55,183 nucleotides of DNA from contig QHSL01000080.1 in assembly GCA_003220435.1 (NCBI GenBank), forward strand, positions 1-55,183, read 5' to 3'. The position numbers were made by a program, and so were the translations under genes. Below, one piece after another: positions 1-55,183 of this stretch. How positions within the stretch are numbered: position 1 is the first letter of the stretch; each line of letters starts with the position of its first letter. The DNA is from Candidatus Rokuibacteriota bacterium. GTDB taxonomy: Bacteria > Methylomirabilota > Methylomirabilia > Rokubacteriales > CSP1-6. The notes below the pieces were generated by a model. The model did not search any database. It worked only from the letters and a program-made list of their open reading frames with translations, and was not told where the DNA came from.

Positions 1-2
1 CC

Positions 3-257
3 GGCAACGTGTTCTCGCGCGCGACGCTGGACGCGGCGGCCGGCTGCGGCATCCGCTACGTGTCGTGCCTCGATCCGGGGCGCTTCGGCCCGGTGGACGG
101 GCTCACGTGGGTGGCGGACCGCGACGTCGTCGCGCTCCACGACCGTGACGTCGTGCTCGGCGGGCTCGCCGCGCTCGAGCGAGTGCTGCGAGGGTCCGCG
201 AACAAGCTCGTCACCGTGCGCGAAGCCGGCGAGCGGCTCGGCCGGAGCGCGCGATGA
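3..257 (+). CDS. C-terminal fragment, polysaccharide deacetylase-like (5' end cut by window)
   Basis: Open from the window edge to TGA at 255-257, with the N-terminus missing. The readable part begins GNVFSRATLDAAAGCGIRYV. This resembles the late part of NodB-type polysaccharide deacetylases, where a substrate-loop Ser/Asn is followed by 'TLdaaaelGirYv'. No catalytic His or Asp falls inside the fragment, so the family call is an inference from one motif and from the sugar-gene context. It overlaps the next gene by ATGA (254-257), which suggests translational coupling within the same operon. Confidence 0.4.
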   Translation, partial: GNVFSRATLDAAAGCGIRYVSCLDPGRFGPVDGLTWVADRDVVALHDRDVVLGGLAALERVLRGSANKLVTVREAGERLGRSAR

Positions 258-1045
258 CGGCGCGCTGGCCCCGTCCGCTGGTTGTCGCCGTCGACACTGT
301 GAATCGCCGCGGCAAGGCCGTGGGCGTGCGGCTGGTCCGGTACACGCGCAAGAGCCCGCATCTGATCCATCCCAAGCACCTGGTGGACGCCCCGTGGCAC
401 CACTGGTACGTGGAGCACCTCCGCGAGAGCGACGTCGTGCTCGACGTGGGCTGCGCGAACGGGGCGCACACCCTCACGGCGGCTCAGCGGGTGCACCGGG
501 TCTTCGGCATGGACTACGACGTGGCGCAGCTCCGCGTGGCCGTGGCGGAGGGGCGTAAGCTCGGTCTCTCCAACGTGCACCTCTTCGCGTGGGACCTGAC
601 GCGGCGGTTCCCGTTTCCTTCCGGGTCCTTCGACTCCGCCCTGTTCCTCGACGTGATCGAGCATCTCCATCCGCGCGTCGAGGTACTCCGCGAGATCCGG
701 CGCGTGCTCAAGCCGTCGGGCCGCCTGCTGGTCTCCGGCCCGAACAGCGAGACGGCGTGGCGGCGGCGCCTGCGCACCGCGGGGCTCTTCGCGTTCTCCG
801 ATCCCGACCACAAGGTCGAGTACACGCAGGCGGAGTTCGTCGCCGAGCTCGCCGCGGGCGGCTTCGAGCCCGTCGGACCGGTCATGCCCGTCGTCTACGA
901 CACGCCGTGGGCGGGGGTGATCGACGCCGTCGGCGGCGTGTCGCTCGGTCTCTATGCGCGGCTCAGCCGATGGAAGCGCGACGTGGCGCTGCGCCGTCCC
1001 CGCGAGTCCACCGGCTTCCGCGTCGTCGCGCGCGTCACGTCGTGA
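254..1045 (+). CDS. class I SAM-dependent methyltransferase
   Basis: Methyltransferase of about 263 aa with a Rossmann SAM-binding fold. Motif I is [10 protein letters not shown] at residues 61-70. An acidic residue follows the second strand (FGMDYD), and the post-motif regions [15 protein letters not shown] and [13 protein letters not shown] are typical of Methyltransf_11 proteins. The substrate cannot be read from sequence; its place among glycosyltransferases suggests a sugar or lipid-linked glycan. The ATG start overlaps the previous stop (ATGA), and its own TGA overlaps the GTG start of the next gene. No membrane segment or signal peptide is visible, so it should be cytoplasmic. Confidence 0.85.
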
Positions 1046-2319
1046 AGGTCTGCTTCGTCAACGAGTACTTTCCGCCGTTCGCGCCGGGCGGCGCCGAGTG
1101 GAGCCTCGCCGCCCTCGCCGGCGCCCTCGCGACGCGGGGCCACCAGGTGACGGTCGTGACGCCGAACTGGGGCGCCGCGCCGCGCGAGGAGCAGCACGGC
1201 GTCCGGATCGTCCGGTTTCCCTTTCCGCATCGGCTCACCCTCGGGGGGCGGCCGGCGCCGGCCAAGTGGCTGGCGAACCCCCTCTATTATGTGTGGGCGG
1301 CCGTCGCCGTCTTCCGGGTGGCTCGGCGCGAGCGCGCCGACGTGATTCACGCCCAGAACAAGCACTCGCTGATTCCCGCGACCCTCGCCGGGCGCCTGCT
1401 GGGGATCCCGGTCTTCCTCACGATCCGGGACGGCTCGATCATCGACGCGGCGCCCATGTGCCTCCACCATCACGACGGGATGCCGGCCGACTGCGGCGTT
1501 CGCAAGCTCTGGGGCGAGTGCTCCGAGGAATACTTCCGGCTCTACGTGGGGAACCCTCGCCGGAAGCTCCGCTCGAAGGTCGCGTTCCTCTACTTCTGGC
1601 TCGACAGCCGTCTCAAGCAACGCTTTCTGCGGCGCGTCGACTGCGTCATCGGCGTGAGCCAGGGGATCCTCGACGTGTACCGGCGCTCGGGGCTTCTCGC
1701 GCGCGTGCGGCGCGTCGAGGCGATCTACAACGTGCCGCCCGTCGCCGTGTCTCCGTCACCGACACGGCTGGCCGCGCTGCGCGATCGCCTCGACGTCGCC
1801 GGCCGCCGGATCGTGCTCTACGTCGGCAAGCTCTCTCCGGGGAAGGGAACGCCGGATCTGGTAACGGCCGCGCGTGAGGTCGCCGAGACGTTCCCCGACG
1901 TGCTCTTCCTGCTGGTGGGCGAGGGGGAGGCGGACGCGGGGGTGCCGTGGATGCGGCGGCTCGGCCCGCTGCCGAACGAGGACGTCTTGGCGCTGTACCC
2001 GCTCGCCGAGATGGTCGTCGTCCCGTCGGTGATCCCCGACGCTCTGAGCCGCGTGATCCTCGAGGCGATGTCGGCCGGCCGGCCCGTCGTCGCGACGCGC
2101 GTCGGCGGCACCCCCGAGCTCGTCATCGAGGGCGCGACCGGGATTCTCGTCGAGCGCAACGCGCCGGGCGAGCTGGCACGCGCGATCGTGTCGCTGCTGC
2201 GCGACGCGGGACTGCGAACCGCCCTCGGCGCCGGCGGACGCCGTCACGTGGCGGAGCGCCTGAGCGCGGAGGGCAGCGTCGAGCGGCTCCTCGCCGTCTA
2301 CCAGGACGCGCGCGGCTGA
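1042..2319 (+). CDS. GT4-family glycosyltransferase
   Basis: About 425 aa, GT-B fold. The N-terminal acceptor half starts [20 protein letters not shown], with the Gly-rich loop of GT4 enzymes. The C-terminal half has the nucleotide-sugar site: [10 protein letters not shown], then [20 protein letters not shown] with the E-x7-E type donor motif. A Cys-bearing insertion ([20 protein letters not shown]) sits in the middle. The reading frame stays open upstream, but the GTG at 1042 overlaps the preceding TGA and begins exactly at the family's first strand, so it is preferred. It ends one base into the next gene's ATG. It likely adds one sugar to a lipid-linked surface polysaccharide on the cytoplasmic face. 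Confidence 0.85.
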
Positions 2320-3437
2320 TGGTGCTCGGGCTCCTCCCGGCGATCCGCGGCGGTCTCGGCGAGCTCGCGAAGACGGGCCAGCACGCCCGGCTCATCGACG
2401 CGTACTTCACGCCGTTCGTGCGCGCCTTCGAGGCGGTCCACTACTTCAGCTACCTCGACGAGTCGCTCTCCGCCTACACCACCGATCCGGAGCTCGCAGC
2501 GAGGGTGCGTCTCCACCGCGGCGGGGACTGGCACCCGTGGGCATACGGGTTCCTGATGCCCCTCCGGTACGCGCGCGAGCTCCGGCAGTGCTCGGTCCTC
2601 CGCGTGTTCCAGGTCACCGGCGCGCTGCCGGCCGTGATCGCGAAGCGACGCTTCGGGGTGCCGTTCGTGACCACCTACGGCTTCTGGTACGGCCGACTCG
2701 CGCGCTCGCGGGCCACGGGCGCGCTCCGGCGCGGCGTCGAAGCGCTCGGGCTCAGGGCCGCCGACGCCGTGATCGTGACCACGCCCGAGCTCCGCGCCCA
2801 CGTCGCCGCGCGCGTCGGGGCCGCGAAGGTCCACCTGATCCCGAACGGCGTCGACACCGCGCGCTTCGCGCCGGCGCCGCGGGCGCCGCGACGGATCCGC
2901 AACGTGCTCTACGTCGGCCGGCTCTCCGAGGAAAAGAACCTCGGCTCGATCGTGGAGGCGGCCGCCCGCCTCGCCGGCCGCTTCGAGCTGAAGCTCACCT
3001 TCGTCGGCGACGGTCCCACGCGCGCGCACCTCGAGGCGGAGGCACGCCGTCGCAACGTGGCCGCCGAGTTCGTGCCCGTCGTCGAGCACCGGCGCGTTCC
3101 GGCGTTCCTGACCGATGCCGACGCGTTCGTGCTGCCGTCGTACACCGAAGGACATCCCAAGATCCTGCTCGAGGCGATGAGCGTCGGCGTGCCCTGCGTC
3201 GCCTCCGACGTGGGCGGCAACCGCGCGGTGATCGAGCCCGGCGTGACCGGACTCCTGTTCGACCTCGGCGATCCCGGAGCGCTCGCCGGGGCGCTGGCGC
3301 GGGTCCTCGGCGATCCGGCGGGCGCGCGCGCGCTCGGTGACCGGGCCAGGGCGCGGGCCGTCGAGCGCTACGACCTGACGCGGCTCGTCGCCGAGGAGAT
3401 CGAGCTCCTCAAGCGGCTGGCGCGTCGGGACCGTTGA
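2319..3437 (+). CDS. GT4-family glycosyltransferase
   Basis: About 372 aa. Start ATG 2319 overlaps the TGA of the previous gene (TGATG); the frame is open further upstream, but that part is the shadow of the preceding gene. The protein starts [22 protein letters not shown]4 landmarks are IPNGVDTARF, NVLYVGRLSEEKNL, FVGDGPTRAHLE and LLEAMSVGVPCVASDVGGN, the last being the donor-binding loop with its Glu. Length is normal for the family. It shares the operon with the other sugar transferases; donor and acceptor are unknown. Confidence 0.85.
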   Translation: MVLGLLPAIRGGLGELAKTGQHARLIDAYFTPFVRAFEAVHYFSYLDESLSAYTTDPELAARVRLHRGGDWHPWAYGFLMPLRYARELRQCSVLRVFQVTGALPAVIAKRRFGVPFVTTYGFWYGRLARSRATGALRRGVEALGLRAADAVIVTTPELRAHVAARVGAAKVHLIPNGVDTARFAPAPRAPRRIRNVLYVGRLSEEKNLGSIVEAAARLAGRFELKLTFVGDGPTRAHLEAEARRRNVAAEFVPVVEHRRVPAFLTDADAFVLPSYTEGHPKILLEAMSVGVPCVASDVGGNRAVIEPGVTGLLFDLGDPGALAGALARVLGDPAGARALGDRARARAVERYDLTRLVAEEIELLKRLARRDR

Positions 3438-4093
3438 TGGTGCCGCTCGGGCTCAGCTATCGCCGCGCGCTCCTCGACGCCGAGCTGGGACGGCTCGCCC
3501 CTGGCCTCGGTGGCGTCGTACTCGAGATCGGCGCGAAGCGGATGGTGCGCGGGCGCTGGGAGCCGCCGGTCGGGCGGGTGCGCCGCTGGATCCGACTGAA
3601 TCTCGAGCCGGGCGAGCGGCCCGACGTCGTCGCCGACGCCCAGCGGCTGCCCCTCGATGACGCGAGCGTGGACTGGGTCGTGTGCGTCGAGGTGCTCCAG
3701 TACGTGGTCGCGCCCGAGATCGCGATGCGGGAGTTCGCGCGGGTCCTCGTCCCCGGCGGCGGAGCGGTGATCGCGGTGCCCTTTCTCCATCGCGCCGACG
3801 GGCCGACCGACCGGCACCGGTTCACGGAGGTCAGCGTCCTCGAGCTCGTCGAGAGCTCGGGCCTTCGCGTCCTCTCGCTGAGCGCGCAGGCGCGCTTCTT
3901 CGGAACGCTCGCGAACCACCTCCGCCAGGCGGTGGCGAACATTGGATCGCGGCCCGTGCGGTGGCTGACCGCGGCCCCCACACTGCCGCTGGCCTCGCTG
4001 CTGATCGCGCTCGACGGGCTCGGCCCGGTGCGGCGCTCGGCGTTCCTGGCGAGCTACGCCACCGGGTTCCTCGCGCTCGCCCGCAAGGGGTGA
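3437..4093 (+). CDS. class I SAM-dependent methyltransferase (short)
   Basis: About 218 aa. Motif I is degenerate (VVLEIGAKRMV), but the rest is a standard Methyltransf_11 pattern: DVVADAQRLPLDDASVDWVV, then EVLQYV and ARVLVPGGGAVIAVPF, with a DRHRFT segment. A TTG at 3434 is also possible; ATG 3437 forms a TGATG junction with the previous stop and is preferred. Its TGA overlaps the GTG of the next gene. The weak glycine loop leaves some doubt about SAM binding. The substrate is unknown and likely a glycan intermediate, given the neighbours. Confidence 0.75.
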   Translation: MVPLGLSYRRALLDAELGRLAPGLGGVVLEIGAKRMVRGRWEPPVGRVRRWIRLNLEPGERPDVVADAQRLPLDDASVDWVVCVEVLQYVVAPEIAMREFARVLVPGGGAVIAVPFLHRADGPTDRHRFTEVSVLELVESSGLRVLSLSAQARFFGTLANHLRQAVANIGSRPVRWLTAAPTLPLASLLIALDGLGPVRRSAFLASYATGFLALARKG

Positions 4094-4903
4094 CCGTGCT
4101 CTCCTACTACTCGGTCGCGGCGCCGCAGGAGTTCTGGACCGACCACTGGGGCCGCCATTTCGGTCGAGGAGCTGCTGGCGATCGCCCGGCGCTCGCCGCT
4201 GACGACGCTGATCACGCAGGCGCTGCCCGCCCACGGCGCGATCCTCGAAGCGGGCTGCGGTCTCGGTCAGTACGTGCTGCTCCTCCGCGAGCGGGGCTGG
4301 CGCGTGACGGGTGTGGACTGGAGCCTCGAGGCGCTCGCCGCCTGCCGGCGCGCGGCGCCGGCGCCGCTCGCGCTCATGGAGCTTCGGGGCCTCGCGATCG
4401 CCGACGGCGCGCTCTCCGGCTACATCTCGCTCGGGGTGGTCGAGCACGATCCCGGCGGGCCCGATGCCATCCTCGCCGAGGCGCACCGGGTGCTGGCGCC
4501 CGGCGGCGTGCTCATCGTCTCGGTGCCGTACGTGAACGGCGTGCGTCGGCTCGCGACGGGCTGGATCCGTCACCGCAATCGGGAGATCGCCCGGCGCGGC
4601 GGCGCCTTCTACCAGAGCGCCTTCTCGCGCGCCGAGCTCGTGGCGGCGCTCGCGCGCTGCGGCTTCTCGGTGCGCGCCGCGCATCCATACGATCCTGCCC
4701 GGATCCTCCGCCAGGCCCTGCGACCGCTCGTTCGCCGTGGGCGCCGGCGCACGGGCGAGGCAAGGGAGGACGCGTCGGCGACCGCGGCGGGAGAGCTGAC
4801 GCGGCAACGACCGCTCGTCGCCATCGCGAAGCGTCTGCTCTATACCGAGCCGGCCCTGCGGTTGTTCGGCCACATGCTGCTCGTCGTGGCCCGCAAGACG
4901 TGA
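4090..4903 (+). pseudogene. class I SAM-dependent methyltransferase, interrupted by a 1-base frameshift
   Basis: The gene begins at GTG 4090 (GTGA overlap with the previous stop) and encodes an N-terminus of the type SYYSVAAPQEFWTDHWGRH. At the TTT run 4158-4160 one surplus T moves the reading to the next frame. Removing one T gives 'RH-SVEELLAIARRSPLT' and runs without a stop through motif I (ILEAGCGLGQYV), SLGVVEHDPGGPDAI and LAPGGVLIVSVPYVNG to the TGA at 4901. The second frame alone has no plausible start before motif I; its first usable codon (GTG 4274) would cut the SAM loop. Either a recent inactivating insertion or a homopolymer sequence error. The restored length, about 270 aa, is normal. 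Confidence 0.8.
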
Positions 4904-4916
4904 CGCTATACTCGCG

Positions 4917-5873
4917 ATGATGGCGGGTCTGAACTACCGCATCGACGATCTCGGCGATCGGCGCGTGCTCACGCTGGAGGGGCGCACGTACCCGCCGACC
5001 CGCTACAGCAAGCGCGTGATCGAGATGCTCGTCGAGCGCAAGCAAGAGCGGGCGCCCCTCTACTTTGCGTTCAAGGAGACGCGCGGGCCGCTCTACCTCG
5101 ACCCGCTCTTGCGCTGGCTCCGCGCGCGTGGCGCCCGCGATCTGGCTGCGCTCGAGGTCGGCTGCTCCTTCGGCCACATGACGGAGTACCTGGCCGAGCA
5201 ACGGGAGATCGCGACGATCGACGCGTTCGACACGGACCCGAAGTTCGTCGAGATGGCCCGGGCCAAGGTCGACGAGCTCAAGCTCGGCAGGGTGCGGGAC
5301 GTCAGGCTCTTCTCCAACGACGAGACTCGGCGGCTGCCGTGGCCGGACGGCGCGTTCGATCTCGTGCTGGCGATCAGCGTCGTGGAGCACCTGCCACGGG
5401 AGCGGCGGGCGCAGGTGGACGAGTACTATCGCGTGCTGGCTCCCGGCGGCCACATTGCGATCCTGGACACACCGAACCGGCTCTTTCCGCTGGAGACGCA
5501 CTCGATCGGGCTTCCGCTGGTGCAGTGGCTGTCGCCGCCGCTCGCGTTTCGCTACGCGCGTCTCTGCCGACCGCGGAAGTTCGGGGCCCTCGCGTACGCC
5601 GATTTCGTCGCTGACGGCACCGGCTGGCGGAACGCCTCGCTCGCCGAGTGCCTGCCGTCGTCGGGATGGACGGGGCTCGAAGACCTGACCGAGGCCGCGG
5701 GCTACGGCTGGCGCTTCTTCGGTGACACGGCCCGCTCGCGAACTCGCCGGGCCGCGCGGCCCCTGTTCGCGCCCCTCTGCGCGGCGCTGGCCGCGGCCGG
5801 CCGGCCGCCGTCCCTCGCGCTGCCGTACTTCAACCTCCTCTTCCGGAAGCGTCCAGCGACGCGGGGCGCGTGA
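4917..5873 (+). CDS. class I SAM-dependent methyltransferase
   Basis: About 318 aa. Motif I is AALEVGCSFGHMTEYLAEQ; the acidic motif II follows as DAFDTDPKFVEMA; LPWPDGAFDLVLAISVVEHL and VLAPGGHIAILDTPNRLFP complete a Methyltransf_11/23 pattern. 'DTPNRLFPLETHSIGLPLVQ' is seen in methyltransferases of polysaccharide clusters. ATGATG at 4917-4922 offers two adjacent starts. Its TGA overlaps the next gene's GTG. It is the fourth methyltransferase in this cluster. The substrate is not deducible. Confidence 0.83.
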   Translation: MMAGLNYRIDDLGDRRVLTLEGRTYPPTRYSKRVIEMLVERKQERAPLYFAFKETRGPLYLDPLLRWLRARGARDLAALEVGCSFGHMTEYLAEQREIATIDAFDTDPKFVEMARAKVDELKLGRVRDVRLFSNDETRRLPWPDGAFDLVLAISVVEHLPRERRAQVDEYYRVLAPGGHIAILDTPNRLFPLETHSIGLPLVQWLSPPLAFRYARLCRPRKFGALAYADFVADGTGWRNASLAECLPSSGWTGLEDLTEAAGYGWRFFGDTARSRTRRAARPLFAPLCAALAAAGRPPSLALPYFNLLFRKRPATRGA

Positions 5874-6685
5874 GCGTACCCGTCGTCTCGGTGTTGATGT
5901 CCGTGCACGACGGGGCGCCCTGGGTGCGCGCGGCCGTCGAGTCGGTGCTCGAGCAGACACTCGGCGACCTCGAGGTGATCGTGATCGACGACGGGTCGAC
6001 TGACACGACGCCGGACGTGCTGGCGTCGCTTCGCGACCCGCGGCTGGTGGTCGAGCGGCGCGAGCACGCGGGGCTCACGCGCTCCCTGAACCGCGCGCTC
6101 GGGCTGGCCAGGGCTCCGCTCGTCGCCCGCCTCGACGCCGACGATGTCGCGCTGCCGGAGCGGCTCGCGCGCCAGCGCGCGTTCCTCGTCACCTATCCCG
6201 AGGTCGGTCTGCTCGGTACGGGAGCGCGCGAGGTGGACGTGATCGGCCGCGAGCTCGCGGTCGTGCGGCCACCCCTTGACGACGCGGCGATCCGCCAGGC
6301 GCTGATCCGCGCCAACCCGTTCGTGCATTCGTCGGTGATGATGCGGCGGACCATCGTCGATCTGGCCGGCGGCTATGACGAGTCACTTCCGGTCGCGCAG
6401 GACTACGACCTCTGGATGCGGATGAGCCGGCTCACGCGACTCGCGAACTTGCCCGAGCCGCTCGTGATCCGCCGGCTGGCCCCCGGCCGCGTGTCCGCGG
6501 TGCGCGACGACGACCGTCTGCGCGCCGAGGCGCGAGTGCGCTGGCGGGCGGTGCGGCGCCGCGCCTACCCCTGGTGGTGCACGGTGTTCGCCGTCCGACC
6601 GCTCCTGGCGCTGGCGCTGCCCGGCGCCTGGCGGCGGGGCCTCCGTTTGGCCACGCGTAAGCGAGGTCGGCCGCGGACGGTGTAG
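5870..6685 (+). CDS. GT2-family glycosyltransferase
   Basis: About 271 aa, GT-A fold. The N-terminus VPVVSVLMSVHDGAPWVRAA and VIDDGSTDTTPDVL are the nucleotide-binding part; VARLDADDVALPERL carries the DxD-like metal site. SSVMMRR and QDYDLWMRMSR (the ED/QDYDLW acceptor-side motif) follow near residues 160-185. No membrane segments, so it is probably a soluble or peripheral enzyme. GTG 5870 overlaps the preceding TGA. The C-terminal tail is Arg-rich. It adds a sugar to the growing glycan; donor unknown. Confidence 0.87.
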   Translation: MSVPVVSVLMSVHDGAPWVRAAVESVLEQTLGDLEVIVIDDGSTDTTPDVLASLRDPRLVVERREHAGLTRSLNRALGLARAPLVARLDADDVALPERLARQRAFLVTYPEVGLLGTGAREVDVIGRELAVVRPPLDDAAIRQALIRANPFVHSSVMMRRTIVDLAGGYDESLPVAQDYDLWMRMSRLTRLANLPEPLVIRRLAPGRVSAVRDDDRLRAEARVRWRAVRRRAYPWWCTVFAVRPLLALALPGAWRRGLRLATRKRGRPRTV

Positions 6686-6689
6686 TACT

Positions 6690-7667
6690 ATGAACGGCGT
6701 GCGGATTCTGATCACGGGGATCACCGGCTTCGTGGGCAGCCACCTCGCAGAATTCGCCCTCGCGCGCGGCGTCGAGGTGATCGGCTCGCTGCGCTGGCGG
6801 AGCAAGACCGAGCACATCGAAGCGATCCGCAGCCGCCTGACCCTCGTCGAGTCCGACCTGCGCGACATGATGTCGGTGCGCACCGTGCTGGAGCAGGCGC
6901 TGCCCGACTACATCGTCCACCTGGCCGCGCAAAGCTTCGTGGCCGCGTCCTGGCAGACGCCCGGCGAGACGTTCCACACCAACGTCATCAGCCAGATGAA
7001 TCTCCTCGAGGCGATGCGCCAGCTCAAGTCGTCGGCGCGGTTCCTGGTGATCGGCTCGAGCGAGGAGTACGGGCTCGTCCTCCCGACGGAGCTGCCGATC
7101 CGCGAGACGAATCCGCTGCGCCCGCTCTCGCCGTACGCCGTCAGCAAGGTCACGCAGGACCTGATGGGCTATCAGTACTTCAAGAGCTACAACATGCACA
7201 TCGTGCGGGCGCGCGCGTTTAATCATTCTGGCCCCCGTCGCGGAGAGACGTTCGCCACCTCAAACTTCGCGAAGCAGATCGCCGAGATGGAGGCGGGGCT
7301 GCGCGAGCCGGTCGTGCACGTGGGCGATCTCAAGCCCACGCGCGACTTCTCCGACGTGCGCGACATCGTCCGCGGCTACTGGACACTGCTCGAGCGCGGC
7401 ACGCCGGGAGAGGTCTACAACCTCTGCTCCGGCGTCGACTGGTCGATCGAGCGCGTCTTGGCATTCCTGATCGGGAAGTCGACGCTGCCCCATATCGAGA
7501 TTCGCCAGGATGCGGCGCGGCTCCGCCCCTCGGACGTGCCGATCCTGCGCGGCAGTCGCGAGAAGATCGAGACGAATCTCGGCTGGCGCGGGACGATCCC
7601 GCTCGAGCAGACGCTCACCGATCTGCTCGAGTATTGGCGACAGCGCATCGCGGCGCGCCCGCGCTAG
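6690..7667 (+). CDS. GDP-mannose 4,6-dehydratase-family NAD(P)-dependent sugar dehydratase/reductase
   Basis: Extended short-chain dehydrogenase, 325 aa. The Rossmann motif is ILITGITGFVGSHLAEFAL at residues 5-23. The substrate site has SSEEYGLVLPTELPI, with the Ser and Glu typical of Gmd-like enzymes, and YAVSKVTQD supplies the Tyr-x3-Lys pair. FNHSGPRRGETFATSNFAKQ and TRDFSDVRDIVRGYW are hallmarks of the Gmd/Rmd branch. It could be GDP-mannose 4,6-dehydratase or the related GDP-6-deoxy-4-keto-mannose reductase (Rmd); sequence alone does not separate them here. It supplies a deoxyhexose donor for the glycosyltransferases around it. No clear Shine-Dalgarno sequence is seen. Confidence 0.75.
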   Translation: MNGVRILITGITGFVGSHLAEFALARGVEVIGSLRWRSKTEHIEAIRSRLTLVESDLRDMMSVRTVLEQALPDYIVHLAAQSFVAASWQTPGETFHTNVISQMNLLEAMRQLKSSARFLVIGSSEEYGLVLPTELPIRETNPLRPLSPYAVSKVTQDLMGYQYFKSYNMHIVRARAFNHSGPRRGETFATSNFAKQIAEMEAGLREPVVHVGDLKPTRDFSDVRDIVRGYWTLLERGTPGEVYNLCSGVDWSIERVLAFLIGKSTLPHIEIRQDAARLRPSDVPILRGSREKIETNLGWRGTIPLEQTLTDLLEYWRQRIAARPR

Positions 7668-7678
7668 CGGGACCAGGC

Positions 7679-8839
7679 GTGGTTGCGGGCCCGCGCGTCG
7701 CTCTCGTCCACGACTGGCTGACGGGGATGCGGGGCGGCGAGCGCTGCCTCGAGGTGCTCTGCGAGCTCTATCCCGACGCGCCGCTCTTCACGCTGCTGCA
7801 CTTCCCCGGCACCGTCAGCCCCGTCATCGAGCGCCGGCGTATCGTAACCTCGCCGCTCCAGTCGTTTGTGCGCTACGGGCCGAGACGGCCGTGGGATCTG
7901 GGGCCGTTTCGCTACTTGCTGCCCCTCTTCCCCTGGGCGGTCAGCCGGCTCGACGTTCGCGACTATGACCTGGTCGTCTCGATGAGCCACTGCGCGGCGA
8001 AGGGTGCGCGTGTGGATCCGAGCGCCCTTCATCTGTGCTATTGCTTTTCTCCGATGCGGTACGTCTGGGATATGTACGACGACTATTTCGGGCGGGGCCG
8101 CGGCATCGTCATGCGCCTGCTCGCGGGTCCGCTGGCCAAGAGGCTCCAGTCGTGGGACCGCCAGACCGACGGCGTCCACGACTTCGTCGCGATCTCGCGG
8201 TACATCGCCAAGCGGATCCAGCGTCTCTACGACCGGCGGGCCGAGGTGATCTATCCGCCCGTCGATGTTTCTCGCTTCGAGATCGCAGACCAGACCGAGG
8301 ACTACTATTTGATCGTGTCGGCGCTCGTGCCCTATAAGCGCATCGACCTCGCGGTTCAGGCGGCGACGCGCCTGGATCGACCCCTCAGGATCGTCGGAAC
8401 GGGCCCGGAGCAGTCGCGCCTGCGTGCGCTGGCGGGCCCCACCGTGTCGTTCATGGGCTTGCGCTCGGACGATCAGGTCGCCACGCTCTACTCGCGCTGC
8501 CGCGCGCTCCTGTTCCCGGCCGTCGAAGATTTCGGGATCACGCCGCTCGAGGCGGCCGCGGCCGGGCGGCCGACGATCGCGCTCGGGCGGGGCGGCGCGC
8601 TCGAGACGATGGTGGGGCTCGACGAGTCCGATGCTCCGCCGACGGCGCTCTTCTTCAACGAACAATCGGTCGACGCGCTCGTGGACGCCATTCTTAGATT
8701 CGAGCGCGCGCGGGATCGGTTCGATCCCAAGGCGTTGCGGGCGCGCGCCGAGCAGTTCGACCGGCCGATCTTCAAGCAGCGGCTCCGCGAGTGGATCGAG
8801 CGCCGCTGGAGCGAGCACCAGACGAGGCGAGCGTGCTGA
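7679..8839 (+). CDS. GT4-family glycosyltransferase
   Basis: About 386 aa. GTG 7679, 11 bases after the previous stop, places the start just before the first strand (RVALVHDWLTGMRGGERCLE). An upstream TTG at 7634 would lie inside the previous gene. Landmarks: FCYCFSPMRYVWDMYDDYFG (reads CYCFSPMRY in the protein), VIYPPVDVSRF, LIVSALVPYKRIDLAV, RIVGTGPEQSRL and EDFGITPLEAAAAGRPTIA for the donor site. Its C-terminus overlaps the following transferase gene. This subgroup usually mannosylates or glycosylates early lipid-linked intermediates, but donor and acceptor remain unknown. Confidence 0.85.
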   Translation: MVAGPRVALVHDWLTGMRGGERCLEVLCELYPDAPLFTLLHFPGTVSPVIERRRIVTSPLQSFVRYGPRRPWDLGPFRYLLPLFPWAVSRLDVRDYDLVVSMSHCAAKGARVDPSALHLCYCFSPMRYVWDMYDDYFGRGRGIVMRLLAGPLAKRLQSWDRQTDGVHDFVAISRYIAKRIQRLYDRRAEVIYPPVDVSRFEIADQTEDYYLIVSALVPYKRIDLAVQAATRLDRPLRIVGTGPEQSRLRALAGPTVSFMGLRSDDQVATLYSRCRALLFPAVEDFGITPLEAAAAGRPTIALGRGGALETMVGLDESDAPPTALFFNEQSVDALVDAILRFERARDRFDPKALRARAEQFDRPIFKQRLREWIERRWSEHQTRRAC

Positions 8840-10221
8840 AGGCCCACTCGCGCTTCTTCGAGCACCTGACCCTGGCCGCCGACCTCATGCTGATCGCCGG
8901 CTGCTGGGTGCTGGCGTACCTGATTCGCTTCCGTCTCGTCCACTACGCCGGCGACGTGCCGCCGTTCTCGGACTATGCGCTCCAGCTGCTCCCGATCCTC
9001 CTTGTCTGGGGCTTCGCGTTTCGCGCCTTCGATCTCTACCGGCCGAGCCGCTTGAGCTCGCGGGTGTCGGAGTGGCTCGACGTGGCCAAGGCCTCCACTC
9101 TCGGTGTGCTGGTCCTCGTCGCGATCATGACGTTCGCCTTCCGCGGGCACGACTATTCGCGGCTCGTCATCGTGATCTTCTGGGCCGAGTCGGTCGTCGT
9201 GGTCAGCTTCTCGCGCGCGGTGTTCCGCGAGGCGCTGCGGGTGGCGCGCCGCCACGGCTACAACCGGCGCTATGCGGTGATCGTGGGCGGCGGCGAGCCG
9301 GCCGCCGAGGTGCTGCGCGTGCTCCGGCGGCGACCGGACGTCGGCATCCATGTGCTCGGAATGTTGAGCGACAAGAGCGAGGTGCCCGAGGGTGTCCGCT
9401 GGCTCGGCGGCCTCGACGACGTCCGCGCGGTTCTGGATCGGCATTCGGTCGACGTCGTCTTCATCGCCCTCCCGCACGCCGAGTACTCGCGACTGACCGG
9501 CGTGCTGACCGGCATCGGCGACGATCCGATCGCCATTCACCTCGTGCCCGACGTGTTCGGCCTGGCCTCGCTGCGCGGCGGCGTCGAGGAGTTCGAGACG
9601 GTGCCGTTCATTCACCTCCGCGAGTCGCCACTCTACGGCTGGAACCGCGTTCTCAAGCGCGCCTTCGACCTGGTGTTCGGCGCGCTGGCGCTGGTGCTGG
9701 CCGCCCCGGCGATGCTGGCGATCGCCGTCGCGCTCAAGATGACCTCGCCCGGGCCCGTGGTCTTCCGCCAGGAGCGCATGGGCGTCGACGGTCGGCGCTT
9801 CTACATGCTGAAGTTTCGGACCATGCAGATCGACGCCGAGGCGCAGACCGGGCCGGTGTGGGCGGGCCCCGACGATCCGCGCCGCACGCGGCTCGGCGCC
9901 TTCCTCCGGCGCTGGAGCTTCGACGAGCTGCCGCAGTTCTTCAACGTGCTCCGCGGCGAGATGAGCCTCGTCGGGCCGCGCCCCGAGCGTCCGAGCTTCG
10001 TCGAGGAGTTCCGGCGGCGGGTGCCGGGCTACATGCTCCGCCACAAGGTCAAGGCCGGCATCACCGGCTGGGCCCAGATCAACGGCTGGCGGGGCAACAC
10101 GTCGATCGAGCGCCGGATCGAGTGCGACCTGTACTACATCGAGCGCTGGAGCCTCGCCTTCGACCTGAAGATCCTGATTCAGACCCTCTGGTACGGTTTC
10201 CATAACCGCAACGCGTATTGA
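8833..10221 (+). CDS. undecaprenyl-phosphate sugar-1-phosphate transferase (WcaJ/PglC-type polyprenyl glycosylphosphotransferase)
   Basis: About 462 aa. It transfers a hexose-1-phosphate from a nucleotide sugar to undecaprenyl phosphate, the committing step of glycan assembly at the inner membrane. Four or so N-terminal membrane helices (residues about 12-130) precede a Rossmann-like CoA_binding_3 domain ([17 protein letters not shown]). A further helix and the catalytic bacterial sugar transferase domain follow: [55 protein letters not shown] and [22 protein letters not shown] 8833 overlaps the end of the previous gene. Substrate preference (glucose or galactose is common) cannot be read. 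Confidence 0.9.
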
Positions 10222-11408
10222 ACGGAGTGCGGGGCGCGCTGCTCGTGGCGCTTGCGGCGGGCCTGGCCGCGTCCATCACGCTCGCCGAGACGACGCTCGT
10301 CGTCCTCGCCCTCTGGCTGGTGTTCGGCCCGCGACCCGCCGGAACCCTGCGCATCCGCTGGCCGCTGCTGGCGCCCTTCGCCGCCTTCGCGCTGTGGACG
10401 CTCGTCGCCGCGCTCGCCTCCGGCCGGCCGCGCGAGAGCCTGCTGTCCTCGCGCGGGCTCCTCACGCTCGGCGCGTTCTACGTGGTGCTCCACGTGCTCG
10501 GCGACGGGCACGTGGCGCGGCGCTTCGCGAACGGCCTGTTCATCGCGGTCGCGGTGGTCGCGCTCGTGTCGATCGTCCAGGTCTCGTTCTGTGCCGCGGA
10601 AGGCACGGTCGAGTCCAGCGGAGCGCTCGTCCGGCTGGTGTTCAGAAAGTGCGCCCGCGCCCGTGGCTTCTTCTCGATCTACATGACGCTGGCCGGCGTG
10701 CTCACGCTCGTGCTCGTGAGCGCCCTGCCGCGCCTGGCCCGCGGCGGGCGCGCGCTGGCCTGGGCGCTGCCGGCCTGGCTCGCCTCCGTCCTGGCGCTCG
10801 GGTTCACCTCGGTGCGCGGCGCGTGGCTGGGCTTCGCAGTCGGCGGCATCGGATGCACGTTGGCCCTCCGCCGGCGCTGGCTCGTGCTGGCGGCGCTGAT
10901 GCTGGTGGTGGTCGGCGCGGTCGCGGTGGAGCCGCGCACGCTCAAGCGGTTGCGCAGCGTGGGCGACTTCAACGACGACACGACGCGGGATCGGCTGGCG
11001 ATGCTCGAAGCGGGGCTGCGCGTCGCCGCCGCGCACCCGATCACGGGGATCGGGCCCGGCCAGATCAAGCGCCTCTATCCGACGCTCGCGTCGCCGGAGG
11101 CGCTGCGGCGCTCGACCAGCCACCTGCACGACACGCCGCTGCAGATCGTGGCGGAGCGCGGGATTCCCGGCCTCGCCGCGTGGATCGCGATCTGGGTGGC
11201 CTTCTTCGGCGCCGCCGGCCGCGTGCTCGGGCGGATTCCGTCCGAGGATGACGAGGCGCGAGGGCTCGTCCTGGGCTCGATGGCCGCGATCGCGGCGTTT
11301 CTCGTCGCCGGCCTCTTCGAATACAACTTCGGCGACACCGAAGTCCTGCTGGTCGCCTTGACTCTGATGAGTTTCCCGTTCGTCATCGAGCGGGACCTCG
11401 ACGCCTAG
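10218..11408 (+). CDS. O-antigen ligase/polymerase-family membrane protein
   Basis: About 396 aa and largely hydrophobic, with about ten predicted membrane segments. The Wzy_C region carries TSVRGAWLGFAVGG, a loop with FNDDTTRDRLAMLEAGLRVA, HPITGIGPGQIK, and SHLHDTPLQIVAERGIPGLA. These are the periplasmic-loop Arg and His motifs of O-antigen ligases and polymerases. TTG 10218 overlaps the previous TGA (TTGA); GTG 10227 is an alternative start. It would join or polymerise the lipid-linked glycan on the periplasmic side and closes the polysaccharide run. No flippase or chain-length regulator is seen in the window. Confidence 0.85.
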   Translation: MNGVRGALLVALAAGLAASITLAETTLVVLALWLVFGPRPAGTLRIRWPLLAPFAAFALWTLVAALASGRPRESLLSSRGLLTLGAFYVVLHVLGDGHVARRFANGLFIAVAVVALVSIVQVSFCAAEGTVESSGALVRLVFRKCARARGFFSIYMTLAGVLTLVLVSALPRLARGGRALAWALPAWLASVLALGFTSVRGAWLGFAVGGIGCTLALRRRWLVLAALMLVVVGAVAVEPRTLKRLRSVGDFNDDTTRDRLAMLEAGLRVAAAHPITGIGPGQIKRLYPTLASPEALRRSTSHLHDTPLQIVAERGIPGLAAWIAIWVAFFGAAGRVLGRIPSEDDEARGLVLGSMAAIAAFLVAGLFEYNFGDTEVLLVALTLMSFPFVIERDLDA

Positions 11409-11428
11409 CAGCTACCGGGCTGGCGAGA

Positions 11429-11529
11429 AGGGCCCAGATGCGAGGCGGCGCCCGAAGAGCTGCGTGCGAGCCGTACTTCGAGTACGGTGAGCGGCGCAGC
11501 CGAGGGCGCGCACGAAGCAGATGGGCCCT
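11429..11529. repeat. 101-bp imperfect inverted repeat between convergent genes
   Basis: The outer ends are AGGGCCC (11429-11435) and GGGCCCT (11523-11529). The centre is a perfect CCGTACT-TCG-AGTACGG hairpin. Between them two arms of 49 bases pair imperfectly, including GGCGCCC against GGGCGCG. The element lies between the end of the O-antigen ligase gene (+) and a small exported-protein gene (-). It could act as a bidirectional terminator or be a REP/MITE-like palindromic repeat; there is no T-tract. It has no coding potential. Confidence 0.7.
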
Positions 11530-11544
11530 GATCGTCAGCCCGCG

Positions 11545-11904
11545 CTAGGAGCGAGAGTGGCGGGCTCGGTCGTGGCGGCCCAGGGCCTGGGCGAGCGTCT
11601 CGGCCTGGATCAGCCCCTGCGACTTCATCGCCTGGAAGACCACGTTCCAGGTCTTCCCGCTGCGCCTTTCCTGCGCGATCTGCTCCAGCGTCATCGGCCG
11701 GGCGCTCGGGGCGGTCGGATTCTGGGACTCGAAGAGGGCGACCGCGATCCGCCGGTTTCCCGGCGACAGCGCGGCGAACGGGCTCGGCGCGATCGTTGAT
11801 GCGATCGCAGTGGGAGGCGCCGGTCTCGGCTGCGGCTCCGCCGCCGCCGTGGAGGCCATCGCGAGCGTGAGCGCGCCGAGGGCGTGGACGATCCGTCGCT
11901 TCAT
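11545..11904 (-). CDS. small exported protein of unknown function
   Basis: 119 aa. A clear signal peptide (MKRRIVHALGALTLAMASTA, cleavage near AAA) is followed by a Pro/Ala-rich linker and a conserved-looking tail: MTLEQIAQERRSGKTWNVVF, then QAMKSQGLIQAETLAQAL. The tail looks like a small helical module, but I cannot assign a family with confidence. It lies 15 bases downstream of the DUF3568 lipoprotein gene and is probably cotranscribed with it. Predicted periplasmic. Confidence 0.65.
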   Translation of the reverse strand: MKRRIVHALGALTLAMASTAAAEPQPRPAPPTAIASTIAPSPFAALSPGNRRIAVALFESQNPTAPSARPMTLEQIAQERRSGKTWNVVFQAMKSQGLIQAETLAQALGRHDRARHSRS

Positions 11905-11919
11905 GGTTGGTTGCTCCGT

Positions 11920-12366
11920 CTAGTCGGTGTTGCGAGTGACTTTGGTACCGTTCTCGACGATCTGACCTGTCTTGTTGATGATCTCGCCGGCCGTCGCGCG
12001 ATCGCGGAAGAAAAAGCCCTGCTTGACGACGACCCGCATGCGCGTGGCCTTCGTGGTGAGCCGTTCGAGCTCGATCTCCACGCTGCGATCGATCGCCTCC
12101 GCCACGATCTTCCGCCCCTCGTCGGTGCTGTCGTCGGCCTTGACGGTGATGGCCATGCGACGGAGCGTCACCAGGACCGCTTTGCGCAGCTGGTCGTGTC
12201 CGGCGGTGAAGGTCCGACAGGCGGCGCCGTTCACGGTGTAGTCGATCCCGGCGCTGGCGCCCACACCGGCGCCCGCGCTCAGAAGCGTCAACGCCACGGC
12301 CGCGCAGCCCTGAAGGCTCAGGAGCAGCGCCACCGCGATCACCGCGCGTACCGCATGCCGTCTCAT
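11920..12366 (-). CDS. DUF3568-family lipoprotein
   Basis: 148 aa. The N-terminus MRRHAVRAVIAVALLLSLQG ends in a lipobox (LQGC), so a lipid-anchored envelope protein is predicted. The body matches the DUF3568 pattern: an Ala/Gly stretch, IDYTVNGAACRTFTAGHDQL, a Leu/Ala helix, then RSVEIELERLTTKATRMRVV and RDRATAGEIINKTGQI. The frame is open well upstream, but ATG 12366 begins at the signal peptide and is chosen. Function unknown. It is the first gene of a two-gene unit with the small exported protein. Confidence 0.75.
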   Translation of the reverse strand: MRRHAVRAVIAVALLLSLQGCAAVALTLLSAGAGVGASAGIDYTVNGAACRTFTAGHDQLRKAVLVTLRRMAITVKADDSTDEGRKIVAEAIDRSVEIELERLTTKATRMRVVVKQGFFFRDRATAGEIINKTGQIVENGTKVTRNTD

Positions 12367-12571
12367 GATTCCTGGATTGTCTCCCGGCCCCCTGTCGGTG
12401 CACGGGAGGTGCCAGGGGTTCTTGGCGCTGACTACGCGCGATTTCCTGGGGACTTGCCGAGGCCGGTCGCGGCGGGCGCCTGGACAGAGACTGGACAAGC
12501 TGGCTCGGTACTTTCCGGAGGCTGACAGAATACGGCCATCCCGACTAATATCGCCGCCGGGGAGGATCCTC

Positions 12572-14179
<1,608 letters not shown>

Positions 14180-14184
14180 CGCGC

Positions 14185-15165
14185 ATGCGGGCCGTGATCT
14201 GCCGGGCGTTCGGTGAAGTCGAGGGGCTGAAGGTCGAGGAGGTCGCGGCGCCGACGCCCAAGCCCGGCGAGGTGCTGATCGCCGTGAAAGCGACCGCGGT
14301 GAACTACGCGGACGCGCTGATGACCGCCGGACGCTACCAGACGAAGCCGGATCCGCCGTTCAGTCCCGGGCTCGAGACGGCCGGCGTCGTCGCCGCGTGC
14401 GGGCAGGGCGTGACGCGGCTCAAGCCCGGCGACCGCGTGATGGCGATTCTCGCCTACGGCGGGCTCGCCGAGATGGCCGTGGCTCCCGAATCCGAGACCT
14501 ACGCGATTCCGGCCGGTATGAGCTTCGAGGAAGCGGGCGCGTTTCCCGTCGCCTACATCTCGAGCCACGTCGCGATCCGCTGGCAGGGACGGCTCGAGGC
14601 CGGCGAGACGCTGCTGGTGCTGGGCGCCGCCGGCGGCGTGGGGCTCACCGCGGTCGAGATCGGCAAGGCGATGGGCGCGCGCGTGATCGCGGGCGCCAGC
14701 ACGCCGGAGCGGCTCGCGGTGGCCCACGCGCGCGGCGCGGACGCGCTCGTCAACTACGCGACCGAGAACCTGACCGAGCGCGTGATGGCCCTGACCGACG
14801 GCAAGGGCGCCGACGTGTGCTTCGATCCGGTCGGCGGCGATCTCTTCGACGCCGCACTCTCCGCGCTCGGCTGGGGCGGCCGGATCCTGATCGTCGGCTT
14901 CGTGGGCGGCGTCCAGCAGATTCCGGCGAACCGGCTCCTGGTGAAGAACCGCGCAGCGCTCGGCTGCTCGCTGCGCTACTACCGCTGGAACGCGCCGGAC
15001 AAGCTCCAGCGATCGGTCGACGAGCTGCTGCGCTGGTACGACGAAGGCAAGCTCAAGCCGCTGATCACGCATCGCCTGCCGCTCGAGAAGAGCGTCGAGG
15101 CGATCCGCCTGCTGACCGGCCGCAAGGCCCACGGCAAGGTCGTCGTCGTCCCGGAGCTGCGCTGA
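14185..15165 (+). CDS. zinc-independent NADPH:quinone oxidoreductase (QOR family, MDR superfamily)
   Basis: About 326 aa. The GroES-like N-half starts MRAVICRAFGEVEGLKVEEV and includes VNYADALMTAGRYQ. The Rossmann part is LVLGAAGGVGLTAVEIGKAM, with a nucleotide-specificity loop AGASTPERL. The zinc-binding Cys set of alcohol dehydrogenases is absent. ATG 14185 matches the usual family start; GTG 14176 overlaps the amidase stop (GTGA) and is an alternative. Three bases separate it from the following crotonase, suggesting a shared transcript. It reduces a quinone or an activated enone; the exact substrate is unknown. Confidence 0.85.
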   Translation: MRAVICRAFGEVEGLKVEEVAAPTPKPGEVLIAVKATAVNYADALMTAGRYQTKPDPPFSPGLETAGVVAACGQGVTRLKPGDRVMAILAYGGLAEMAVAPESETYAIPAGMSFEEAGAFPVAYISSHVAIRWQGRLEAGETLLVLGAAGGVGLTAVEIGKAMGARVIAGASTPERLAVAHARGADALVNYATENLTERVMALTDGKGADVCFDPVGGDLFDAALSALGWGGRILIVGFVGGVQQIPANRLLVKNRAALGCSLRYYRWNAPDKLQRSVDELLRWYDEGKLKPLITHRLPLEKSVEAIRLLTGRKAHGKVVVVPELR

Positions 15166-15168
15166 CCG

Positions 15169-15924
15169 ATGGAGATCCAGGTCCGCGAGCACGGCCGGCA
15201 CGTGGCGGTCGTGACCATCGACAACCAGCCCCGTCTCAACGCGATGTCGCGCGCGATGATGGAAGAGCTGGGGCGGCTCTGGGACGAGTTGGAACGCGGG
15301 CGCTGCCGCTGCATCGTGCTCACCGGCGCCGGGGCGCGCGCCTTCAGCGCCGGCGCCGACATGAGCGGGGACCTCTCGGCGTCGCCCGACATCGCGCGCG
15401 TCGTCAACCACGCCCTGCTGAAGCACGACGTGTACTCGAAGCCTATCGTCGCCGCCGTCAACGGTGACTGCGTCGGCGGCGGCGTGGAGCTGCTCCTCTC
15501 CACCGACGTCCGCGCGGCGGCGTCGCACGCCCGGTTCGGGCTGCCGGAGGTCCGCTGGTCGGTCTACCCGTTCGGTGGCGCGACCGTGAAGCTCGTCCAG
15601 CAGATCGGCTACGTCCACGCGATGGAGCTCCTGCTGACCGGCAAGCTGGTCGACGCCCACGAGGCCGCGCGCATCGGGCTCGTCAATCGGGTGGTGGCCG
15701 CCGACGCGCTGATGCCGTGGGCGCTCGAGACCGCCGAGCTGATCGCCGCCAACAGCCCGTCGGCCGTGCAGGCGGTGAAGCAGCAGATCAGCGCGACGAT
15801 CGCCGAGCACGCGCTCGCGCGCGAGCCGCTGGACCAGGAACTCGGCGACCGGGTGCGGGCCAGCGCGCACTTCCGGGAAGGCATCGCGGCGTTTCGCGAG
15901 AAGCGGAGGCCCCGCTACGAGTGA
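15169..15924 (+). CDS. enoyl-CoA hydratase/isomerase (crotonase family)
   Basis: 251 aa. The crotonase fold motifs are present: IVLTGAGARAFSAGADMSGD (oxyanion hole), VNGDCVGGGVELLLSTDV with the first catalytic-position Glu, and HARFGLPEVRWSVYPFGGA with the second Glu. The C-terminal helices follow the family pattern and end in FREKRRPRYE. Hydration or isomerisation of an acyl-CoA is likely; chain length is unknown. The acyl-CoA ligase gene nearby is on the other strand. The last ten bases overlap the convergent MFS gene. Confidence 0.87.
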   Translation: MEIQVREHGRHVAVVTIDNQPRLNAMSRAMMEELGRLWDELERGRCRCIVLTGAGARAFSAGADMSGDLSASPDIARVVNHALLKHDVYSKPIVAAVNGDCVGGGVELLLSTDVRAAASHARFGLPEVRWSVYPFGGATVKLVQQIGYVHAMELLLTGKLVDAHEAARIGLVNRVVAADALMPWALETAELIAANSPSAVQAVKQQISATIAEHALAREPLDQELGDRVRASAHFREGIAAFREKRRPRYE

Positions 15925-17129
15925 GCCGCGCGCGAGCGGAGCCCGCGCGCGCCGAAGGCGAGCAGCGCGGCGGCGGCCCAGGCCAGCACGCCATCGAAGA
16001 CGAACGCGCCGGGAATGCTGACGGCCGCGATGGCCCCGGTCACCAGCGGGCTCGCCGCGGTGCCCACCTGCAGCCCCATCCCGAGCCAGCCGAATGCCGC
16101 GCCGCGCTGCTCGGCCGGCACCACCACGGCGCCCAGGGTGTAGGTGAGCGTGATCGCCGCGCCGAGACAGAGCGCCACGAGCGTCCGCAGCACGAGCAGC
16201 GCGACCCAGCCGCGGGGCAGCGCCATCGCGGCGCAGAGCGGCCCGCCGATAAGCAGCCCGATCAGGAGCAGTCGGGCGGAAGGGACGTCGCGCGAGAGCC
16301 GCGCGGCGACGTTGGCCGACGTGGTCGCCGCCACCGCGCCGATCGAGATGATCGTGCCCGAGACCGCGGCGATCGCCTGGACACCCGGCAGGTGAGCGAC
16401 CTGCAGCGGGATCAGCAGCGCCAGTCCCCGGTCGAGGAACTGGGCCATCAGCAAGAGCCCGACCAGCACGCCGAAGTGCGGGTACTCGAACACGCGCCGC
16501 AGCGGCAGCCGTTGCGTCGCCGCGCGGGTGGCGGCCGGCGCGCCGTCGGAGACCTCCTTGAACAGCACGATCAGCGCGATCAGCGCGAGCGCGCAGAGCC
16601 CCGCCGTCGCGAAGAACGCGTAGCGGATCCCGAAGTGCGAGGCGACGTAGCCGCCGATGGCCGGCCCCACCGCGACGCTCAAGAGCTGGGCCGATTGCAC
16701 GAGCCCGATGGCCGCCGGCACCCGGTCGCGCGGCGCCGAGGAGGTGGCCAGCGCCAGCACCATCGGCGTGAAGCCGGCGAAGAGCCCCAGGAGCACGCGG
16801 GTGAGGAAGAGCTGCCAGACCGACGTGACGAGCCCCATCAGGGCCACGATCACGACGAAGCCGATCAGCGACCGGATCAGCATCATCTTGCGGCCGAAGC
16901 GATCGGCGAGGCGGCCGAAGACCGGTGACAGGAAGCCCGACATCGCCGGCGTGACCGCCGCGATGAGGCCCGCCCACAGCGCGATCCGCGACGGGTCCGT
17001 CACACCGAGCTCGCGGATGTAGAGCGGCAGGAACGGGGTGAAGAACTGGAAGCCGACGAAGGCGACGAAGACCGTCAGCGTGAGAGCCCAGACGTTGCGC
17101 CGCCAGTCGTTCGGGAGAAGGCTCCTCAT
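15915..17129 (-). CDS. MFS transporter
   Basis: 404 aa with about 12 hydrophobic segments. The signature loop between helices 2 and 3 reads GRLADRFGRKMMLIRSL, the classic MFS motif A. A second half repeats the fold (SANVAARLSRDVPSARLLLI). The frame remains open upstream through the ligase gene, but that is a shadow; ATG 17129 follows the ligase stop with an ATGA overlap and begins a normal N-terminus (MRSLLPNDWRRNVWALTLTV). The substrate is unknown; coupling to an acyl-CoA ligase suggests an organic acid or a drug-like compound. Inner membrane. Confidence 0.85.
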   Translation of the reverse strand: MRSLLPNDWRRNVWALTLTVFVAFVGFQFFTPFLPLYIRELGVTDPSRIALWAGLIAAVTPAMSGFLSPVFGRLADRFGRKMMLIRSLIGFVVIVALMGLVTSVWQLFLTRVLLGLFAGFTPMVLALATSSAPRDRVPAAIGLVQSAQLLSVAVGPAIGGYVASHFGIRYAFFATAGLCALALIALIVLFKEVSDGAPAATRAATQRLPLRRVFEYPHFGVLVGLLLMAQFLDRGLALLIPLQVAHLPGVQAIAAVSGTIISIGAVAATTSANVAARLSRDVPSARLLLIGLLIGGPLCAAMALPRGWVALLVLRTLVALCLGAAITLTYTLGAVVVPAEQRGAAFGWLGMGLQVGTAASPLVTGAIAAVSIPGAFVFDGVLAWAAAALLAFGARGLRSRAAHS

Positions 17130-18709
17130 GCGCCCGCGGCGTCGCGCTCGCGGGCGAGCATCTCGGCCAGGCGGAACTTTTGCACCTTGCCGGTGGCGGT
17201 CACCGGCAGCTCGTCCCGCCGCAGCAGGCGGAACTCCTGCGGCACCTTGAACGCCGCCAGCGCCCGCCTGCAGAAGGCCCGCAGCGTCTCGGGCCCGGCG
17301 TCGCCGCCCTCCCGCAGCACGACCACGGCGGCGAGGACCTCTTCCTTGCGCGGGTCGGGGAGACCGACCACGTACGCCTGCTCGACGGCGGGATGCCCGA
17401 GCAGGACCTCCTCGATCTCGAGCGGCGCCACGTTGATGCCGCCGGTCTTCACCATCTCCTTGATGCGGCCGCGGAACTGGAGCCGGCCGTCGTCGCCGAT
17501 GGCGCCGAGATCGCCGGTGAGAAGGAAGCCGTCGCGGTCGAAGGCCGCCGCATTCTGCTCGGGGTCCTTGTAGTAGCCGGGGGTCAGGTAGCCGCGCACG
17601 AGGATCTCGCCGACCTCGCCGGGCGGCAGCGGACGCCGCGTGTCGCGATGGACGATGCGGAGCTCCATGCCCGGCAACGGGTAGCCGACCGTCCCGCGGC
17701 GAACGGCCGCGGGATCGTGGGCGTCGGTGACCGTGCAGTTGCCGTAGCATTCCGTCAGCCCGTAGACGTTGCAGATCTCGCGGGCGCCCAGATCCATCAC
17801 CATCTGCATCGCCGGCGGGGGACCGATGGCGGCGCCGGTCCGCAGCGACGAGAGATCGCGCCGCGCCCGGTCGGGATGCTCCGTGAGCGCCAGCGCGATG
17901 TTGGGCGTGCCGTAGTACACCGTGCACCGCTCGCGCTCGAGCAGGGCCAGCGCCGCGCCGGCGTCGAACGACTCCTGCAGCACGATCGCGCCGCCGTGGG
18001 TCATGATCGCGAGCAACGCGTTCGCGCACCCGAAGCTCCAGAAGAGCGAGATGCCCATCCACATGCGGTCGTCGCCCGTCAAGTGCTGGCGCTCCCCGAT
18101 GTTCCACATGTTCTCGACGAGCCCGCGATGCTGGAGCAGGACGCCCTTGGGCGTGGAGGTCGTCCCGGACGTGTAGAGGATGTAAGCGACGTCGTCGGGC
18201 GTGACGGCGCGCTGCGCGGCGTCGAGCGCGGCGTCGTCGACGGCCTCGCCCAGGTCCCTCAGCGCGTCGAGCTCGCGCCCGACGGTCACGACACGGGCGA
18301 GCGTGGGGAGGCGCGGGGACGCCGGACCGCCGAGCTCGGCCAGCATGCCCCGATAGTCCTGGCCGGCGAAGCCCTCGACGGTGATCAGCGTCGTCGCGTC
18401 GCAGTGGTCGAGCACGTACGCAAGCTCGCGCGCACGCGACCACGTGCTGATCGGCACGAGGGTGGCGCCGAGCAGCGTCACGGCGAAATCGACGAGCAGC
18501 CACTCCGGGCGGTTGCTCATCAGGAGCGCCACCTTGTCGCCGCGTCTCACGCCAAGCCGCAGCAACCCCTTCGCGAGCTGGCGGGCGCGGGCCCGGGCCT
18601 CCCCGTAGCTGAGGCGCTCGGCGCCGCTCACGATGAACTCGTGGGCGGGGTCGCGGGCGGCGATCTCGTCGAGCAGGTCGGGCAGGGTGCGGCTCCGCGG
18701 ATGGGCCAC
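17126..18709 (-). CDS. AMP-dependent acyl-CoA synthetase/ligase
   Basis: 527 aa, ANL superfamily. The P-loop-like motif is YILYTSGTTSTPKGVLLQHR. CNVYGLTECYGN is the A5 motif, FLLTGDLGAIGDDGRLQFRG the A7/A8 hinge, and the catalytic Lys lies in TATGKVQKFRLAEML near the C-terminus. It activates a carboxylic acid with ATP and forms a CoA thioester. Substrate size is not readable. The downstream MFS transporter overlaps by 4 bases, so uptake followed by activation of one acid is a reasonable inference. Confidence 0.88.
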   Translation of the reverse strand: MAHPRSRTLPDLLDEIAARDPAHEFIVSGAERLSYGEARARARQLAKGLLRLGVRRGDKVALLMSNRPEWLLVDFAVTLLGATLVPISTWSRARELAYVLDHCDATTLITVEGFAGQDYRGMLAELGGPASPRLPTLARVVTVGRELDALRDLGEAVDDAALDAAQRAVTPDDVAYILYTSGTTSTPKGVLLQHRGLVENMWNIGERQHLTGDDRMWMGISLFWSFGCANALLAIMTHGGAIVLQESFDAGAALALLERERCTVYYGTPNIALALTEHPDRARRDLSSLRTGAAIGPPPAMQMVMDLGAREICNVYGLTECYGNCTVTDAHDPAAVRRGTVGYPLPGMELRIVHRDTRRPLPPGEVGEILVRGYLTPGYYKDPEQNAAAFDRDGFLLTGDLGAIGDDGRLQFRGRIKEMVKTGGINVAPLEIEEVLLGHPAVEQAYVVGLPDPRKEEVLAAVVVLREGGDAGPETLRAFCRRALAAFKVPQEFRLLRRDELPVTATGKVQKFRLAEMLARERDAAGA

Positions 18710-18735
18710 ATCTCATCATACGGGGCCGATGCGCT

Positions 18736-18765
18736 TTGTGTACAACGGGGCGGGCGGTCTATGAT
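18736..18765 (+). promoter_or_regulatory. candidate sigma-70 promoter for the DinB/rhodanese genes
   Basis: TTGTGT (18736-18741), an 18-base spacer and TATGAT (18760-18765) lie 37 bases upstream of the DinB-family ATG, in the divergent gap with the acyl-CoA ligase gene. The -10 is good and the -35 fair. Seen in sequence only. Confidence 0.5.
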
Positions 18766-18802
18766 CGGACGGGCCCGATCCGGGCGCCGACGGAGGCCAG
18801 CG

Positions 18803-19285
18803 ATGGCAGCACGCGCCGAAGCCCTTGCCAAGCGGTTCGAGGACGCCAGCCAGGCCCTCGCCGACGCCATCAGACGCCTCGGCGACGCCGAATGGAAGAA
18901 GACGACGTCGGCGGAGAAGTGGTCGGTCGGTGTGGTCGCACATCACGTCGCGCAGGGGCACGCGAGCATCGGCAATCTGGTGCGGCTGATCGCCACCGGC
19001 AAGACCCCGCCGACGCTGACGATGGAGATGATCGACCAGGTGAACGCGGAGCATGCCAGAACCTTCGCCGCCTGTACCAAGACCGAGACGCTCGAGCTGC
19101 ACCGGCGGAACGTCGCGCTGGCGTCCGGCATCGTCCGCGGCCTCTCCGACGTCGAGCTCGATCGGACCGCCGCGGTGCTCTTCGGCGCGCCGGCCATGAG
19201 CGCCCAGCAGGCGATCGAGCGCCTCCTGATCAATCACATCAACGAGCACCTCGGGAGCATCAAGGCGACCCTGGGAGCGAGATAG
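18803..19285 (+). CDS. DinB-superfamily protein
   Basis: 160 aa. ATG 18803 is preceded by GGAGG with a 6-base spacer. Four-helix-bundle pattern of DinB/YfiT-like proteins: KWSVGVVAHHVAQGHASIGN supplies the first His pair, and INHINEHLGSIKATL the C-terminal His residues expected for metal binding. Members include bacillithiol- and mycothiol-type thiol transferases, but many are uncharacterised. The rhodanese gene starts 4 bases after its stop, so both are probably cotranscribed; a thiol or sulfur theme is an inference from this pairing. Confidence 0.78.
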   Translation: MAARAEALAKRFEDASQALADAIRRLGDAEWKKTTSAEKWSVGVVAHHVAQGHASIGNLVRLIATGKTPPTLTMEMIDQVNAEHARTFAACTKTETLELHRRNVALASGIVRGLSDVELDRTAAVLFGAPAMSAQQAIERLLINHINEHLGSIKATLGAR

Positions 19286-19289
19286 CGCC

Positions 19290-20159
19290 ATGTCCTGGAA
19301 AAATCCCCAATACCTCATCGAGACCGAGTGGCTCGCGGCGCACCTCGACGACCCGGCGCTGCGCGTGCTGGAGTGCACGACCATCCTCCATCCGCTCGCC
19401 GGCGGCGGCTACAAGGCCGAGTCCGGGCGCGCGGCGTGGGCCGCCGGCCACATCCCGCGGAGCGGATTCGCCGACCTGACCGACGACCTCTGCGACCGCT
19501 CCTCGCCGCTGCTTTACATGATGCCCACGGCGGAGCAGATGGCGCCGTCGATGGCACAGCTGGGCGTGGGCGAGGGCACGCGTGTCGTCCTCTACGACCG
19601 CGCGGTGAACATGTGGGCGGCGCGGGTCTGGTGGATGCTGCGCGCGGTGGGCTTCGATCAGGCGGCGGTGCTGAACGGCGGCTGGCGCAAATGGACGCAC
19701 GAGAATCGGCCGACCTCGACCGAGCCGTGCGCGTATCCGCCGGGGCGTTTCGTCGCGCGGCCGCGGCCCGCGCTGTTCGTGGGTAAGAGCACGGTGCTCG
19801 CTTCTCTCGGGGACCGTGCCACGTGCGTGCTCAATGCGCTCTCGGAGGAGCAGCACCGCGGCGCGGGAGGAGTCGCCTATGGGCGGCCCGGCCGTATCGC
19901 CGGCAGCCGCAACGTCCCGGCCCGGTCGCTGGTCGATCCGACGACGCACGCCTATCTGCCGGCCGACGTCATGCGCGAGCGGTTCACCGAGGCCGGCGTG
20001 CTCGGCGCCGGCCGGGTGATCACCTATTGCGGCGGTGGGATCGCCGCCAGCAGCGACGCGTTCGTCCTCACGCTGCTCGGCCACGAGAACGTCGCGGTGT
20101 ACGACGCCTCACTCTCCGAGTGGGCCGCCGACCCGTCGCTGCCGATGGAGACGGGGTAG
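19290..20159 (+). CDS. sulfurtransferase with two rhodanese domains
   Basis: 289 aa. The N-terminal inactive rhodanese domain (about 1-140) includes AAGHIPRSGFADL and VVLYDRAVNMWAARVWWMLR. The C-terminal catalytic domain has RPGRIAGSRNVPARSLVDP and the active-site loop TYCGGGIAASSDAF, with the persulfide-forming Cys. The length is typical for thiosulfate or 3-mercaptopyruvate sulfurtransferases. The loop CGGGIAAS fits the thiosulfate type better than the CGxGVTA of mercaptopyruvate enzymes, though not decisively. No signal peptide, so cytoplasmic. Confidence 0.87.
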   Translation: MSWKNPQYLIETEWLAAHLDDPALRVLECTTILHPLAGGGYKAESGRAAWAAGHIPRSGFADLTDDLCDRSSPLLYMMPTAEQMAPSMAQLGVGEGTRVVLYDRAVNMWAARVWWMLRAVGFDQAAVLNGGWRKWTHENRPTSTEPCAYPPGRFVARPRPALFVGKSTVLASLGDRATCVLNALSEEQHRGAGGVAYGRPGRIAGSRNVPARSLVDPTTHAYLPADVMRERFTEAGVLGAGRVITYCGGGIAASSDAFVLTLLGHENVAVYDASLSEWAADPSLPMETG

Positions 20160-20271
20160 CGTCGCGCCGCCCGTTCAGTTGGGGGATAATGCGGTTCGTG
20201 TCGACCCTTCACCGATCACCACGCGAGCCGAGCAGGGTCGGCAATCCCTCGCCGATGAGAAGGAGCACCCC

Positions 20272-20940
20272 ATGACGACGAAGAAGGGCACCGGGCTCTT
20301 GATGGTCTGGACTGACGTGCCGTCGGACAAGGAGAAGGAGTTCAATCGCTGGTACAACGAGGAGCACCTGGCGGAGCGGCTCTCGGTGCCGGGCTTCTTG
20401 AGCGCCGCGCGTTACGAGGCCGTCAAGGGCGGGCCGAAGCACCTGGCGATCTACGAGCTCGAGAACGCCGCGGTGATGGAGACCGCGGCGTACAAGAAGG
20501 TGTCGAACAATCCGACGCCGTGGACGCAGCGCACGGGACCGCAAGCGATCGGGACCAACTTCATTCGCAACATCTATACGATGATCCATCCGCGCGCGCT
20601 CTCGCCGGCGGCCGCGGCGAGCGGGATGGCCCCGGCGCTGCAGATCGGGCGCATGGACGTTCCGCTGGAGGTCGACGCGGCGTTCAACGACTGGTACAAC
20701 ACGATCTACGTGCCGAACTACGAGAAGGTGCCGGGCGTGATCCGCGGCCGGCGCTATCGCGCGGTGGTGGGCACGCCGACGTACCTCACGCTCTACGAGT
20801 TCGAGCATCCCAAGGTGTCCGAGAGCGCCGAATGGCTCGCCCAGCGCGACGCGTCCCCGGTGACCGAGCGCATCCGGCCGCACATGAAGCACACCAAAGG
20901 CTCGCCGGGCGTCTGGGTCAAGACGTTTGAGCTGAAGTAG
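20272..20940 (+). CDS. duplicated dimeric alpha/beta-barrel (EthD/ABM-like) protein, function unknown
   Basis: About 222 aa. ATG 20272 has AGGAG upstream and begins a clean N-terminus (MTTKKGTGLLMVWTDVPSDK). Two ferredoxin-like repeats are visible: EFNRWYNEEHLAERLSVPGF with HLAIYELEN, and AAFNDWYNTIYVPNYEKVPG with YLTLYEFEH. Each carries the WYN motif and a His or Tyr near the expected active-site position. Such folds occur in small oxygenases, EthD-like proteins and DUF4286-type proteins. A SDR gene follows 63 bases later. No signal peptide. The reaction is not assignable. Confidence 0.7.
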   Translation: MTTKKGTGLLMVWTDVPSDKEKEFNRWYNEEHLAERLSVPGFLSAARYEAVKGGPKHLAIYELENAAVMETAAYKKVSNNPTPWTQRTGPQAIGTNFIRNIYTMIHPRALSPAAAASGMAPALQIGRMDVPLEVDAAFNDWYNTIYVPNYEKVPGVIRGRRYRAVVGTPTYLTLYEFEHPKVSESAEWLAQRDASPVTERIRPHMKHTKGSPGVWVKTFELK

Positions 20941-21003
20941 GAGCTGAGCGGCGTCGCGTCGCGAGGCGACACTTCAAAGGCTCGAAGAGGGGAGCGGAGC
21001 GCC

Positions 21004-21753
21004 ATGCGGCTCAAGGACACGGTCGTCATCGTCACAGGCGGCGCCCGAGGTATCGGGCGCGCGTATGGTCTGGCCGTGGCGGCGGAGGGTGCCAAGGTCG
21101 TGGTGGCGGACGTCGCCGACGGCAAGCCCGCCCTCAAGGAGATCGAAGGCCTCGGTGCCCAGGCGCTGGTGGTCGAGTGCGACGTGTCGAGCGAGCCGGA
21201 CACGCTGCGCCTGGCCACCGAGACGCTCGCCCGGTTCGGTCGCATCGACGTCCTGGTGAACAACGCGGCGCTCTACGGCCCGCTCAAGCGCCGGCCGTTC
21301 ATGGAGATTCCGATCGAGGAGTGGGACCGGGTCATGGCGGTTAACCTGCGCGGGCTCTTCCTGTGCGCACGCGCGGTGTTCCCGGCGATGAAGGCGCAGG
21401 GCAAGGGCAAGATCATCAACATCGCGTCCGGGACGTTCTTCAAGGGCGTGCCGCACTACATCCACTACACGACGTCCAAGGGCGGCGTGGTCGGGTTCAC
21501 GCGCTCGCTCGCCCGCGAGCTCGGCGACTTCGGCATCCGCGTGAACGCGATCGCGCCCGGGTTCACATTGAGCGGTGAGAACGAGAAGAACATGCCGGAA
21601 GCGGGACGCGAGGCAAACGTCCGGTCGCGGATGCTGAAGCGCGCCGAGGTACCGGGCGACGTCGTGGGGACGCTGGTCTTCCTCGCGTCCGACGACAGCG
21701 ACTTCATCACCGGCCAGACCATCGTCGTCGACGGCGGCAGCACGGTTCACTGA
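21004..21753 (+). CDS. short-chain dehydrogenase/reductase (classical SDR)
   Basis: 249 aa. The cofactor motif is IVTGGARGIGRAYGLAVA. NNAA follows strand 4, and the catalytic Ser/Tyr/Lys are in NIASGTFFKG and HYTTSKGG. The C-terminus FITGQTIVVDGGS is typical of FabG-like enzymes. GAGGGGAG about 10 bases upstream is a good ribosome site. The substrate is unknown. It may share a transcript with the alpha/beta-barrel gene before it. A strong palindrome (21758) lies directly after its stop. Confidence 0.87.
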   Translation: MRLKDTVVIVTGGARGIGRAYGLAVAAEGAKVVVADVADGKPALKEIEGLGAQALVVECDVSSEPDTLRLATETLARFGRIDVLVNNAALYGPLKRRPFMEIPIEEWDRVMAVNLRGLFLCARAVFPAMKAQGKGKIINIASGTFFKGVPHYIHYTTSKGGVVGFTRSLARELGDFGIRVNAIAPGFTLSGENEKNMPEAGREANVRSRMLKRAEVPGDVVGTLVFLASDDSDFITGQTIVVDGGSTVH

Positions 21754-21757
21754 ATTA

Positions 21758-21784
21758 CATGGGGGGCCTCGAGGGCCCCCCATG
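21758..21784. terminator. perfect GC-rich palindrome, probable bidirectional terminator
   Basis: CATGGGGGGCC and GGCCCCCCATG pair as 11-bp arms around a TCGAG centre. The hairpin sits 5 bases after the SDR stop and 53 bases from the stop of the convergent anti-sigma gene. There is no T-run. A near copy of its core occurs at 52009-52031. Confidence 0.6.
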
Positions 21785-21836
21785 CCCCCCCGCGCTCGGA
21801 AGCGCCCCGGCGGAGCCGTGGCGCTCCCCTGCGGAC

Positions 21837-22541
21837 TTACTGAGCCAGGACGGGGTCGGTCGCGCGGCGGACGCGGACGAAGTAGTCCTTGAAGCGCTCC
21901 GCGTCCTCCGCGGAGACCATGTCGGACACCAGGAAGCACGCCAGGTCGCCCTGCCGCCACACCCAGGTCGAGAACCCTTCGTCGCGCAGGAGCGCCGGGC
22001 GATATCGACTCTGACCCCGCTCGATCGGAACGCGCCAGCGGTCGAGGATCGCCATGCCGGGGAACGGCAGCACGACGTAGGTCAGGAGGTGGCCGTCGCC
22101 GTCTCGGTAGTAGAGCGCCATCCCGCGGCGCTCGTCGAGGTACACCGGCTCCGCGCCCACGAACACCAGGGCGTCGTCACCCGCGAAGACCTGCCGCAGA
22201 CCGATGCCCGACTCTTGCGTGAGCCAGGGGAGCGCCGCCGGGATGACCTGCGAGTGCCGGGAGCCCCACATGAGCGTGCGCGTGTGCTCGGCCACGACCG
22301 AGCGCACCAGCTGCTCCGTCGGGTGGACGAACCGCGGCAGCATCGGCATGAACACGAGCCCCAGCACCAGGGCAGTGGCGGCGGCCGCCAGAACGGGCGA
22401 GAGCCACGGCGTCGAGCGGCGCGCGGGAGCGGCCGCCGCGGCGACGGCCGCCCGCACGTGCGTCGGCGCCGTGTGGCGCGGCAGCTCCGCGCGAAGGCGG
22501 GCGCCCAGGCTCTCGTCCGACTCGTAGGGGGGTGGGGTCAT
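21837..22541 (-). CDS. probable membrane-anchored anti-sigma factor
   Basis: 234 aa. A short cytoplasmic N-terminus (MTPPPYESDESLGARLRAEL) and an Ala-rich stretch lead to one membrane helix (PWLSPVLAAAATALVLGLVF), then a periplasmic domain of about 150 residues ending VRRATDPVLAQ. The frame is open upstream, but ATG 22541 overlaps the stop of the ECF sigma gene (ATGA), the normal arrangement for a sigma/anti-sigma pair. No zinc-binding HxxxCxxC (ZAS) motif is seen, so the anti-sigma role rests on topology and context. Confidence 0.65.
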   Translation of the reverse strand: MTPPPYESDESLGARLRAELPRHTAPTHVRAAVAAAAAPARRSTPWLSPVLAAAATALVLGLVFMPMLPRFVHPTEQLVRSVVAEHTRTLMWGSRHSQVIPAALPWLTQESGIGLRQVFAGDDALVFVGAEPVYLDERRGMALYYRDGDGHLLTYVVLPFPGMAILDRWRVPIERGQSRYRPALLRDEGFSTWVWRQGDLACFLVSDMVSAEDAERFKDYFVRVRRATDPVLAQ

Positions 22542-23062
22542 TCCTTGGCGTAGTCGCGCAGCAGGCCGCGCAACCGCTCCTTCGCTCTGAAGATCCGCGA
22601 CTTGACCGTCCCGACCGGACAGGCCAGCACGCGGGCCACGTCTTCGAGCGCCATCCCTTCGACTTCCGCGAGCAAGAGCACCGTGCGGAACTCTTCGGGG
22701 AGGCGCCGCAGCGCGCGCTCGAGGTCGGTGTGGGCCTCGACGGCACTGCTCGATTCCTCTGGCGCGTCGTGAAACATCGGAACGTCCCAGGTCGGAACGC
22801 CATCCTCGGCGAGCGCGGATTCCCGCTCGCGGAGCCGATAGAACGTCAAGAATGTGTTCCTCAGAATTTGAAACAGCCAGGCCCGGAGGTGGGTTCCCGG
22901 CTGGAACCGGTGGGAAAACCGGAAGGCCCGGAGGTAGGTTTCCTGGACGAGGTCGTCCGCCTCCGGAGGGTTCCGGGTCAAGTACATCGCGAAATTGTAG
23001 AGAGCGTCGAGGTGCTCGAGCGCCGCGCGCTGGAAGTCGCCGGAGGCCACGGCCTCGCTCAA
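22538..23062 (-). CDS. ECF-type RNA polymerase sigma factor
   Basis: 174 aa. Region 2 includes NFAMYLTRNPPEADDLVQET and YLRAFRFSHRFQ, with the -10 binding helix RAWLFQILRNTFLTFYR. Region 4 has LRRLPEEFRTVLLLAEVEGM and the helix-turn-helix CPVGTVKSRIFRAKERLRGL. Start TTG 23062 overlaps the folK stop (TTGA); GTG 23050 is an alternative. It is encoded directly before the membrane anti-sigma candidate, so it likely answers an envelope signal. It ends a long biosynthetic operon rather than standing alone. Confidence 0.87.
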   Translation of the reverse strand: MSEAVASGDFQRAALEHLDALYNFAMYLTRNPPEADDLVQETYLRAFRFSHRFQPGTHLRAWLFQILRNTFLTFYRLRERESALAEDGVPTWDVPMFHDAPEESSSAVEAHTDLERALRRLPEEFRTVLLLAEVEGMALEDVARVLACPVGTVKSRIFRAKERLRGLLRDYAKE

Positions 23063-23607
23063 TCCTCGAACCAGTGCGCCGGGTAGTCGCCGGGGCGCAC
23101 CTCGTGCTCGTCCACGAGCTCGGCCAGCAGGTCGCGCACCGAGCGATAGAACGCCGGGTGCTCCAGCTCGGGCGCCAGGTCCGCCAGCGGGCGCAGGACG
23201 AAGCCGCGCTCGGCCAGCAGCAGGTGGGGAATATGCAGATCGTCGCCCGCACTCACCACCTGGTCGCCGTAGAAGAGAATGTCGATGTCGAGCGTGCGCG
23301 TCGCGAACCGCTGGGCCTCCGGCGTCCCCGGCGGCCGCGTCCGACCGAGGGCCGCCTCGATGGTCTGGATCTCGGCGAGCAGCGCCCGCGGCGCCAGCGT
23401 CGTCTCGACCGCGACCACGCAGTTGAGGTACCAGCGCTGCTCGCCGGCGGTCTGACCCGGCTCGCTCTCCCACGGCTCGGAGTCGTAGAGCGGGGATGCA
23501 GCGAGGAACCGGACGGCCGCGAGCCCGTGGAGCCGCCGCACCGCGGCCCTCAGGACGGCCAGCCGATCGCCGACGTTCGAGCCGAGCGACAGATAGACGC
23601 GCGTCAT
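23059..23607 (-). CDS. folK: 2-amino-4-hydroxy-6-hydroxymethyldihydropteridine diphosphokinase
   Basis: About 182 aa. It transfers pyrophosphate from ATP to hydroxymethyl-dihydropterin in folate synthesis. Typical motifs: VYLSLGSNVGDRLAVLRAAV at the N-terminus, SPLYDSEPW, YLNCVVAVET, ALGRTR, and the substrate-binding RTLDIDILFYGD with its Asp-x-Asp pair, then IPHLLLAERGFVLRPLADLA. ATG 23607 overlaps the folB stop (TGATG); GTG 23610 also overlaps. Directly follows folB, the preceding pathway step. Confidence 0.92.
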   Translation of the reverse strand: MTRVYLSLGSNVGDRLAVLRAAVRRLHGLAAVRFLAASPLYDSEPWESEPGQTAGEQRWYLNCVVAVETTLAPRALLAEIQTIEAALGRTRPPGTPEAQRFATRTLDIDILFYGDQVVSAGDDLHIPHLLLAERGFVLRPLADLAPELEHPAFYRSVRDLLAELVDEHEVRPGDYPAHWFED

Positions 23608-23966
23608 CACCGGGATCGCACGAGCTCGACCGCCGGCGTGCCCACGAGGCCTTCGAGCGGCGGCGTGAGCTTCCGGACGCGCACGCGCACCTGCTGCGCC
23701 GGGAACTCGCGCAGCATCGCCTCCACGATCATGCCGGCCAGTCGCTCGATCAGGTTCACACGGTTCTTGGTGCCGATCTCGACGATTCGCCGGGCGACCA
23801 GACCGTAATCGATGGTCGCGCTCACCTGGTCCGACACCATCGCGGACGTGAGATCCACCGCCAGCTCCACGTCCACCGAGAACCAGGCGCCCACGACCTG
23901 TTCGGCGCGCGTCAGCCCGTGCCGACCGTAGAAGCGCACGTCCTCGAGCAGGAGCTTGTCGGCCAT
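23607..23966 (-). CDS. folB: dihydroneopterin aldolase
   Basis: 119 aa, the family's usual length. It cleaves dihydroneopterin to hydroxymethyl-dihydropterin and glycolaldehyde. Motifs: LLLEDVRFYGRHGLTRAEQ with the conserved Tyr-Gly-x-His-Gly, ATIDYGLVARRIVEIG, and LIERLAGMIVEAMLREF containing the substrate-binding Glu. The active-site Lys is in VRVRKLTPPL. ATG 23966 overlaps the preceding FAH-family stop (ATGA). Confidence 0.9.
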   Translation of the reverse strand: MADKLLLEDVRFYGRHGLTRAEQVVGAWFSVDVELAVDLTSAMVSDQVSATIDYGLVARRIVEIGTKNRVNLIERLAGMIVEAMLREFPAQQVRVRVRKLTPPLEGLVGTPAVELVRSR

Positions 23967-24719
23967 CAGAGCCTCACGACGCTGTTTTTTAGAATTCCGA
24001 TCCCCTCGATCCTCACTTCCACGCGATCACCCGGCTCGAGCGAGCCCGCGCCGGTCCGGGTGCCGGTCGCGATCACGTCGCCGGGCAGGAGCGTCATGAT
24101 CCGGGAAATGCTCGCCACGATCTCCTCGACTGGAACGACCAGCTCCTTCGTTGACGACGCCTGGCGGAGCTCGCCGTTGACGTACGCTTCGACCGCCACC
24201 GCGTTGGGGTCGATGTCGGTCGCGATGCACGGCCCGATCGGACAGAAGGAGTCGAAGCCCTTGGCGCGCATGGGCAGTCCCCGCAATTCGAGGTCGCGCG
24301 CGGTCACGTCGTTGAGACAGGTGTAGCCCAGCACGTAGTCGCGCACCCGCGGCGGGCACGTTGCGGCACCGGCGCTTGATGACGACGGCGAGCTCGGCCT
24401 GATGCTCCACCTGTTGGCTGGCCGGCGGGTAGATGATTGGATCGTCCGGGCCGACGATCGCGCTGGCCGGCTTCAAGAAGAAGCGGGCCTCCTCCGGAAC
24501 GGTCCACCCGAGCTCGGCGGCGCGCTTCTGGAAATTGAACGACGCTCCCACGATCTTGGACGGGAGCGTCGGCGCCAGCAGCACCGTGTGCTTGAGGGGG
24601 ACCCGGCGGCGTCCTCGGCGGAAGAGAGTCCACGGCGTCCCCGAGTACTCGACGACGTTGGACCCCTCGAGCACTCCGTGGCGCGTCCGGCCATCGACCT
24701 TGAAGCGCACGATCTGCAT
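23966..24719 (-). pseudogene. fumarylacetoacetate hydrolase (FAH)-family gene, interrupted by a 1-base frameshift
   Basis: The N-terminal part starts at ATG 24719 (MQIVRFKVDGRTRHGVLEGS) and runs through KIVGASFNFQKRAAEL, PASQQVEHQAELAVVIKRR and RNVPAA. The C-terminal part, in the next frame, starts at VRDYVLGYTCLNDVTARDLE and holds KGFDSFCPIGPCI, GDVIATGTRTGAGSLEPGD and a normal end. Joining them needs loss of one G from the GGG run at 24346-24348 (CCC on the plus strand). The restored protein of about 250 aa is a normal FAH-family hydrolase/isomerase with the metal-binding E and D positions. Recent mutation or sequence error. Confidence 0.8.
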
Positions 24720-24728
24720 GGCGGCCTG

Positions 24729-25583
24729 TCACGCCAGGCCGAGGACGTCCGCCATCGAGTAGAGTCCCGGCGCGCGCCCGGCCACGAAGCGGGCGCCCCG
24801 CAGCGCGCCCCGCGCGAAGGTGTCGCGGCTGTGGGCCTTGAGCACCAGCTCGATGCGCTCGCCCAGGGTGCCGAACGAGACGGTGTGCTCGCCGACCACG
24901 TCGCCCGAGCGCAGAGAGAGAATCCCGATCTCCTGCTTCGGCCGCTCGCCCGGTACCCCCTGGCGGCCGTAGACGGCCACCTGACGCAGGTCGCGTCCGA
25001 GGGCGCCGGCGACGATCTCGGCCATGTGGAGCGCCGTGCCGCTGGGGGCGTCCTTCTTGAAGCGGTGGTGCGTCTCGGTGATCTCGACGTCGTACTCGTC
25101 GCCGAGCGCCCGGGCCATGCTGGCGAGGAGCTTGAACGCGACGTTCGTCGCGACTGACATGTTCGGCGAGAGCACGATCGCGGTTCGGCGGGCCAGGTCC
25201 ACGATCTCGGCGCGCTGCGACGGGCTGAAGCCGGTGGTGCCGATCACCGCGCGCGCGCCGCTCTGCGCGGCCAGCCGCAGGTGCGCCAGCGAGGCCTCGG
25301 GCACGGAGAACTCGATCAGGATCCGGTCGCGGGATATCGTCAGGCCGGCGTCGTCACCGACGGCGACGCCGAGCTTCCCGACGCCCGCGAGCTCGCCGGC
25401 GTCGCGCCCGAGCGACGCGTGGCCGGGCGCCTCGAGGGCGGCGACCAGACGCAGCTGCGGGGTGTCGCTCAAGCACGCGATGATGCGGCCGCCCATGCGG
25501 CCGGCCGCGCCGGCGACGACGATATCGGCCTCCGGGCGCGGCGGCGCGCTCCCACTCGGGGATGTCTCCCCGCCGGCAACCAT
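24729..25583 (-). CDS. dapB: 4-hydroxy-tetrahydrodipicolinate reductase
   Basis: 284 aa. Reduces hydroxy-tetrahydrodipicolinate in lysine/diaminopimelate synthesis. The cofactor motif is IVVAGAAGRMGGRIIACL, followed by IEFSVPEA and VIGTTGFS. The active-site signature is EITETHHRFKKDAPSGTAL, with the His pair, catalytic Lys and substrate-binding Gly-Thr. The first 18 residues are a poorly conserved leader, so the true start could lie a little later. Twelve bases separate it from dapA. Confidence 0.93.
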   Translation of the reverse strand: MVAGGETSPSGSAPPRPEADIVVAGAAGRMGGRIIACLSDTPQLRLVAALEAPGHASLGRDAGELAGVGKLGVAVGDDAGLTISRDRILIEFSVPEASLAHLRLAAQSGARAVIGTTGFSPSQRAEIVDLARRTAIVLSPNMSVATNVAFKLLASMARALGDEYDVEITETHHRFKKDAPSGTALHMAEIVAGALGRDLRQVAVYGRQGVPGERPKQEIGILSLRSGDVVGEHTVSFGTLGERIELVLKAHSRDTFARGALRGARFVAGRAPGLYSMADVLGLA

Positions 25584-25595
25584 CAGTCTATCCGG

Positions 25596-26486
25596 CTACT
25601 TGACGAGGGCGTACGCCTTGAGGATGGCGCGCAGCTTCTCGCGATTGGCGTCGCTCATGCGGCACATCGGGAGCCGAAACTCCGGCTCGATCATGCCGGC
25701 CATCGCCATCGCCTCTTTGATCGGGATGGGGTTGGTCTCGAGGAACGCCGCCCGCGCGAGCGGGAAGAGCCGGTAGTGGAGCTCGCGCGCCCGCTTCCAG
25801 TCACCGTCGAGCGCCGCGTGCACCATCTCGGATGTCTCGCGCGGCAGGATGTTCGCGATGACCGAGATGACGCCGCTGCCGCCGATGGCCAGCAGCGGCA
25901 GCGTGATGTTGTCGTCGCCGGAGAGCACCGAGAAGTCGGGCCCGCACGCCTGGATCACATGGCTCATCTGGTCGAGCGAGCCGGACGCCTCCTTCACGCC
26001 GACGATGTTCCGGACGTCGCGGGCGAGACGGGCGAGCGTGTCGGTTTCCACGTTCACCGCGGTGCGGCTCTGGATGTTGTAGGCGACGATCGGGATCGCG
26101 ACCGATTCGGCCACCGCGCGGTAGTGGCGGTAGAGCCCTTCCTGCGTCGGCTTGTTGTAGTACGGGTTGACGACCAGGGCGCCGTTCGCGCCCGCGCGCT
26201 CCGCGTGCTTCGTGAGGTCGATCGCCTCGCTCGTCGAGTTGGAGCCGGTGCCGGCCACGACCTTGATCCGACCGCGCGCGGCCTCGATGACGGTCTCGAC
26301 CACGCGCTTGTGCTCGTCGTGGTTCAGCGTCGGGGACTCGCCGGTGGTCCCACAGGGGATGAGGCCGTCGGTCCCGTGCGTGACGTGGAGCTCGACCAGC
26401 TCCCGGAGCTTCGCCTCGTCGACCTTGCCGTCCCGGGCGAACGGCGTGACCATCGCGACGAACGAACCCTGGAATGTCTGGCTCAT
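25596..26486 (-). CDS. dapA: 4-hydroxy-tetrahydrodipicolinate synthase
   Basis: 296 aa TIM barrel. Condenses pyruvate with aspartate semialdehyde. Signature segments are GTTGESPTLNHDEHKRVVET, VVNPYYNKPTQEGLYRHYRA with the catalytic Tyr, and NIVGVKEASGSLDQM with the Schiff-base Lys. ATG 26486 overlaps the lysA stop (ATGA). Part of the lysA-dapA-dapB block; the aminotransferase of this route (dapL) is encoded elsewhere in the window. Confidence 0.94.
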   Translation of the reverse strand: MSQTFQGSFVAMVTPFARDGKVDEAKLRELVELHVTHGTDGLIPCGTTGESPTLNHDEHKRVVETVIEAARGRIKVVAGTGSNSTSEAIDLTKHAERAGANGALVVNPYYNKPTQEGLYRHYRAVAESVAIPIVAYNIQSRTAVNVETDTLARLARDVRNIVGVKEASGSLDQMSHVIQACGPDFSVLSGDDNITLPLLAIGGSGVISVIANILPRETSEMVHAALDGDWKRARELHYRLFPLARAAFLETNPIPIKEAMAMAGMIEPEFRLPMCRMSDANREKLRAILKAYALVK

Positions 26487-27733
26487 AGGGTGGTCTCCCC
26501 CGCCACCAGGTCCTCGTACGTTTCCCGGCGGCGCACGATCGTGTAGCGACTGCCGTCCACGAGCACTTCGGCGGCCCGCGGCCGCGTGTTGTAGTTGGAG
26601 GCCATCGCGAACCCGTAGGCGCCCGCGCTCATCAGCGCGACGAGGTCGTCTTCCTCGGCCCTCGGCAGCTCGCGGTCCTTGGCCAGGAAGTCGCCCGACT
26701 CGCAGATCGGCCCCACCACGTCGACCTTCTCGGTGGGCGCCGACCGGCGTCGCTCGTCGACCGGCACGATTTCGTGGTGCGCGTCGTAGAGCGAGGGCCG
26801 GATCAGATCGTTCATGGCCGCGTCGATCACCACGAACTTCTTGGTGCCGGTGTCCTTGCGATAGAGGACCCGCGAGAGGAGCGCGCCGGCGTTGCCGACG
26901 ATGGACCGGCCGGGCTCCAGGAGGACGGTGACGCCGACCTCGCGGAGCGCGGGCAGCAGGAGCATCGCGTACTGCTCCTGCGTCGGCGGGGTCTCGTCGC
27001 GGTAGCGGATACCGAGGCCGCCGCCCACGTCGATCATCCGGACCTCGATCTGCCGCTCGCGCAGGTTCTTCACGAGCCCGACCACGCGCGCGACCGCGTC
27101 GGCGACCGGGGTGGCCTTGGTGAGCTGCGAGCCGATGTGCATGTCGGCGCCGACGACCGAGACACCCTTCAGCGCCGCGGCCTCTTCGTAGACGCGGAGG
27201 GCGTCGGCGTACGGGATGCCGAACTTGGAGGTCTTGAGCCCGGTGGCGATGTAGGGATGCGTCTGGGGATCGACGTCGGGGTTCACGCGGAGCGCGACCG
27301 GCGCGCGCACGCCCATCTCACGCGCGACCTCGTCGAGCACGCGGAGCTCGCTTCGCGACTCGACGTTGAACATGAGAATCTCGGCCTTGAGCGCGTCGCG
27401 CAGCTCTTCGCGGCTCTTGCCGACGCCGGAGAAGATGATCTTCTTCGCCGGAACGCCGGCGCGGAGCGCACGGAACAGCTCGCCGCCCGAGACGATGTCC
27501 GCGCCCGCGCCGGCCTGGGCCAGCACCGACAGGACGCCGAGATTCGAGTTGGCCTTGACCGAGTAGCAGACGATGTGGGGCACGTCGCGGAACGCGCGGT
27601 CGTACGCGGCGAGGCTCTCGAGCAGGGCCGCCTTCGAGTACACGTACGCGGGCGTGCCGACGTCGGCGGCCAGCGTGCGCAGCTCGACCTGCTCGCAGCA
27701 GAGGTGCCCCTCACGGTAGTCGAAATGGGCCAT
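26483..27733 (-). CDS. lysA: diaminopimelate decarboxylase
   Basis: 416 aa. PLP enzyme forming lysine from meso-diaminopimelate. The PLP Lys is in IVCYSVKANSNLGVL. HIGSQLTKATP, IDVGGGLGIRY, EPGRSIVGNAG and ICESGDFLAKDRELP are family landmarks, and YGFAMASNYNTRPRAAEVLV is near the C-terminus. ATG 27733 (MAHFDYREGHLCCEQVEL) matches the usual start; the longer open frame upstream is not conserved-looking. It follows a lipoprotein gene by 35 bases. Confidence 0.94.
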   Translation of the reverse strand: MAHFDYREGHLCCEQVELRTLAADVGTPAYVYSKAALLESLAAYDRAFRDVPHIVCYSVKANSNLGVLSVLAQAGAGADIVSGGELFRALRAGVPAKKIIFSGVGKSREELRDALKAEILMFNVESRSELRVLDEVAREMGVRAPVALRVNPDVDPQTHPYIATGLKTSKFGIPYADALRVYEEAAALKGVSVVGADMHIGSQLTKATPVADAVARVVGLVKNLRERQIEVRMIDVGGGLGIRYRDETPPTQEQYAMLLLPALREVGVTVLLEPGRSIVGNAGALLSRVLYRKDTGTKKFVVIDAAMNDLIRPSLYDAHHEIVPVDERRRSAPTEKVDVVGPICESGDFLAKDRELPRAEEDDLVALMSAGAYGFAMASNYNTRPRAAEVLVDGSRYTIVRRRETYEDLVAGETTL

Positions 27734-27768
27734 GTATCCGTTGTTGGTAGCATTCGCGCCAGATGAAG

Positions 27769-28848
27769 TCAAGGTACGGTGACCCTGACTTCGTTCGAGC
27801 GCCGGCTCTCGTTGGGCCGCGCGGCCGTGTCCTCGGCGGTCACCGCGTAGCGGTACGTGCCGCGGGTGACGGTGCGGTCGACATACGTGGTCGCTGGCGT
27901 TCGCGTCGAGCCGATGCGCTCGAACGCGCCCGATTCGGTGGCGCGGTAGATCACGTAGCCGGCCACGTCGCTCTCCGGGCTGGCGCCCCACGAGAGTCGT
28001 ACGGCCCCCTCCGAGGGAATCGCCGCCAGGCTCGTGGGCGGTGAGGGGGGCGTGACGTCCCGCGGCGTCGCCGCGACCCGTGGCGACTCCGCGCTGTACG
28101 CGGTCGTCCTGCCCTCCAGGCGTAGCGCGCGGACCGAGTAGTAGTAGGTGTGATCGTTTTCAAGATCGCGATCGGTCAGCGCCAGCTCCCCCTGGGACGT
28201 GCGCGTCAGGGGGGACGGCGCGACGTCGGGTGACGGCGCCCGCAGGACCTCGTACGTCAGGGTCGCCGGCGCGTCGCCGCCGTCGAGGAGCCGGGCCGGG
28301 GCTCGCCACCGTAGACGCACCTCGCGCTGGCCCGCCTCGGCGACGACACTGCTCGGCGGCTCGGGGGCGGCCACGTACGTCACCGAAACTCGAGGCGAGG
28401 GCGGCCCGATGCGGCCGTGCGAATCGCCCGCGAGGAGCACGTACGTGTAGCGCCGCCCATACGCGAGGTTCTGGCGATCGCTGAACACGATCCGGGCGCC
28501 CTGGGCGGCGGCCGGCGCGGGGTCGGCGGCCTTGATCGACGCGATCTCGACGTATCCGCTGATCATGCCGTCGACCAGCATCGCGGACTTGGGCTCGCCG
28601 GTCCCCGTGTCCTCGACGCGGAAGATGCGCATGAGCTCGAGATCGCGCAGCCGGCTCCGGTCCACCCGGCGGCCCGGTGGTGTCCAGGCGAGCTCGATCG
28701 CGGACTCGCGCACGGCGCCCGTGAGATCGGCGATCGGCTGCGGCGCGCGCATCTCCGGCGGGACGGGCGGCGCCTTCTTGCCGCAGGCCGCGAGCGCCAG
28801 TGCGGCGAGCCCGAAGCACGCGGCGAGCCGGTGCCCGCGCTTCGTCAT
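27769..28848 (-). CDS. lipoprotein with fibronectin type III repeats, LptM-like N-terminus
   Basis: 359 aa. The signal peptide ends in lipobox LAAC (Cys22), followed by GKKAPPVPPEMRAPQPI. The mature protein appears to have three fibronectin type III-like domains, with repeats of 'P..l.a......v.LsW' such as EVRLRWRAPARLLDGG and AVRLSWGASPESDVAGYVIY. 'CGKKaPPvPP' right after the lipid anchor resembles the short lipoprotein LptM/YifL (CGLKGPLYFPP), which in many proteobacteria also sits just upstream of lysA. The ATGA overlap with argH places it firmly in the operon. Likely an envelope protein with a protein-binding role. Confidence 0.75.
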   Translation of the reverse strand: MTKRGHRLAACFGLAALALAACGKKAPPVPPEMRAPQPIADLTGAVRESAIELAWTPPGRRVDRSRLRDLELMRIFRVEDTGTGEPKSAMLVDGMISGYVEIASIKAADPAPAAAQGARIVFSDRQNLAYGRRYTYVLLAGDSHGRIGPPSPRVSVTYVAAPEPPSSVVAEAGQREVRLRWRAPARLLDGGDAPATLTYEVLRAPSPDVAPSPLTRTSQGELALTDRDLENDHTYYYSVRALRLEGRTTAYSAESPRVAATPRDVTPPSPPTSLAAIPSEGAVRLSWGASPESDVAGYVIYRATESGAFERIGSTRTPATTYVDRTVTRGTYRYAVTAEDTAARPNESRRSNEVRVTVP

Positions 28849-30275
28849 CCGCGCGCGACGAGCGTGCGGGCGAGCGCGAGCGAGCGGCGCACGGCCTCGG
28901 GCGCGGTGCCGCCGGTGACGGTGCGGGCGCGCAGCGACGCGTCGACGGTCAGCGCGTCCTTGACGTCGTCGGCGAAGAGCGGCGAGAAGCGCCGGAGCTC
29001 GGCGAGCCCGAGCCCGTCCAGCGCCTTCCGCTCGGCCTCACAGAACTGGACGATCCCGCCCACGACCTCGTGGGCCTGGCGGAACGGCAGGCCCTTGCGC
29101 ACGAGGTAGTCGGCGAGGTCCGTCGCGGTCGCGAAGTTCTCACCGGCGGCGCGGCGCATGCGATCGGTGCGGAACTTGAGCGACGCGAGCAACGGCGGCA
29201 GGACGGACAGGATCGCGTCGAGGGTGTCGACGGAGTCGAACAGCGGCTCCTTGTCCTCCTGCATGTCTGAGTTGTAGGCGAGCGGCAGCCCCTTCATCGT
29301 CGTGAGCACCGCCATCAGATTCCCGTAGAGCCGGCCGCTCTTGCCGCGGATCAGCTCGGCCACGTCGGGGTTCTTCTTCTGGGGCATGATCGACGAGCCG
29401 GTCGCGAACGCGTCGGCGAACTCCACGAACGCGAATTCCGCGGTCGCCCACAGCGTCAGGTCGGCGGCGAGCCGCGAGAGGTGCATGCCGGTGATGGCCG
29501 CCGCCGCCAGGAACTCGAGCAGGCCGTCGCGGTCGCTGACCGCGTCGAGGCTGTTCGGCGACACCGCGGCGAAGCCGAGGTCCTTCGCGAGCGCCTCGCA
29601 GTCGATCGGAAACGCCGTGCCGGCGAGCGCGGCGGCGCCCAGCACCAGCGTGTCGGCGCGCGCGCTGCAGTCGCCGAACCGCTCGCGGTCGCGCTGCAGC
29701 ATGAAGACGTACGCGAGCAGGTGGTGGGCGAGGACGACCGGCTGGGCCCGCTGCAGGTGCGTGTAGCCCGGCATCGGCGTCTCGACGGTCTCGGCGGCGC
29801 GGGCCACGAGCGCGGCCTGCACCGCGCGAAGGCCCTCGCGGACGCGCGCGATCACCTCGCGCAGATAGAGACGCTCGTCGAGCGCGATCTGATCGTTGCG
29901 CGACCGGCCGGTGTGGAGCTTGCCGCCGACGTCGCCGACCAGCTCCTGAAGCCGGCGCTCGATGTTGGTGTGGATGTCCTCGAGCTCGGGGCGGAACGGG
30001 AAGGTGCCGTTCTCGAGCTCCGTCCGAACGGCGTCGAGGCCCTTCACGAGCGCGTCGCGCTCCGCCGCCGACAGGAGCCCGGCGCGCGCGAGCGCCTTCG
30101 CCCACGCGACGCTGCCGGCGATGTCGTGGGGCCACAGGCGCCGGTCGAAGGCGAGCGACCCGGTGAAGCGCTCGGCGGCCGGATCGGCCGACTGGCTGAA
30201 GCGCCCGCCCCAGAGCTTCACGGGCTGCGGCAGCCGGGTCTTCCCGCGCCGCCGCGATCTCGGCGGCCGCTTCAC
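28845..30275 (-). CDS. argH: argininosuccinate lyase
   Basis: 476 aa from GTG 30275 (GTGA overlap with the acyltransferase stop), or 458 aa from GTG 30221, which begins at the conserved VKLWGGRFSQSADPAAERFT. Catalytic signature GSSIMPQKKNPDVAELIRGK with the flexible Ser loop; TGRSRNDQIALDERLYLRE and MPGYTHLQRAQPV are the other two conserved regions. Cleaves argininosuccinate to arginine and fumarate. Either start is possible; the first 18 residues are basic and poorly conserved. Confidence 0.93.
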   Translation of the reverse strand: MKRPPRSRRRGKTRLPQPVKLWGGRFSQSADPAAERFTGSLAFDRRLWPHDIAGSVAWAKALARAGLLSAAERDALVKGLDAVRTELENGTFPFRPELEDIHTNIERRLQELVGDVGGKLHTGRSRNDQIALDERLYLREVIARVREGLRAVQAALVARAAETVETPMPGYTHLQRAQPVVLAHHLLAYVFMLQRDRERFGDCSARADTLVLGAAALAGTAFPIDCEALAKDLGFAAVSPNSLDAVSDRDGLLEFLAAAAITGMHLSRLAADLTLWATAEFAFVEFADAFATGSSIMPQKKNPDVAELIRGKSGRLYGNLMAVLTTMKGLPLAYNSDMQEDKEPLFDSVDTLDAILSVLPPLLASLKFRTDRMRRAAGENFATATDLADYLVRKGLPFRQAHEVVGGIVQFCEAERKALDGLGLAELRRFSPLFADDVKDALTVDASLRARTVTGGTAPEAVRRSLALARTLVARG

Positions 30276-30943
30276 GGCAGGAGGGCGGCGATGTCGTCCA
30301 TGATTCGCCGGGTCACGAACAGCCGGGCGCTCCGCCGCCCGTTGCCGCCATCCTCGGAGAAGCGCCGCGCCGGTCCGAATCTGACGCCAAGCGGAACCCG
30401 TCGCGGGATGTAGCCCCAGCGCCCCTCCAGGGCCTCGAACGTGCCCCGGATGCCGGCCGGCACCACGGGCACGCCGGAGCGGAGCGCCAGGAGCGCGACG
30501 CCGGGCATGCCGGGCTCGAGCCGGCCGCGCACGCTGAACGGTCCCTCCGGAAAGATGCCCACCACGCCGCCCTCCTGCAGGAGATGCAGCGCGCGGCGGA
30601 GCGCGCCAACATCAGGTCGCTCGAGCTTGATGGGAATCGAGCCGACGTGGCGGTGGAAGAGCGGATGGAGCGGCGTCGCGCGCCACACGCGCGGCATGAC
30701 GAGGAACGAGATCGGGCCCGGCGCGGCCACGCCGAGCACGACTCCGTCCAGATAGTTGTGGTGGTTCGCCGCGACGAGATAGGGACCGCTCGAGGGAAGG
30801 TGCTCGAGCCCGTCGACCTGGAGATCGAACCATCGCGCGAGCGCCTTGCGCACCGGCCCGCGGAGCGCGCGATAGAGCCACGGCAGGGGCGGGGACTCGC
30901 GCGTGAAGCGCTCATTCGCGGACAGGGCGGTCGGGCCCGTCAT
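30272..30943 (-). CDS. 1-acyl-sn-glycerol-3-phosphate acyltransferase (PlsC family)
   Basis: 223 aa. The acyltransferase block I NHHNYLD (His-x4-Asp catalytic pair) follows LPSSGPYLVAA. Block III is VVGIFPEGPFSVRGRLEPG, and block IV is VPVVPAGIRGTFEAL. It transfers an acyl chain to lysophosphatidate or a related acceptor at the inner membrane. The ATG lies 21 bases after the mltG stop. The exact acyl donor and acceptor are not readable. Confidence 0.87.
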   Translation of the reverse strand: MTGPTALSANERFTRESPPLPWLYRALRGPVRKALARWFDLQVDGLEHLPSSGPYLVAANHHNYLDGVVLGVAAPGPISFLVMPRVWRATPLHPLFHRHVGSIPIKLERPDVGALRRALHLLQEGGVVGIFPEGPFSVRGRLEPGMPGVALLALRSGVPVVPAGIRGTFEALEGRWGYIPRRVPLGVRFGPARRFSEDGGNGRRSARLFVTRRIMDDIAALLP

Positions 30944-30964
30944 GTCCGGGGCTTTATAGCACGT

Positions 30965-31963
30965 TCACCGAGCGCGGGCGAGCCGGTACCGGGCGACTGC
31001 CGCGTTGTGCTGCTCGATCGTGTACGAGAAGAAGTGGCGGTGATCGTCGATGGCGACGAAGTAGAGGTACTTCACCGGCGCCGGGTCGAGCGCGGCCGCG
31101 ATCGCGGCGAGCCCGGGGCTGGCGATCGGTCCCGGCGGCAGCCCCGCGCGACGGTAGGTGTTGTAGGGATGGTCGAGCTGGAGGTCGGCGCGGGTGAGCG
31201 TGCGCCGCTCCTTGCCGGCCGCGTACTGGACGGTCGGATCGGCCTGGAGCGGCATGTCGACATTGAGCCTGTTCCAGAATACGGCGGAGATCGTCCGCAT
31301 CTCCTCGCGATCGACCGCCTCGCGCTCGATGATCGAGGCGAGCGTGAGGAGCTGGTGCACGGTGAGACCGCGCGCCTTGGCGCGCGCTGCAATGTCGGGC
31401 CCGAGCTTCGACCGCATGCGCTGGACCATGCGGGTCAGGATCTCCTCGGTCGTCATCCCGCGCACGAGCTGATAGGTGTCGGGGAAGAGGTAGCCCTCGA
31501 GGCTCGACGCCTCGATGGAAAGCGTCTTGAGAAACGCCGCGTCCGTCGACAGGCGCAGGACGTCGCGGGCAGCCGCCAACCGGTCGGCCTCGAGCGCGCG
31601 GGCGAGCTCGGTCACGGTGGCCCCCTCGGGGTGCAGGAGGGGGTGCTGCTTGACCCGCCCGGACTCGATCAAGGTCAGCACGTCGAGCGTCGTCGCTCCG
31701 CGCTCGAGCTCGTACTCGCCGGCTTTGAGCGACCGGGAGCTGCCGCGCGCCATGGTCAGAAGGACGAACCCGGCGCGGCTCCGGATTGCGTCCGCCCGCT
31801 GGAGCCGGCCGGCGATGTCCAGGACCCCGTCGTGGGCCGGAACCTCCACCACCAGGGACTCCGCCTCGAGCCGGTCGGCCGGGGTCACGACCTCGTAGGC
31901 CAGGAACCCCAGAGCCCCGGCGCCGAGGAGCGACACGAGACTGGTCGCGGTGCGCAACCGCAT
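30965..31963 (-). CDS. mltG: endolytic murein transglycosylase
   Basis: 332 aa, YceG/MltG family. One N-terminal membrane helix (about residues 8-24), a LysM-like region, and the catalytic domain with LASIIEREAVDREEMRTISA, where the Glu after II is the catalytic acid. VFWNRLNVDMPLQADPTVQY, PYNTYRRAGLPPGPIASPG and YLYFVAIDDHRHFFSYT are strong family signatures. It cleaves nascent glycan strands and is thought to set their length. First gene of the long minus-strand run ending at 21837. Confidence 0.93.
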   Translation of the reverse strand: MRLRTATSLVSLLGAGALGFLAYEVVTPADRLEAESLVVEVPAHDGVLDIAGRLQRADAIRSRAGFVLLTMARGSSRSLKAGEYELERGATTLDVLTLIESGRVKQHPLLHPEGATVTELARALEADRLAAARDVLRLSTDAAFLKTLSIEASSLEGYLFPDTYQLVRGMTTEEILTRMVQRMRSKLGPDIAARAKARGLTVHQLLTLASIIEREAVDREEMRTISAVFWNRLNVDMPLQADPTVQYAAGKERRTLTRADLQLDHPYNTYRRAGLPPGPIASPGLAAIAAALDPAPVKYLYFVAIDDHRHFFSYTIEQHNAAVARYRLARAR

Positions 31964-31989
31964 GATTTACCAGTGTAACATCCGGGCTT

Positions 31990-31998
31990 TGGTATACT
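31990..31998 (+). promoter_or_regulatory. extended -10 promoter for the solitary rpoA
   Basis: TG-G-TATACT forms an extended -10 element 62 bases before the rpoA ATG. The upstream -35 is poor (TTTACC at 31966 has a 21-base spacer). The 78-base gap is shared with divergent mltG. Confidence 0.5.
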
Positions 31999-32059
31999 GT
32001 GATGCCTTGGGGCAGGGCCACACCGCCGATTTCACGCACGGTTGTCTCTAGGGGGTCTC

Positions 32060-33055
32060 ATGCTGGAGCTTCAACTTCCCACGCGTCACGACTGGACTGT
32101 CCAGGACAAGAACTACGGCAAGCTGGCCATCGAGGCGTTCGAGCCCGGCTTCGCCCTCGCCGTGGGCATCGCCTACCGGCGGGTGCTACTGTCGGCGATC
32201 CACGGCGCCGCGCCGACCTGGGTCAAGATCGAGAACGTCCTCCACGAGTTCTCGTACCTGCCGGGCGTCATGGACGACACGCTCGACATCATGATGAACC
32301 TCCGCAAGGTGGTGTTCTCTCTCCACGTCAACCGGCCCAAGATCCTCCGGCTGAAGGTCCAGGGCGGCTCGGTCGTCAAGGCCGGGGACTTCGAGGCCGA
32401 CGCCGACGTCGAGATCCTCACGCCCGACGTAGTGCTGGCGACCCTCGACAAGGACGGCGTGCTCGAGATGGAGGTCTGCGTGGAGCGCGGCCGCGGCTAT
32501 GTCCCGGCCGAGAAGCGTGAGCCGGAGGCGCTGCCGATCAACGCGATCCTGCTCGACGCGGATTTCTCGCCGGTCAAGCGCGTGAACTTCCACGTCGAGC
32601 CCGTCGGCACCGAGGGCCGCGAGCGGCTCGTGCTCGAGCTGTGGACCGACGGGAGCGTCAACCCACCCACCGCGGTGGGCGAGGCATCGCGGTTGCTCGA
32701 GGACCACTTCGACCTCCTCACGAATTTCCCGGAAGCGACGCCCCAGGAAGAGGCCACGGAGCGCGACGAGACGCGCCCGCGCACCGAGCTCAACGAGAAC
32801 CTCTTCCGCAACGTCGACGAGCTCGAGCTGTCGGTCCGCGCGTCCAACTGCCTCAAGACCGCGAACATCCGGACCATCGCCGATCTCGTGCAGAAGAGCG
32901 AGGCCGAGCTGCTCAAGACCAAGAACTTCGGCAAAAAGTCGCTGAACGAGATCAAGACGATCCTGGGCGAGATGGGGTTGGCCCTGGGCATGCGGCTCGA
33001 CCCCGAGGAGCTGGAGCGCCTGCGCTCGCAGTACGAGCGCGCCTATGAGGCCTAG
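32060..33055 (+). CDS. rpoA: RNA polymerase alpha subunit, divergent and outside a ribosomal-protein operon
   Basis: 331 aa. The C-terminal domain is textbook: [20 protein letters not shown], then [16 protein letters not shown]. It keeps Arg260, Asn263, Cys264 and Lys293, equivalent to the E. coli UP-element-contacting residues Arg265, Asn268, Cys269 and Lys298. The N-terminal dimerisation domain is off-consensus: the usual 'GxTLGNALRRxLLSS' reads [15 protein letters not shown], although the Arg pair (40-41) and VERGRGYVP survive. ATG 32060 follows AGGGGG; TTG 32042 is less likely. No rpsM, rpsK, rpsD or rplQ neighbours are present. It may be the only alpha or a second paralog; the window cannot tell. 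Its TAG shares CTAG with the convergent dapL stop. Confidence 0.9.
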
Positions 33056-34287
33056 CGCTTCAGCCGGCTCTTGATGCGCTCGACCGCTTCCTCGGTCTGC
33101 TCGCGCCCGCCGAACGCCGTCAGCCGGAAGTAGCCCTCGCCGCTCGGTCCGAAGCCCGCGCCCGGCGTGCCGACCACGTGCGCCTCGCCCAGCAGCTTGT
33201 CGAAGAACCCCCACGAGTCGAGCCCGGCCGGCGTCTTCACCCAGATGTACGGCGCGTTGCGGGCCCCGTACACCGCGAGCCCGGCCGCCTCGAGCCCCTG
33301 CCGGATGATCCGCGCGTTTTCCATGTAGTAGTCCACGACGGCACGCACCTGCTGGCGCCCTTCGTCCGTGTAGGTGGCGGCGGCGGCGCGCTGGATCACG
33401 TAGGCCACGCCGTTGAACTTCGTGGACTGCCGCCGGACCCAGAGCGCGTTGAGGCTCACCGGCTCGCCCGACGCCGACCGCCCCCGGAGCTCCTTCGGCA
33501 CCACCGTGTAGGCGCAGCGCACGCCCGTGAACCCCGCGGTTTTCGAGAAGGAGCGGAACTCGATCGCGACCTCGCGCGCGCCCTCGACCTCGTAGATCGA
33601 GTGCGGAATGTCGGGCTCGCGGATGTACGCCTCGTAGGCCGCGTCGTAGAGGATCACCGCGTCCCGCTCGCGCGCGTAGTCGACCCACGTCTTGAGCGAC
33701 GCGCGGGTCATGACGGCGCCGGTCGGGTTGTTGGGGTAGCAGAGGAAGATGAGGTCCACCCGCCGGTCGGGGAGCCGCGGCTGGAAGTTGTTCTCGGCGG
33801 TGCACGGGAGGTACACGATGCGATCGTAGCGCCCGCCGGTGTTGGCGCTGCCCGCGCGCCCGCCCATGACGGTCACGTCGAGGTACGCGGGATACACCGG
33901 GTCGCTGAGCGCCACGACGCAGTCCGGCCCGAAGATCTCCTGGATGTTCCCGGTGTCGCTCTTGGCGCCGTCGCTCACGACGATCTCGTCGGGCGTGAGC
34001 TTGATGCCGCGCTCGCCGTAGTCGTGGCGCACGATCGCGTCGACCAGAAAGTCCCAGCCCGTCTCGGGCGGGTAGCCCCGGAACGTTTCGACCCGCGACA
34101 TGTCGTCGACCGCCGCGTGCATCGCGGCGATCACCGCGGGTGGCAGCGGCTGTGTCACGTCGCCGATGCCGAGGCGGATGAGATTCGCACCCGGATGCGC
34201 CGCCTGGAACTCGCGCGTGCGCCGGCCGGTCTCGCTGAAGAGATAGCTGGCGCGGAGCTTGAGGTAGTGATCGTTGATTCTCGCCAC
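33052..34287 (-). CDS. dapL: LL-diaminopimelate aminotransferase
   Basis: 411 aa, the expected length. Family signatures: [20 protein letters not shown] at the N-terminus, [71 protein letters not shown], and the PLP Lys in [15 protein letters not shown]. It converts tetrahydrodipicolinate directly to LL-diaminopimelate, bypassing the succinylase or acetylase steps. GTG 34287 is 11 bases after the comEC stop. With dapA, dapB and lysA in the window, the only missing late step is the epimerase dapF. Confidence 0.92.
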
Positions 34288-34298
34288 CGCGGTCGATT

Positions 34299-36533
34299 CT
34301 AACAGATCGCTTCCGGGTCGAGGCAGATGCGGTCGACGCGACGGCTTGCCCACCGCGTGACGCTGAGCATGTGGCCGTCGGTCTCGAGGATCACCGCGCC
34401 GTCGCGATCGGTGCGGTAGATCTGCGCGCCCGCGTCGGCCAGCCGCGCGAGCACGCCCGGATCGGGGTGGCCGTAGGTGTTGCGCGCGCCGACCGAAATC
34501 ACGGCGACCGTCGGGCGAACCGCGCGGACGAACTCGGCGGTGGTCGACGAGCGCGAGCCGTGGTGGGCCACCTTGAGCACGGTCGCCGCGACGGGCCGGC
34601 CCGTCGCCACGAGCTCGCGCTCGCGAGCGGCCTCGATGTCCGACGCGAGCAAGAACGAGACGAGCCCGACCTCCACCCTCAGCACGAGGCCGCCGTCGTT
34701 GCGGCGTCCGCCCGTCGCGAGACGTGGCAGCGAGGTGACCAGCACGCCGCCGAACCAGCGCGGCGCGGCCGGCGGGTCGAGGCCGGTCCACCGCTCGTCG
34801 ATGCGGAGCAGCCGCCGCACCGCCGGCATGCCGCCGGCGTGATCGCTGTCGTCGTGGGTGACGACCGCGCCCGCGAGGCTGAGAAAGCCGCGGTTCCACA
34901 GAAAGGGCGCGACGACCCGCTCGCCGGCGTCGAGGCGCCGCGGCCCGCCGGAGCCGGCGTCGACAAGGATCGCGCGGCCGTCGGGCATCTCCGCGACGAT
35001 CGCGTCGCCCTGGCCGACGTCGAGCACCGTCAGACGCAGGCGAGGGTCGGCCGGCCGCACGAGCGGCCACGTTGCGGCGCCGACGGCGACGGCGAGCAGG
35101 ATCGCCGCGGCGAGTCGTTTCCGGGCGACGAGGAGTGCGAGCCCGCCCACGTAGGCGGCCACGGCGAGTGGGCCCGGCGCGGGCAGATGGACGACGGCGC
35201 CCGGCACCGCGGCGGCAAGCGCCACGATCCCGCGCAGCGCGAGCAGCACAGGCCACACCGCGTCGAACGCCACCGCCGCGACCGCCTCGCTGACGAGCGA
35301 GAGAGTGACCGCGACGAGGCCCATGACGGTCGCGGCGCCCGCGAGCGGGACCACGCCGAGGTTGGCGACGAGGCCCACGGTCGAGAGCTGGTTGAAGTGC
35401 GCCAGCGTGATCGGCAGGACCGCGAGCTGCGCGGCCGCGCTCGCGCCGAGCGCGCCCAGCACGACGCCTCTCGGCAGCGGCGCCATGACGATCCCGAGGG
35501 TGGCGGCGAACGAGAGCTGGAAGCCGGGATCGAAGAGGTCTCCCGGCCTGACGGCCAGGATCGCCAGCGCCGCCAGCGCGAGGCTGTTCGTCACCGAGGG
35601 ATCGCGCTCGAGCAGCACCGCGCCCAGCACGAGCACGGCCATGACCGCGGCGCGCAGCACCGAGGGCTGAGGCCCGACGACCAGCGCGAACCCGATCACG
35701 ACGACGATCGCGATGATCGCGGCGAGACGCCGGCCCACGCGCGCGAGGCTGCACAGCGCCCACACCGCCGCCGCGAGCAGCGCCACGTTGAAGCCGGAGA
35801 CAGCCAGCACGTGGTACACGCCGGCGCGCCGGAAGGCCCCGTCGATGTCGGGCGGCAAGCCGGTCCGCTCGCCGAGCAGAAGGCCTCCCAACAAGGCCGC
35901 CGACGCCGGCGGCAGCGCGCGCTCGATCGCCGCGAGCGCCTCGCGCTTCACCCGCGCCGGCCACGGCGGAGCGGGATCGTCCAGCGGCGTGATCGACTCT
36001 GCCCGCACGGTGGCCACCACCCGAATCCCCTCTCGCGCGAGATACTCGCCGTAGTCGAACGTCCCCGGGTTGCGAAAGCCCGTCGCCGGATGAAGTCGCA
36101 GCGGCGCCACGATCCGCTGGCCCACGGTGAGGGCGGGCGGCACACCGTACGCCGTCACCTGGATGCGCCCCGAGGCGGGCGCCTCGTCCGCCCGCAGCGC
36201 GTCGAGCCAGAGCCGGACACGATCGGGCGCCCAGTATCGTGGCTCGGCGGCGAGCCGGCCTTCGATGCGCGCGATCGTCGGCAGCGACAGGCGGCGAACG
36301 TGATCGGGCGCCAGCGGTGTCTGGGCGCCGCGCAGCACGCCGAGAGCCGCGACGCCGATCAGCAACGCGGCGGCCGCCCCCAGAGTCCGACCCAGCACCG
36401 CCAGCGCCGCGCCCGAGACGAGCGCCGCGCCCCACGCGACCCAGGGGAGGGTGGGACCGCACAAGGAAGCGCCCGCGATGCCGGCAGCGAAGGCGACAGC
36501 CGGCGGCACCAGCGGCGTTCGCTTGAAGCTCAA
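34299..36533 (-). CDS. comEC: DNA internalisation competence protein ComEC/Rec2
   Basis: 744 aa. An N-terminal DUF4131-type hydrophobic region leads to an OB-like stretch ([31 protein letters not shown]). The Competence domain with multiple helices includes [20 protein letters not shown] and [15 protein letters not shown]. The C-terminal metallo-beta-lactamase domain shows [41 protein letters not shown] and [15 protein letters not shown]. It forms the inner-membrane channel for single-stranded DNA in natural transformation. ATG 36533 overlaps the comEA-like stop (ATGA). Confidence 0.92.
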
Positions 36534-37018
36534 TCCGGGATCGTCACCAGCGCACGAACCTGCTCGAGCCTCCGGGCGCTCACGCCGGGCACGCGGCGCA
36601 GCTCGTCGACGCTCGCGAATGGTCCATCGGCCTCGCGGGCGTCGACGATCCGGCGCGCGAGCACCGCGCCGATGCCGGGCACGCGCATGAGCTCGATCGC
36701 CGTCGAGCGGTTCAAGTCGAGCGCCGACGGCGGCGTGGCGACGCGCGCGGGCGCCCGCTCATCGAGGCCGGTGTCGCGCGCGGGAGCGCGGCGGCGCGAT
36801 CGCCGGGGGGCGGGCTCGTCGGGCGAGCGCGTGGGCGCCGGTCCGCGGCCACCGAGCTCAGAGGCGGAAGTGGCCGGCGCTCCGGCGCGGTCGAGGTGCT
36901 CCAGTTGGTCGGCGAGATCAGGGTTGGCGCGACGCCAGTGGCCGACGGCGAGACCGAGCCCGGCGACGCCGAGCAGGATCAGCAGCACGAGGAGCTGGCG
37001 GCGCGAGTACGGCGTCAT
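36530..37018 (-). CDS. comEA: ComEA-like membrane-anchored helix-hairpin-helix DNA-binding protein
   Basis: 162 aa. ATG 37018 starts [20 protein letters not shown], one membrane anchor. A Pro/Arg/Ala-rich linker follows, then a double helix-hairpin-helix: [59 protein letters not shown]. This is the periplasmic DNA receptor of natural competence, consistent with its overlap with comEC. The longer upstream reading frame has no signal peptide and is rejected. Confidence 0.87.
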
Positions 37019-37457
37019 GCGCCGACGATCCCACGCCGGCACGCGAGCGACTAGAGTCGAAAAATCCTGACGGTCTGAGTCGCATGAGGCTTCGACATCC
37101 TCTGCCGCCGCGCTCAGCCAGGTTCGACAGCGAGGGACGACCCTCATCCGCCTTGACAGGGTGGTGATGGCCATGCTGTGCTTCCGGCCATGCGTGCGGG
37201 ACGACAGGGCGGTGTCCGACGGAAGGTTGTCGGGCGCGGCGCGGTCGAGCGTGGCGCGCGGGGCCTGGACAGGCCTCGAGGCGGCGTACCCGCTGCCCTC
37301 CAGTGAGCAAGTCGGTCGAGTGTGTCCGGTACGTGGCAGGAAACCTCATGCTGAGGAGCCGTCGATCACGGCTCAGCATTGGTTGGTCTGGGAACATAGC
37401 GGTACAACGGAACGGCCAGAACGCAAGGAGCGGGTCATGCGTCCGGGAGGGGTGGCA
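37019..37457 (+). promoter_or_regulatory. 439-bp divergent intergenic region with a hairpin at 37348-37379
   Basis: It lies between comEA (-) and the solute-binding protein (+). No convincing gene is seen; open frames here lack a ribosome site and signal features. A bulged inverted repeat pairs ATGCTGAG(GAG)CCGT with ACGGCTCAGCAT around CGATC (37348-37379). Two ribosome sites follow: AAGGAG before ATG 37437 and GGGAGGGG before ATG 37458. A direct repeat GGCCATGC occurs twice near 37167-37195. No strong -10/-35 pair was found. Confidence 0.45.
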
Positions 37458-39047
37458 ATGAAAGTTTTCACTGTGGGCGTCGTCCTTCTCGCCGTCGCCT
37501 TCGGAGCGAGCGGCACCGCCTTCGCGCAGAAGGTCCCGGCGCCGCGCGGCGAGCTTCGCGTCGTCGACAAGAGCCCGATCAACTGGATCTACGTCACGTA
37601 TCACGTGTTCGAGCACCTGATGGAGCTCGACAAGGACGGGACACTTGTGCCGCGCCTGGCCACCGGCTGGCAGTGGCTCGACGATCGCACCCTCGAGGTC
37701 AAGCTGCGGCAAGGCGTCAAGTTCCACAACGGCGAGAAGTTCGACGGCGAGATCGTCAGGCTCAACTGGGAGGAGAACACCAAACGGCGTCAGCCGCACA
37801 TCATCGGCCAGTACATGAACTTCAAGCCGGGATCGAAGCTCGAGATCATTGACCCGCGGACGATCCATTTCGTGTTCCCGGAACCCGATGGCGGCGCCCT
37901 CGTGAAGCTCTCGGTCATGCACATCGCGAACCGGCAGTTCTATCGGGAAGTGGGCTGGGGCGAGGAGCACTGGTGAATCATCGATGGCGCGGGCCCGTGG
38001 GGCACGGGACCCTATCAGCTCGTGGAGGGCGTCTCCGCGCCGGCAAAGCGCTCGGGGCGGGTCATTCTCGAAGCTAACGCCAACTACTGGGACAAGAGCC
38101 GCTCGCCCCGAGTGAAGCGAATCGTCTTCGACAACACGCTCAGCCTGAAGGACGCGCTCGAGCTCGTCAAGTCGGGCGAGGGCCGAGTCGATGTGATCAC
38201 GGATCTGAGCCCCGTGGAAACGCTGCGAGTGGCGCAGAGCGCCTCGGCCACCGTGGTGAAGAGCCGCGGAAGCCTCCAGACGGTGTTCGGGCAGTTCAAC
38301 ATGCTGAAGACGGGAAGCCCGTGGCGAGACGTCCGCCTTCGGCAGGCGCTGAATTACGCCATCAACAGGAGCGACATGATCGAGTACGGTGCCAGGGGGA
38401 ACGGTGTCGTCATCCCCGCACTCATCCCGGCTCGGGGGTTCGGCCATGACCCCCAACTCGCCCCGTACCCCTTCGATCCGGGCAAGGCCAAGGATCTGCT
38501 CCGTCAAGCGGGCCATCCCGACGGCCTCGCCGTGAGCCTGATCGCGTCTGAAGAGATGGAGGCTCAGGCCACCGTGATCAGCAAGATGCTCGAGCAAATC
38601 GGCCTCAAGGTGGAGCTTCGGATCCTCGATCCCGTCACCTACAATAAGAAGACGCTCTTGAGCGGTCTGGACCAGCCGGCCGAGAAGCAGACGTGGGATA
38701 TCGCGCTCACGGCGTATCTCGACCCGTTGAACTTCCCCGCGTATCTCCTCTATCAAGGTTACGCCCTCGACGGGCCCAACGACTGGGTCGTCGAGCAACC
38801 GGCGCTCCGACAGCTCTACGAGCAAGTGCTGGGCACCGTGGATCGGGACAAGCAGCGGGTGATCTATCAGCAGATGGAGCGACACACTCGCGACCAGGCG
38901 TACTTCCTGTTCCTCTACAATCCCGTCCAGCTCTACGCCGTCAACAAGGATGTGCAGTTCGTGCCGTACGTGTCGAATCTCAACTTCCTCGAAAGCTCGG
39001 TCACGGACCGGCACTGGTCGGTGCGGAAGGGGGCGGTGAAAAAGTGA
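37458..39047 (+). CDS. ABC-type peptide/organic solute-binding protein (family 5) with an in-frame UGA at codon 173
   Basis: 529 residues if the UGA is read through. The signal peptide is MKVFTVGVVLLAVAFGASGT, cleaved near AFAQ. The SBP_bac_5 pattern is clear: VFEHLMELDKDGTLVPRLAT, GWQWLDDRTLEVKLRQGVKF, then, after the UGA (37974-37976), GPWGTGPYQLVEGVS, NYWDKSRSPRVKRIVF, RLRQALNYAINRSDMIEYG and YQQMERHTRDQAYFLFLYNP. Both parts lie in the same frame with no other stop for 357 codons. The stop separates ...GWGEEHW from IIDGAGPWGTGPY, in the middle of a conserved domain. Options: nonsense mutation, sequence error, or recoding as selenocysteine (a hairpin follows at 37991). ATG 37458 has the better signal peptide; ATG 37437 is an alternative. 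No permease genes are adjacent. Confidence 0.8.
37991..38012 (+). other. hairpin 14 bases downstream of the in-frame UGA (SECIS-like geometry)
   Basis: CCCGTG (37994-37999) pairs perfectly with CACGGG (38003-38008) around a GGG loop. It is extended by GGG (37991-37993) with CCC (38010-38012) across one bulged A. The loop starts 23 bases after the UGA and begins with G, within the loose rules for bacterial SECIS elements. The same bases encode the conserved GPWGTGP, so chance is possible. Confidence 0.35.
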
Positions 39048-39454
39048 TGACCGGGATGGCGATCGCGCTCGTGGCCGGAATGACGCTGACCGCGGGCGCG
39101 GCGCTGGCGAGCGAAGCCGCGGTCTTCGATCTCGCCAAAGAGCTCAGCGGCGCGGGCCAGGGACGCCGTGCGGTCAGCCGGTCCCTGATCAAGATGCCCG
39201 AGTACACGGTGAACGCGGTGGCCGTGAACGACGAGATCCCGATGCACCGACACGACGACGGCAGCCACGTGCTCTACATCGTGAGCGGACAGGGGACGGT
39301 CATCCTCGACGGCAAGTCGGTCGCGCTCAAGCCCGGTCTCGTCGTGCACATTCCCCAGGGGATCACCCACAGCATCAAGGTCGAGGGCGGGAAGATGACG
39401 TTCGTCGATTTCGTCCAGCACGCCCCCGATCCGAACCAGGCCGGGAAGAAGTAG
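39047..39454 (+). CDS. exported cupin-domain protein
   Basis: 135 aa. ATG 39047 overlaps the solute-binding protein stop (TGATG); GTG 39044 is possible. Signal peptide MTGMAIALVAGMTLTAGAAL. The single cupin has motif 1 IPMHRHDDGSHVLYIVSGQG, with His-x-His and a His in place of the usual Glu, and motif 2 GLVVHIPQGITHSIK with the fourth His. Metal binding in the periplasm is likely; activity unknown. It is tightly coupled to the binding-protein gene and 30 bases upstream of the kinase, so it may handle the same ligand. Confidence 0.78.
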   Translation: MTGMAIALVAGMTLTAGAALASEAAVFDLAKELSGAGQGRRAVSRSLIKMPEYTVNAVAVNDEIPMHRHDDGSHVLYIVSGQGTVILDGKSVALKPGLVVHIPQGITHSIKVEGGKMTFVDFVQHAPDPNQAGKK

Positions 39455-39484
39455 CCAGAGGACCAGCGCCACGAGGGCTCAGGC

Positions 39485-42412
39485 ATGAGCGGGAGGCGGA
39501 TCCGGTTCTGGCGGGATCTCAGCATCCAGAACAAGGTGCTCGTGATCATCCTGCCGCTCATCATCGTCCCGATGCTCATCCTGGCCGCCGTCGGCTTCGT
39601 GACGTCGAGCCGCGAGGCGGCGACGCTGGCCACCCGATATCTCAGCCAGCGCGAGACCGACCTCAGGACGATCGCCGAGAACCCGGCGATTCCGAGCTAC
39701 TTCAACAACAAGGCCTACGGGCTCACCGAGGAAGCGGAAGTTTTACGGCGCGAGCTCGAGCGCTCTCTGAAGCGGTTCGCCGACCGGAGCAACAGCGTCG
39801 AGCTCATCTATCCCGAGGTCCGCTACGTCGACCAGCGCGGCGATGAGATCGCCAAGGTGCTCGATGGCCAGATCAGGAGCGACCGCGGTCACGTCGCCGA
39901 CGCTCCGTTCTTCGCGGTCGTTAAACGATCGCGCCCCAACGAGACCTACCTCTCGCCCGTCGCGGCCAGGATGACGTACGCGATCCCCGTATATCAGGCG
40001 GGAGCCGAAGGGCGTGCGCCGACGTTTCAGGGCGCGGTGGTGCTGGATTTCGTCTATCCGATCAAGGAATTCCGGCGCACTACCGTCGCCATCGCCGCCA
40101 CGTTCCTCGTCATCACGGCGCTCAGCCTGAGCATCGCCGTCTTTATCACGATCAACCGGGTCCGACGACTCACCAACCCGATCCGCCGGCTGGCCGAGGC
40201 CGCCAACCTCATCGCGGCCGGCCAGCGGTCGGTGAACGTCGCGATCGACTCCAAGGACGAGGTCGGTCGTCTCGCGACCTCCTTCAACGAGATGGCGGTG
40301 AGTCTCGCGCGAAACGAGATCGCGCTCGAGCGCAAGGTCACCGAGACCCAGACACTCTACGAAATCGGCCAGGAGATCGGCGCCCAGGTCGCGCTCGGCC
40401 CGACGCTGCAGCTCATCGTCGATCGTGCCCGCGATCTCCTTCGGGCGGAGGGCAGTCGACTCGCCCTGCGGCAACCCGGGAGCGATACGTTTGCGATCCG
40501 GGCGCACAGCGGCAGCGTCACCGACTCGTTCGCCGTCATGCGCTTCAGGCCTGGAGAGGGATTCACCGGGCGCGTGATCCTGACCGGCGCGCCGATGATC
40601 GTCAAAGACTATCGCCAGGAGTTTCCGGACAGCCCGTTCCTCGCGGCCGTCGAAGAGGCCGGGGTCCGATCCCTCATCGCGGTGCCCCTGAAGGCGCGAG
40701 GAGCCCTCATCGGCGTGCTCGCGGTCGACAGCCACGCTCCCCACGCCTTCCGCGAGGAGGACCAACAGCTCTTGAGCGCGCTGGCCGATCAGGCCTCCAT
40801 CGCGATCGAGAACGCTCAGCTCTACGAGCAGGTCAAACGACACGCGGAAGAGCTGGAGGCCAAGGTCGAAGCGCGGACGCGCGAATTGCAGGAAGCCAAC
40901 CGGCGGCTGGAGGACGCTTCCCGTCACAAGTCGGAGTTCCTCGCGAACATGTCCCACGAGCTGCGGACTCCGCTGAACGCCATCATCGGCTTCACGCGCC
41001 TGGTGATGCGGCGGTCCCAGGAAGTGCTGGCGGCCCGGCAGTACGAGAATCTGGAGAAGATCCTGATCAGCGCCGAGCACCTGCTCGGGCTCATCAACGA
41101 CATTCTCGATCTCTCGAAGATCGAGGCCGGCCGGATGGAGGTGCGGCCCGGCAGCGTCGACCTCGCGGTCCTCGTCGACGACTGCCTGCGCACGGTCGAG
41201 CCGATGATCAGGAGCGAGCACCTGCAGGTGCGGAAAGACATGGCGGCCGACTTGCCGCCGCTGTGGACCGACCGGGACAAACTCAAGCAGATCCTCATCA
41301 ACCTGCTGAGCAACGCGATCAAGTTCACCGACGCGGGAACGGTGACCGTGAGCGCGCGGCCCGAGAACGGGCGGATGGCGATCGCCGTCGCCGACACGGG
41401 CATCGGCGTTCCGCCGGACGCGCTGGAGCTGATCTTCGAGGAGTTTCGTCAGGTCGACAGCAGCTCCACCCGGAAGCATGGCGGCACGGGTTTGGGGCTC
41501 TCGATCAGCCGGCACTTCGCGCGGCTCCTGGGCGGCGACGTCTCGGTGCGCAGCACGCTCGGGGCCGGCTCCACCTTCACGCTGATCCTTCCGCTCCGCT
41601 ACGAGGTGTCCTCGATCTCGACGCGGGCCGCCGCGGCGGCCTTGCTCGACGAACGGGCGGTCCCACCGGACGGCAAGGTGGTCCTGGTCATCGACGACGA
41701 CCCTGACGTGATCTACCTGCTACGAGAGAACCTCGGCGATGCGGGGTATCGGGTGGTCGGCGCGCTCAGCGGTCAGGAGGGCCTTCACAAGGCCCGCGAG
41801 CTCAGGCCGTTCGCGATCACGCTCGACATCACGATGCCCAACAAAGACGGCTGGGAGGTTCTGCACGAGCTCAAGGCGCATCCCTCGACCAAGGACATCC
41901 CGATCATCGTCGTCTCGATCGTCGACAACAAGGAGCTCGGGTACCGGCTCGGGGCCTTCGACTACCTCCTCAAACCAATCGACCGTGACGCGGTCTTCGC
42001 CGCCCTCGGACGCATTGCTCCGCCGCACGGCCGTCTCCTGGTCGTCGACGACGACCCGCTGGTGGTGGACATGGTGGGCCAGTTGCTCGAAGGCGAGCCG
42101 TACGAGGTCGAGACCGCGGCGGACGGCCAGGAGGCGCTCGAGGCGATCTCCCGCCGCCGTCCGGACGTGATCCTGCTGGACCTCCTCATGCCGAGAGTGG
42201 ACGGATTCGCCGTCATCGAGCATCTCCGTCAGGATCCGGAGTACGCACTGATCCCGGTGATCGTGCTCACCGCGAAAACGCTCACGGCGGCGGAGCATGC
42301 CGTGCTCGACCAAAGCGTTCTCAAGGTGATCCAAAAAAGCGGGCTCGACCGCGACCGCTTCATCCAGGAATTGCGAAGCACCTTGCAGGGCTATCGCGGC
42401 GGGACTACGTGA
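39485..42412 (+). CDS. hybrid sensor histidine kinase (TM-sensor-TM-HAMP-GAF-HisKA-HATPase-REC-REC)
   Basis: 975 aa. Membrane helices at about 18-40 and 201-223 bracket a periplasmic sensor of about 160 residues. HAMP lies at about 224-278, GAF at about 300-445 and a coiled coil at 446-480. The phospho-acceptor His491 is in ANMSHELRTPLNAIIGF. The ATPase has the N-box NLLSNAIKF, VADTGIGVP and HGGTGLGLS. Two receiver domains follow with phospho-Asp781 (ITLDITMP) and Asp899 (VILLDLLMP). It should autophosphorylate on an extracytoplasmic or GAF-bound cue and relay to the response regulators encoded 10 and 400 bases downstream. Confidence 0.92.
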   Translation: MSGRRIRFWRDLSIQNKVLVIILPLIIVPMLILAAVGFVTSSREAATLATRYLSQRETDLRTIAENPAIPSYFNNKAYGLTEEAEVLRRELERSLKRFADRSNSVELIYPEVRYVDQRGDEIAKVLDGQIRSDRGHVADAPFFAVVKRSRPNETYLSPVAARMTYAIPVYQAGAEGRAPTFQGAVVLDFVYPIKEFRRTTVAIAATFLVITALSLSIAVFITINRVRRLTNPIRRLAEAANLIAAGQRSVNVAIDSKDEVGRLATSFNEMAVSLARNEIALERKVTETQTLYEIGQEIGAQVALGPTLQLIVDRARDLLRAEGSRLALRQPGSDTFAIRAHSGSVTDSFAVMRFRPGEGFTGRVILTGAPMIVKDYRQEFPDSPFLAAVEEAGVRSLIAVPLKARGALIGVLAVDSHAPHAFREEDQQLLSALADQASIAIENAQLYEQVKRHAEELEAKVEARTRELQEANRRLEDASRHKSEFLANMSHELRTPLNAIIGFTRLVMRRSQEVLAARQYENLEKILISAEHLLGLINDILDLSKIEAGRMEVRPGSVDLAVLVDDCLRTVEPMIRSEHLQVRKDMAADLPPLWTDRDKLKQILINLLSNAIKFTDAGTVTVSARPENGRMAIAVADTGIGVPPDALELIFEEFRQVDSSSTRKHGGTGLGLSISRHFARLLGGDVSVRSTLGAGSTFTLILPLRYEVSSISTRAAAAALLDERAVPPDGKVVLVIDDDPDVIYLLRENLGDAGYRVVGALSGQEGLHKARELRPFAITLDITMPNKDGWEVLHELKAHPSTKDIPIIVVSIVDNKELGYRLGAFDYLLKPIDRDAVFAALGRIAPPHGRLLVVDDDPLVVDMVGQLLEGEPYEVETAADGQEALEAISRRRPDVILLDLLMPRVDGFAVIEHLRQDPEYALIPVIVLTAKTLTAAEHAVLDQSVLKVIQKSGLDRDRFIQELRSTLQGYRGGTT

Positions 42413-42422
42413 AACGAGCGTC

Positions 42423-42788
42423 ATGAAGAGAATTCTGGTCGTCGAGGACGTGGAGTTCAATCGGGATCTCCTCGTGCAGCTGCTGGAGGACGACTATGAG
42501 GTCCTGACGGCGGTCAATGGGGAAGAGGGCATCGGGCTCGCGGAGCGCGAGCGCCCCGACCTCGTCCTGATGGATCTCTCGCTGCCGGTGATCGACGGCT
42601 GGGAGGCGACCCGGCGCATCAAGGCGAACCCGGATCTTAAGGGCATTCCCATCATCGCGCTGTCGGCGCACGCGATGCTCGGCGACGAAGACAAGGCTCG
42701 CGAGGCGGGGTGCGACGACTATCTCAGCAAACCGCTGAACGATACCCTGCTCTTCGCCAAGCTGGCCAAGTTCCTGGGCCAGACATAG
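42423..42788 (+). CDS. single-domain response regulator (DivK/CheY-like)
   Basis: 121 aa, receiver domain only. ILVVEDVEFNRDLLVQLL provides the acidic pocket, LVLMDLSLPVIDGWEATRR the phospho-acceptor Asp, ALSAHAM the conserved Ser/Thr position, and DDYLSKPLN the Lys. With no output domain, it likely shuttles phosphate between the hybrid kinase and another partner or blocks a protein by binding. It starts 10 bases after the kinase stop. Confidence 0.9.
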   Translation: MKRILVVEDVEFNRDLLVQLLEDDYEVLTAVNGEEGIGLAERERPDLVLMDLSLPVIDGWEATRRIKANPDLKGIPIIALSAHAMLGDEDKAREAGCDDYLSKPLNDTLLFAKLAKFLGQT

Positions 42789-42813
42789 CCACGAGTTCGG
42801 CCGGGGAACGATC

Positions 42814-43875
42814 GTGCGATCCAGGATCCTGATCGTCGACGACGAGCCATTCAACGTCGACTACCTCGAGCAGGAGCTGGAGGACCTGGGCTACGAGACG
42901 GTCAGTGCCGGCAACGGCAAGGAGGCGGTCGACCAGGTTGCGAGCGACCCCCCCGATCTGATCCTTCTGGACGTGATGATGCCGGTGATGGACGGCTTCA
43001 CGGTCTGCCGCATCCTCAAGGGTTGCGAAGAGACACGGCTCATCCCCATCGTCATCATGACCGCGCTCGACGGCATGGAGGATCGCATCCGGGGGATCGA
43101 GGCCGGCGCCGACGATTTCCTCACCAAGCCCGTGAATCCGCGCGAGCTGATCGCGCGCATCCAGACCGCGCTGAAGCTCAAACACGCCGTCGACAAGAAG
43201 CTCGGCGAGCTCTCGAAGATCAAGGATCACTTCGCCAAGTTCGTCCCGGAAGCCGTCAAGCGCCTCGTCGCGGCCAATCCCGATGCCCCCGAGCTGGCGA
43301 AGCACGAGCGAGATGTCTCGGTGCTGTTCGTTGACATCAGCGGCTATACGAGTCTCGCCGATCGGCTCCGGGCGGACGTTCTCAACGCGTTGGTGGAGCG
43401 ATACTTCTCGACGTTCCTGGATCATATCCGTGGGGCGGGAGGCGACATCAACGAGACCGCCGGCGACGGGTTCATGGCGATCTTCCAGGACGCCGAGGCC
43501 GGAGGGCACGCGGTCACCGCGATCGACAGCGCGGTCGCCCTGCTCGGCGCGACGGACGCGCTCAATCGCGAGAATACCGAGCATCCGCTGGCGATTCACA
43601 TCGGCGTCAACTCCGGGGTGGCGCTCGTCGGCTCCACCCGCTTCGAGGGGGCACGCGGAGCTCGCTGGACCTTCACCGCGAGTGGCCCGGTGACGAACCT
43701 CGCCGCGCGTTTGGCGGCTGCGGCGCGGGCGGGCCAGATTCTCGCCGGCCCCGAAACCGTGCGCCGGCTAGGGCATCGTTTTCGCTTGGAACGACTCGGC
43801 CGCGAATCGCTGAAGAACATCGTCGAGCCGGTCGAAATCCACGGCGTACTCGGGCGAGCGCCGGCCGACGGCTAG
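42814..43875 (+). CDS. receiver domain fused to class III nucleotidyl cyclase
   Basis: 353 aa from GTG 42814. The receiver (1-120) has phospho-Asp53 and Lys105. A linker helix (122-160) leads to a class III cyclase domain (165-345) with metal Asp174 (LFVDISGYTSL) and Asp218 (ETAGDGFMAIF), and transition-state Asn295/Arg299 (VTNLAARLAAAA). The two base-recognition positions are not those of adenylate cyclases: Lys is Glu214, and Asp/Thr is Pro292. Glu at the first site is the guanylate-cyclase type. It probably makes a cyclic nucleotide in response to phosphorylation. Ends 7 bases from the convergent dehydrogenase gene. Confidence 0.88.
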   Translation: MRSRILIVDDEPFNVDYLEQELEDLGYETVSAGNGKEAVDQVASDPPDLILLDVMMPVMDGFTVCRILKGCEETRLIPIVIMTALDGMEDRIRGIEAGADDFLTKPVNPRELIARIQTALKLKHAVDKKLGELSKIKDHFAKFVPEAVKRLVAANPDAPELAKHERDVSVLFVDISGYTSLADRLRADVLNALVERYFSTFLDHIRGAGGDINETAGDGFMAIFQDAEAGGHAVTAIDSAVALLGATDALNRENTEHPLAIHIGVNSGVALVGSTRFEGARGARWTFTASGPVTNLAARLAAAARAGQILAGPETVRRLGHRFRLERLGRESLKNIVEPVEIHGVLGRAPADG

Positions 43876-43882
43876 AACTCGT

Positions 43883-44995
43883 CTAGGGCACGAGCGCCGC
43901 GCGCGTGATGCGCGTCGTGTCCTTCGCGTGCCACTCGGAGTCGGTGAAGGCCTGGTTGATCTTTTCCAGCGGGTACTTGTGTGAGATGAGCCGATCGAAA
44001 GGCCAGCGCGCGCGGTTGCGCACGAGGAAATCGAGCGCTCGCGGAATCACCCAGGGATCGTACTGGATCACGCCCACGATCTTCTTCGAGCCCCACACGA
44101 GCAGGGACGGCTCGAGCTCGACCTTGGCTCCCCGGCTGATCGTCCCGATCTCGAGATAGGTGCCGCCCGAGCGGAGCATCTCGATGCCCTCGGGGATGAC
44201 CTGAGGGAACCCGACGAAGTCGCACGCGACGTCGGCCCCGCCGCTGCCGGTCCATTTGCGGACGAGGCCGACGCGCTCGCGGCGATCGGCAACCTCCTTG
44301 ACGTTGATCGTGTGGTCGGCGCCGAAGGCGCGCGCCAGCTCCAGCCTTCCCGCGAGCTGGTCGACGACGATCACGGTGGCGGCGCCCATGTCCTTGGCGA
44401 CGGCCGCCGCCTGGATCCCGAGGCCACCCGCACCCTGGATGACGACGGTGGAGCCGAACGTGAGCCCCGCCCGGTCGAGGCCGAAGATCACCTGGGACAG
44501 AGCGCAGTTCACCGGCGACACCAGCTCGTCGGCGAGCGCGTCGGGGACCACGAAGATCGCGCCCCGCGGCCGCAGGTAGTAGTACTCGGCGAAGGCGCCG
44601 TGGAAGTGCGGGAACTGTGAGGGCCCCAGCGGGCGCTCGATCTTCGCCGGGCACGCCGCCGGCTCGTTGTTGAGGCACGCATGGCAGCGCCCGCACGGAT
44701 AGAAGTACGTGTAGGCGACGCGGTCGCCTTCCTTGAGCGGCCGGCCGAGCGAGTCGGTCTTCACACGCGCGCCCAGACGCGCCACGCGACCCGTCATCTC
44801 GTGGCCGAAGATCCAGCCGTCCTCGGGCAGGCGCAGCGGCGCGTCCCCGCGCCAGAAATGGAGGTCCGAGCCGCAGACGTTGGCGAGCGAGACGCGGATC
44901 AGGACGGCGTCGGGCTCGACGTCGGGCAGGGGAAGCTCACGGAGCTCGAAGGCCTTGCCGGGGCCGAAGAAGACGGCGGCCTTCCCCGTGGTCAC
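43883..44995 (-). CDS. zinc-dependent alcohol dehydrogenase (MDR family)
   Basis: 370 aa. Catalytic zinc residues: Cys in [12 protein letters not shown] and His-Glu in [14 protein letters not shown]. The structural zinc loop is [20 protein letters not shown], with four Cys. The Rossmann motif is [20 protein letters not shown] with an Asp-type NAD preference (VVDQLAGRL). GTG 44995 overlaps the lysC stop (GTGA), so it is the last gene of the aspartate-family operon although its substrate has no obvious link to that pathway. Confidence 0.87.
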
Positions 44996-46215
44996 CGCGA
45001 GACTCCCGCGCCGACCTCGAACGCGTCGTGCAGCGCCCGCACCGCGAGCTCGGTGTATTTGTCCTCGATGACGCACGAGATGGCGATTTCGGAGGTCGAG
45101 ATCATCTGGATGTTGATGCCCTCGCGCGCCAGCGCCGCGAACATCTTCGACGCCACGCCCGAGTGGCTGCGCATCCCGACCCCCACGATGGAGACCTTGG
45201 CGACCCGCTCGTCGTGCGCGATGCCGCGCGCGCCGACGTCGCGCGCCACCCCCTCGAGCAAGGCGACCGCGCGCGCGTGGTCGCTGCGTGGCAGCGTGAA
45301 GGACATATCGGTGTAGCCGTCCTGGCTGATGTTCTGCACGATCATGTCGACGACGATGTTGCTGGAGGCGATCCCCCCGAACACCGCGGACGCGATCCCG
45401 GGCCGGTCGGGCACTCGCAGGAGAGAGATCTTCGCCTGGCTCCGGTCGTGCGTCACCCCGGTCACCACCGCCTGTTCCATGCCGAGCTCCTCCTTCGTCA
45501 CGAGCGTGCCCGGGTTCGGGCTGAAGGTGGATCGTACGTGGACCGTGACCCCGTACTTCTTCGCGAACTCCACCGAGCGGCTCTGGAGCACCTTCGCCCC
45601 GAGGCTCGCCAGCTCGAGCATCTCGTCGTAAGAGACGCGGGCGAGCTTGCGGGCGTCGGGAACGATGTTCGGGTCGGCGGTGAACACGCCGTCGACGTCC
45701 GTGTAGATCTCGCACACGTCCGCCTTCAGCGCCGCCGCGAGCGCGACCGCGGTGAGATCGGAGCCGCCGCGACCGAGGGTCGTGATCTCGTCCTGATCGG
45801 AGAGCCCTTGGAACCCGGCGACCACGGCGATCTCGCCGGCGTCGAGCGCCCGGCGCACGCGATCGGCGTCGATCTGGGTGATCCGAGCCTGCGTGTGCGA
45901 GTGATCGGTCCGCATGCCGACCTGCGGTCCGGTGAACGAGCGCGCCTTCACGCCGAGGGACTGGAGCGCCATCGCCAGCAACGCGATCGTGACCTGCTCG
46001 CCCGTCGCCAGCAGCATGTCCATCTCGCGAAGATCGGGAGTGGCGGAGATCTGGCGGGCGAGCGCCATCAGGCCGTCGGTGGTCTTGCCCATGGCCGAGA
46101 CGACGACGACCAGCTGGTTGCCGGGCGCGCTCGCCACCACCCGCCGGGCGACGTTCGCGATCATGTCGGCGTCGGCGACGGACGAGCCGCCGTACTTCTG
46201 AACGAGCAGCGCCAT
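44992..46215 (-). CDS. lysC: aspartate kinase
   Basis: 407 aa. It phosphorylates aspartate, the first step to lysine, threonine and methionine. The N-terminal kinase motif is [39 protein letters not shown] and [20 protein letters not shown] are substrate and ATP sites. Two ACT domains follow ([40 protein letters not shown]), so feedback inhibition by lysine and/or threonine is likely. It lies 12 bases after the YbhN-like gene. Confidence 0.94.
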
Positions 46216-46227
46216 AGCCTCAGAAAT

Positions 46228-47247
46228 CTAACACGGTTGATCGGTCCTCACGGACCTCGCTCCGACAACCGCCTCGCCCAGGCTCACGTGCTCGCGCAGG
46301 AGGTAGAGCCACCCCAGGAGCGTCACCGGCAGGATCTGGCTGGCGTGGAAGAGGATCGCGTAGCCGACGCCCGCCGACGGCCCGACGCCGAAGAGGCCGA
46401 CGGCGAGCACGGCGGCGGCGTGGAACACCCCGACGTAGCCGGGTGCCGACGGGATGGAGACGCCGAGCCCGACGAAGCCGAGCACCACCCAGCTCGCGAT
46501 GAAGGGCAGCCGGAGGTCCAGGGCGAGGAGCATCGTCCACGCGGCGAACGCGGGGATGAGCCACACGGCGAGCGTCCACGCCAAGAGCGGCGCCGCGTGC
46601 GCGGGCGCGCGGATCCCGTCGAGGCCGTGGACGAACGTCTCGAAAACGCGGAGCGCGCGGCGCTGGAGGCTGGGCCAGCGCCCGACCAGTCGCGTGATCA
46701 GCCGCGCGCAGCCGGCGGGCGCCACCGCGAGGGCGAGCAGGACCGCGACACCGGCGACGTCGATCGCCAGCACCACCAGGGCCGCGATCTCGAGAAACCG
46801 CGGAACCGGGACGAGGAGTACCAGGACCGCGAGGATCAGCACGACGGCCAGGCTGTCCAGCACGCGCTCGACGATGAGCGTGGCGAGCGTCGTCCAGAAC
46901 GGATGGGCTCGCGGGCCGGTGCCGCCGGCGGCTGCGCTCCAGCGCCGCGCGACCACGTAGACGCGCACGACCTCGCCGGCGCGGAGCGGCAGGACGTTGT
47001 TGGCCATATAGCCGATCATGATCGCCGGCGTGAGCCCCGGCGGGTTCGCGTGCGGTGGGAACAGGTAGCGCCAGCGTCGCGCCCGCACCAGGAGCTGGAG
47101 GGGCGCCAGCGCCGTCGAGAGGAGGACCCAGCCCCAGTGGGCGCCGCGAAGCTGGCGGCCGAGCTCCGCCAGGTCGACGCTGCGGAAGAGATAGACGAGC
47201 AGGGCGGCGCTGATCGCGACGCCGAGCAGGACCTTGAGCCGGCTCAG
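46228..47247 (-). CDS. YbhN/UPF0104-like membrane protein (lysylphosphatidylglycerol synthase TM family), probable CTG start
   Basis: 339 aa from CTG 47247, with about eight membrane helices. Family motifs: LVRARRWRYLFPP, IGYMANNVLPLRAGEVVRVY, VERVLDSLAVVLILA, and FVGLGVSIPSAPGYVGVFHA. The stretch before GTG 47088 (SRLKVLLGVAISAALLVYLF, RSVDLAELGRQLRGAHWGW) is typical family sequence, including the first helix, so the gene must start upstream. No ATG, GTG or TTG exists in frame there. CTG 47247 overlaps the thrC stop as CTGA, like the other junctions here. Function is probably lipid-related and is unknown; placement between thrC and lysC is odd. Confidence 0.82.
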   Translation of the reverse strand: MSRLKVLLGVAISAALLVYLFRSVDLAELGRQLRGAHWGWVLLSTALAPLQLLVRARRWRYLFPPHANPPGLTPAIMIGYMANNVLPLRAGEVVRVYVVARRWSAAAGGTGPRAHPFWTTLATLIVERVLDSLAVVLILAVLVLLVPVPRFLEIAALVVLAIDVAGVAVLLALAVAPAGCARLITRLVGRWPSLQRRALRVFETFVHGLDGIRAPAHAAPLLAWTLAVWLIPAFAAWTMLLALDLRLPFIASWVVLGFVGLGVSIPSAPGYVGVFHAAAVLAVGLFGVGPSAGVGYAILFHASQILPVTLLGWLYLLREHVSLGEAVVGARSVRTDQPC

Positions 47248-48302
47248 AGGCCGAGCTGCGCCAGAACGGCGTCGATCTGGGGCGGCACCGTGGTCGGCCG
47301 CGACGCGGACTCGAGCGCGGTGTCCGGGTCCTTGAGCCCGTGGCCGGTGAGCGTGAGGATGAGCGTCGACCCCGACTCGAAGCGGCCGGCCTTGATCGAC
47401 TTGATCAGCCCGGCCACGGTCGCCGCCGACGCCGGCTCCATGAAAATGCCCTCCTCGCGGGCCAGCAGGCGGTAGGCGCGCAGGATCTCTTCATCGGTGA
47501 CGATGTCCACCCAGCCGCGGGAGTCCTTCATCGCCTCGAGGGCGGGGCCCCAGGACGCGGGGTTCCCGATCTTGATCGCGGTCGCGACCGTGCGCGGCTC
47601 CTCGATGATGCGGTTCTCGTAGATCGGCGCCGCGCCCGCGGCCTGGAAGCCGACCATCCGCGGCAGCTCGCGCACGCGGCCGGCGCGGTGGTATTCACGG
47701 TAGCCGCGCCAGTAGGCGGTGATGTTGCCGGCGTTGCCGACGGGAATCAGGTGGTAGTCCGGCGCGCGCCCGAGCTGATCGCACACCTCGAAGGCGCCGG
47801 TCTTCTGTCCCTCGAGCCGGAACGGGTTCACGGAGTTCACCAGCGTGACCGGATGCCGCTCGGCGATCTGGCGGACGATCGTCAGCGCCTGGTCGAAGTT
47901 GCCGTCGACCATGAGGACCCGCGCGCCGTGGATGCCGGCCTGCGAGAGCTTGCCGAGCGCGATCGCGCCCTTCGGCACCATGACGAACGCGCGGATGCCG
48001 GCGCGCGCCGCAAACGCGGCGGCGGAGGCTGACGTGTTCCCGGTGGAGGCGCAGATGACGGCGCGGGCTCCCGTCTCGAGCGCCTTCGAGATGGCCATCG
48101 TCATCCCGCGGTCCTTGAACGAGCCGGTCGGGTTGAATCCCTCGCACTTGAGGTAGATCTGCATACGCGCGTCGGTCGCCTCGGCCAGCCGGGGCGCCGG
48201 GACGAGCGGCGTGTTGCCTTCGAAGAGCGTGACGACGGGGGTCTTGTCGGAGACCGGCAAGAAGTCCCGGTACTCCTCGATGACGCCCCGCCACGTCTTC
48301 AC
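47244..48302 (-). CDS. thrC: threonine synthase
   Basis: 352 aa. Converts O-phosphohomoserine to threonine. The PLP Lys is in FNPTGSFKDRGMTMAISKAL. CASTGNTSASAAAFAARAGI, VNSVNPFRLEGQKTGAFEV and the phosphate-binding VGNAGNITAYWRGYREY match the family. GTG 48302 overlaps the hom stop (GTGA). The long frame upstream is a shadow of hom. The position directly after hom fits the pathway order. Confidence 0.93.
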   Translation of the reverse strand: MKTWRGVIEEYRDFLPVSDKTPVVTLFEGNTPLVPAPRLAEATDARMQIYLKCEGFNPTGSFKDRGMTMAISKALETGARAVICASTGNTSASAAAFAARAGIRAFVMVPKGAIALGKLSQAGIHGARVLMVDGNFDQALTIVRQIAERHPVTLVNSVNPFRLEGQKTGAFEVCDQLGRAPDYHLIPVGNAGNITAYWRGYREYHRAGRVRELPRMVGFQAAGAAPIYENRIIEEPRTVATAIKIGNPASWGPALEAMKDSRGWVDIVTDEEILRAYRLLAREEGIFMEPASAATVAGLIKSIKAGRFESGSTLILTLTGHGLKDPDTALESASRPTTVPPQIDAVLAQLGL

Positions 48303-49624
48303 GCCGGTCCACCTTCCACCCGGATCATCGTCGTCGCGGTGGCGACGTCCGGCAGCCGGTCGATCGCGGCGAGCGCCCGACGCATGTCGAGCTCGCGCGC
48401 CTCGTGCGTCATCATGACGATCGGCACCGCCTCGCGGGGGGCGCGCTCCCGCTGCAGCACCGACGCGATCGAGATGTCGTGCTGGCCGAGAACGCCGGCC
48501 ACGCGCGAGAGGACGCCCGGCCGGTCCTGGGCCATGACTCTCAGGTAATAGCAGCAGCGCACGGTGTCGATCGAGCGCAGAGGCAGCGCGCCGGCGCCGA
48601 CCGCCGGCAGCTCGAGCCCGAGCGCCGGGATGCCATGGGCCGTGCGGCGCGCGATCTCGAGCACGTCCGACCACACCGCCGAGGCGGTCGGAAGCTGGCC
48701 CGCCCCGCGCCCGTAGAACATCAGGTCGCCGACCGCGTCGCCGGTGATGAACACGGCGTTGAAGACGCCGGAGACGGCGGCCAGCGGGGCCCGCGCCGGG
48801 ATCATCGTCGGGTGGACCCGGACTTCCACGCCCGTGCCACCCGAGCCGGCGTCGCCGGAGGTCTTCGCGATCGCCAGCAGCTTGATCCGATAGCCGAGGT
48901 CGCGCGCGTATGCGATGTCCTGCGCGGTCACCCGCGTGATCCCCTCGGTGTGGATGTCCTTGAGGTCGATGAACGTGCGGAACGCGATCGTGACCAGGAT
49001 CTGGAGCTTGTGGGCCGAGTCGAGGCCCTCGACGTCGAACGTCGGGTCGGCCTCGGCGTACCCCTGCGCCTGGGCTTCCTTGAGGACCATCGCGAAGTCG
49101 AGGCCCTCGTCGGTCATCTTGGAGAGGATGTAGTTCGATGTCCCGTTCACGATGCCGAACACCGACAGGATCCGGTTCGCGACGAGGCCTTCCTTGACGG
49201 CGCGGATCAGCGGGATGCCGCCGGCGACGGCCGCCTCGAACGCGAGCGTGACGCCGCGCCGGCGCGCCTCGTCGTAGAGCTCGGCGCCGTGATGGGCGAG
49301 GAGCGCCTTGTTGGCGGTGACCACGTGCTTGCCGGCGGCGAGGGCTCGCAAGATGAACGAGCGGGCCGGCTCGAGGCCGCCGACCAGCTCGATCACGACG
49401 TGGATCGAGGGATCGTCGAGGACCCGCGCGGCGTCGGTCGTCATCGGCAGCTTCGCGAGGTCGAGCCCCTCGCGCCGGCGCGTGACGTCGACGTCGGCGA
49501 CCGCGGCGAGCCGCAGCCGGCAGCCGGCGCGCTCCTCGAGGGTGGCGCGCTGCGCGTCGAGGAGCTTGACCACGCCGGCACCGACCGTGCCGAGACCGAG
49601 CAGCCCGAGCCGGACTTCGTTCAT
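48299..49624 (-). CDS. hom: homoserine dehydrogenase
   Basis: 441 aa. Reduces aspartate semialdehyde to homoserine. The NAD(P) motif is VRLGLLGLGTVGAGVVKLL. TANKALLAHHGAELY, FGIVNGTSNYILSKMTDEGL and EADPTFDVEGLDSAHKLQIL are family signatures. A C-terminal ACT domain (VMAQDRPGVLSRVAGVLGQH) predicts threonine feedback. It starts 13 bases after the aminotransferase stop. Confidence 0.94.
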   Translation of the reverse strand: MNEVRLGLLGLGTVGAGVVKLLDAQRATLEERAGCRLRLAAVADVDVTRRREGLDLAKLPMTTDAARVLDDPSIHVVIELVGGLEPARSFILRALAAGKHVVTANKALLAHHGAELYDEARRRGVTLAFEAAVAGGIPLIRAVKEGLVANRILSVFGIVNGTSNYILSKMTDEGLDFAMVLKEAQAQGYAEADPTFDVEGLDSAHKLQILVTIAFRTFIDLKDIHTEGITRVTAQDIAYARDLGYRIKLLAIAKTSGDAGSGGTGVEVRVHPTMIPARAPLAAVSGVFNAVFITGDAVGDLMFYGRGAGQLPTASAVWSDVLEIARRTAHGIPALGLELPAVGAGALPLRSIDTVRCCYYLRVMAQDRPGVLSRVAGVLGQHDISIASVLQRERAPREAVPIVMMTHEARELDMRRALAAIDRLPDVATATTMIRVEGGPA

Positions 49625-49637
49625 GCGATGGGCGGGA

Positions 49638-50807
49638 TCAGCGGGTGACGTTCTTGAGGCCGCGCAGGGCCTGGCGAATCCGCTGTTCGTTCTCGACCAG
49701 CGCGAACCGCACGTAGCCCTCGCCGTACTCGCCGAAGCCGATGCCGGGCGACACGGCGACCTTGGCCTCCTGGATGAGCAGCTTCGAGAACTCCAGCGAG
49801 CCCAGCGCCCGGAACGCCTCGGGGATCGGCGCCCACACGAACATCGTGCCCTTGGGCTTCGGCACGTGCCAGCCGAGCTTGTTGAGACCGTTGACCAGGA
49901 CGTCGCGCCGCCGCCGGTGGACCTCGACGATGTCGGTCACGACGGACTGATCGCCCTCCAGCGCGATGATGCTGGCGATCTGGATGGGCTGGAAGGCGCC
50001 GTAGTCGAGGTAGCTCTTGATGCGCGCGAGGGCGTGGACCATCCGCGCGTTGCCGCAGACGAAGCCCATCCGCCAGCCCGGCATGTTGTACGACTTCGAC
50101 AGCGAGAAGATCTCGACGCCGACGTCCTTGGCCCCGGGCACCTGCAAGAACGAGGGCGGCTGGTAGCCGTCGAAGGCGAAGTCCGCGTACGCGAAGTCGT
50201 GGACGACCATCAGCCGATGCTCGCGTGCGAACGCGACGACCTTCTCGAAGAACGGGAGATCCACGCACATCGTCGTCGGGTTGTGAGGAAACGACAGGAT
50301 CAGGAGCTTGGCTTTCGGCCACGCGAGCCGGGCGGTCTCCTCGAGCCGGGCGAAGAAATCGCCGTCGGGCGTCAGCGGCACCGATCTCAAGTCTCCGTCG
50401 GCGATGACCACCGAGTAGGCGTGGATCGGGTACGTCGGGTTTGGGACGAGCACGCCGTCCCCCGGCTGCAGGACGGCCAGCGCCAGGTGCGCCAGCCCCT
50501 CCTTGGCGCCTATCGTGGCGATCGTCTCCGATTCGGGATTGAGCTCGACGCTGTATCGATCGCGGTACCACTTCGCGATCGCGGTGCGCAGACGCGTGAT
50601 GCCACGCGACGCCGAGTACCGGTGGTTCTTCGGATTCTGCGCCGCCTGGACGAGCTTGTTGACGATGTGCTTCGGGGTTCCGAGATCGGGGTTCCCCATC
50701 CCGAGATCGATGACGTCCTCGCCGCGAGCGCGCGCCTTGCTCTTGAGGTCGTTGACGATCGCGAAGACGTACGGCGGCAGGCGTTTGATTCGGTAGAAGT
50801 CATCCAT
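49638..50807 (-). CDS. class I/II aminotransferase, alanine- or aspartate-type (AlaC-like)
   Basis: 389 aa. PLP fold type [50 protein letters not shown], and the PLP Lys in [16 protein letters not shown]. Closest by pattern to AlaC-type glutamate-pyruvate aminotransferases, but aspartate aminotransferase is possible and would suit its place as first gene of the hom-thrC-lysC operon. ATG 50807 is preceded by GGGAG. A good sigma-70 promoter lies just upstream. Confidence 0.85.
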
Positions 50808-50835
50808 CCGAGGCTCCCTTCGAGGTCGCCCAGAG

Positions 50836-50865
50836 ATGATACTCGCTCGTCTCGCGGAGTGTCAA
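50836..50865 (-). promoter_or_regulatory. sigma-70 promoter of the aspartate-family operon
   Basis: Read on the minus strand: TTGACA (50865-50860), an 18-base spacer, then TATCAT (50841-50836). The -35 is perfect. A start near 50829 would leave a leader of about 22 bases before ATG 50807. Confidence 0.75.
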
Positions 50866-50882
50866 TAAACGACGGTCTCACG

Positions 50883-50960
50883 CGGGGTTAGACATCAACC
50901 CCGGCACCCAAATTGTCGCAACGTGCCTGCGCAATTGTCGGAATGGCAGGCGCGCTGCCA
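50883..50960. promoter_or_regulatory. divergent control region: hairpin, paired direct repeats, -24/-12-like palindrome
   Basis: CGGGGTT (50883-50889) pairs with AACCCCG (50897-50903) around a 7-base loop. AATTGTCG occurs at 50911-50918 and again at 50933-50940, 22 bases apart, about two helical turns. TGGCAG-GCGCG-CTGCCA (50944-50960) is a perfect inverted repeat that also has the GG-N10-GC spacing of sigma-54 promoters. These lie between the aspartate operon promoter and the M23 peptidase gene. Operator function is inferred. Confidence 0.45.
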
Positions 50961-51021
50961 CGCAAGCCCTTGATTGTTTGAGGGTGACCCTCCGGCACGT
51001 CCCTTGCCCTTATCCCCTCAC

Positions 51022-51993
51022 GTGATAAGCGATACGGCCGTCGTTGACAGTTCCGTCAGGCCAGGAGCGGAGGTCGCGACCCACCGGACGATCGCGCCCG
51101 CCGCCCGGCGCCCGAGGGGTCGGCAGCAGTTCAGCCTGCTCGTCGTACGGGGCGACGGTTCTCGCGTGGTCCGCTTCAACTTCCCGCGCCCGGCCGCGCT
51201 CGTCGCGTTCGCGTCGGTGGCCGTGGCGATCTCCGTGTTCGGCGCGCTCCTGGGAGACTGGGTGCAGCTCCGAAAGCTCACCGTGGAGGCCCGGACCTTC
51301 AAGCAGCAGATCGCCGACCAGCACGCGACGATCGACTCGTTCAACCGCCGCGTGATCGAGCTTCGCACCGAGATGGCGGGGTGGCGGGACCTCCACGCGA
51401 GGATCTGGGAGCCGTTCGGCCCCGAGCTTCAGCCGGGCAACCGCGACAAGGGAATCGGTGGTGGCTCGGACAAGACCGAACGGCCGGCCGACCGGCTCTC
51501 GGCCCGGGACGAGCTTGAGCGTCTCGCGGACAACGTGAAGGAGCAGGGCGACAGCCTCCGCGCGCTCGATCGCCTCATGGCGCGCGCCGGGAAGGCGCTC
51601 GCGGCACTGCCGTCGCGCTGGCCCATTCGCGGGGGCGTCAACTCGGAATTCGGCATGCGGCAGTCACCCTGGTCCTCCGGCACCGAGTTCCACAGCGGCC
51701 TGGACATCCGCGCTCAGCACGGGACTCCCGTGCGCGCGCCGGCCGGGGGGATCGTCAACGTGGCGGGGACGTACCAGGAATACGGGATCACGGTCATCGT
51801 CGATCACGGCCAGGACATCAAGAGCGTGTACGGCCACCTGTCGAAGACGAACGTGAAGGTCGGGGAGCGGATCGAGCGCGGCGCCGTGCTCGGGTGGAGC
51901 GGCAACACGGGACGCTCGACGGGCGCCCACCTCCACTTCGAAATCCTGGTCAAGGGCCACGCGGTCAACCCTCGCGCGTACCTCTGGGATTGA
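51022..51993 (+). CDS. membrane-anchored M23-family peptidase (LytM/murein endopeptidase-like)
   Basis: About 323 aa from GTG 51022; TTG 50974 is an alternative. A basic cytoplasmic tail, one membrane helix (ALVAFASVAVAISVFGALLG) and a coiled coil (VEARTFKQQIADQHATIDSF) precede the C-terminal M23 domain. Zinc ligands appear in FHSGLDIRAQHGTPV (His-x3-Asp) and TGAHLHFEILV (His-x-His), with VYGHLSKTNVKVGERIERG between. All catalytic residues are present, so it may cleave peptidoglycan cross-links or, if regulatory, activate amidases. No neighbouring divisome genes are seen. Confidence 0.87.
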   Translation: MISDTAVVDSSVRPGAEVATHRTIAPAARRPRGRQQFSLLVVRGDGSRVVRFNFPRPAALVAFASVAVAISVFGALLGDWVQLRKLTVEARTFKQQIADQHATIDSFNRRVIELRTEMAGWRDLHARIWEPFGPELQPGNRDKGIGGGSDKTERPADRLSARDELERLADNVKEQGDSLRALDRLMARAGKALAALPSRWPIRGGVNSEFGMRQSPWSSGTEFHSGLDIRAQHGTPVRAPAGGIVNVAGTYQEYGITVIVDHGQDIKSVYGHLSKTNVKVGERIERGAVLGWSGNTGRSTGAHLHFEILVKGHAVNPRAYLWD

Positions 51994-52010
51994 TTTAGAT
52001 TGATTTAGAT
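51991..52010 (+). repeat. tandem 10-bp direct repeat at the peptidase stop
   Basis: TGATTTAGAT occurs twice in a row. The first copy contains the peptidase stop TGA. It sits exactly at the border with the decayed recombinase region. Confidence 0.8.
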
Positions 52011-53079
52011 GGAGGGCCTCGACGGGCCCCCGAGTACCGCTCGGTACGCTCTTGAATCAAGGCCCAGACCGTCGCCGGGTCCTTGATCACCTTGTGCATC
52101 GCGCCGAGGACAGCCGCGTCCAGCTTCGCCTCCGGGACACCCTTGGCGTTCGTGCAGGCGTCGACCCGCGCGAGTTGCGGCGCTGGCAGTAATACCTGGA
52201 CGTGCGGCCGTTCTTCGACATGAACGTCAGCGAACCGCCGCAGACGCCGCAGACCGCGAATCCGTTGAGCAAGTGCGCGGCGATCAGACCGGCCTCGGGC
52301 CGGCCGTGTAGCTTGCCGTCCGCCGAGCGGTGTGAGCCGTAGCGTTCGAGCGTCGCGGCCCGGCGCTTCTGCACCTGCGTCCACACCTTGTCCGAGATGA
52401 TCCTGAGCCCCGGCTGCTTGACCACCGTCCACTTCGACTCGTCCGTGACGACCGCGCGCCGGTTCGCCTGACCGCCGACCGCATCGGCGCACGTGCGGCC
52501 GAGGGCGATCTTGTCGACATAGGCGGTTCGAGAGCATCGTGCGGATGATCGTCTTCGCCCAACCCACGCGGCCAGGAGCCGGAACCGATTCAGCCGCCAG
52601 CGTGTCGGCGATGCACCGGTTGCCAAGGCCCGACGCGCCCATCGTGAAGAGGCGTTCGACCACGGCAAGCGGCCGACCTTGTCGCAGAAGTCGTCGGCGC
52701 TGCCCGTGCGGATGCTCAGCATTATCTTGTCAGCGAACGAGCCGAGTTTGATTTCCTCGCCGTCGTTGACGCCGTAACAGAACACTCTGACGCCGTGCTC
52801 GACCAGGTCTTGCAGCGCCATCGCCGTGCGGAACTGATCGCGCCCGAGCCGGTCTACGTCGCGGATCACGAGCCCGGTGAAGTCGCGCTTCTTCGCGGTC
52901 GCGGCGTCGAGCAGCGCGTTGAGGCCCGGCCGGTTGGCGAACTCGGCGCCGAAGATGCCGGAGTCGGAGAACTCCTGCACGATCACATAGCCGCGCGCCT
53001 CACAGAATGTGCGCGCGGCGGCTTGCTGTGCCTCGACGGACTCTGGATCGTCCTGCGATTTTCTCGAATAGGTTATGAC
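51995..53079 (-). pseudogene. serine recombinase (large resolvase/invertase type), broken by three frameshifts
   Basis: The resolvase domain starts VITYSRKSQDDPESVEAQQA, with the catalytic Ser in YSRKS, and continues GLVIRDVDRLGRDQFRTAM. Near 52695 the reading must change frame to continue as VERLFTMGASGLGNRCIADT and the Recombinase domain. Near 52530 it returns to the first frame (YVDKIALGRTCADAVGG, then the zinc ribbon CGVCGGSLTFMSKNGRTSRY). Near 52185 it shifts again (DACTNAKGVPEAKLDAAVLG) to a stop at 51995. No start codon is evident at its N-terminus. It would have integrated or excised a mobile element by strand exchange. No attachment sites were identified with confidence. Confidence 0.85.
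52009..52031. terminator. GC-rich hairpin resembling the 21758 palindrome
   Basis: ATGGAGGGCCTCGACGGGCCCCC: GGGCC pairs with GGCCC. The core differs by few bases from the perfect palindrome at 21758-21784. It could terminate transcription of the M23 gene. The convergent recombinase remnant overlaps it. Confidence 0.5.
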
Positions 53080-53129
53080 TCGCCTGTGGTCCCTCCGTTG
53101 TTGGGTTCGACGGACACGCCGCCGCCGCG

Positions 53130-53435
53130 TCAGCCATGATCCCGTTCGCACCCAGCGCGAGAGAAGAATCCCTGTCCTCGACAAACGCACCCGCGCGCGG
53201 TATCGAGGAGTTCGGCCTCGGCATACGTGAGCACCCGCTGCGCGGCATGGCGGTAGGCGTCGATGTGCGAGTCGCGATACCCTTCCAGAAACGCTAACGC
53301 GGCCCAGGCATTGGGCTCGAGATGTCCACGCAGTTGTCGCCGCCCCATCTTGACGTCATAGAGCTGGAAGGCGCCCTTCTCGGTGATGAGATTTTGGGGA
53401 AACGCGCGGGCTCCCACGCCGCAGTCCGTCCACAC
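53130..53435 (-). pseudogene. unidentified coding remnant
   Basis: An open stretch reads AFQLYDVKMGRRQLRGHLEP, then NAWAALAFLEGYRDSHIDAY, RHAAQRVLTYAEAELLDTA, ending GQGFFSR. The amphipathic 'N-aaaALaFLegY...aYrhaAqrvL' pattern looks like a helical-hairpin repeat of the C-terminal (alpha/alpha)6 region of DUF255/YyaL-type thioredoxin proteins. The match is weak. No start or ribosome site is convincing and flanking sequence is degraded, so it is likely a fragment. Function not assigned. Confidence 0.3.
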
Positions 53436-53574
53436 CCGCTCCTAGACCTGAGAGGGACGACTGGGGACGACTCGTGTGAAGGTCGCTCGGGCACGCGCCT
53501 CTGGCGCCGGTGCCAGAGGTGTGGCGAAGGCTCCATGGCGGCGCGGCCACAACCGGAGCGGAGGGCCGCGCCAC

Positions 53575-53753
53575 CTCATGGTGGTGGTAGCGTTCGACCA
53601 GCTGGTCGATCACGTCCGCGAAGCCGCGGCATCCTTGAGCAGCGTCGTGAGGCCCTCGAGCGTGATGTCCTCGAAGAGGATGCCCTCGACGGGGAAGTCC
53701 TTGATGTCGCGGATCTTCGCCCGCAGCCCTCGATGCTCGTCGCCCGCGTGCAC
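53575..53753 (-). pseudogene. fragment of adenine phosphoribosyltransferase (apt)
   Basis: From GTG 53753 the minus strand reads VHAGDEHRGLRAKIRDIKDF, then PVEGILFEDITLEGLTTLLK and DAA. A one-base shift is then needed to continue as FADVIDQLVERYHHHE. 'IrdIkDFPveGIlFeDIT' is the N-terminal signature of Apt enzymes. The following PRPP-binding half (E-x-RGF and the 'VVDDllATGGT' loop) is missing, so only about a third of the gene remains. The surrounding DNA has no other intact gene on this strand. Confidence 0.7.
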
Positions 53754-54022
53754 TGCGCGGGACGTCGCCGCGCATGCGGCCAACCGCACAGTCGAGATGT
53801 CAGCCTGCCAGCTCTCCGCGCGTCGCCGTCTCAGTTCACCGCCTGATCTCTCAACGCCGCGCTGCCGCGCTACTTTGTGGCAGCCCTTTTGCTGATCGAC
53901 CTCCGCAACCGAAGGAGGGGGCTTGCCGAGTGGGACGTTGCTGGGGCCGGCGCGCTCGGATGTGTCTGGCCCTCAGGGCCTTCATTGAGTGTTGGGGCGC
54001 CCGAGAAAATAGGAGGCTTGAC

Positions 54023-55051
54023 ATGAAGCGAAAGCGTTCGTGGTGTGGGAGTTTTGCTACGATCAGCGTTCTATTGCTGAGTCCGCTGTTTTGGCCTGCG
54101 CAGAGCGCTTCGGCTAACAGCACGGCTTTTAGCGGCGAGGCCACAGTGGTGCAAGCAACGGTTTTGGGCCTTCCGCCAATTGTCCTCTCCGATACCGGGG
54201 CGCTGGACAGCACAGGAGGCGCGCGAGAGGCGTCGCTTCTCAATGCGAATGTCCCTGGATTGCTGACGGCCGAAGTTCTCCATGCTTCGACCGTTGGTCA
54301 AGGACAGCGGAGTAGCTCAGAAGCGTCAGTGGCGAATGTGACCTTGACTGTCGGCGGAAACACTATCACTGCCGGGTTGCTCCAAGCCAGAGCAACTGCG
54401 GAATGTCACAATGGAATGGCATCCGTCAGCGGGAGTTCAGACATCGTTGGTCTCATGATCAACGGACAATCGATCGTCGTTTCTGGGCAGCCCAACCAGA
54501 CGATCTCTTTGCCGCTCGGCGGTCGCGTTCTCATCAACGAGCAAACGAGTTCCGCGAGCGGCAACAACGGTGATATCACTGTCAATGCACTCCACGTCGA
54601 GGTTGATGGGGTTGCGAACGTCATCATTTCCTCTGCACACGCTGATATCACCTGTGGCGGACCCGTTTGCCCTGGTGGGGATTTCGTGACCGGTGGAGGA
54701 TGGATCACCGGGACACCATCGGGTGCGAAAGGGAACTTCGGTGTGGCAGGTGGGATCAAGAACGGCGCCCTTTGGGGCCATCTGACCTATATCGACCATG
54801 GCCCAAATGGTCCAAAGGTGAAGGGGACCGGCGTTACAGCCTACGCTGCAGTCGACTCCGTGACTCGTCATATCGAGGGCACTGCCGAGGTCAACGGTCA
54901 GGGTGGGTTCACCTATCAGGTGGATGTCAGCGATAACGGCGAGCCAGGCCGCAATGACACGTTCAGCATCGTGTTGTCCAATGGGTATCACGCTTCGGGG
55001 CGATTGGACGGCGGCAACATCCAGCTTCATAAGACGTGTAACAGCCCATAG
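54023..55051 (+). CDS. secreted choice-of-anchor-P-type protein with a C-terminal beta domain
   Basis: 342 aa. ATG 54023 has a perfect AGGAGG 6 bases upstream. Signal peptide MKRKRSWCGSFATISVLLLS, cleaved near the SASA segment. The first domain (about 35-210: TAFSGEATVVQATVLGLPPI, TVGGNTITAGLLQARATAEC, ADITCGGP) matches choice-of-anchor-P-type repeats. The second (GGDFVTGGGWITGTPSGAKG, then NFGVAGGIKNGALWGHLTYI) resembles the domain that often follows. Extracellular beta-sheet role, ligand unknown. Base composition is visibly lower in GC than the rest, suggesting separate acquisition. The 270 bases before it hold nothing recognisable beyond the ribosome site. Confidence 0.8.
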   Translation: MKRKRSWCGSFATISVLLLSPLFWPAQSASANSTAFSGEATVVQATVLGLPPIVLSDTGALDSTGGAREASLLNANVPGLLTAEVLHASTVGQGQRSSSEASVANVTLTVGGNTITAGLLQARATAECHNGMASVSGSSDIVGLMINGQSIVVSGQPNQTISLPLGGRVLINEQTSSASGNNGDITVNALHVEVDGVANVIISSAHADITCGGPVCPGGDFVTGGGWITGTPSGAKGNFGVAGGIKNGALWGHLTYIDHGPNGPKVKGTGVTAYAAVDSVTRHIEGTAEVNGQGGFTYQVDVSDNGEPGRNDTFSIVLSNGYHASGRLDGGNIQLHKTCNSP

Positions 55052-55100
55052 ACGTAGTAAGAGCTTTCAGCGGTCCGCGCGGGGCGGTGGCTGAGTTCGT

Positions 55101-55146
55101 GGGGTGCGGCGTCTGAGAATGCCTCTTGCTGAGGACGTCGCACCCC
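55101..55146 (+). terminator. long stem-loop after the choice-of-anchor gene
   Basis: GGGGTGCGGCGTC (55101-55113) pairs with GACGTCGCACCCC (55134-55146) at 12 of 13 positions around a 20-base loop. There is no T-tract. It starts 49 bases after the stop of the choice-of-anchor gene and is the last structure before the window edge. Confidence 0.5.
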
Positions 55147-55183
55147 TCGCTCACGCCGCGGGTTGGGTGACGCACTAGGGGCT

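Follow-up and report, generated by a model that had tools for sequence, protein, structure and literature searches.

The question raised by this locus is whether a TGA codon lying inside a gene for a family-5 solute-binding protein (SBP) is a defect, of the gene or of its sequence, or whether it is read as selenocysteine. The gene belongs to a Candidatus Rokuibacteriota bacterium and is carried by contig QHSL01000080.1, of which positions 1 to 55,183 (55,183 nucleotides, hereafter the window) were analysed. The elements of the gene that bear on the question are the following:

37458..39047, + strand: family-5 solute-binding protein (PF00496) gene, 529 codons with the UGA read through, final stop TGA
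37458..37526, + strand: Sec-type (export) signal peptide, likely cleaved between AFA and QK (23 aa), without a lipobox Cys, inferred from inspection of the translation
37974..37976, + strand: putatively recoded UGA, selenocysteine 173, motif HW-U-IID, with TGA at one column in three genes of two lineages
37991..38012, + strand: SECIS-like hairpin whose 9-bp stem has a single bulged A and whose GGG loop (38000-38002) lies 23 nt past the UGA

According to a sequence-only reading of the window, one TGA at codon 173 splits an otherwise open 529-codon SBP gene, the two halves of which share the frame and carry family motifs. Re-checking the frame confirmed the first statement, since it runs from ATG 37458 to TGA 39045-39047 and is otherwise open over 529 codons plus stop. 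The second is also borne out, because each half matches PF00496 alone (56.9 and 129.2 bits), the first covering positions 1-97 of the profile and the second positions 114-360. Significant Pfam and PDB sequence matches to SBP_bac_5 proteins span the whole protein, and no internal stop was found within the match in any of the other SBP hits of the same genome (0/52). An AlphaFold2 model built from the single sequence was unusable (pLDDT 34), and the placement of the selenocysteine relative to the binding cleft is consequently unknown.

The closest relative, 68% identical, comes from a different family within the order (genome G037) and has TGA likewise at codon 173. A protein-level search of plasmids revealed one further clear member, on plasmid pNYY1_1 of Methylobacterium radiotolerans NYY1 (NZ_CP090580.1), which is 36% identical in the alignment and carries TGA at the aligned column. 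The two loci are:

L061:12423-14015: orthologue of the window SBP in G037
L079:4956-6443 (NZ_CP090580.1 278133-279620): SBP homologue in Methylobacterium

The Methylobacterium gene has a strong AGGAGG site ahead of its ATG (4956) and ends 82 nt upstream of the annotated selB; the annotation of NZ_CP090580.1 shows no protein-coding gene at this locus (the collection omits pseudogenes). Inspection reveals an export signal in the proteins of the window and of G037, neither of which contains any Cys, but none in the Methylobacterium protein, which contains five and is possibly a cytoplasmic form. In the three-way alignment the most conserved 16-residue stretch begins two residues before the UGA column, 12 of its residues being invariant versus 28% overall, and the block around the UGA reads HW-U-[IV]ID..GPWGTGP. 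A 14-mer extending across the UGA, TGGTGANTCATCGA, is common to the three genes and was present in none of the other loci included in that comparison.

Among 95 genomes of the phylum, only the genome of the window and G037 carry this family, and a Cys form was not found in these genomes, in plasmids or in two short-pattern genome scans. When genome contigs were scanned using the C-terminal half or a two-member alignment, short patterns matched but no relative was confirmed, and none appeared in the viral contigs scanned. The family counts three members only. SBP hits in two other genomes (G013 and G034) had been flagged for an internal TGA and were discarded, the codons being ordinary terminators. 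The homologue alignment proposed by the sequence-only reading, in which Cys or UGA at this column would favour recoding, therefore gave UGA in the G037 and Methylobacterium genes, Cys not being seen. The same reading held that varied non-Cys residues at the column would refute the idea. Such residues do occur in the nearest paralogues (22-30% identical), which have a gap or A, D, G, K or R near the UGA column, but these ordinary SBPs are not orthologues of the window protein and lack the HWUIID loop.

The genome of the window harbors a tRNA-Sec with UCA anticodon, selA (568 bits) and selB on one contig, and a selD with its own in-frame TGA; in other words, selA, selB, selD and tRNA-Sec, for which the sequence-only reading had advised a search, were all found. 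In G037, selB, tRNA-Sec and a UGA-containing selD were detected. In both genomes the selD UGA is followed, 20-21 nt downstream, by an 8-bp stem with a 3-4 nt loop, a geometry resembling that of the hairpin after the SBP UGA, and SelD is itself a selenoprotein. Concerning the arrangement of these genes, selA, selB and tRNA-Sec are clustered in a region of about 5 kb in the window's genome (G000:C138; L059, L051), and the in-frame TGA of both selD genes (L082, and L081 from position 1501) is near the N-terminus, in the motif AG-U-A.K. Second, weaker tRNA-Sec-like matches over the Rfam cut-off (about 52 bits) were observed in two relatives, at G037:C127:4890-4983 and G036:C243:4342-4434. On the Methylobacterium plasmid only selB was found, without selA or tRNA-Sec; the search covered the plasmid, the chromosome being outside its scope. 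A formate dehydrogenase was considered as the reason for the plasmid selB and rejected, since it has no in-frame UGA, which leaves the SBP as the UGA gene beside selB.

The hairpin of the window gene, GGGCCCGUG-GGG-CACGGG(A)CCC, folds as the sequence-only reading had described it (37991-38012, GGG loop, 23 nucleotides from the UGA). Its value as evidence for a selenoprotein is more limited than that reading implied. The limits published for bacterial SECIS elements (loop of 3-9 nt, G in the first two loop positions, spacing of 16-37 nt and MFE <= -7.5; PMC13188914) are satisfied by the hairpins of all three SBP genes, but the controls often pass a similar rule. An equally SECIS-like hairpin arises at 24% of the other codon positions of the window gene and in 68% of its synonymous recodings, and over the SBP genes the corresponding values are 24-33% and 68-70%. 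The peptide GPWGTGP is self-complementary when encoded by GC-rich codons. Synonymous sites in the SECIS region are no more conserved than elsewhere, and the hairpin energy was dropped as evidence, being no better than in the controls. An Rfam search of the UGA region returned nothing relevant and is uninformative, since it missed the SECIS of SelD as well. The hairpin is thus compatible with a SECIS and provides no independent proof of recoding.

A single in-frame stop is a priori most simply explained by a nonsense mutation, a pseudogene or a sequencing or assembly error, and mutation or base error had been named as the simpler alternative by the sequence-only reading. This explanation can be set aside, its likelihood being negligible, because the identical UGA is shared by three independent genes with up to 64% amino-acid divergence, one of them on a complete plasmid, and because purifying selection, as judged from codon substitutions, carries on past it. 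The dN/dS ratio between the window and G037 genes is 0.17 upstream of the UGA and 0.25 downstream, falling to 0.05 in codons +1 to +15 after it, and third-position GC is high on either side in all three SBP genes. A reassignment of UGA in the genetic code was ruled out, given that TGA ends 8 of the 12 window genes checked and is the own terminator of all three SBP genes; TGA being the usual terminator, UGA has not been reassigned genome-wide and this one would be recoded in its context. One might also imagine that the UGA is passed without selenocysteine, through readthrough by a near-cognate tRNA (Trp or other) of the kind that some hairpins are generally known to promote, or that a two-part protein is made by termination and reinitiation at the GTG located 45 nt downstream (38022). 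However, the 15 codons between the UGA and this GTG, the first possible restart, are the best conserved part of the gene and show 5 synonymous versus 1 non-synonymous change, and hence are translated; plain readthrough, in turn, is at odds with the presence of tRNA-Sec, selA, selB and selD and with the Methylobacterium gene directly adjoining selB. Both variants appear very improbable to us. We therefore assign a probability of about 0.9 to the recoding of UGA 173 as selenocysteine, whose insertion is inferred, no selenium detection data being available. Because the UGA has stayed in place in relatives as distant as a different family and a different phylum, the window SBP is very probably a selenoprotein that had gone unrecognised, and the earlier inference to that effect finds support in this conservation and in the sel genes. 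On the sequences at hand, the best reading is that of a new selenoprotein family without a known Cys form.

The remark that selenocysteine would be unusual for a solute-binding protein holds in part. No family-5 SBP is among the 119 prokaryotic selenoprotein families inventoried in 2026 (PMC13188914), but SaoX and SaoB, selenocysteine-containing substrate-binding proteins of ABC transporters (NF040735/NF040727), and Sec-BtuF are already on record (PMC13188914 Table 1). These proteins and the window SBP are alike as predicted selenoproteins of the solute-binding type. They differ in the motif, the former being listed with UxP, CUxxT and CxxU versus HWU[IV]ID in the present family, and in the partner, since the former are ABC-transporter families whereas the window SBP is linked to a histidine kinase; in an NCBIfam search the window SBP did not match the SaoX/SaoB models. 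DppA, NikA, GsiB, OppA and AccA (SBP_bac_5, PF00496) resemble it in sequence over the full length, but ordinary members of SBP_bac_5 have neither the HWU loop nor selenocysteine or Cys at the UGA column. SelD shares with it the genome and an in-frame UGA that precedes an 8-bp hairpin with a short loop, while being a cytoplasmic enzyme of a well-known family with a catalytic selenocysteine. The authors of deep-Sep state that their finder may miss selenoproteins without Cys homologues (PMC12013277). The UGA-bearing SBP family, for which none was found, looks like the kind that may escape it. Deng et al. (2026), as cited in PMC13188914, reportedly counted 63 selenoprotein genes in a single MAG of Methylomirabilota; their gene set might already include this family. 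The plasmid member has remained unannotated in the public record despite adjoining selB.

A remaining question concerns the function of such a protein, on which the genes downstream of it may shed some light:

39047..39454, + strand: small cupin (PF07883) with a signal-like N-terminus, its start overlapping the SBP stop
39485..42412, + strand: hybrid sensor histidine kinase, the sensor part of which is confined, among the 95 phylum genomes, to the two that carry the SBP
42423..42788, + strand: stand-alone receiver sharing 81% identity with that of G037 (blastp)
42814..43875, + strand: protein with a receiver plus an adenylate/guanylate-cyclase domain, 78% identical to that of G037

The kinase comprises a TM segment, a Cache-like periplasmic domain of about 160 aa, a second TM segment, HAMP, GAF, HisKA and HATPase domains and two receivers, and its adjacent orthologue in G037 is about 75% identical; the stand-alone receiver was called by similarity to the receivers of the kinase and not by Pfam. 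The order SBP, hybrid kinase, receiver and receiver-cyclase is kept in the window and in G037, where no cupin was seen beside the SBP, including between it and the kinase. The sensor region of the kinase is present in 2 of the 95 phylum genomes, exactly the two with the SBP, so that both adjacency and co-occurrence rest on two genomes only. No such kinase lies alongside the Methylobacterium SBP.

Binding-protein-dependent sensor kinases and receptors are exemplified by LuxP-LuxQ, TorT-TorS and DppA-Tap. The resemblance of these systems to the present one lies in a periplasmic SBP gene adjoining that of a membrane sensor that possesses a periplasmic domain, and to our knowledge none of them uses selenocysteine. 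Since the SBP adjoins a sensor kinase in the two closest genomes, its selenocysteine is possibly used for sensing, and we give not quite even odds to the SBP serving a two-component sensor as its ligand- or redox-binding component, an interaction that is inferred in the absence of binding data. It cannot be excluded that the selenocysteine-containing SBP is a conventional binding protein for ABC transport, with permeases encoded elsewhere and the neighbouring kinase merely regulating it. This would be in agreement with the general knowledge that PF00496 proteins usually feed ABC importers, with the more than 50 SBP hits of the window's genome, which imply permeases elsewhere, and with best NCBIfam matches that are NikA/DppA/GsiB-like, even though all fall far under the cut-off. 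Against it, no ABC permease or ATPase gene was found next to the window SBP, neither kind lies between the SBP and the kinase module in G037, and the perfect co-occurrence is with the sensor domain of the kinase. While we hold a transport role to be a live, if rather doubtful, possibility, a binding-protein-dependent sensor is favoured because of the conserved kinase linkage and the lack of an ABC permease next to the SBP. The sensor role is possibly not universal in the family, given that the Methylobacterium protein has neither a signal peptide nor a kinase neighbour.

In the mechanism that we favour, the ribosome would read UGA 173 as selenocysteine by means of the downstream hairpin, SelB and tRNA-Sec, and the product would be an exported family-5 SBP with selenocysteine as its only chalcogenol residue. 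The residue would sit in the subfamily-specific loop H-W-U-[IV]-I-D, just ahead of the conserved GTGPY strand, and may contact the ligand, which we infer to be a soft metal, a metalloid or an electrophile/oxidant. It would more plausibly serve as a ligand or reactive nucleophile than in a dithiol redox relay, given the complete absence of Cys from the two closest members; by inference, the Cys-free window and G037 proteins also argue against an intramolecular selenenylsulfide as a general mechanism. The loaded SBP might then signal, through an inferred docking, to its neighbour, the hybrid histidine kinase with the Cache-like domain, from which phosphate would pass via the receiver to the receiver-cyclase. 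The full scheme, a selenocysteine-based extracytoplasmic sensor for a soft metal, metalloid or oxidant driving a cascade of histidine kinase, receiver and nucleotide cyclase, is put forward tentatively, on odds that we place below even. If this is true, a binding protein that contains selenocysteine and is linked to a sensor would show selenium to be used more widely than in redox enzymes alone; the SBP/kinase module is a compact and testable gene set.

The surroundings of the module differ on its upstream side: a cytochrome P460 gene lies directly upstream of the G037 SBP (L061:11836-12402), and a helix-hairpin-helix gene on the opposite strand occupies the corresponding place in the window. 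Beside the sensor module, on the minus strand of the window (44992-50807), are genes for an ACT-domain amino acid kinase, a PLP enzyme, a homoserine dehydrogenase and an aminotransferase, apparently a cluster for amino-acid biosynthesis.
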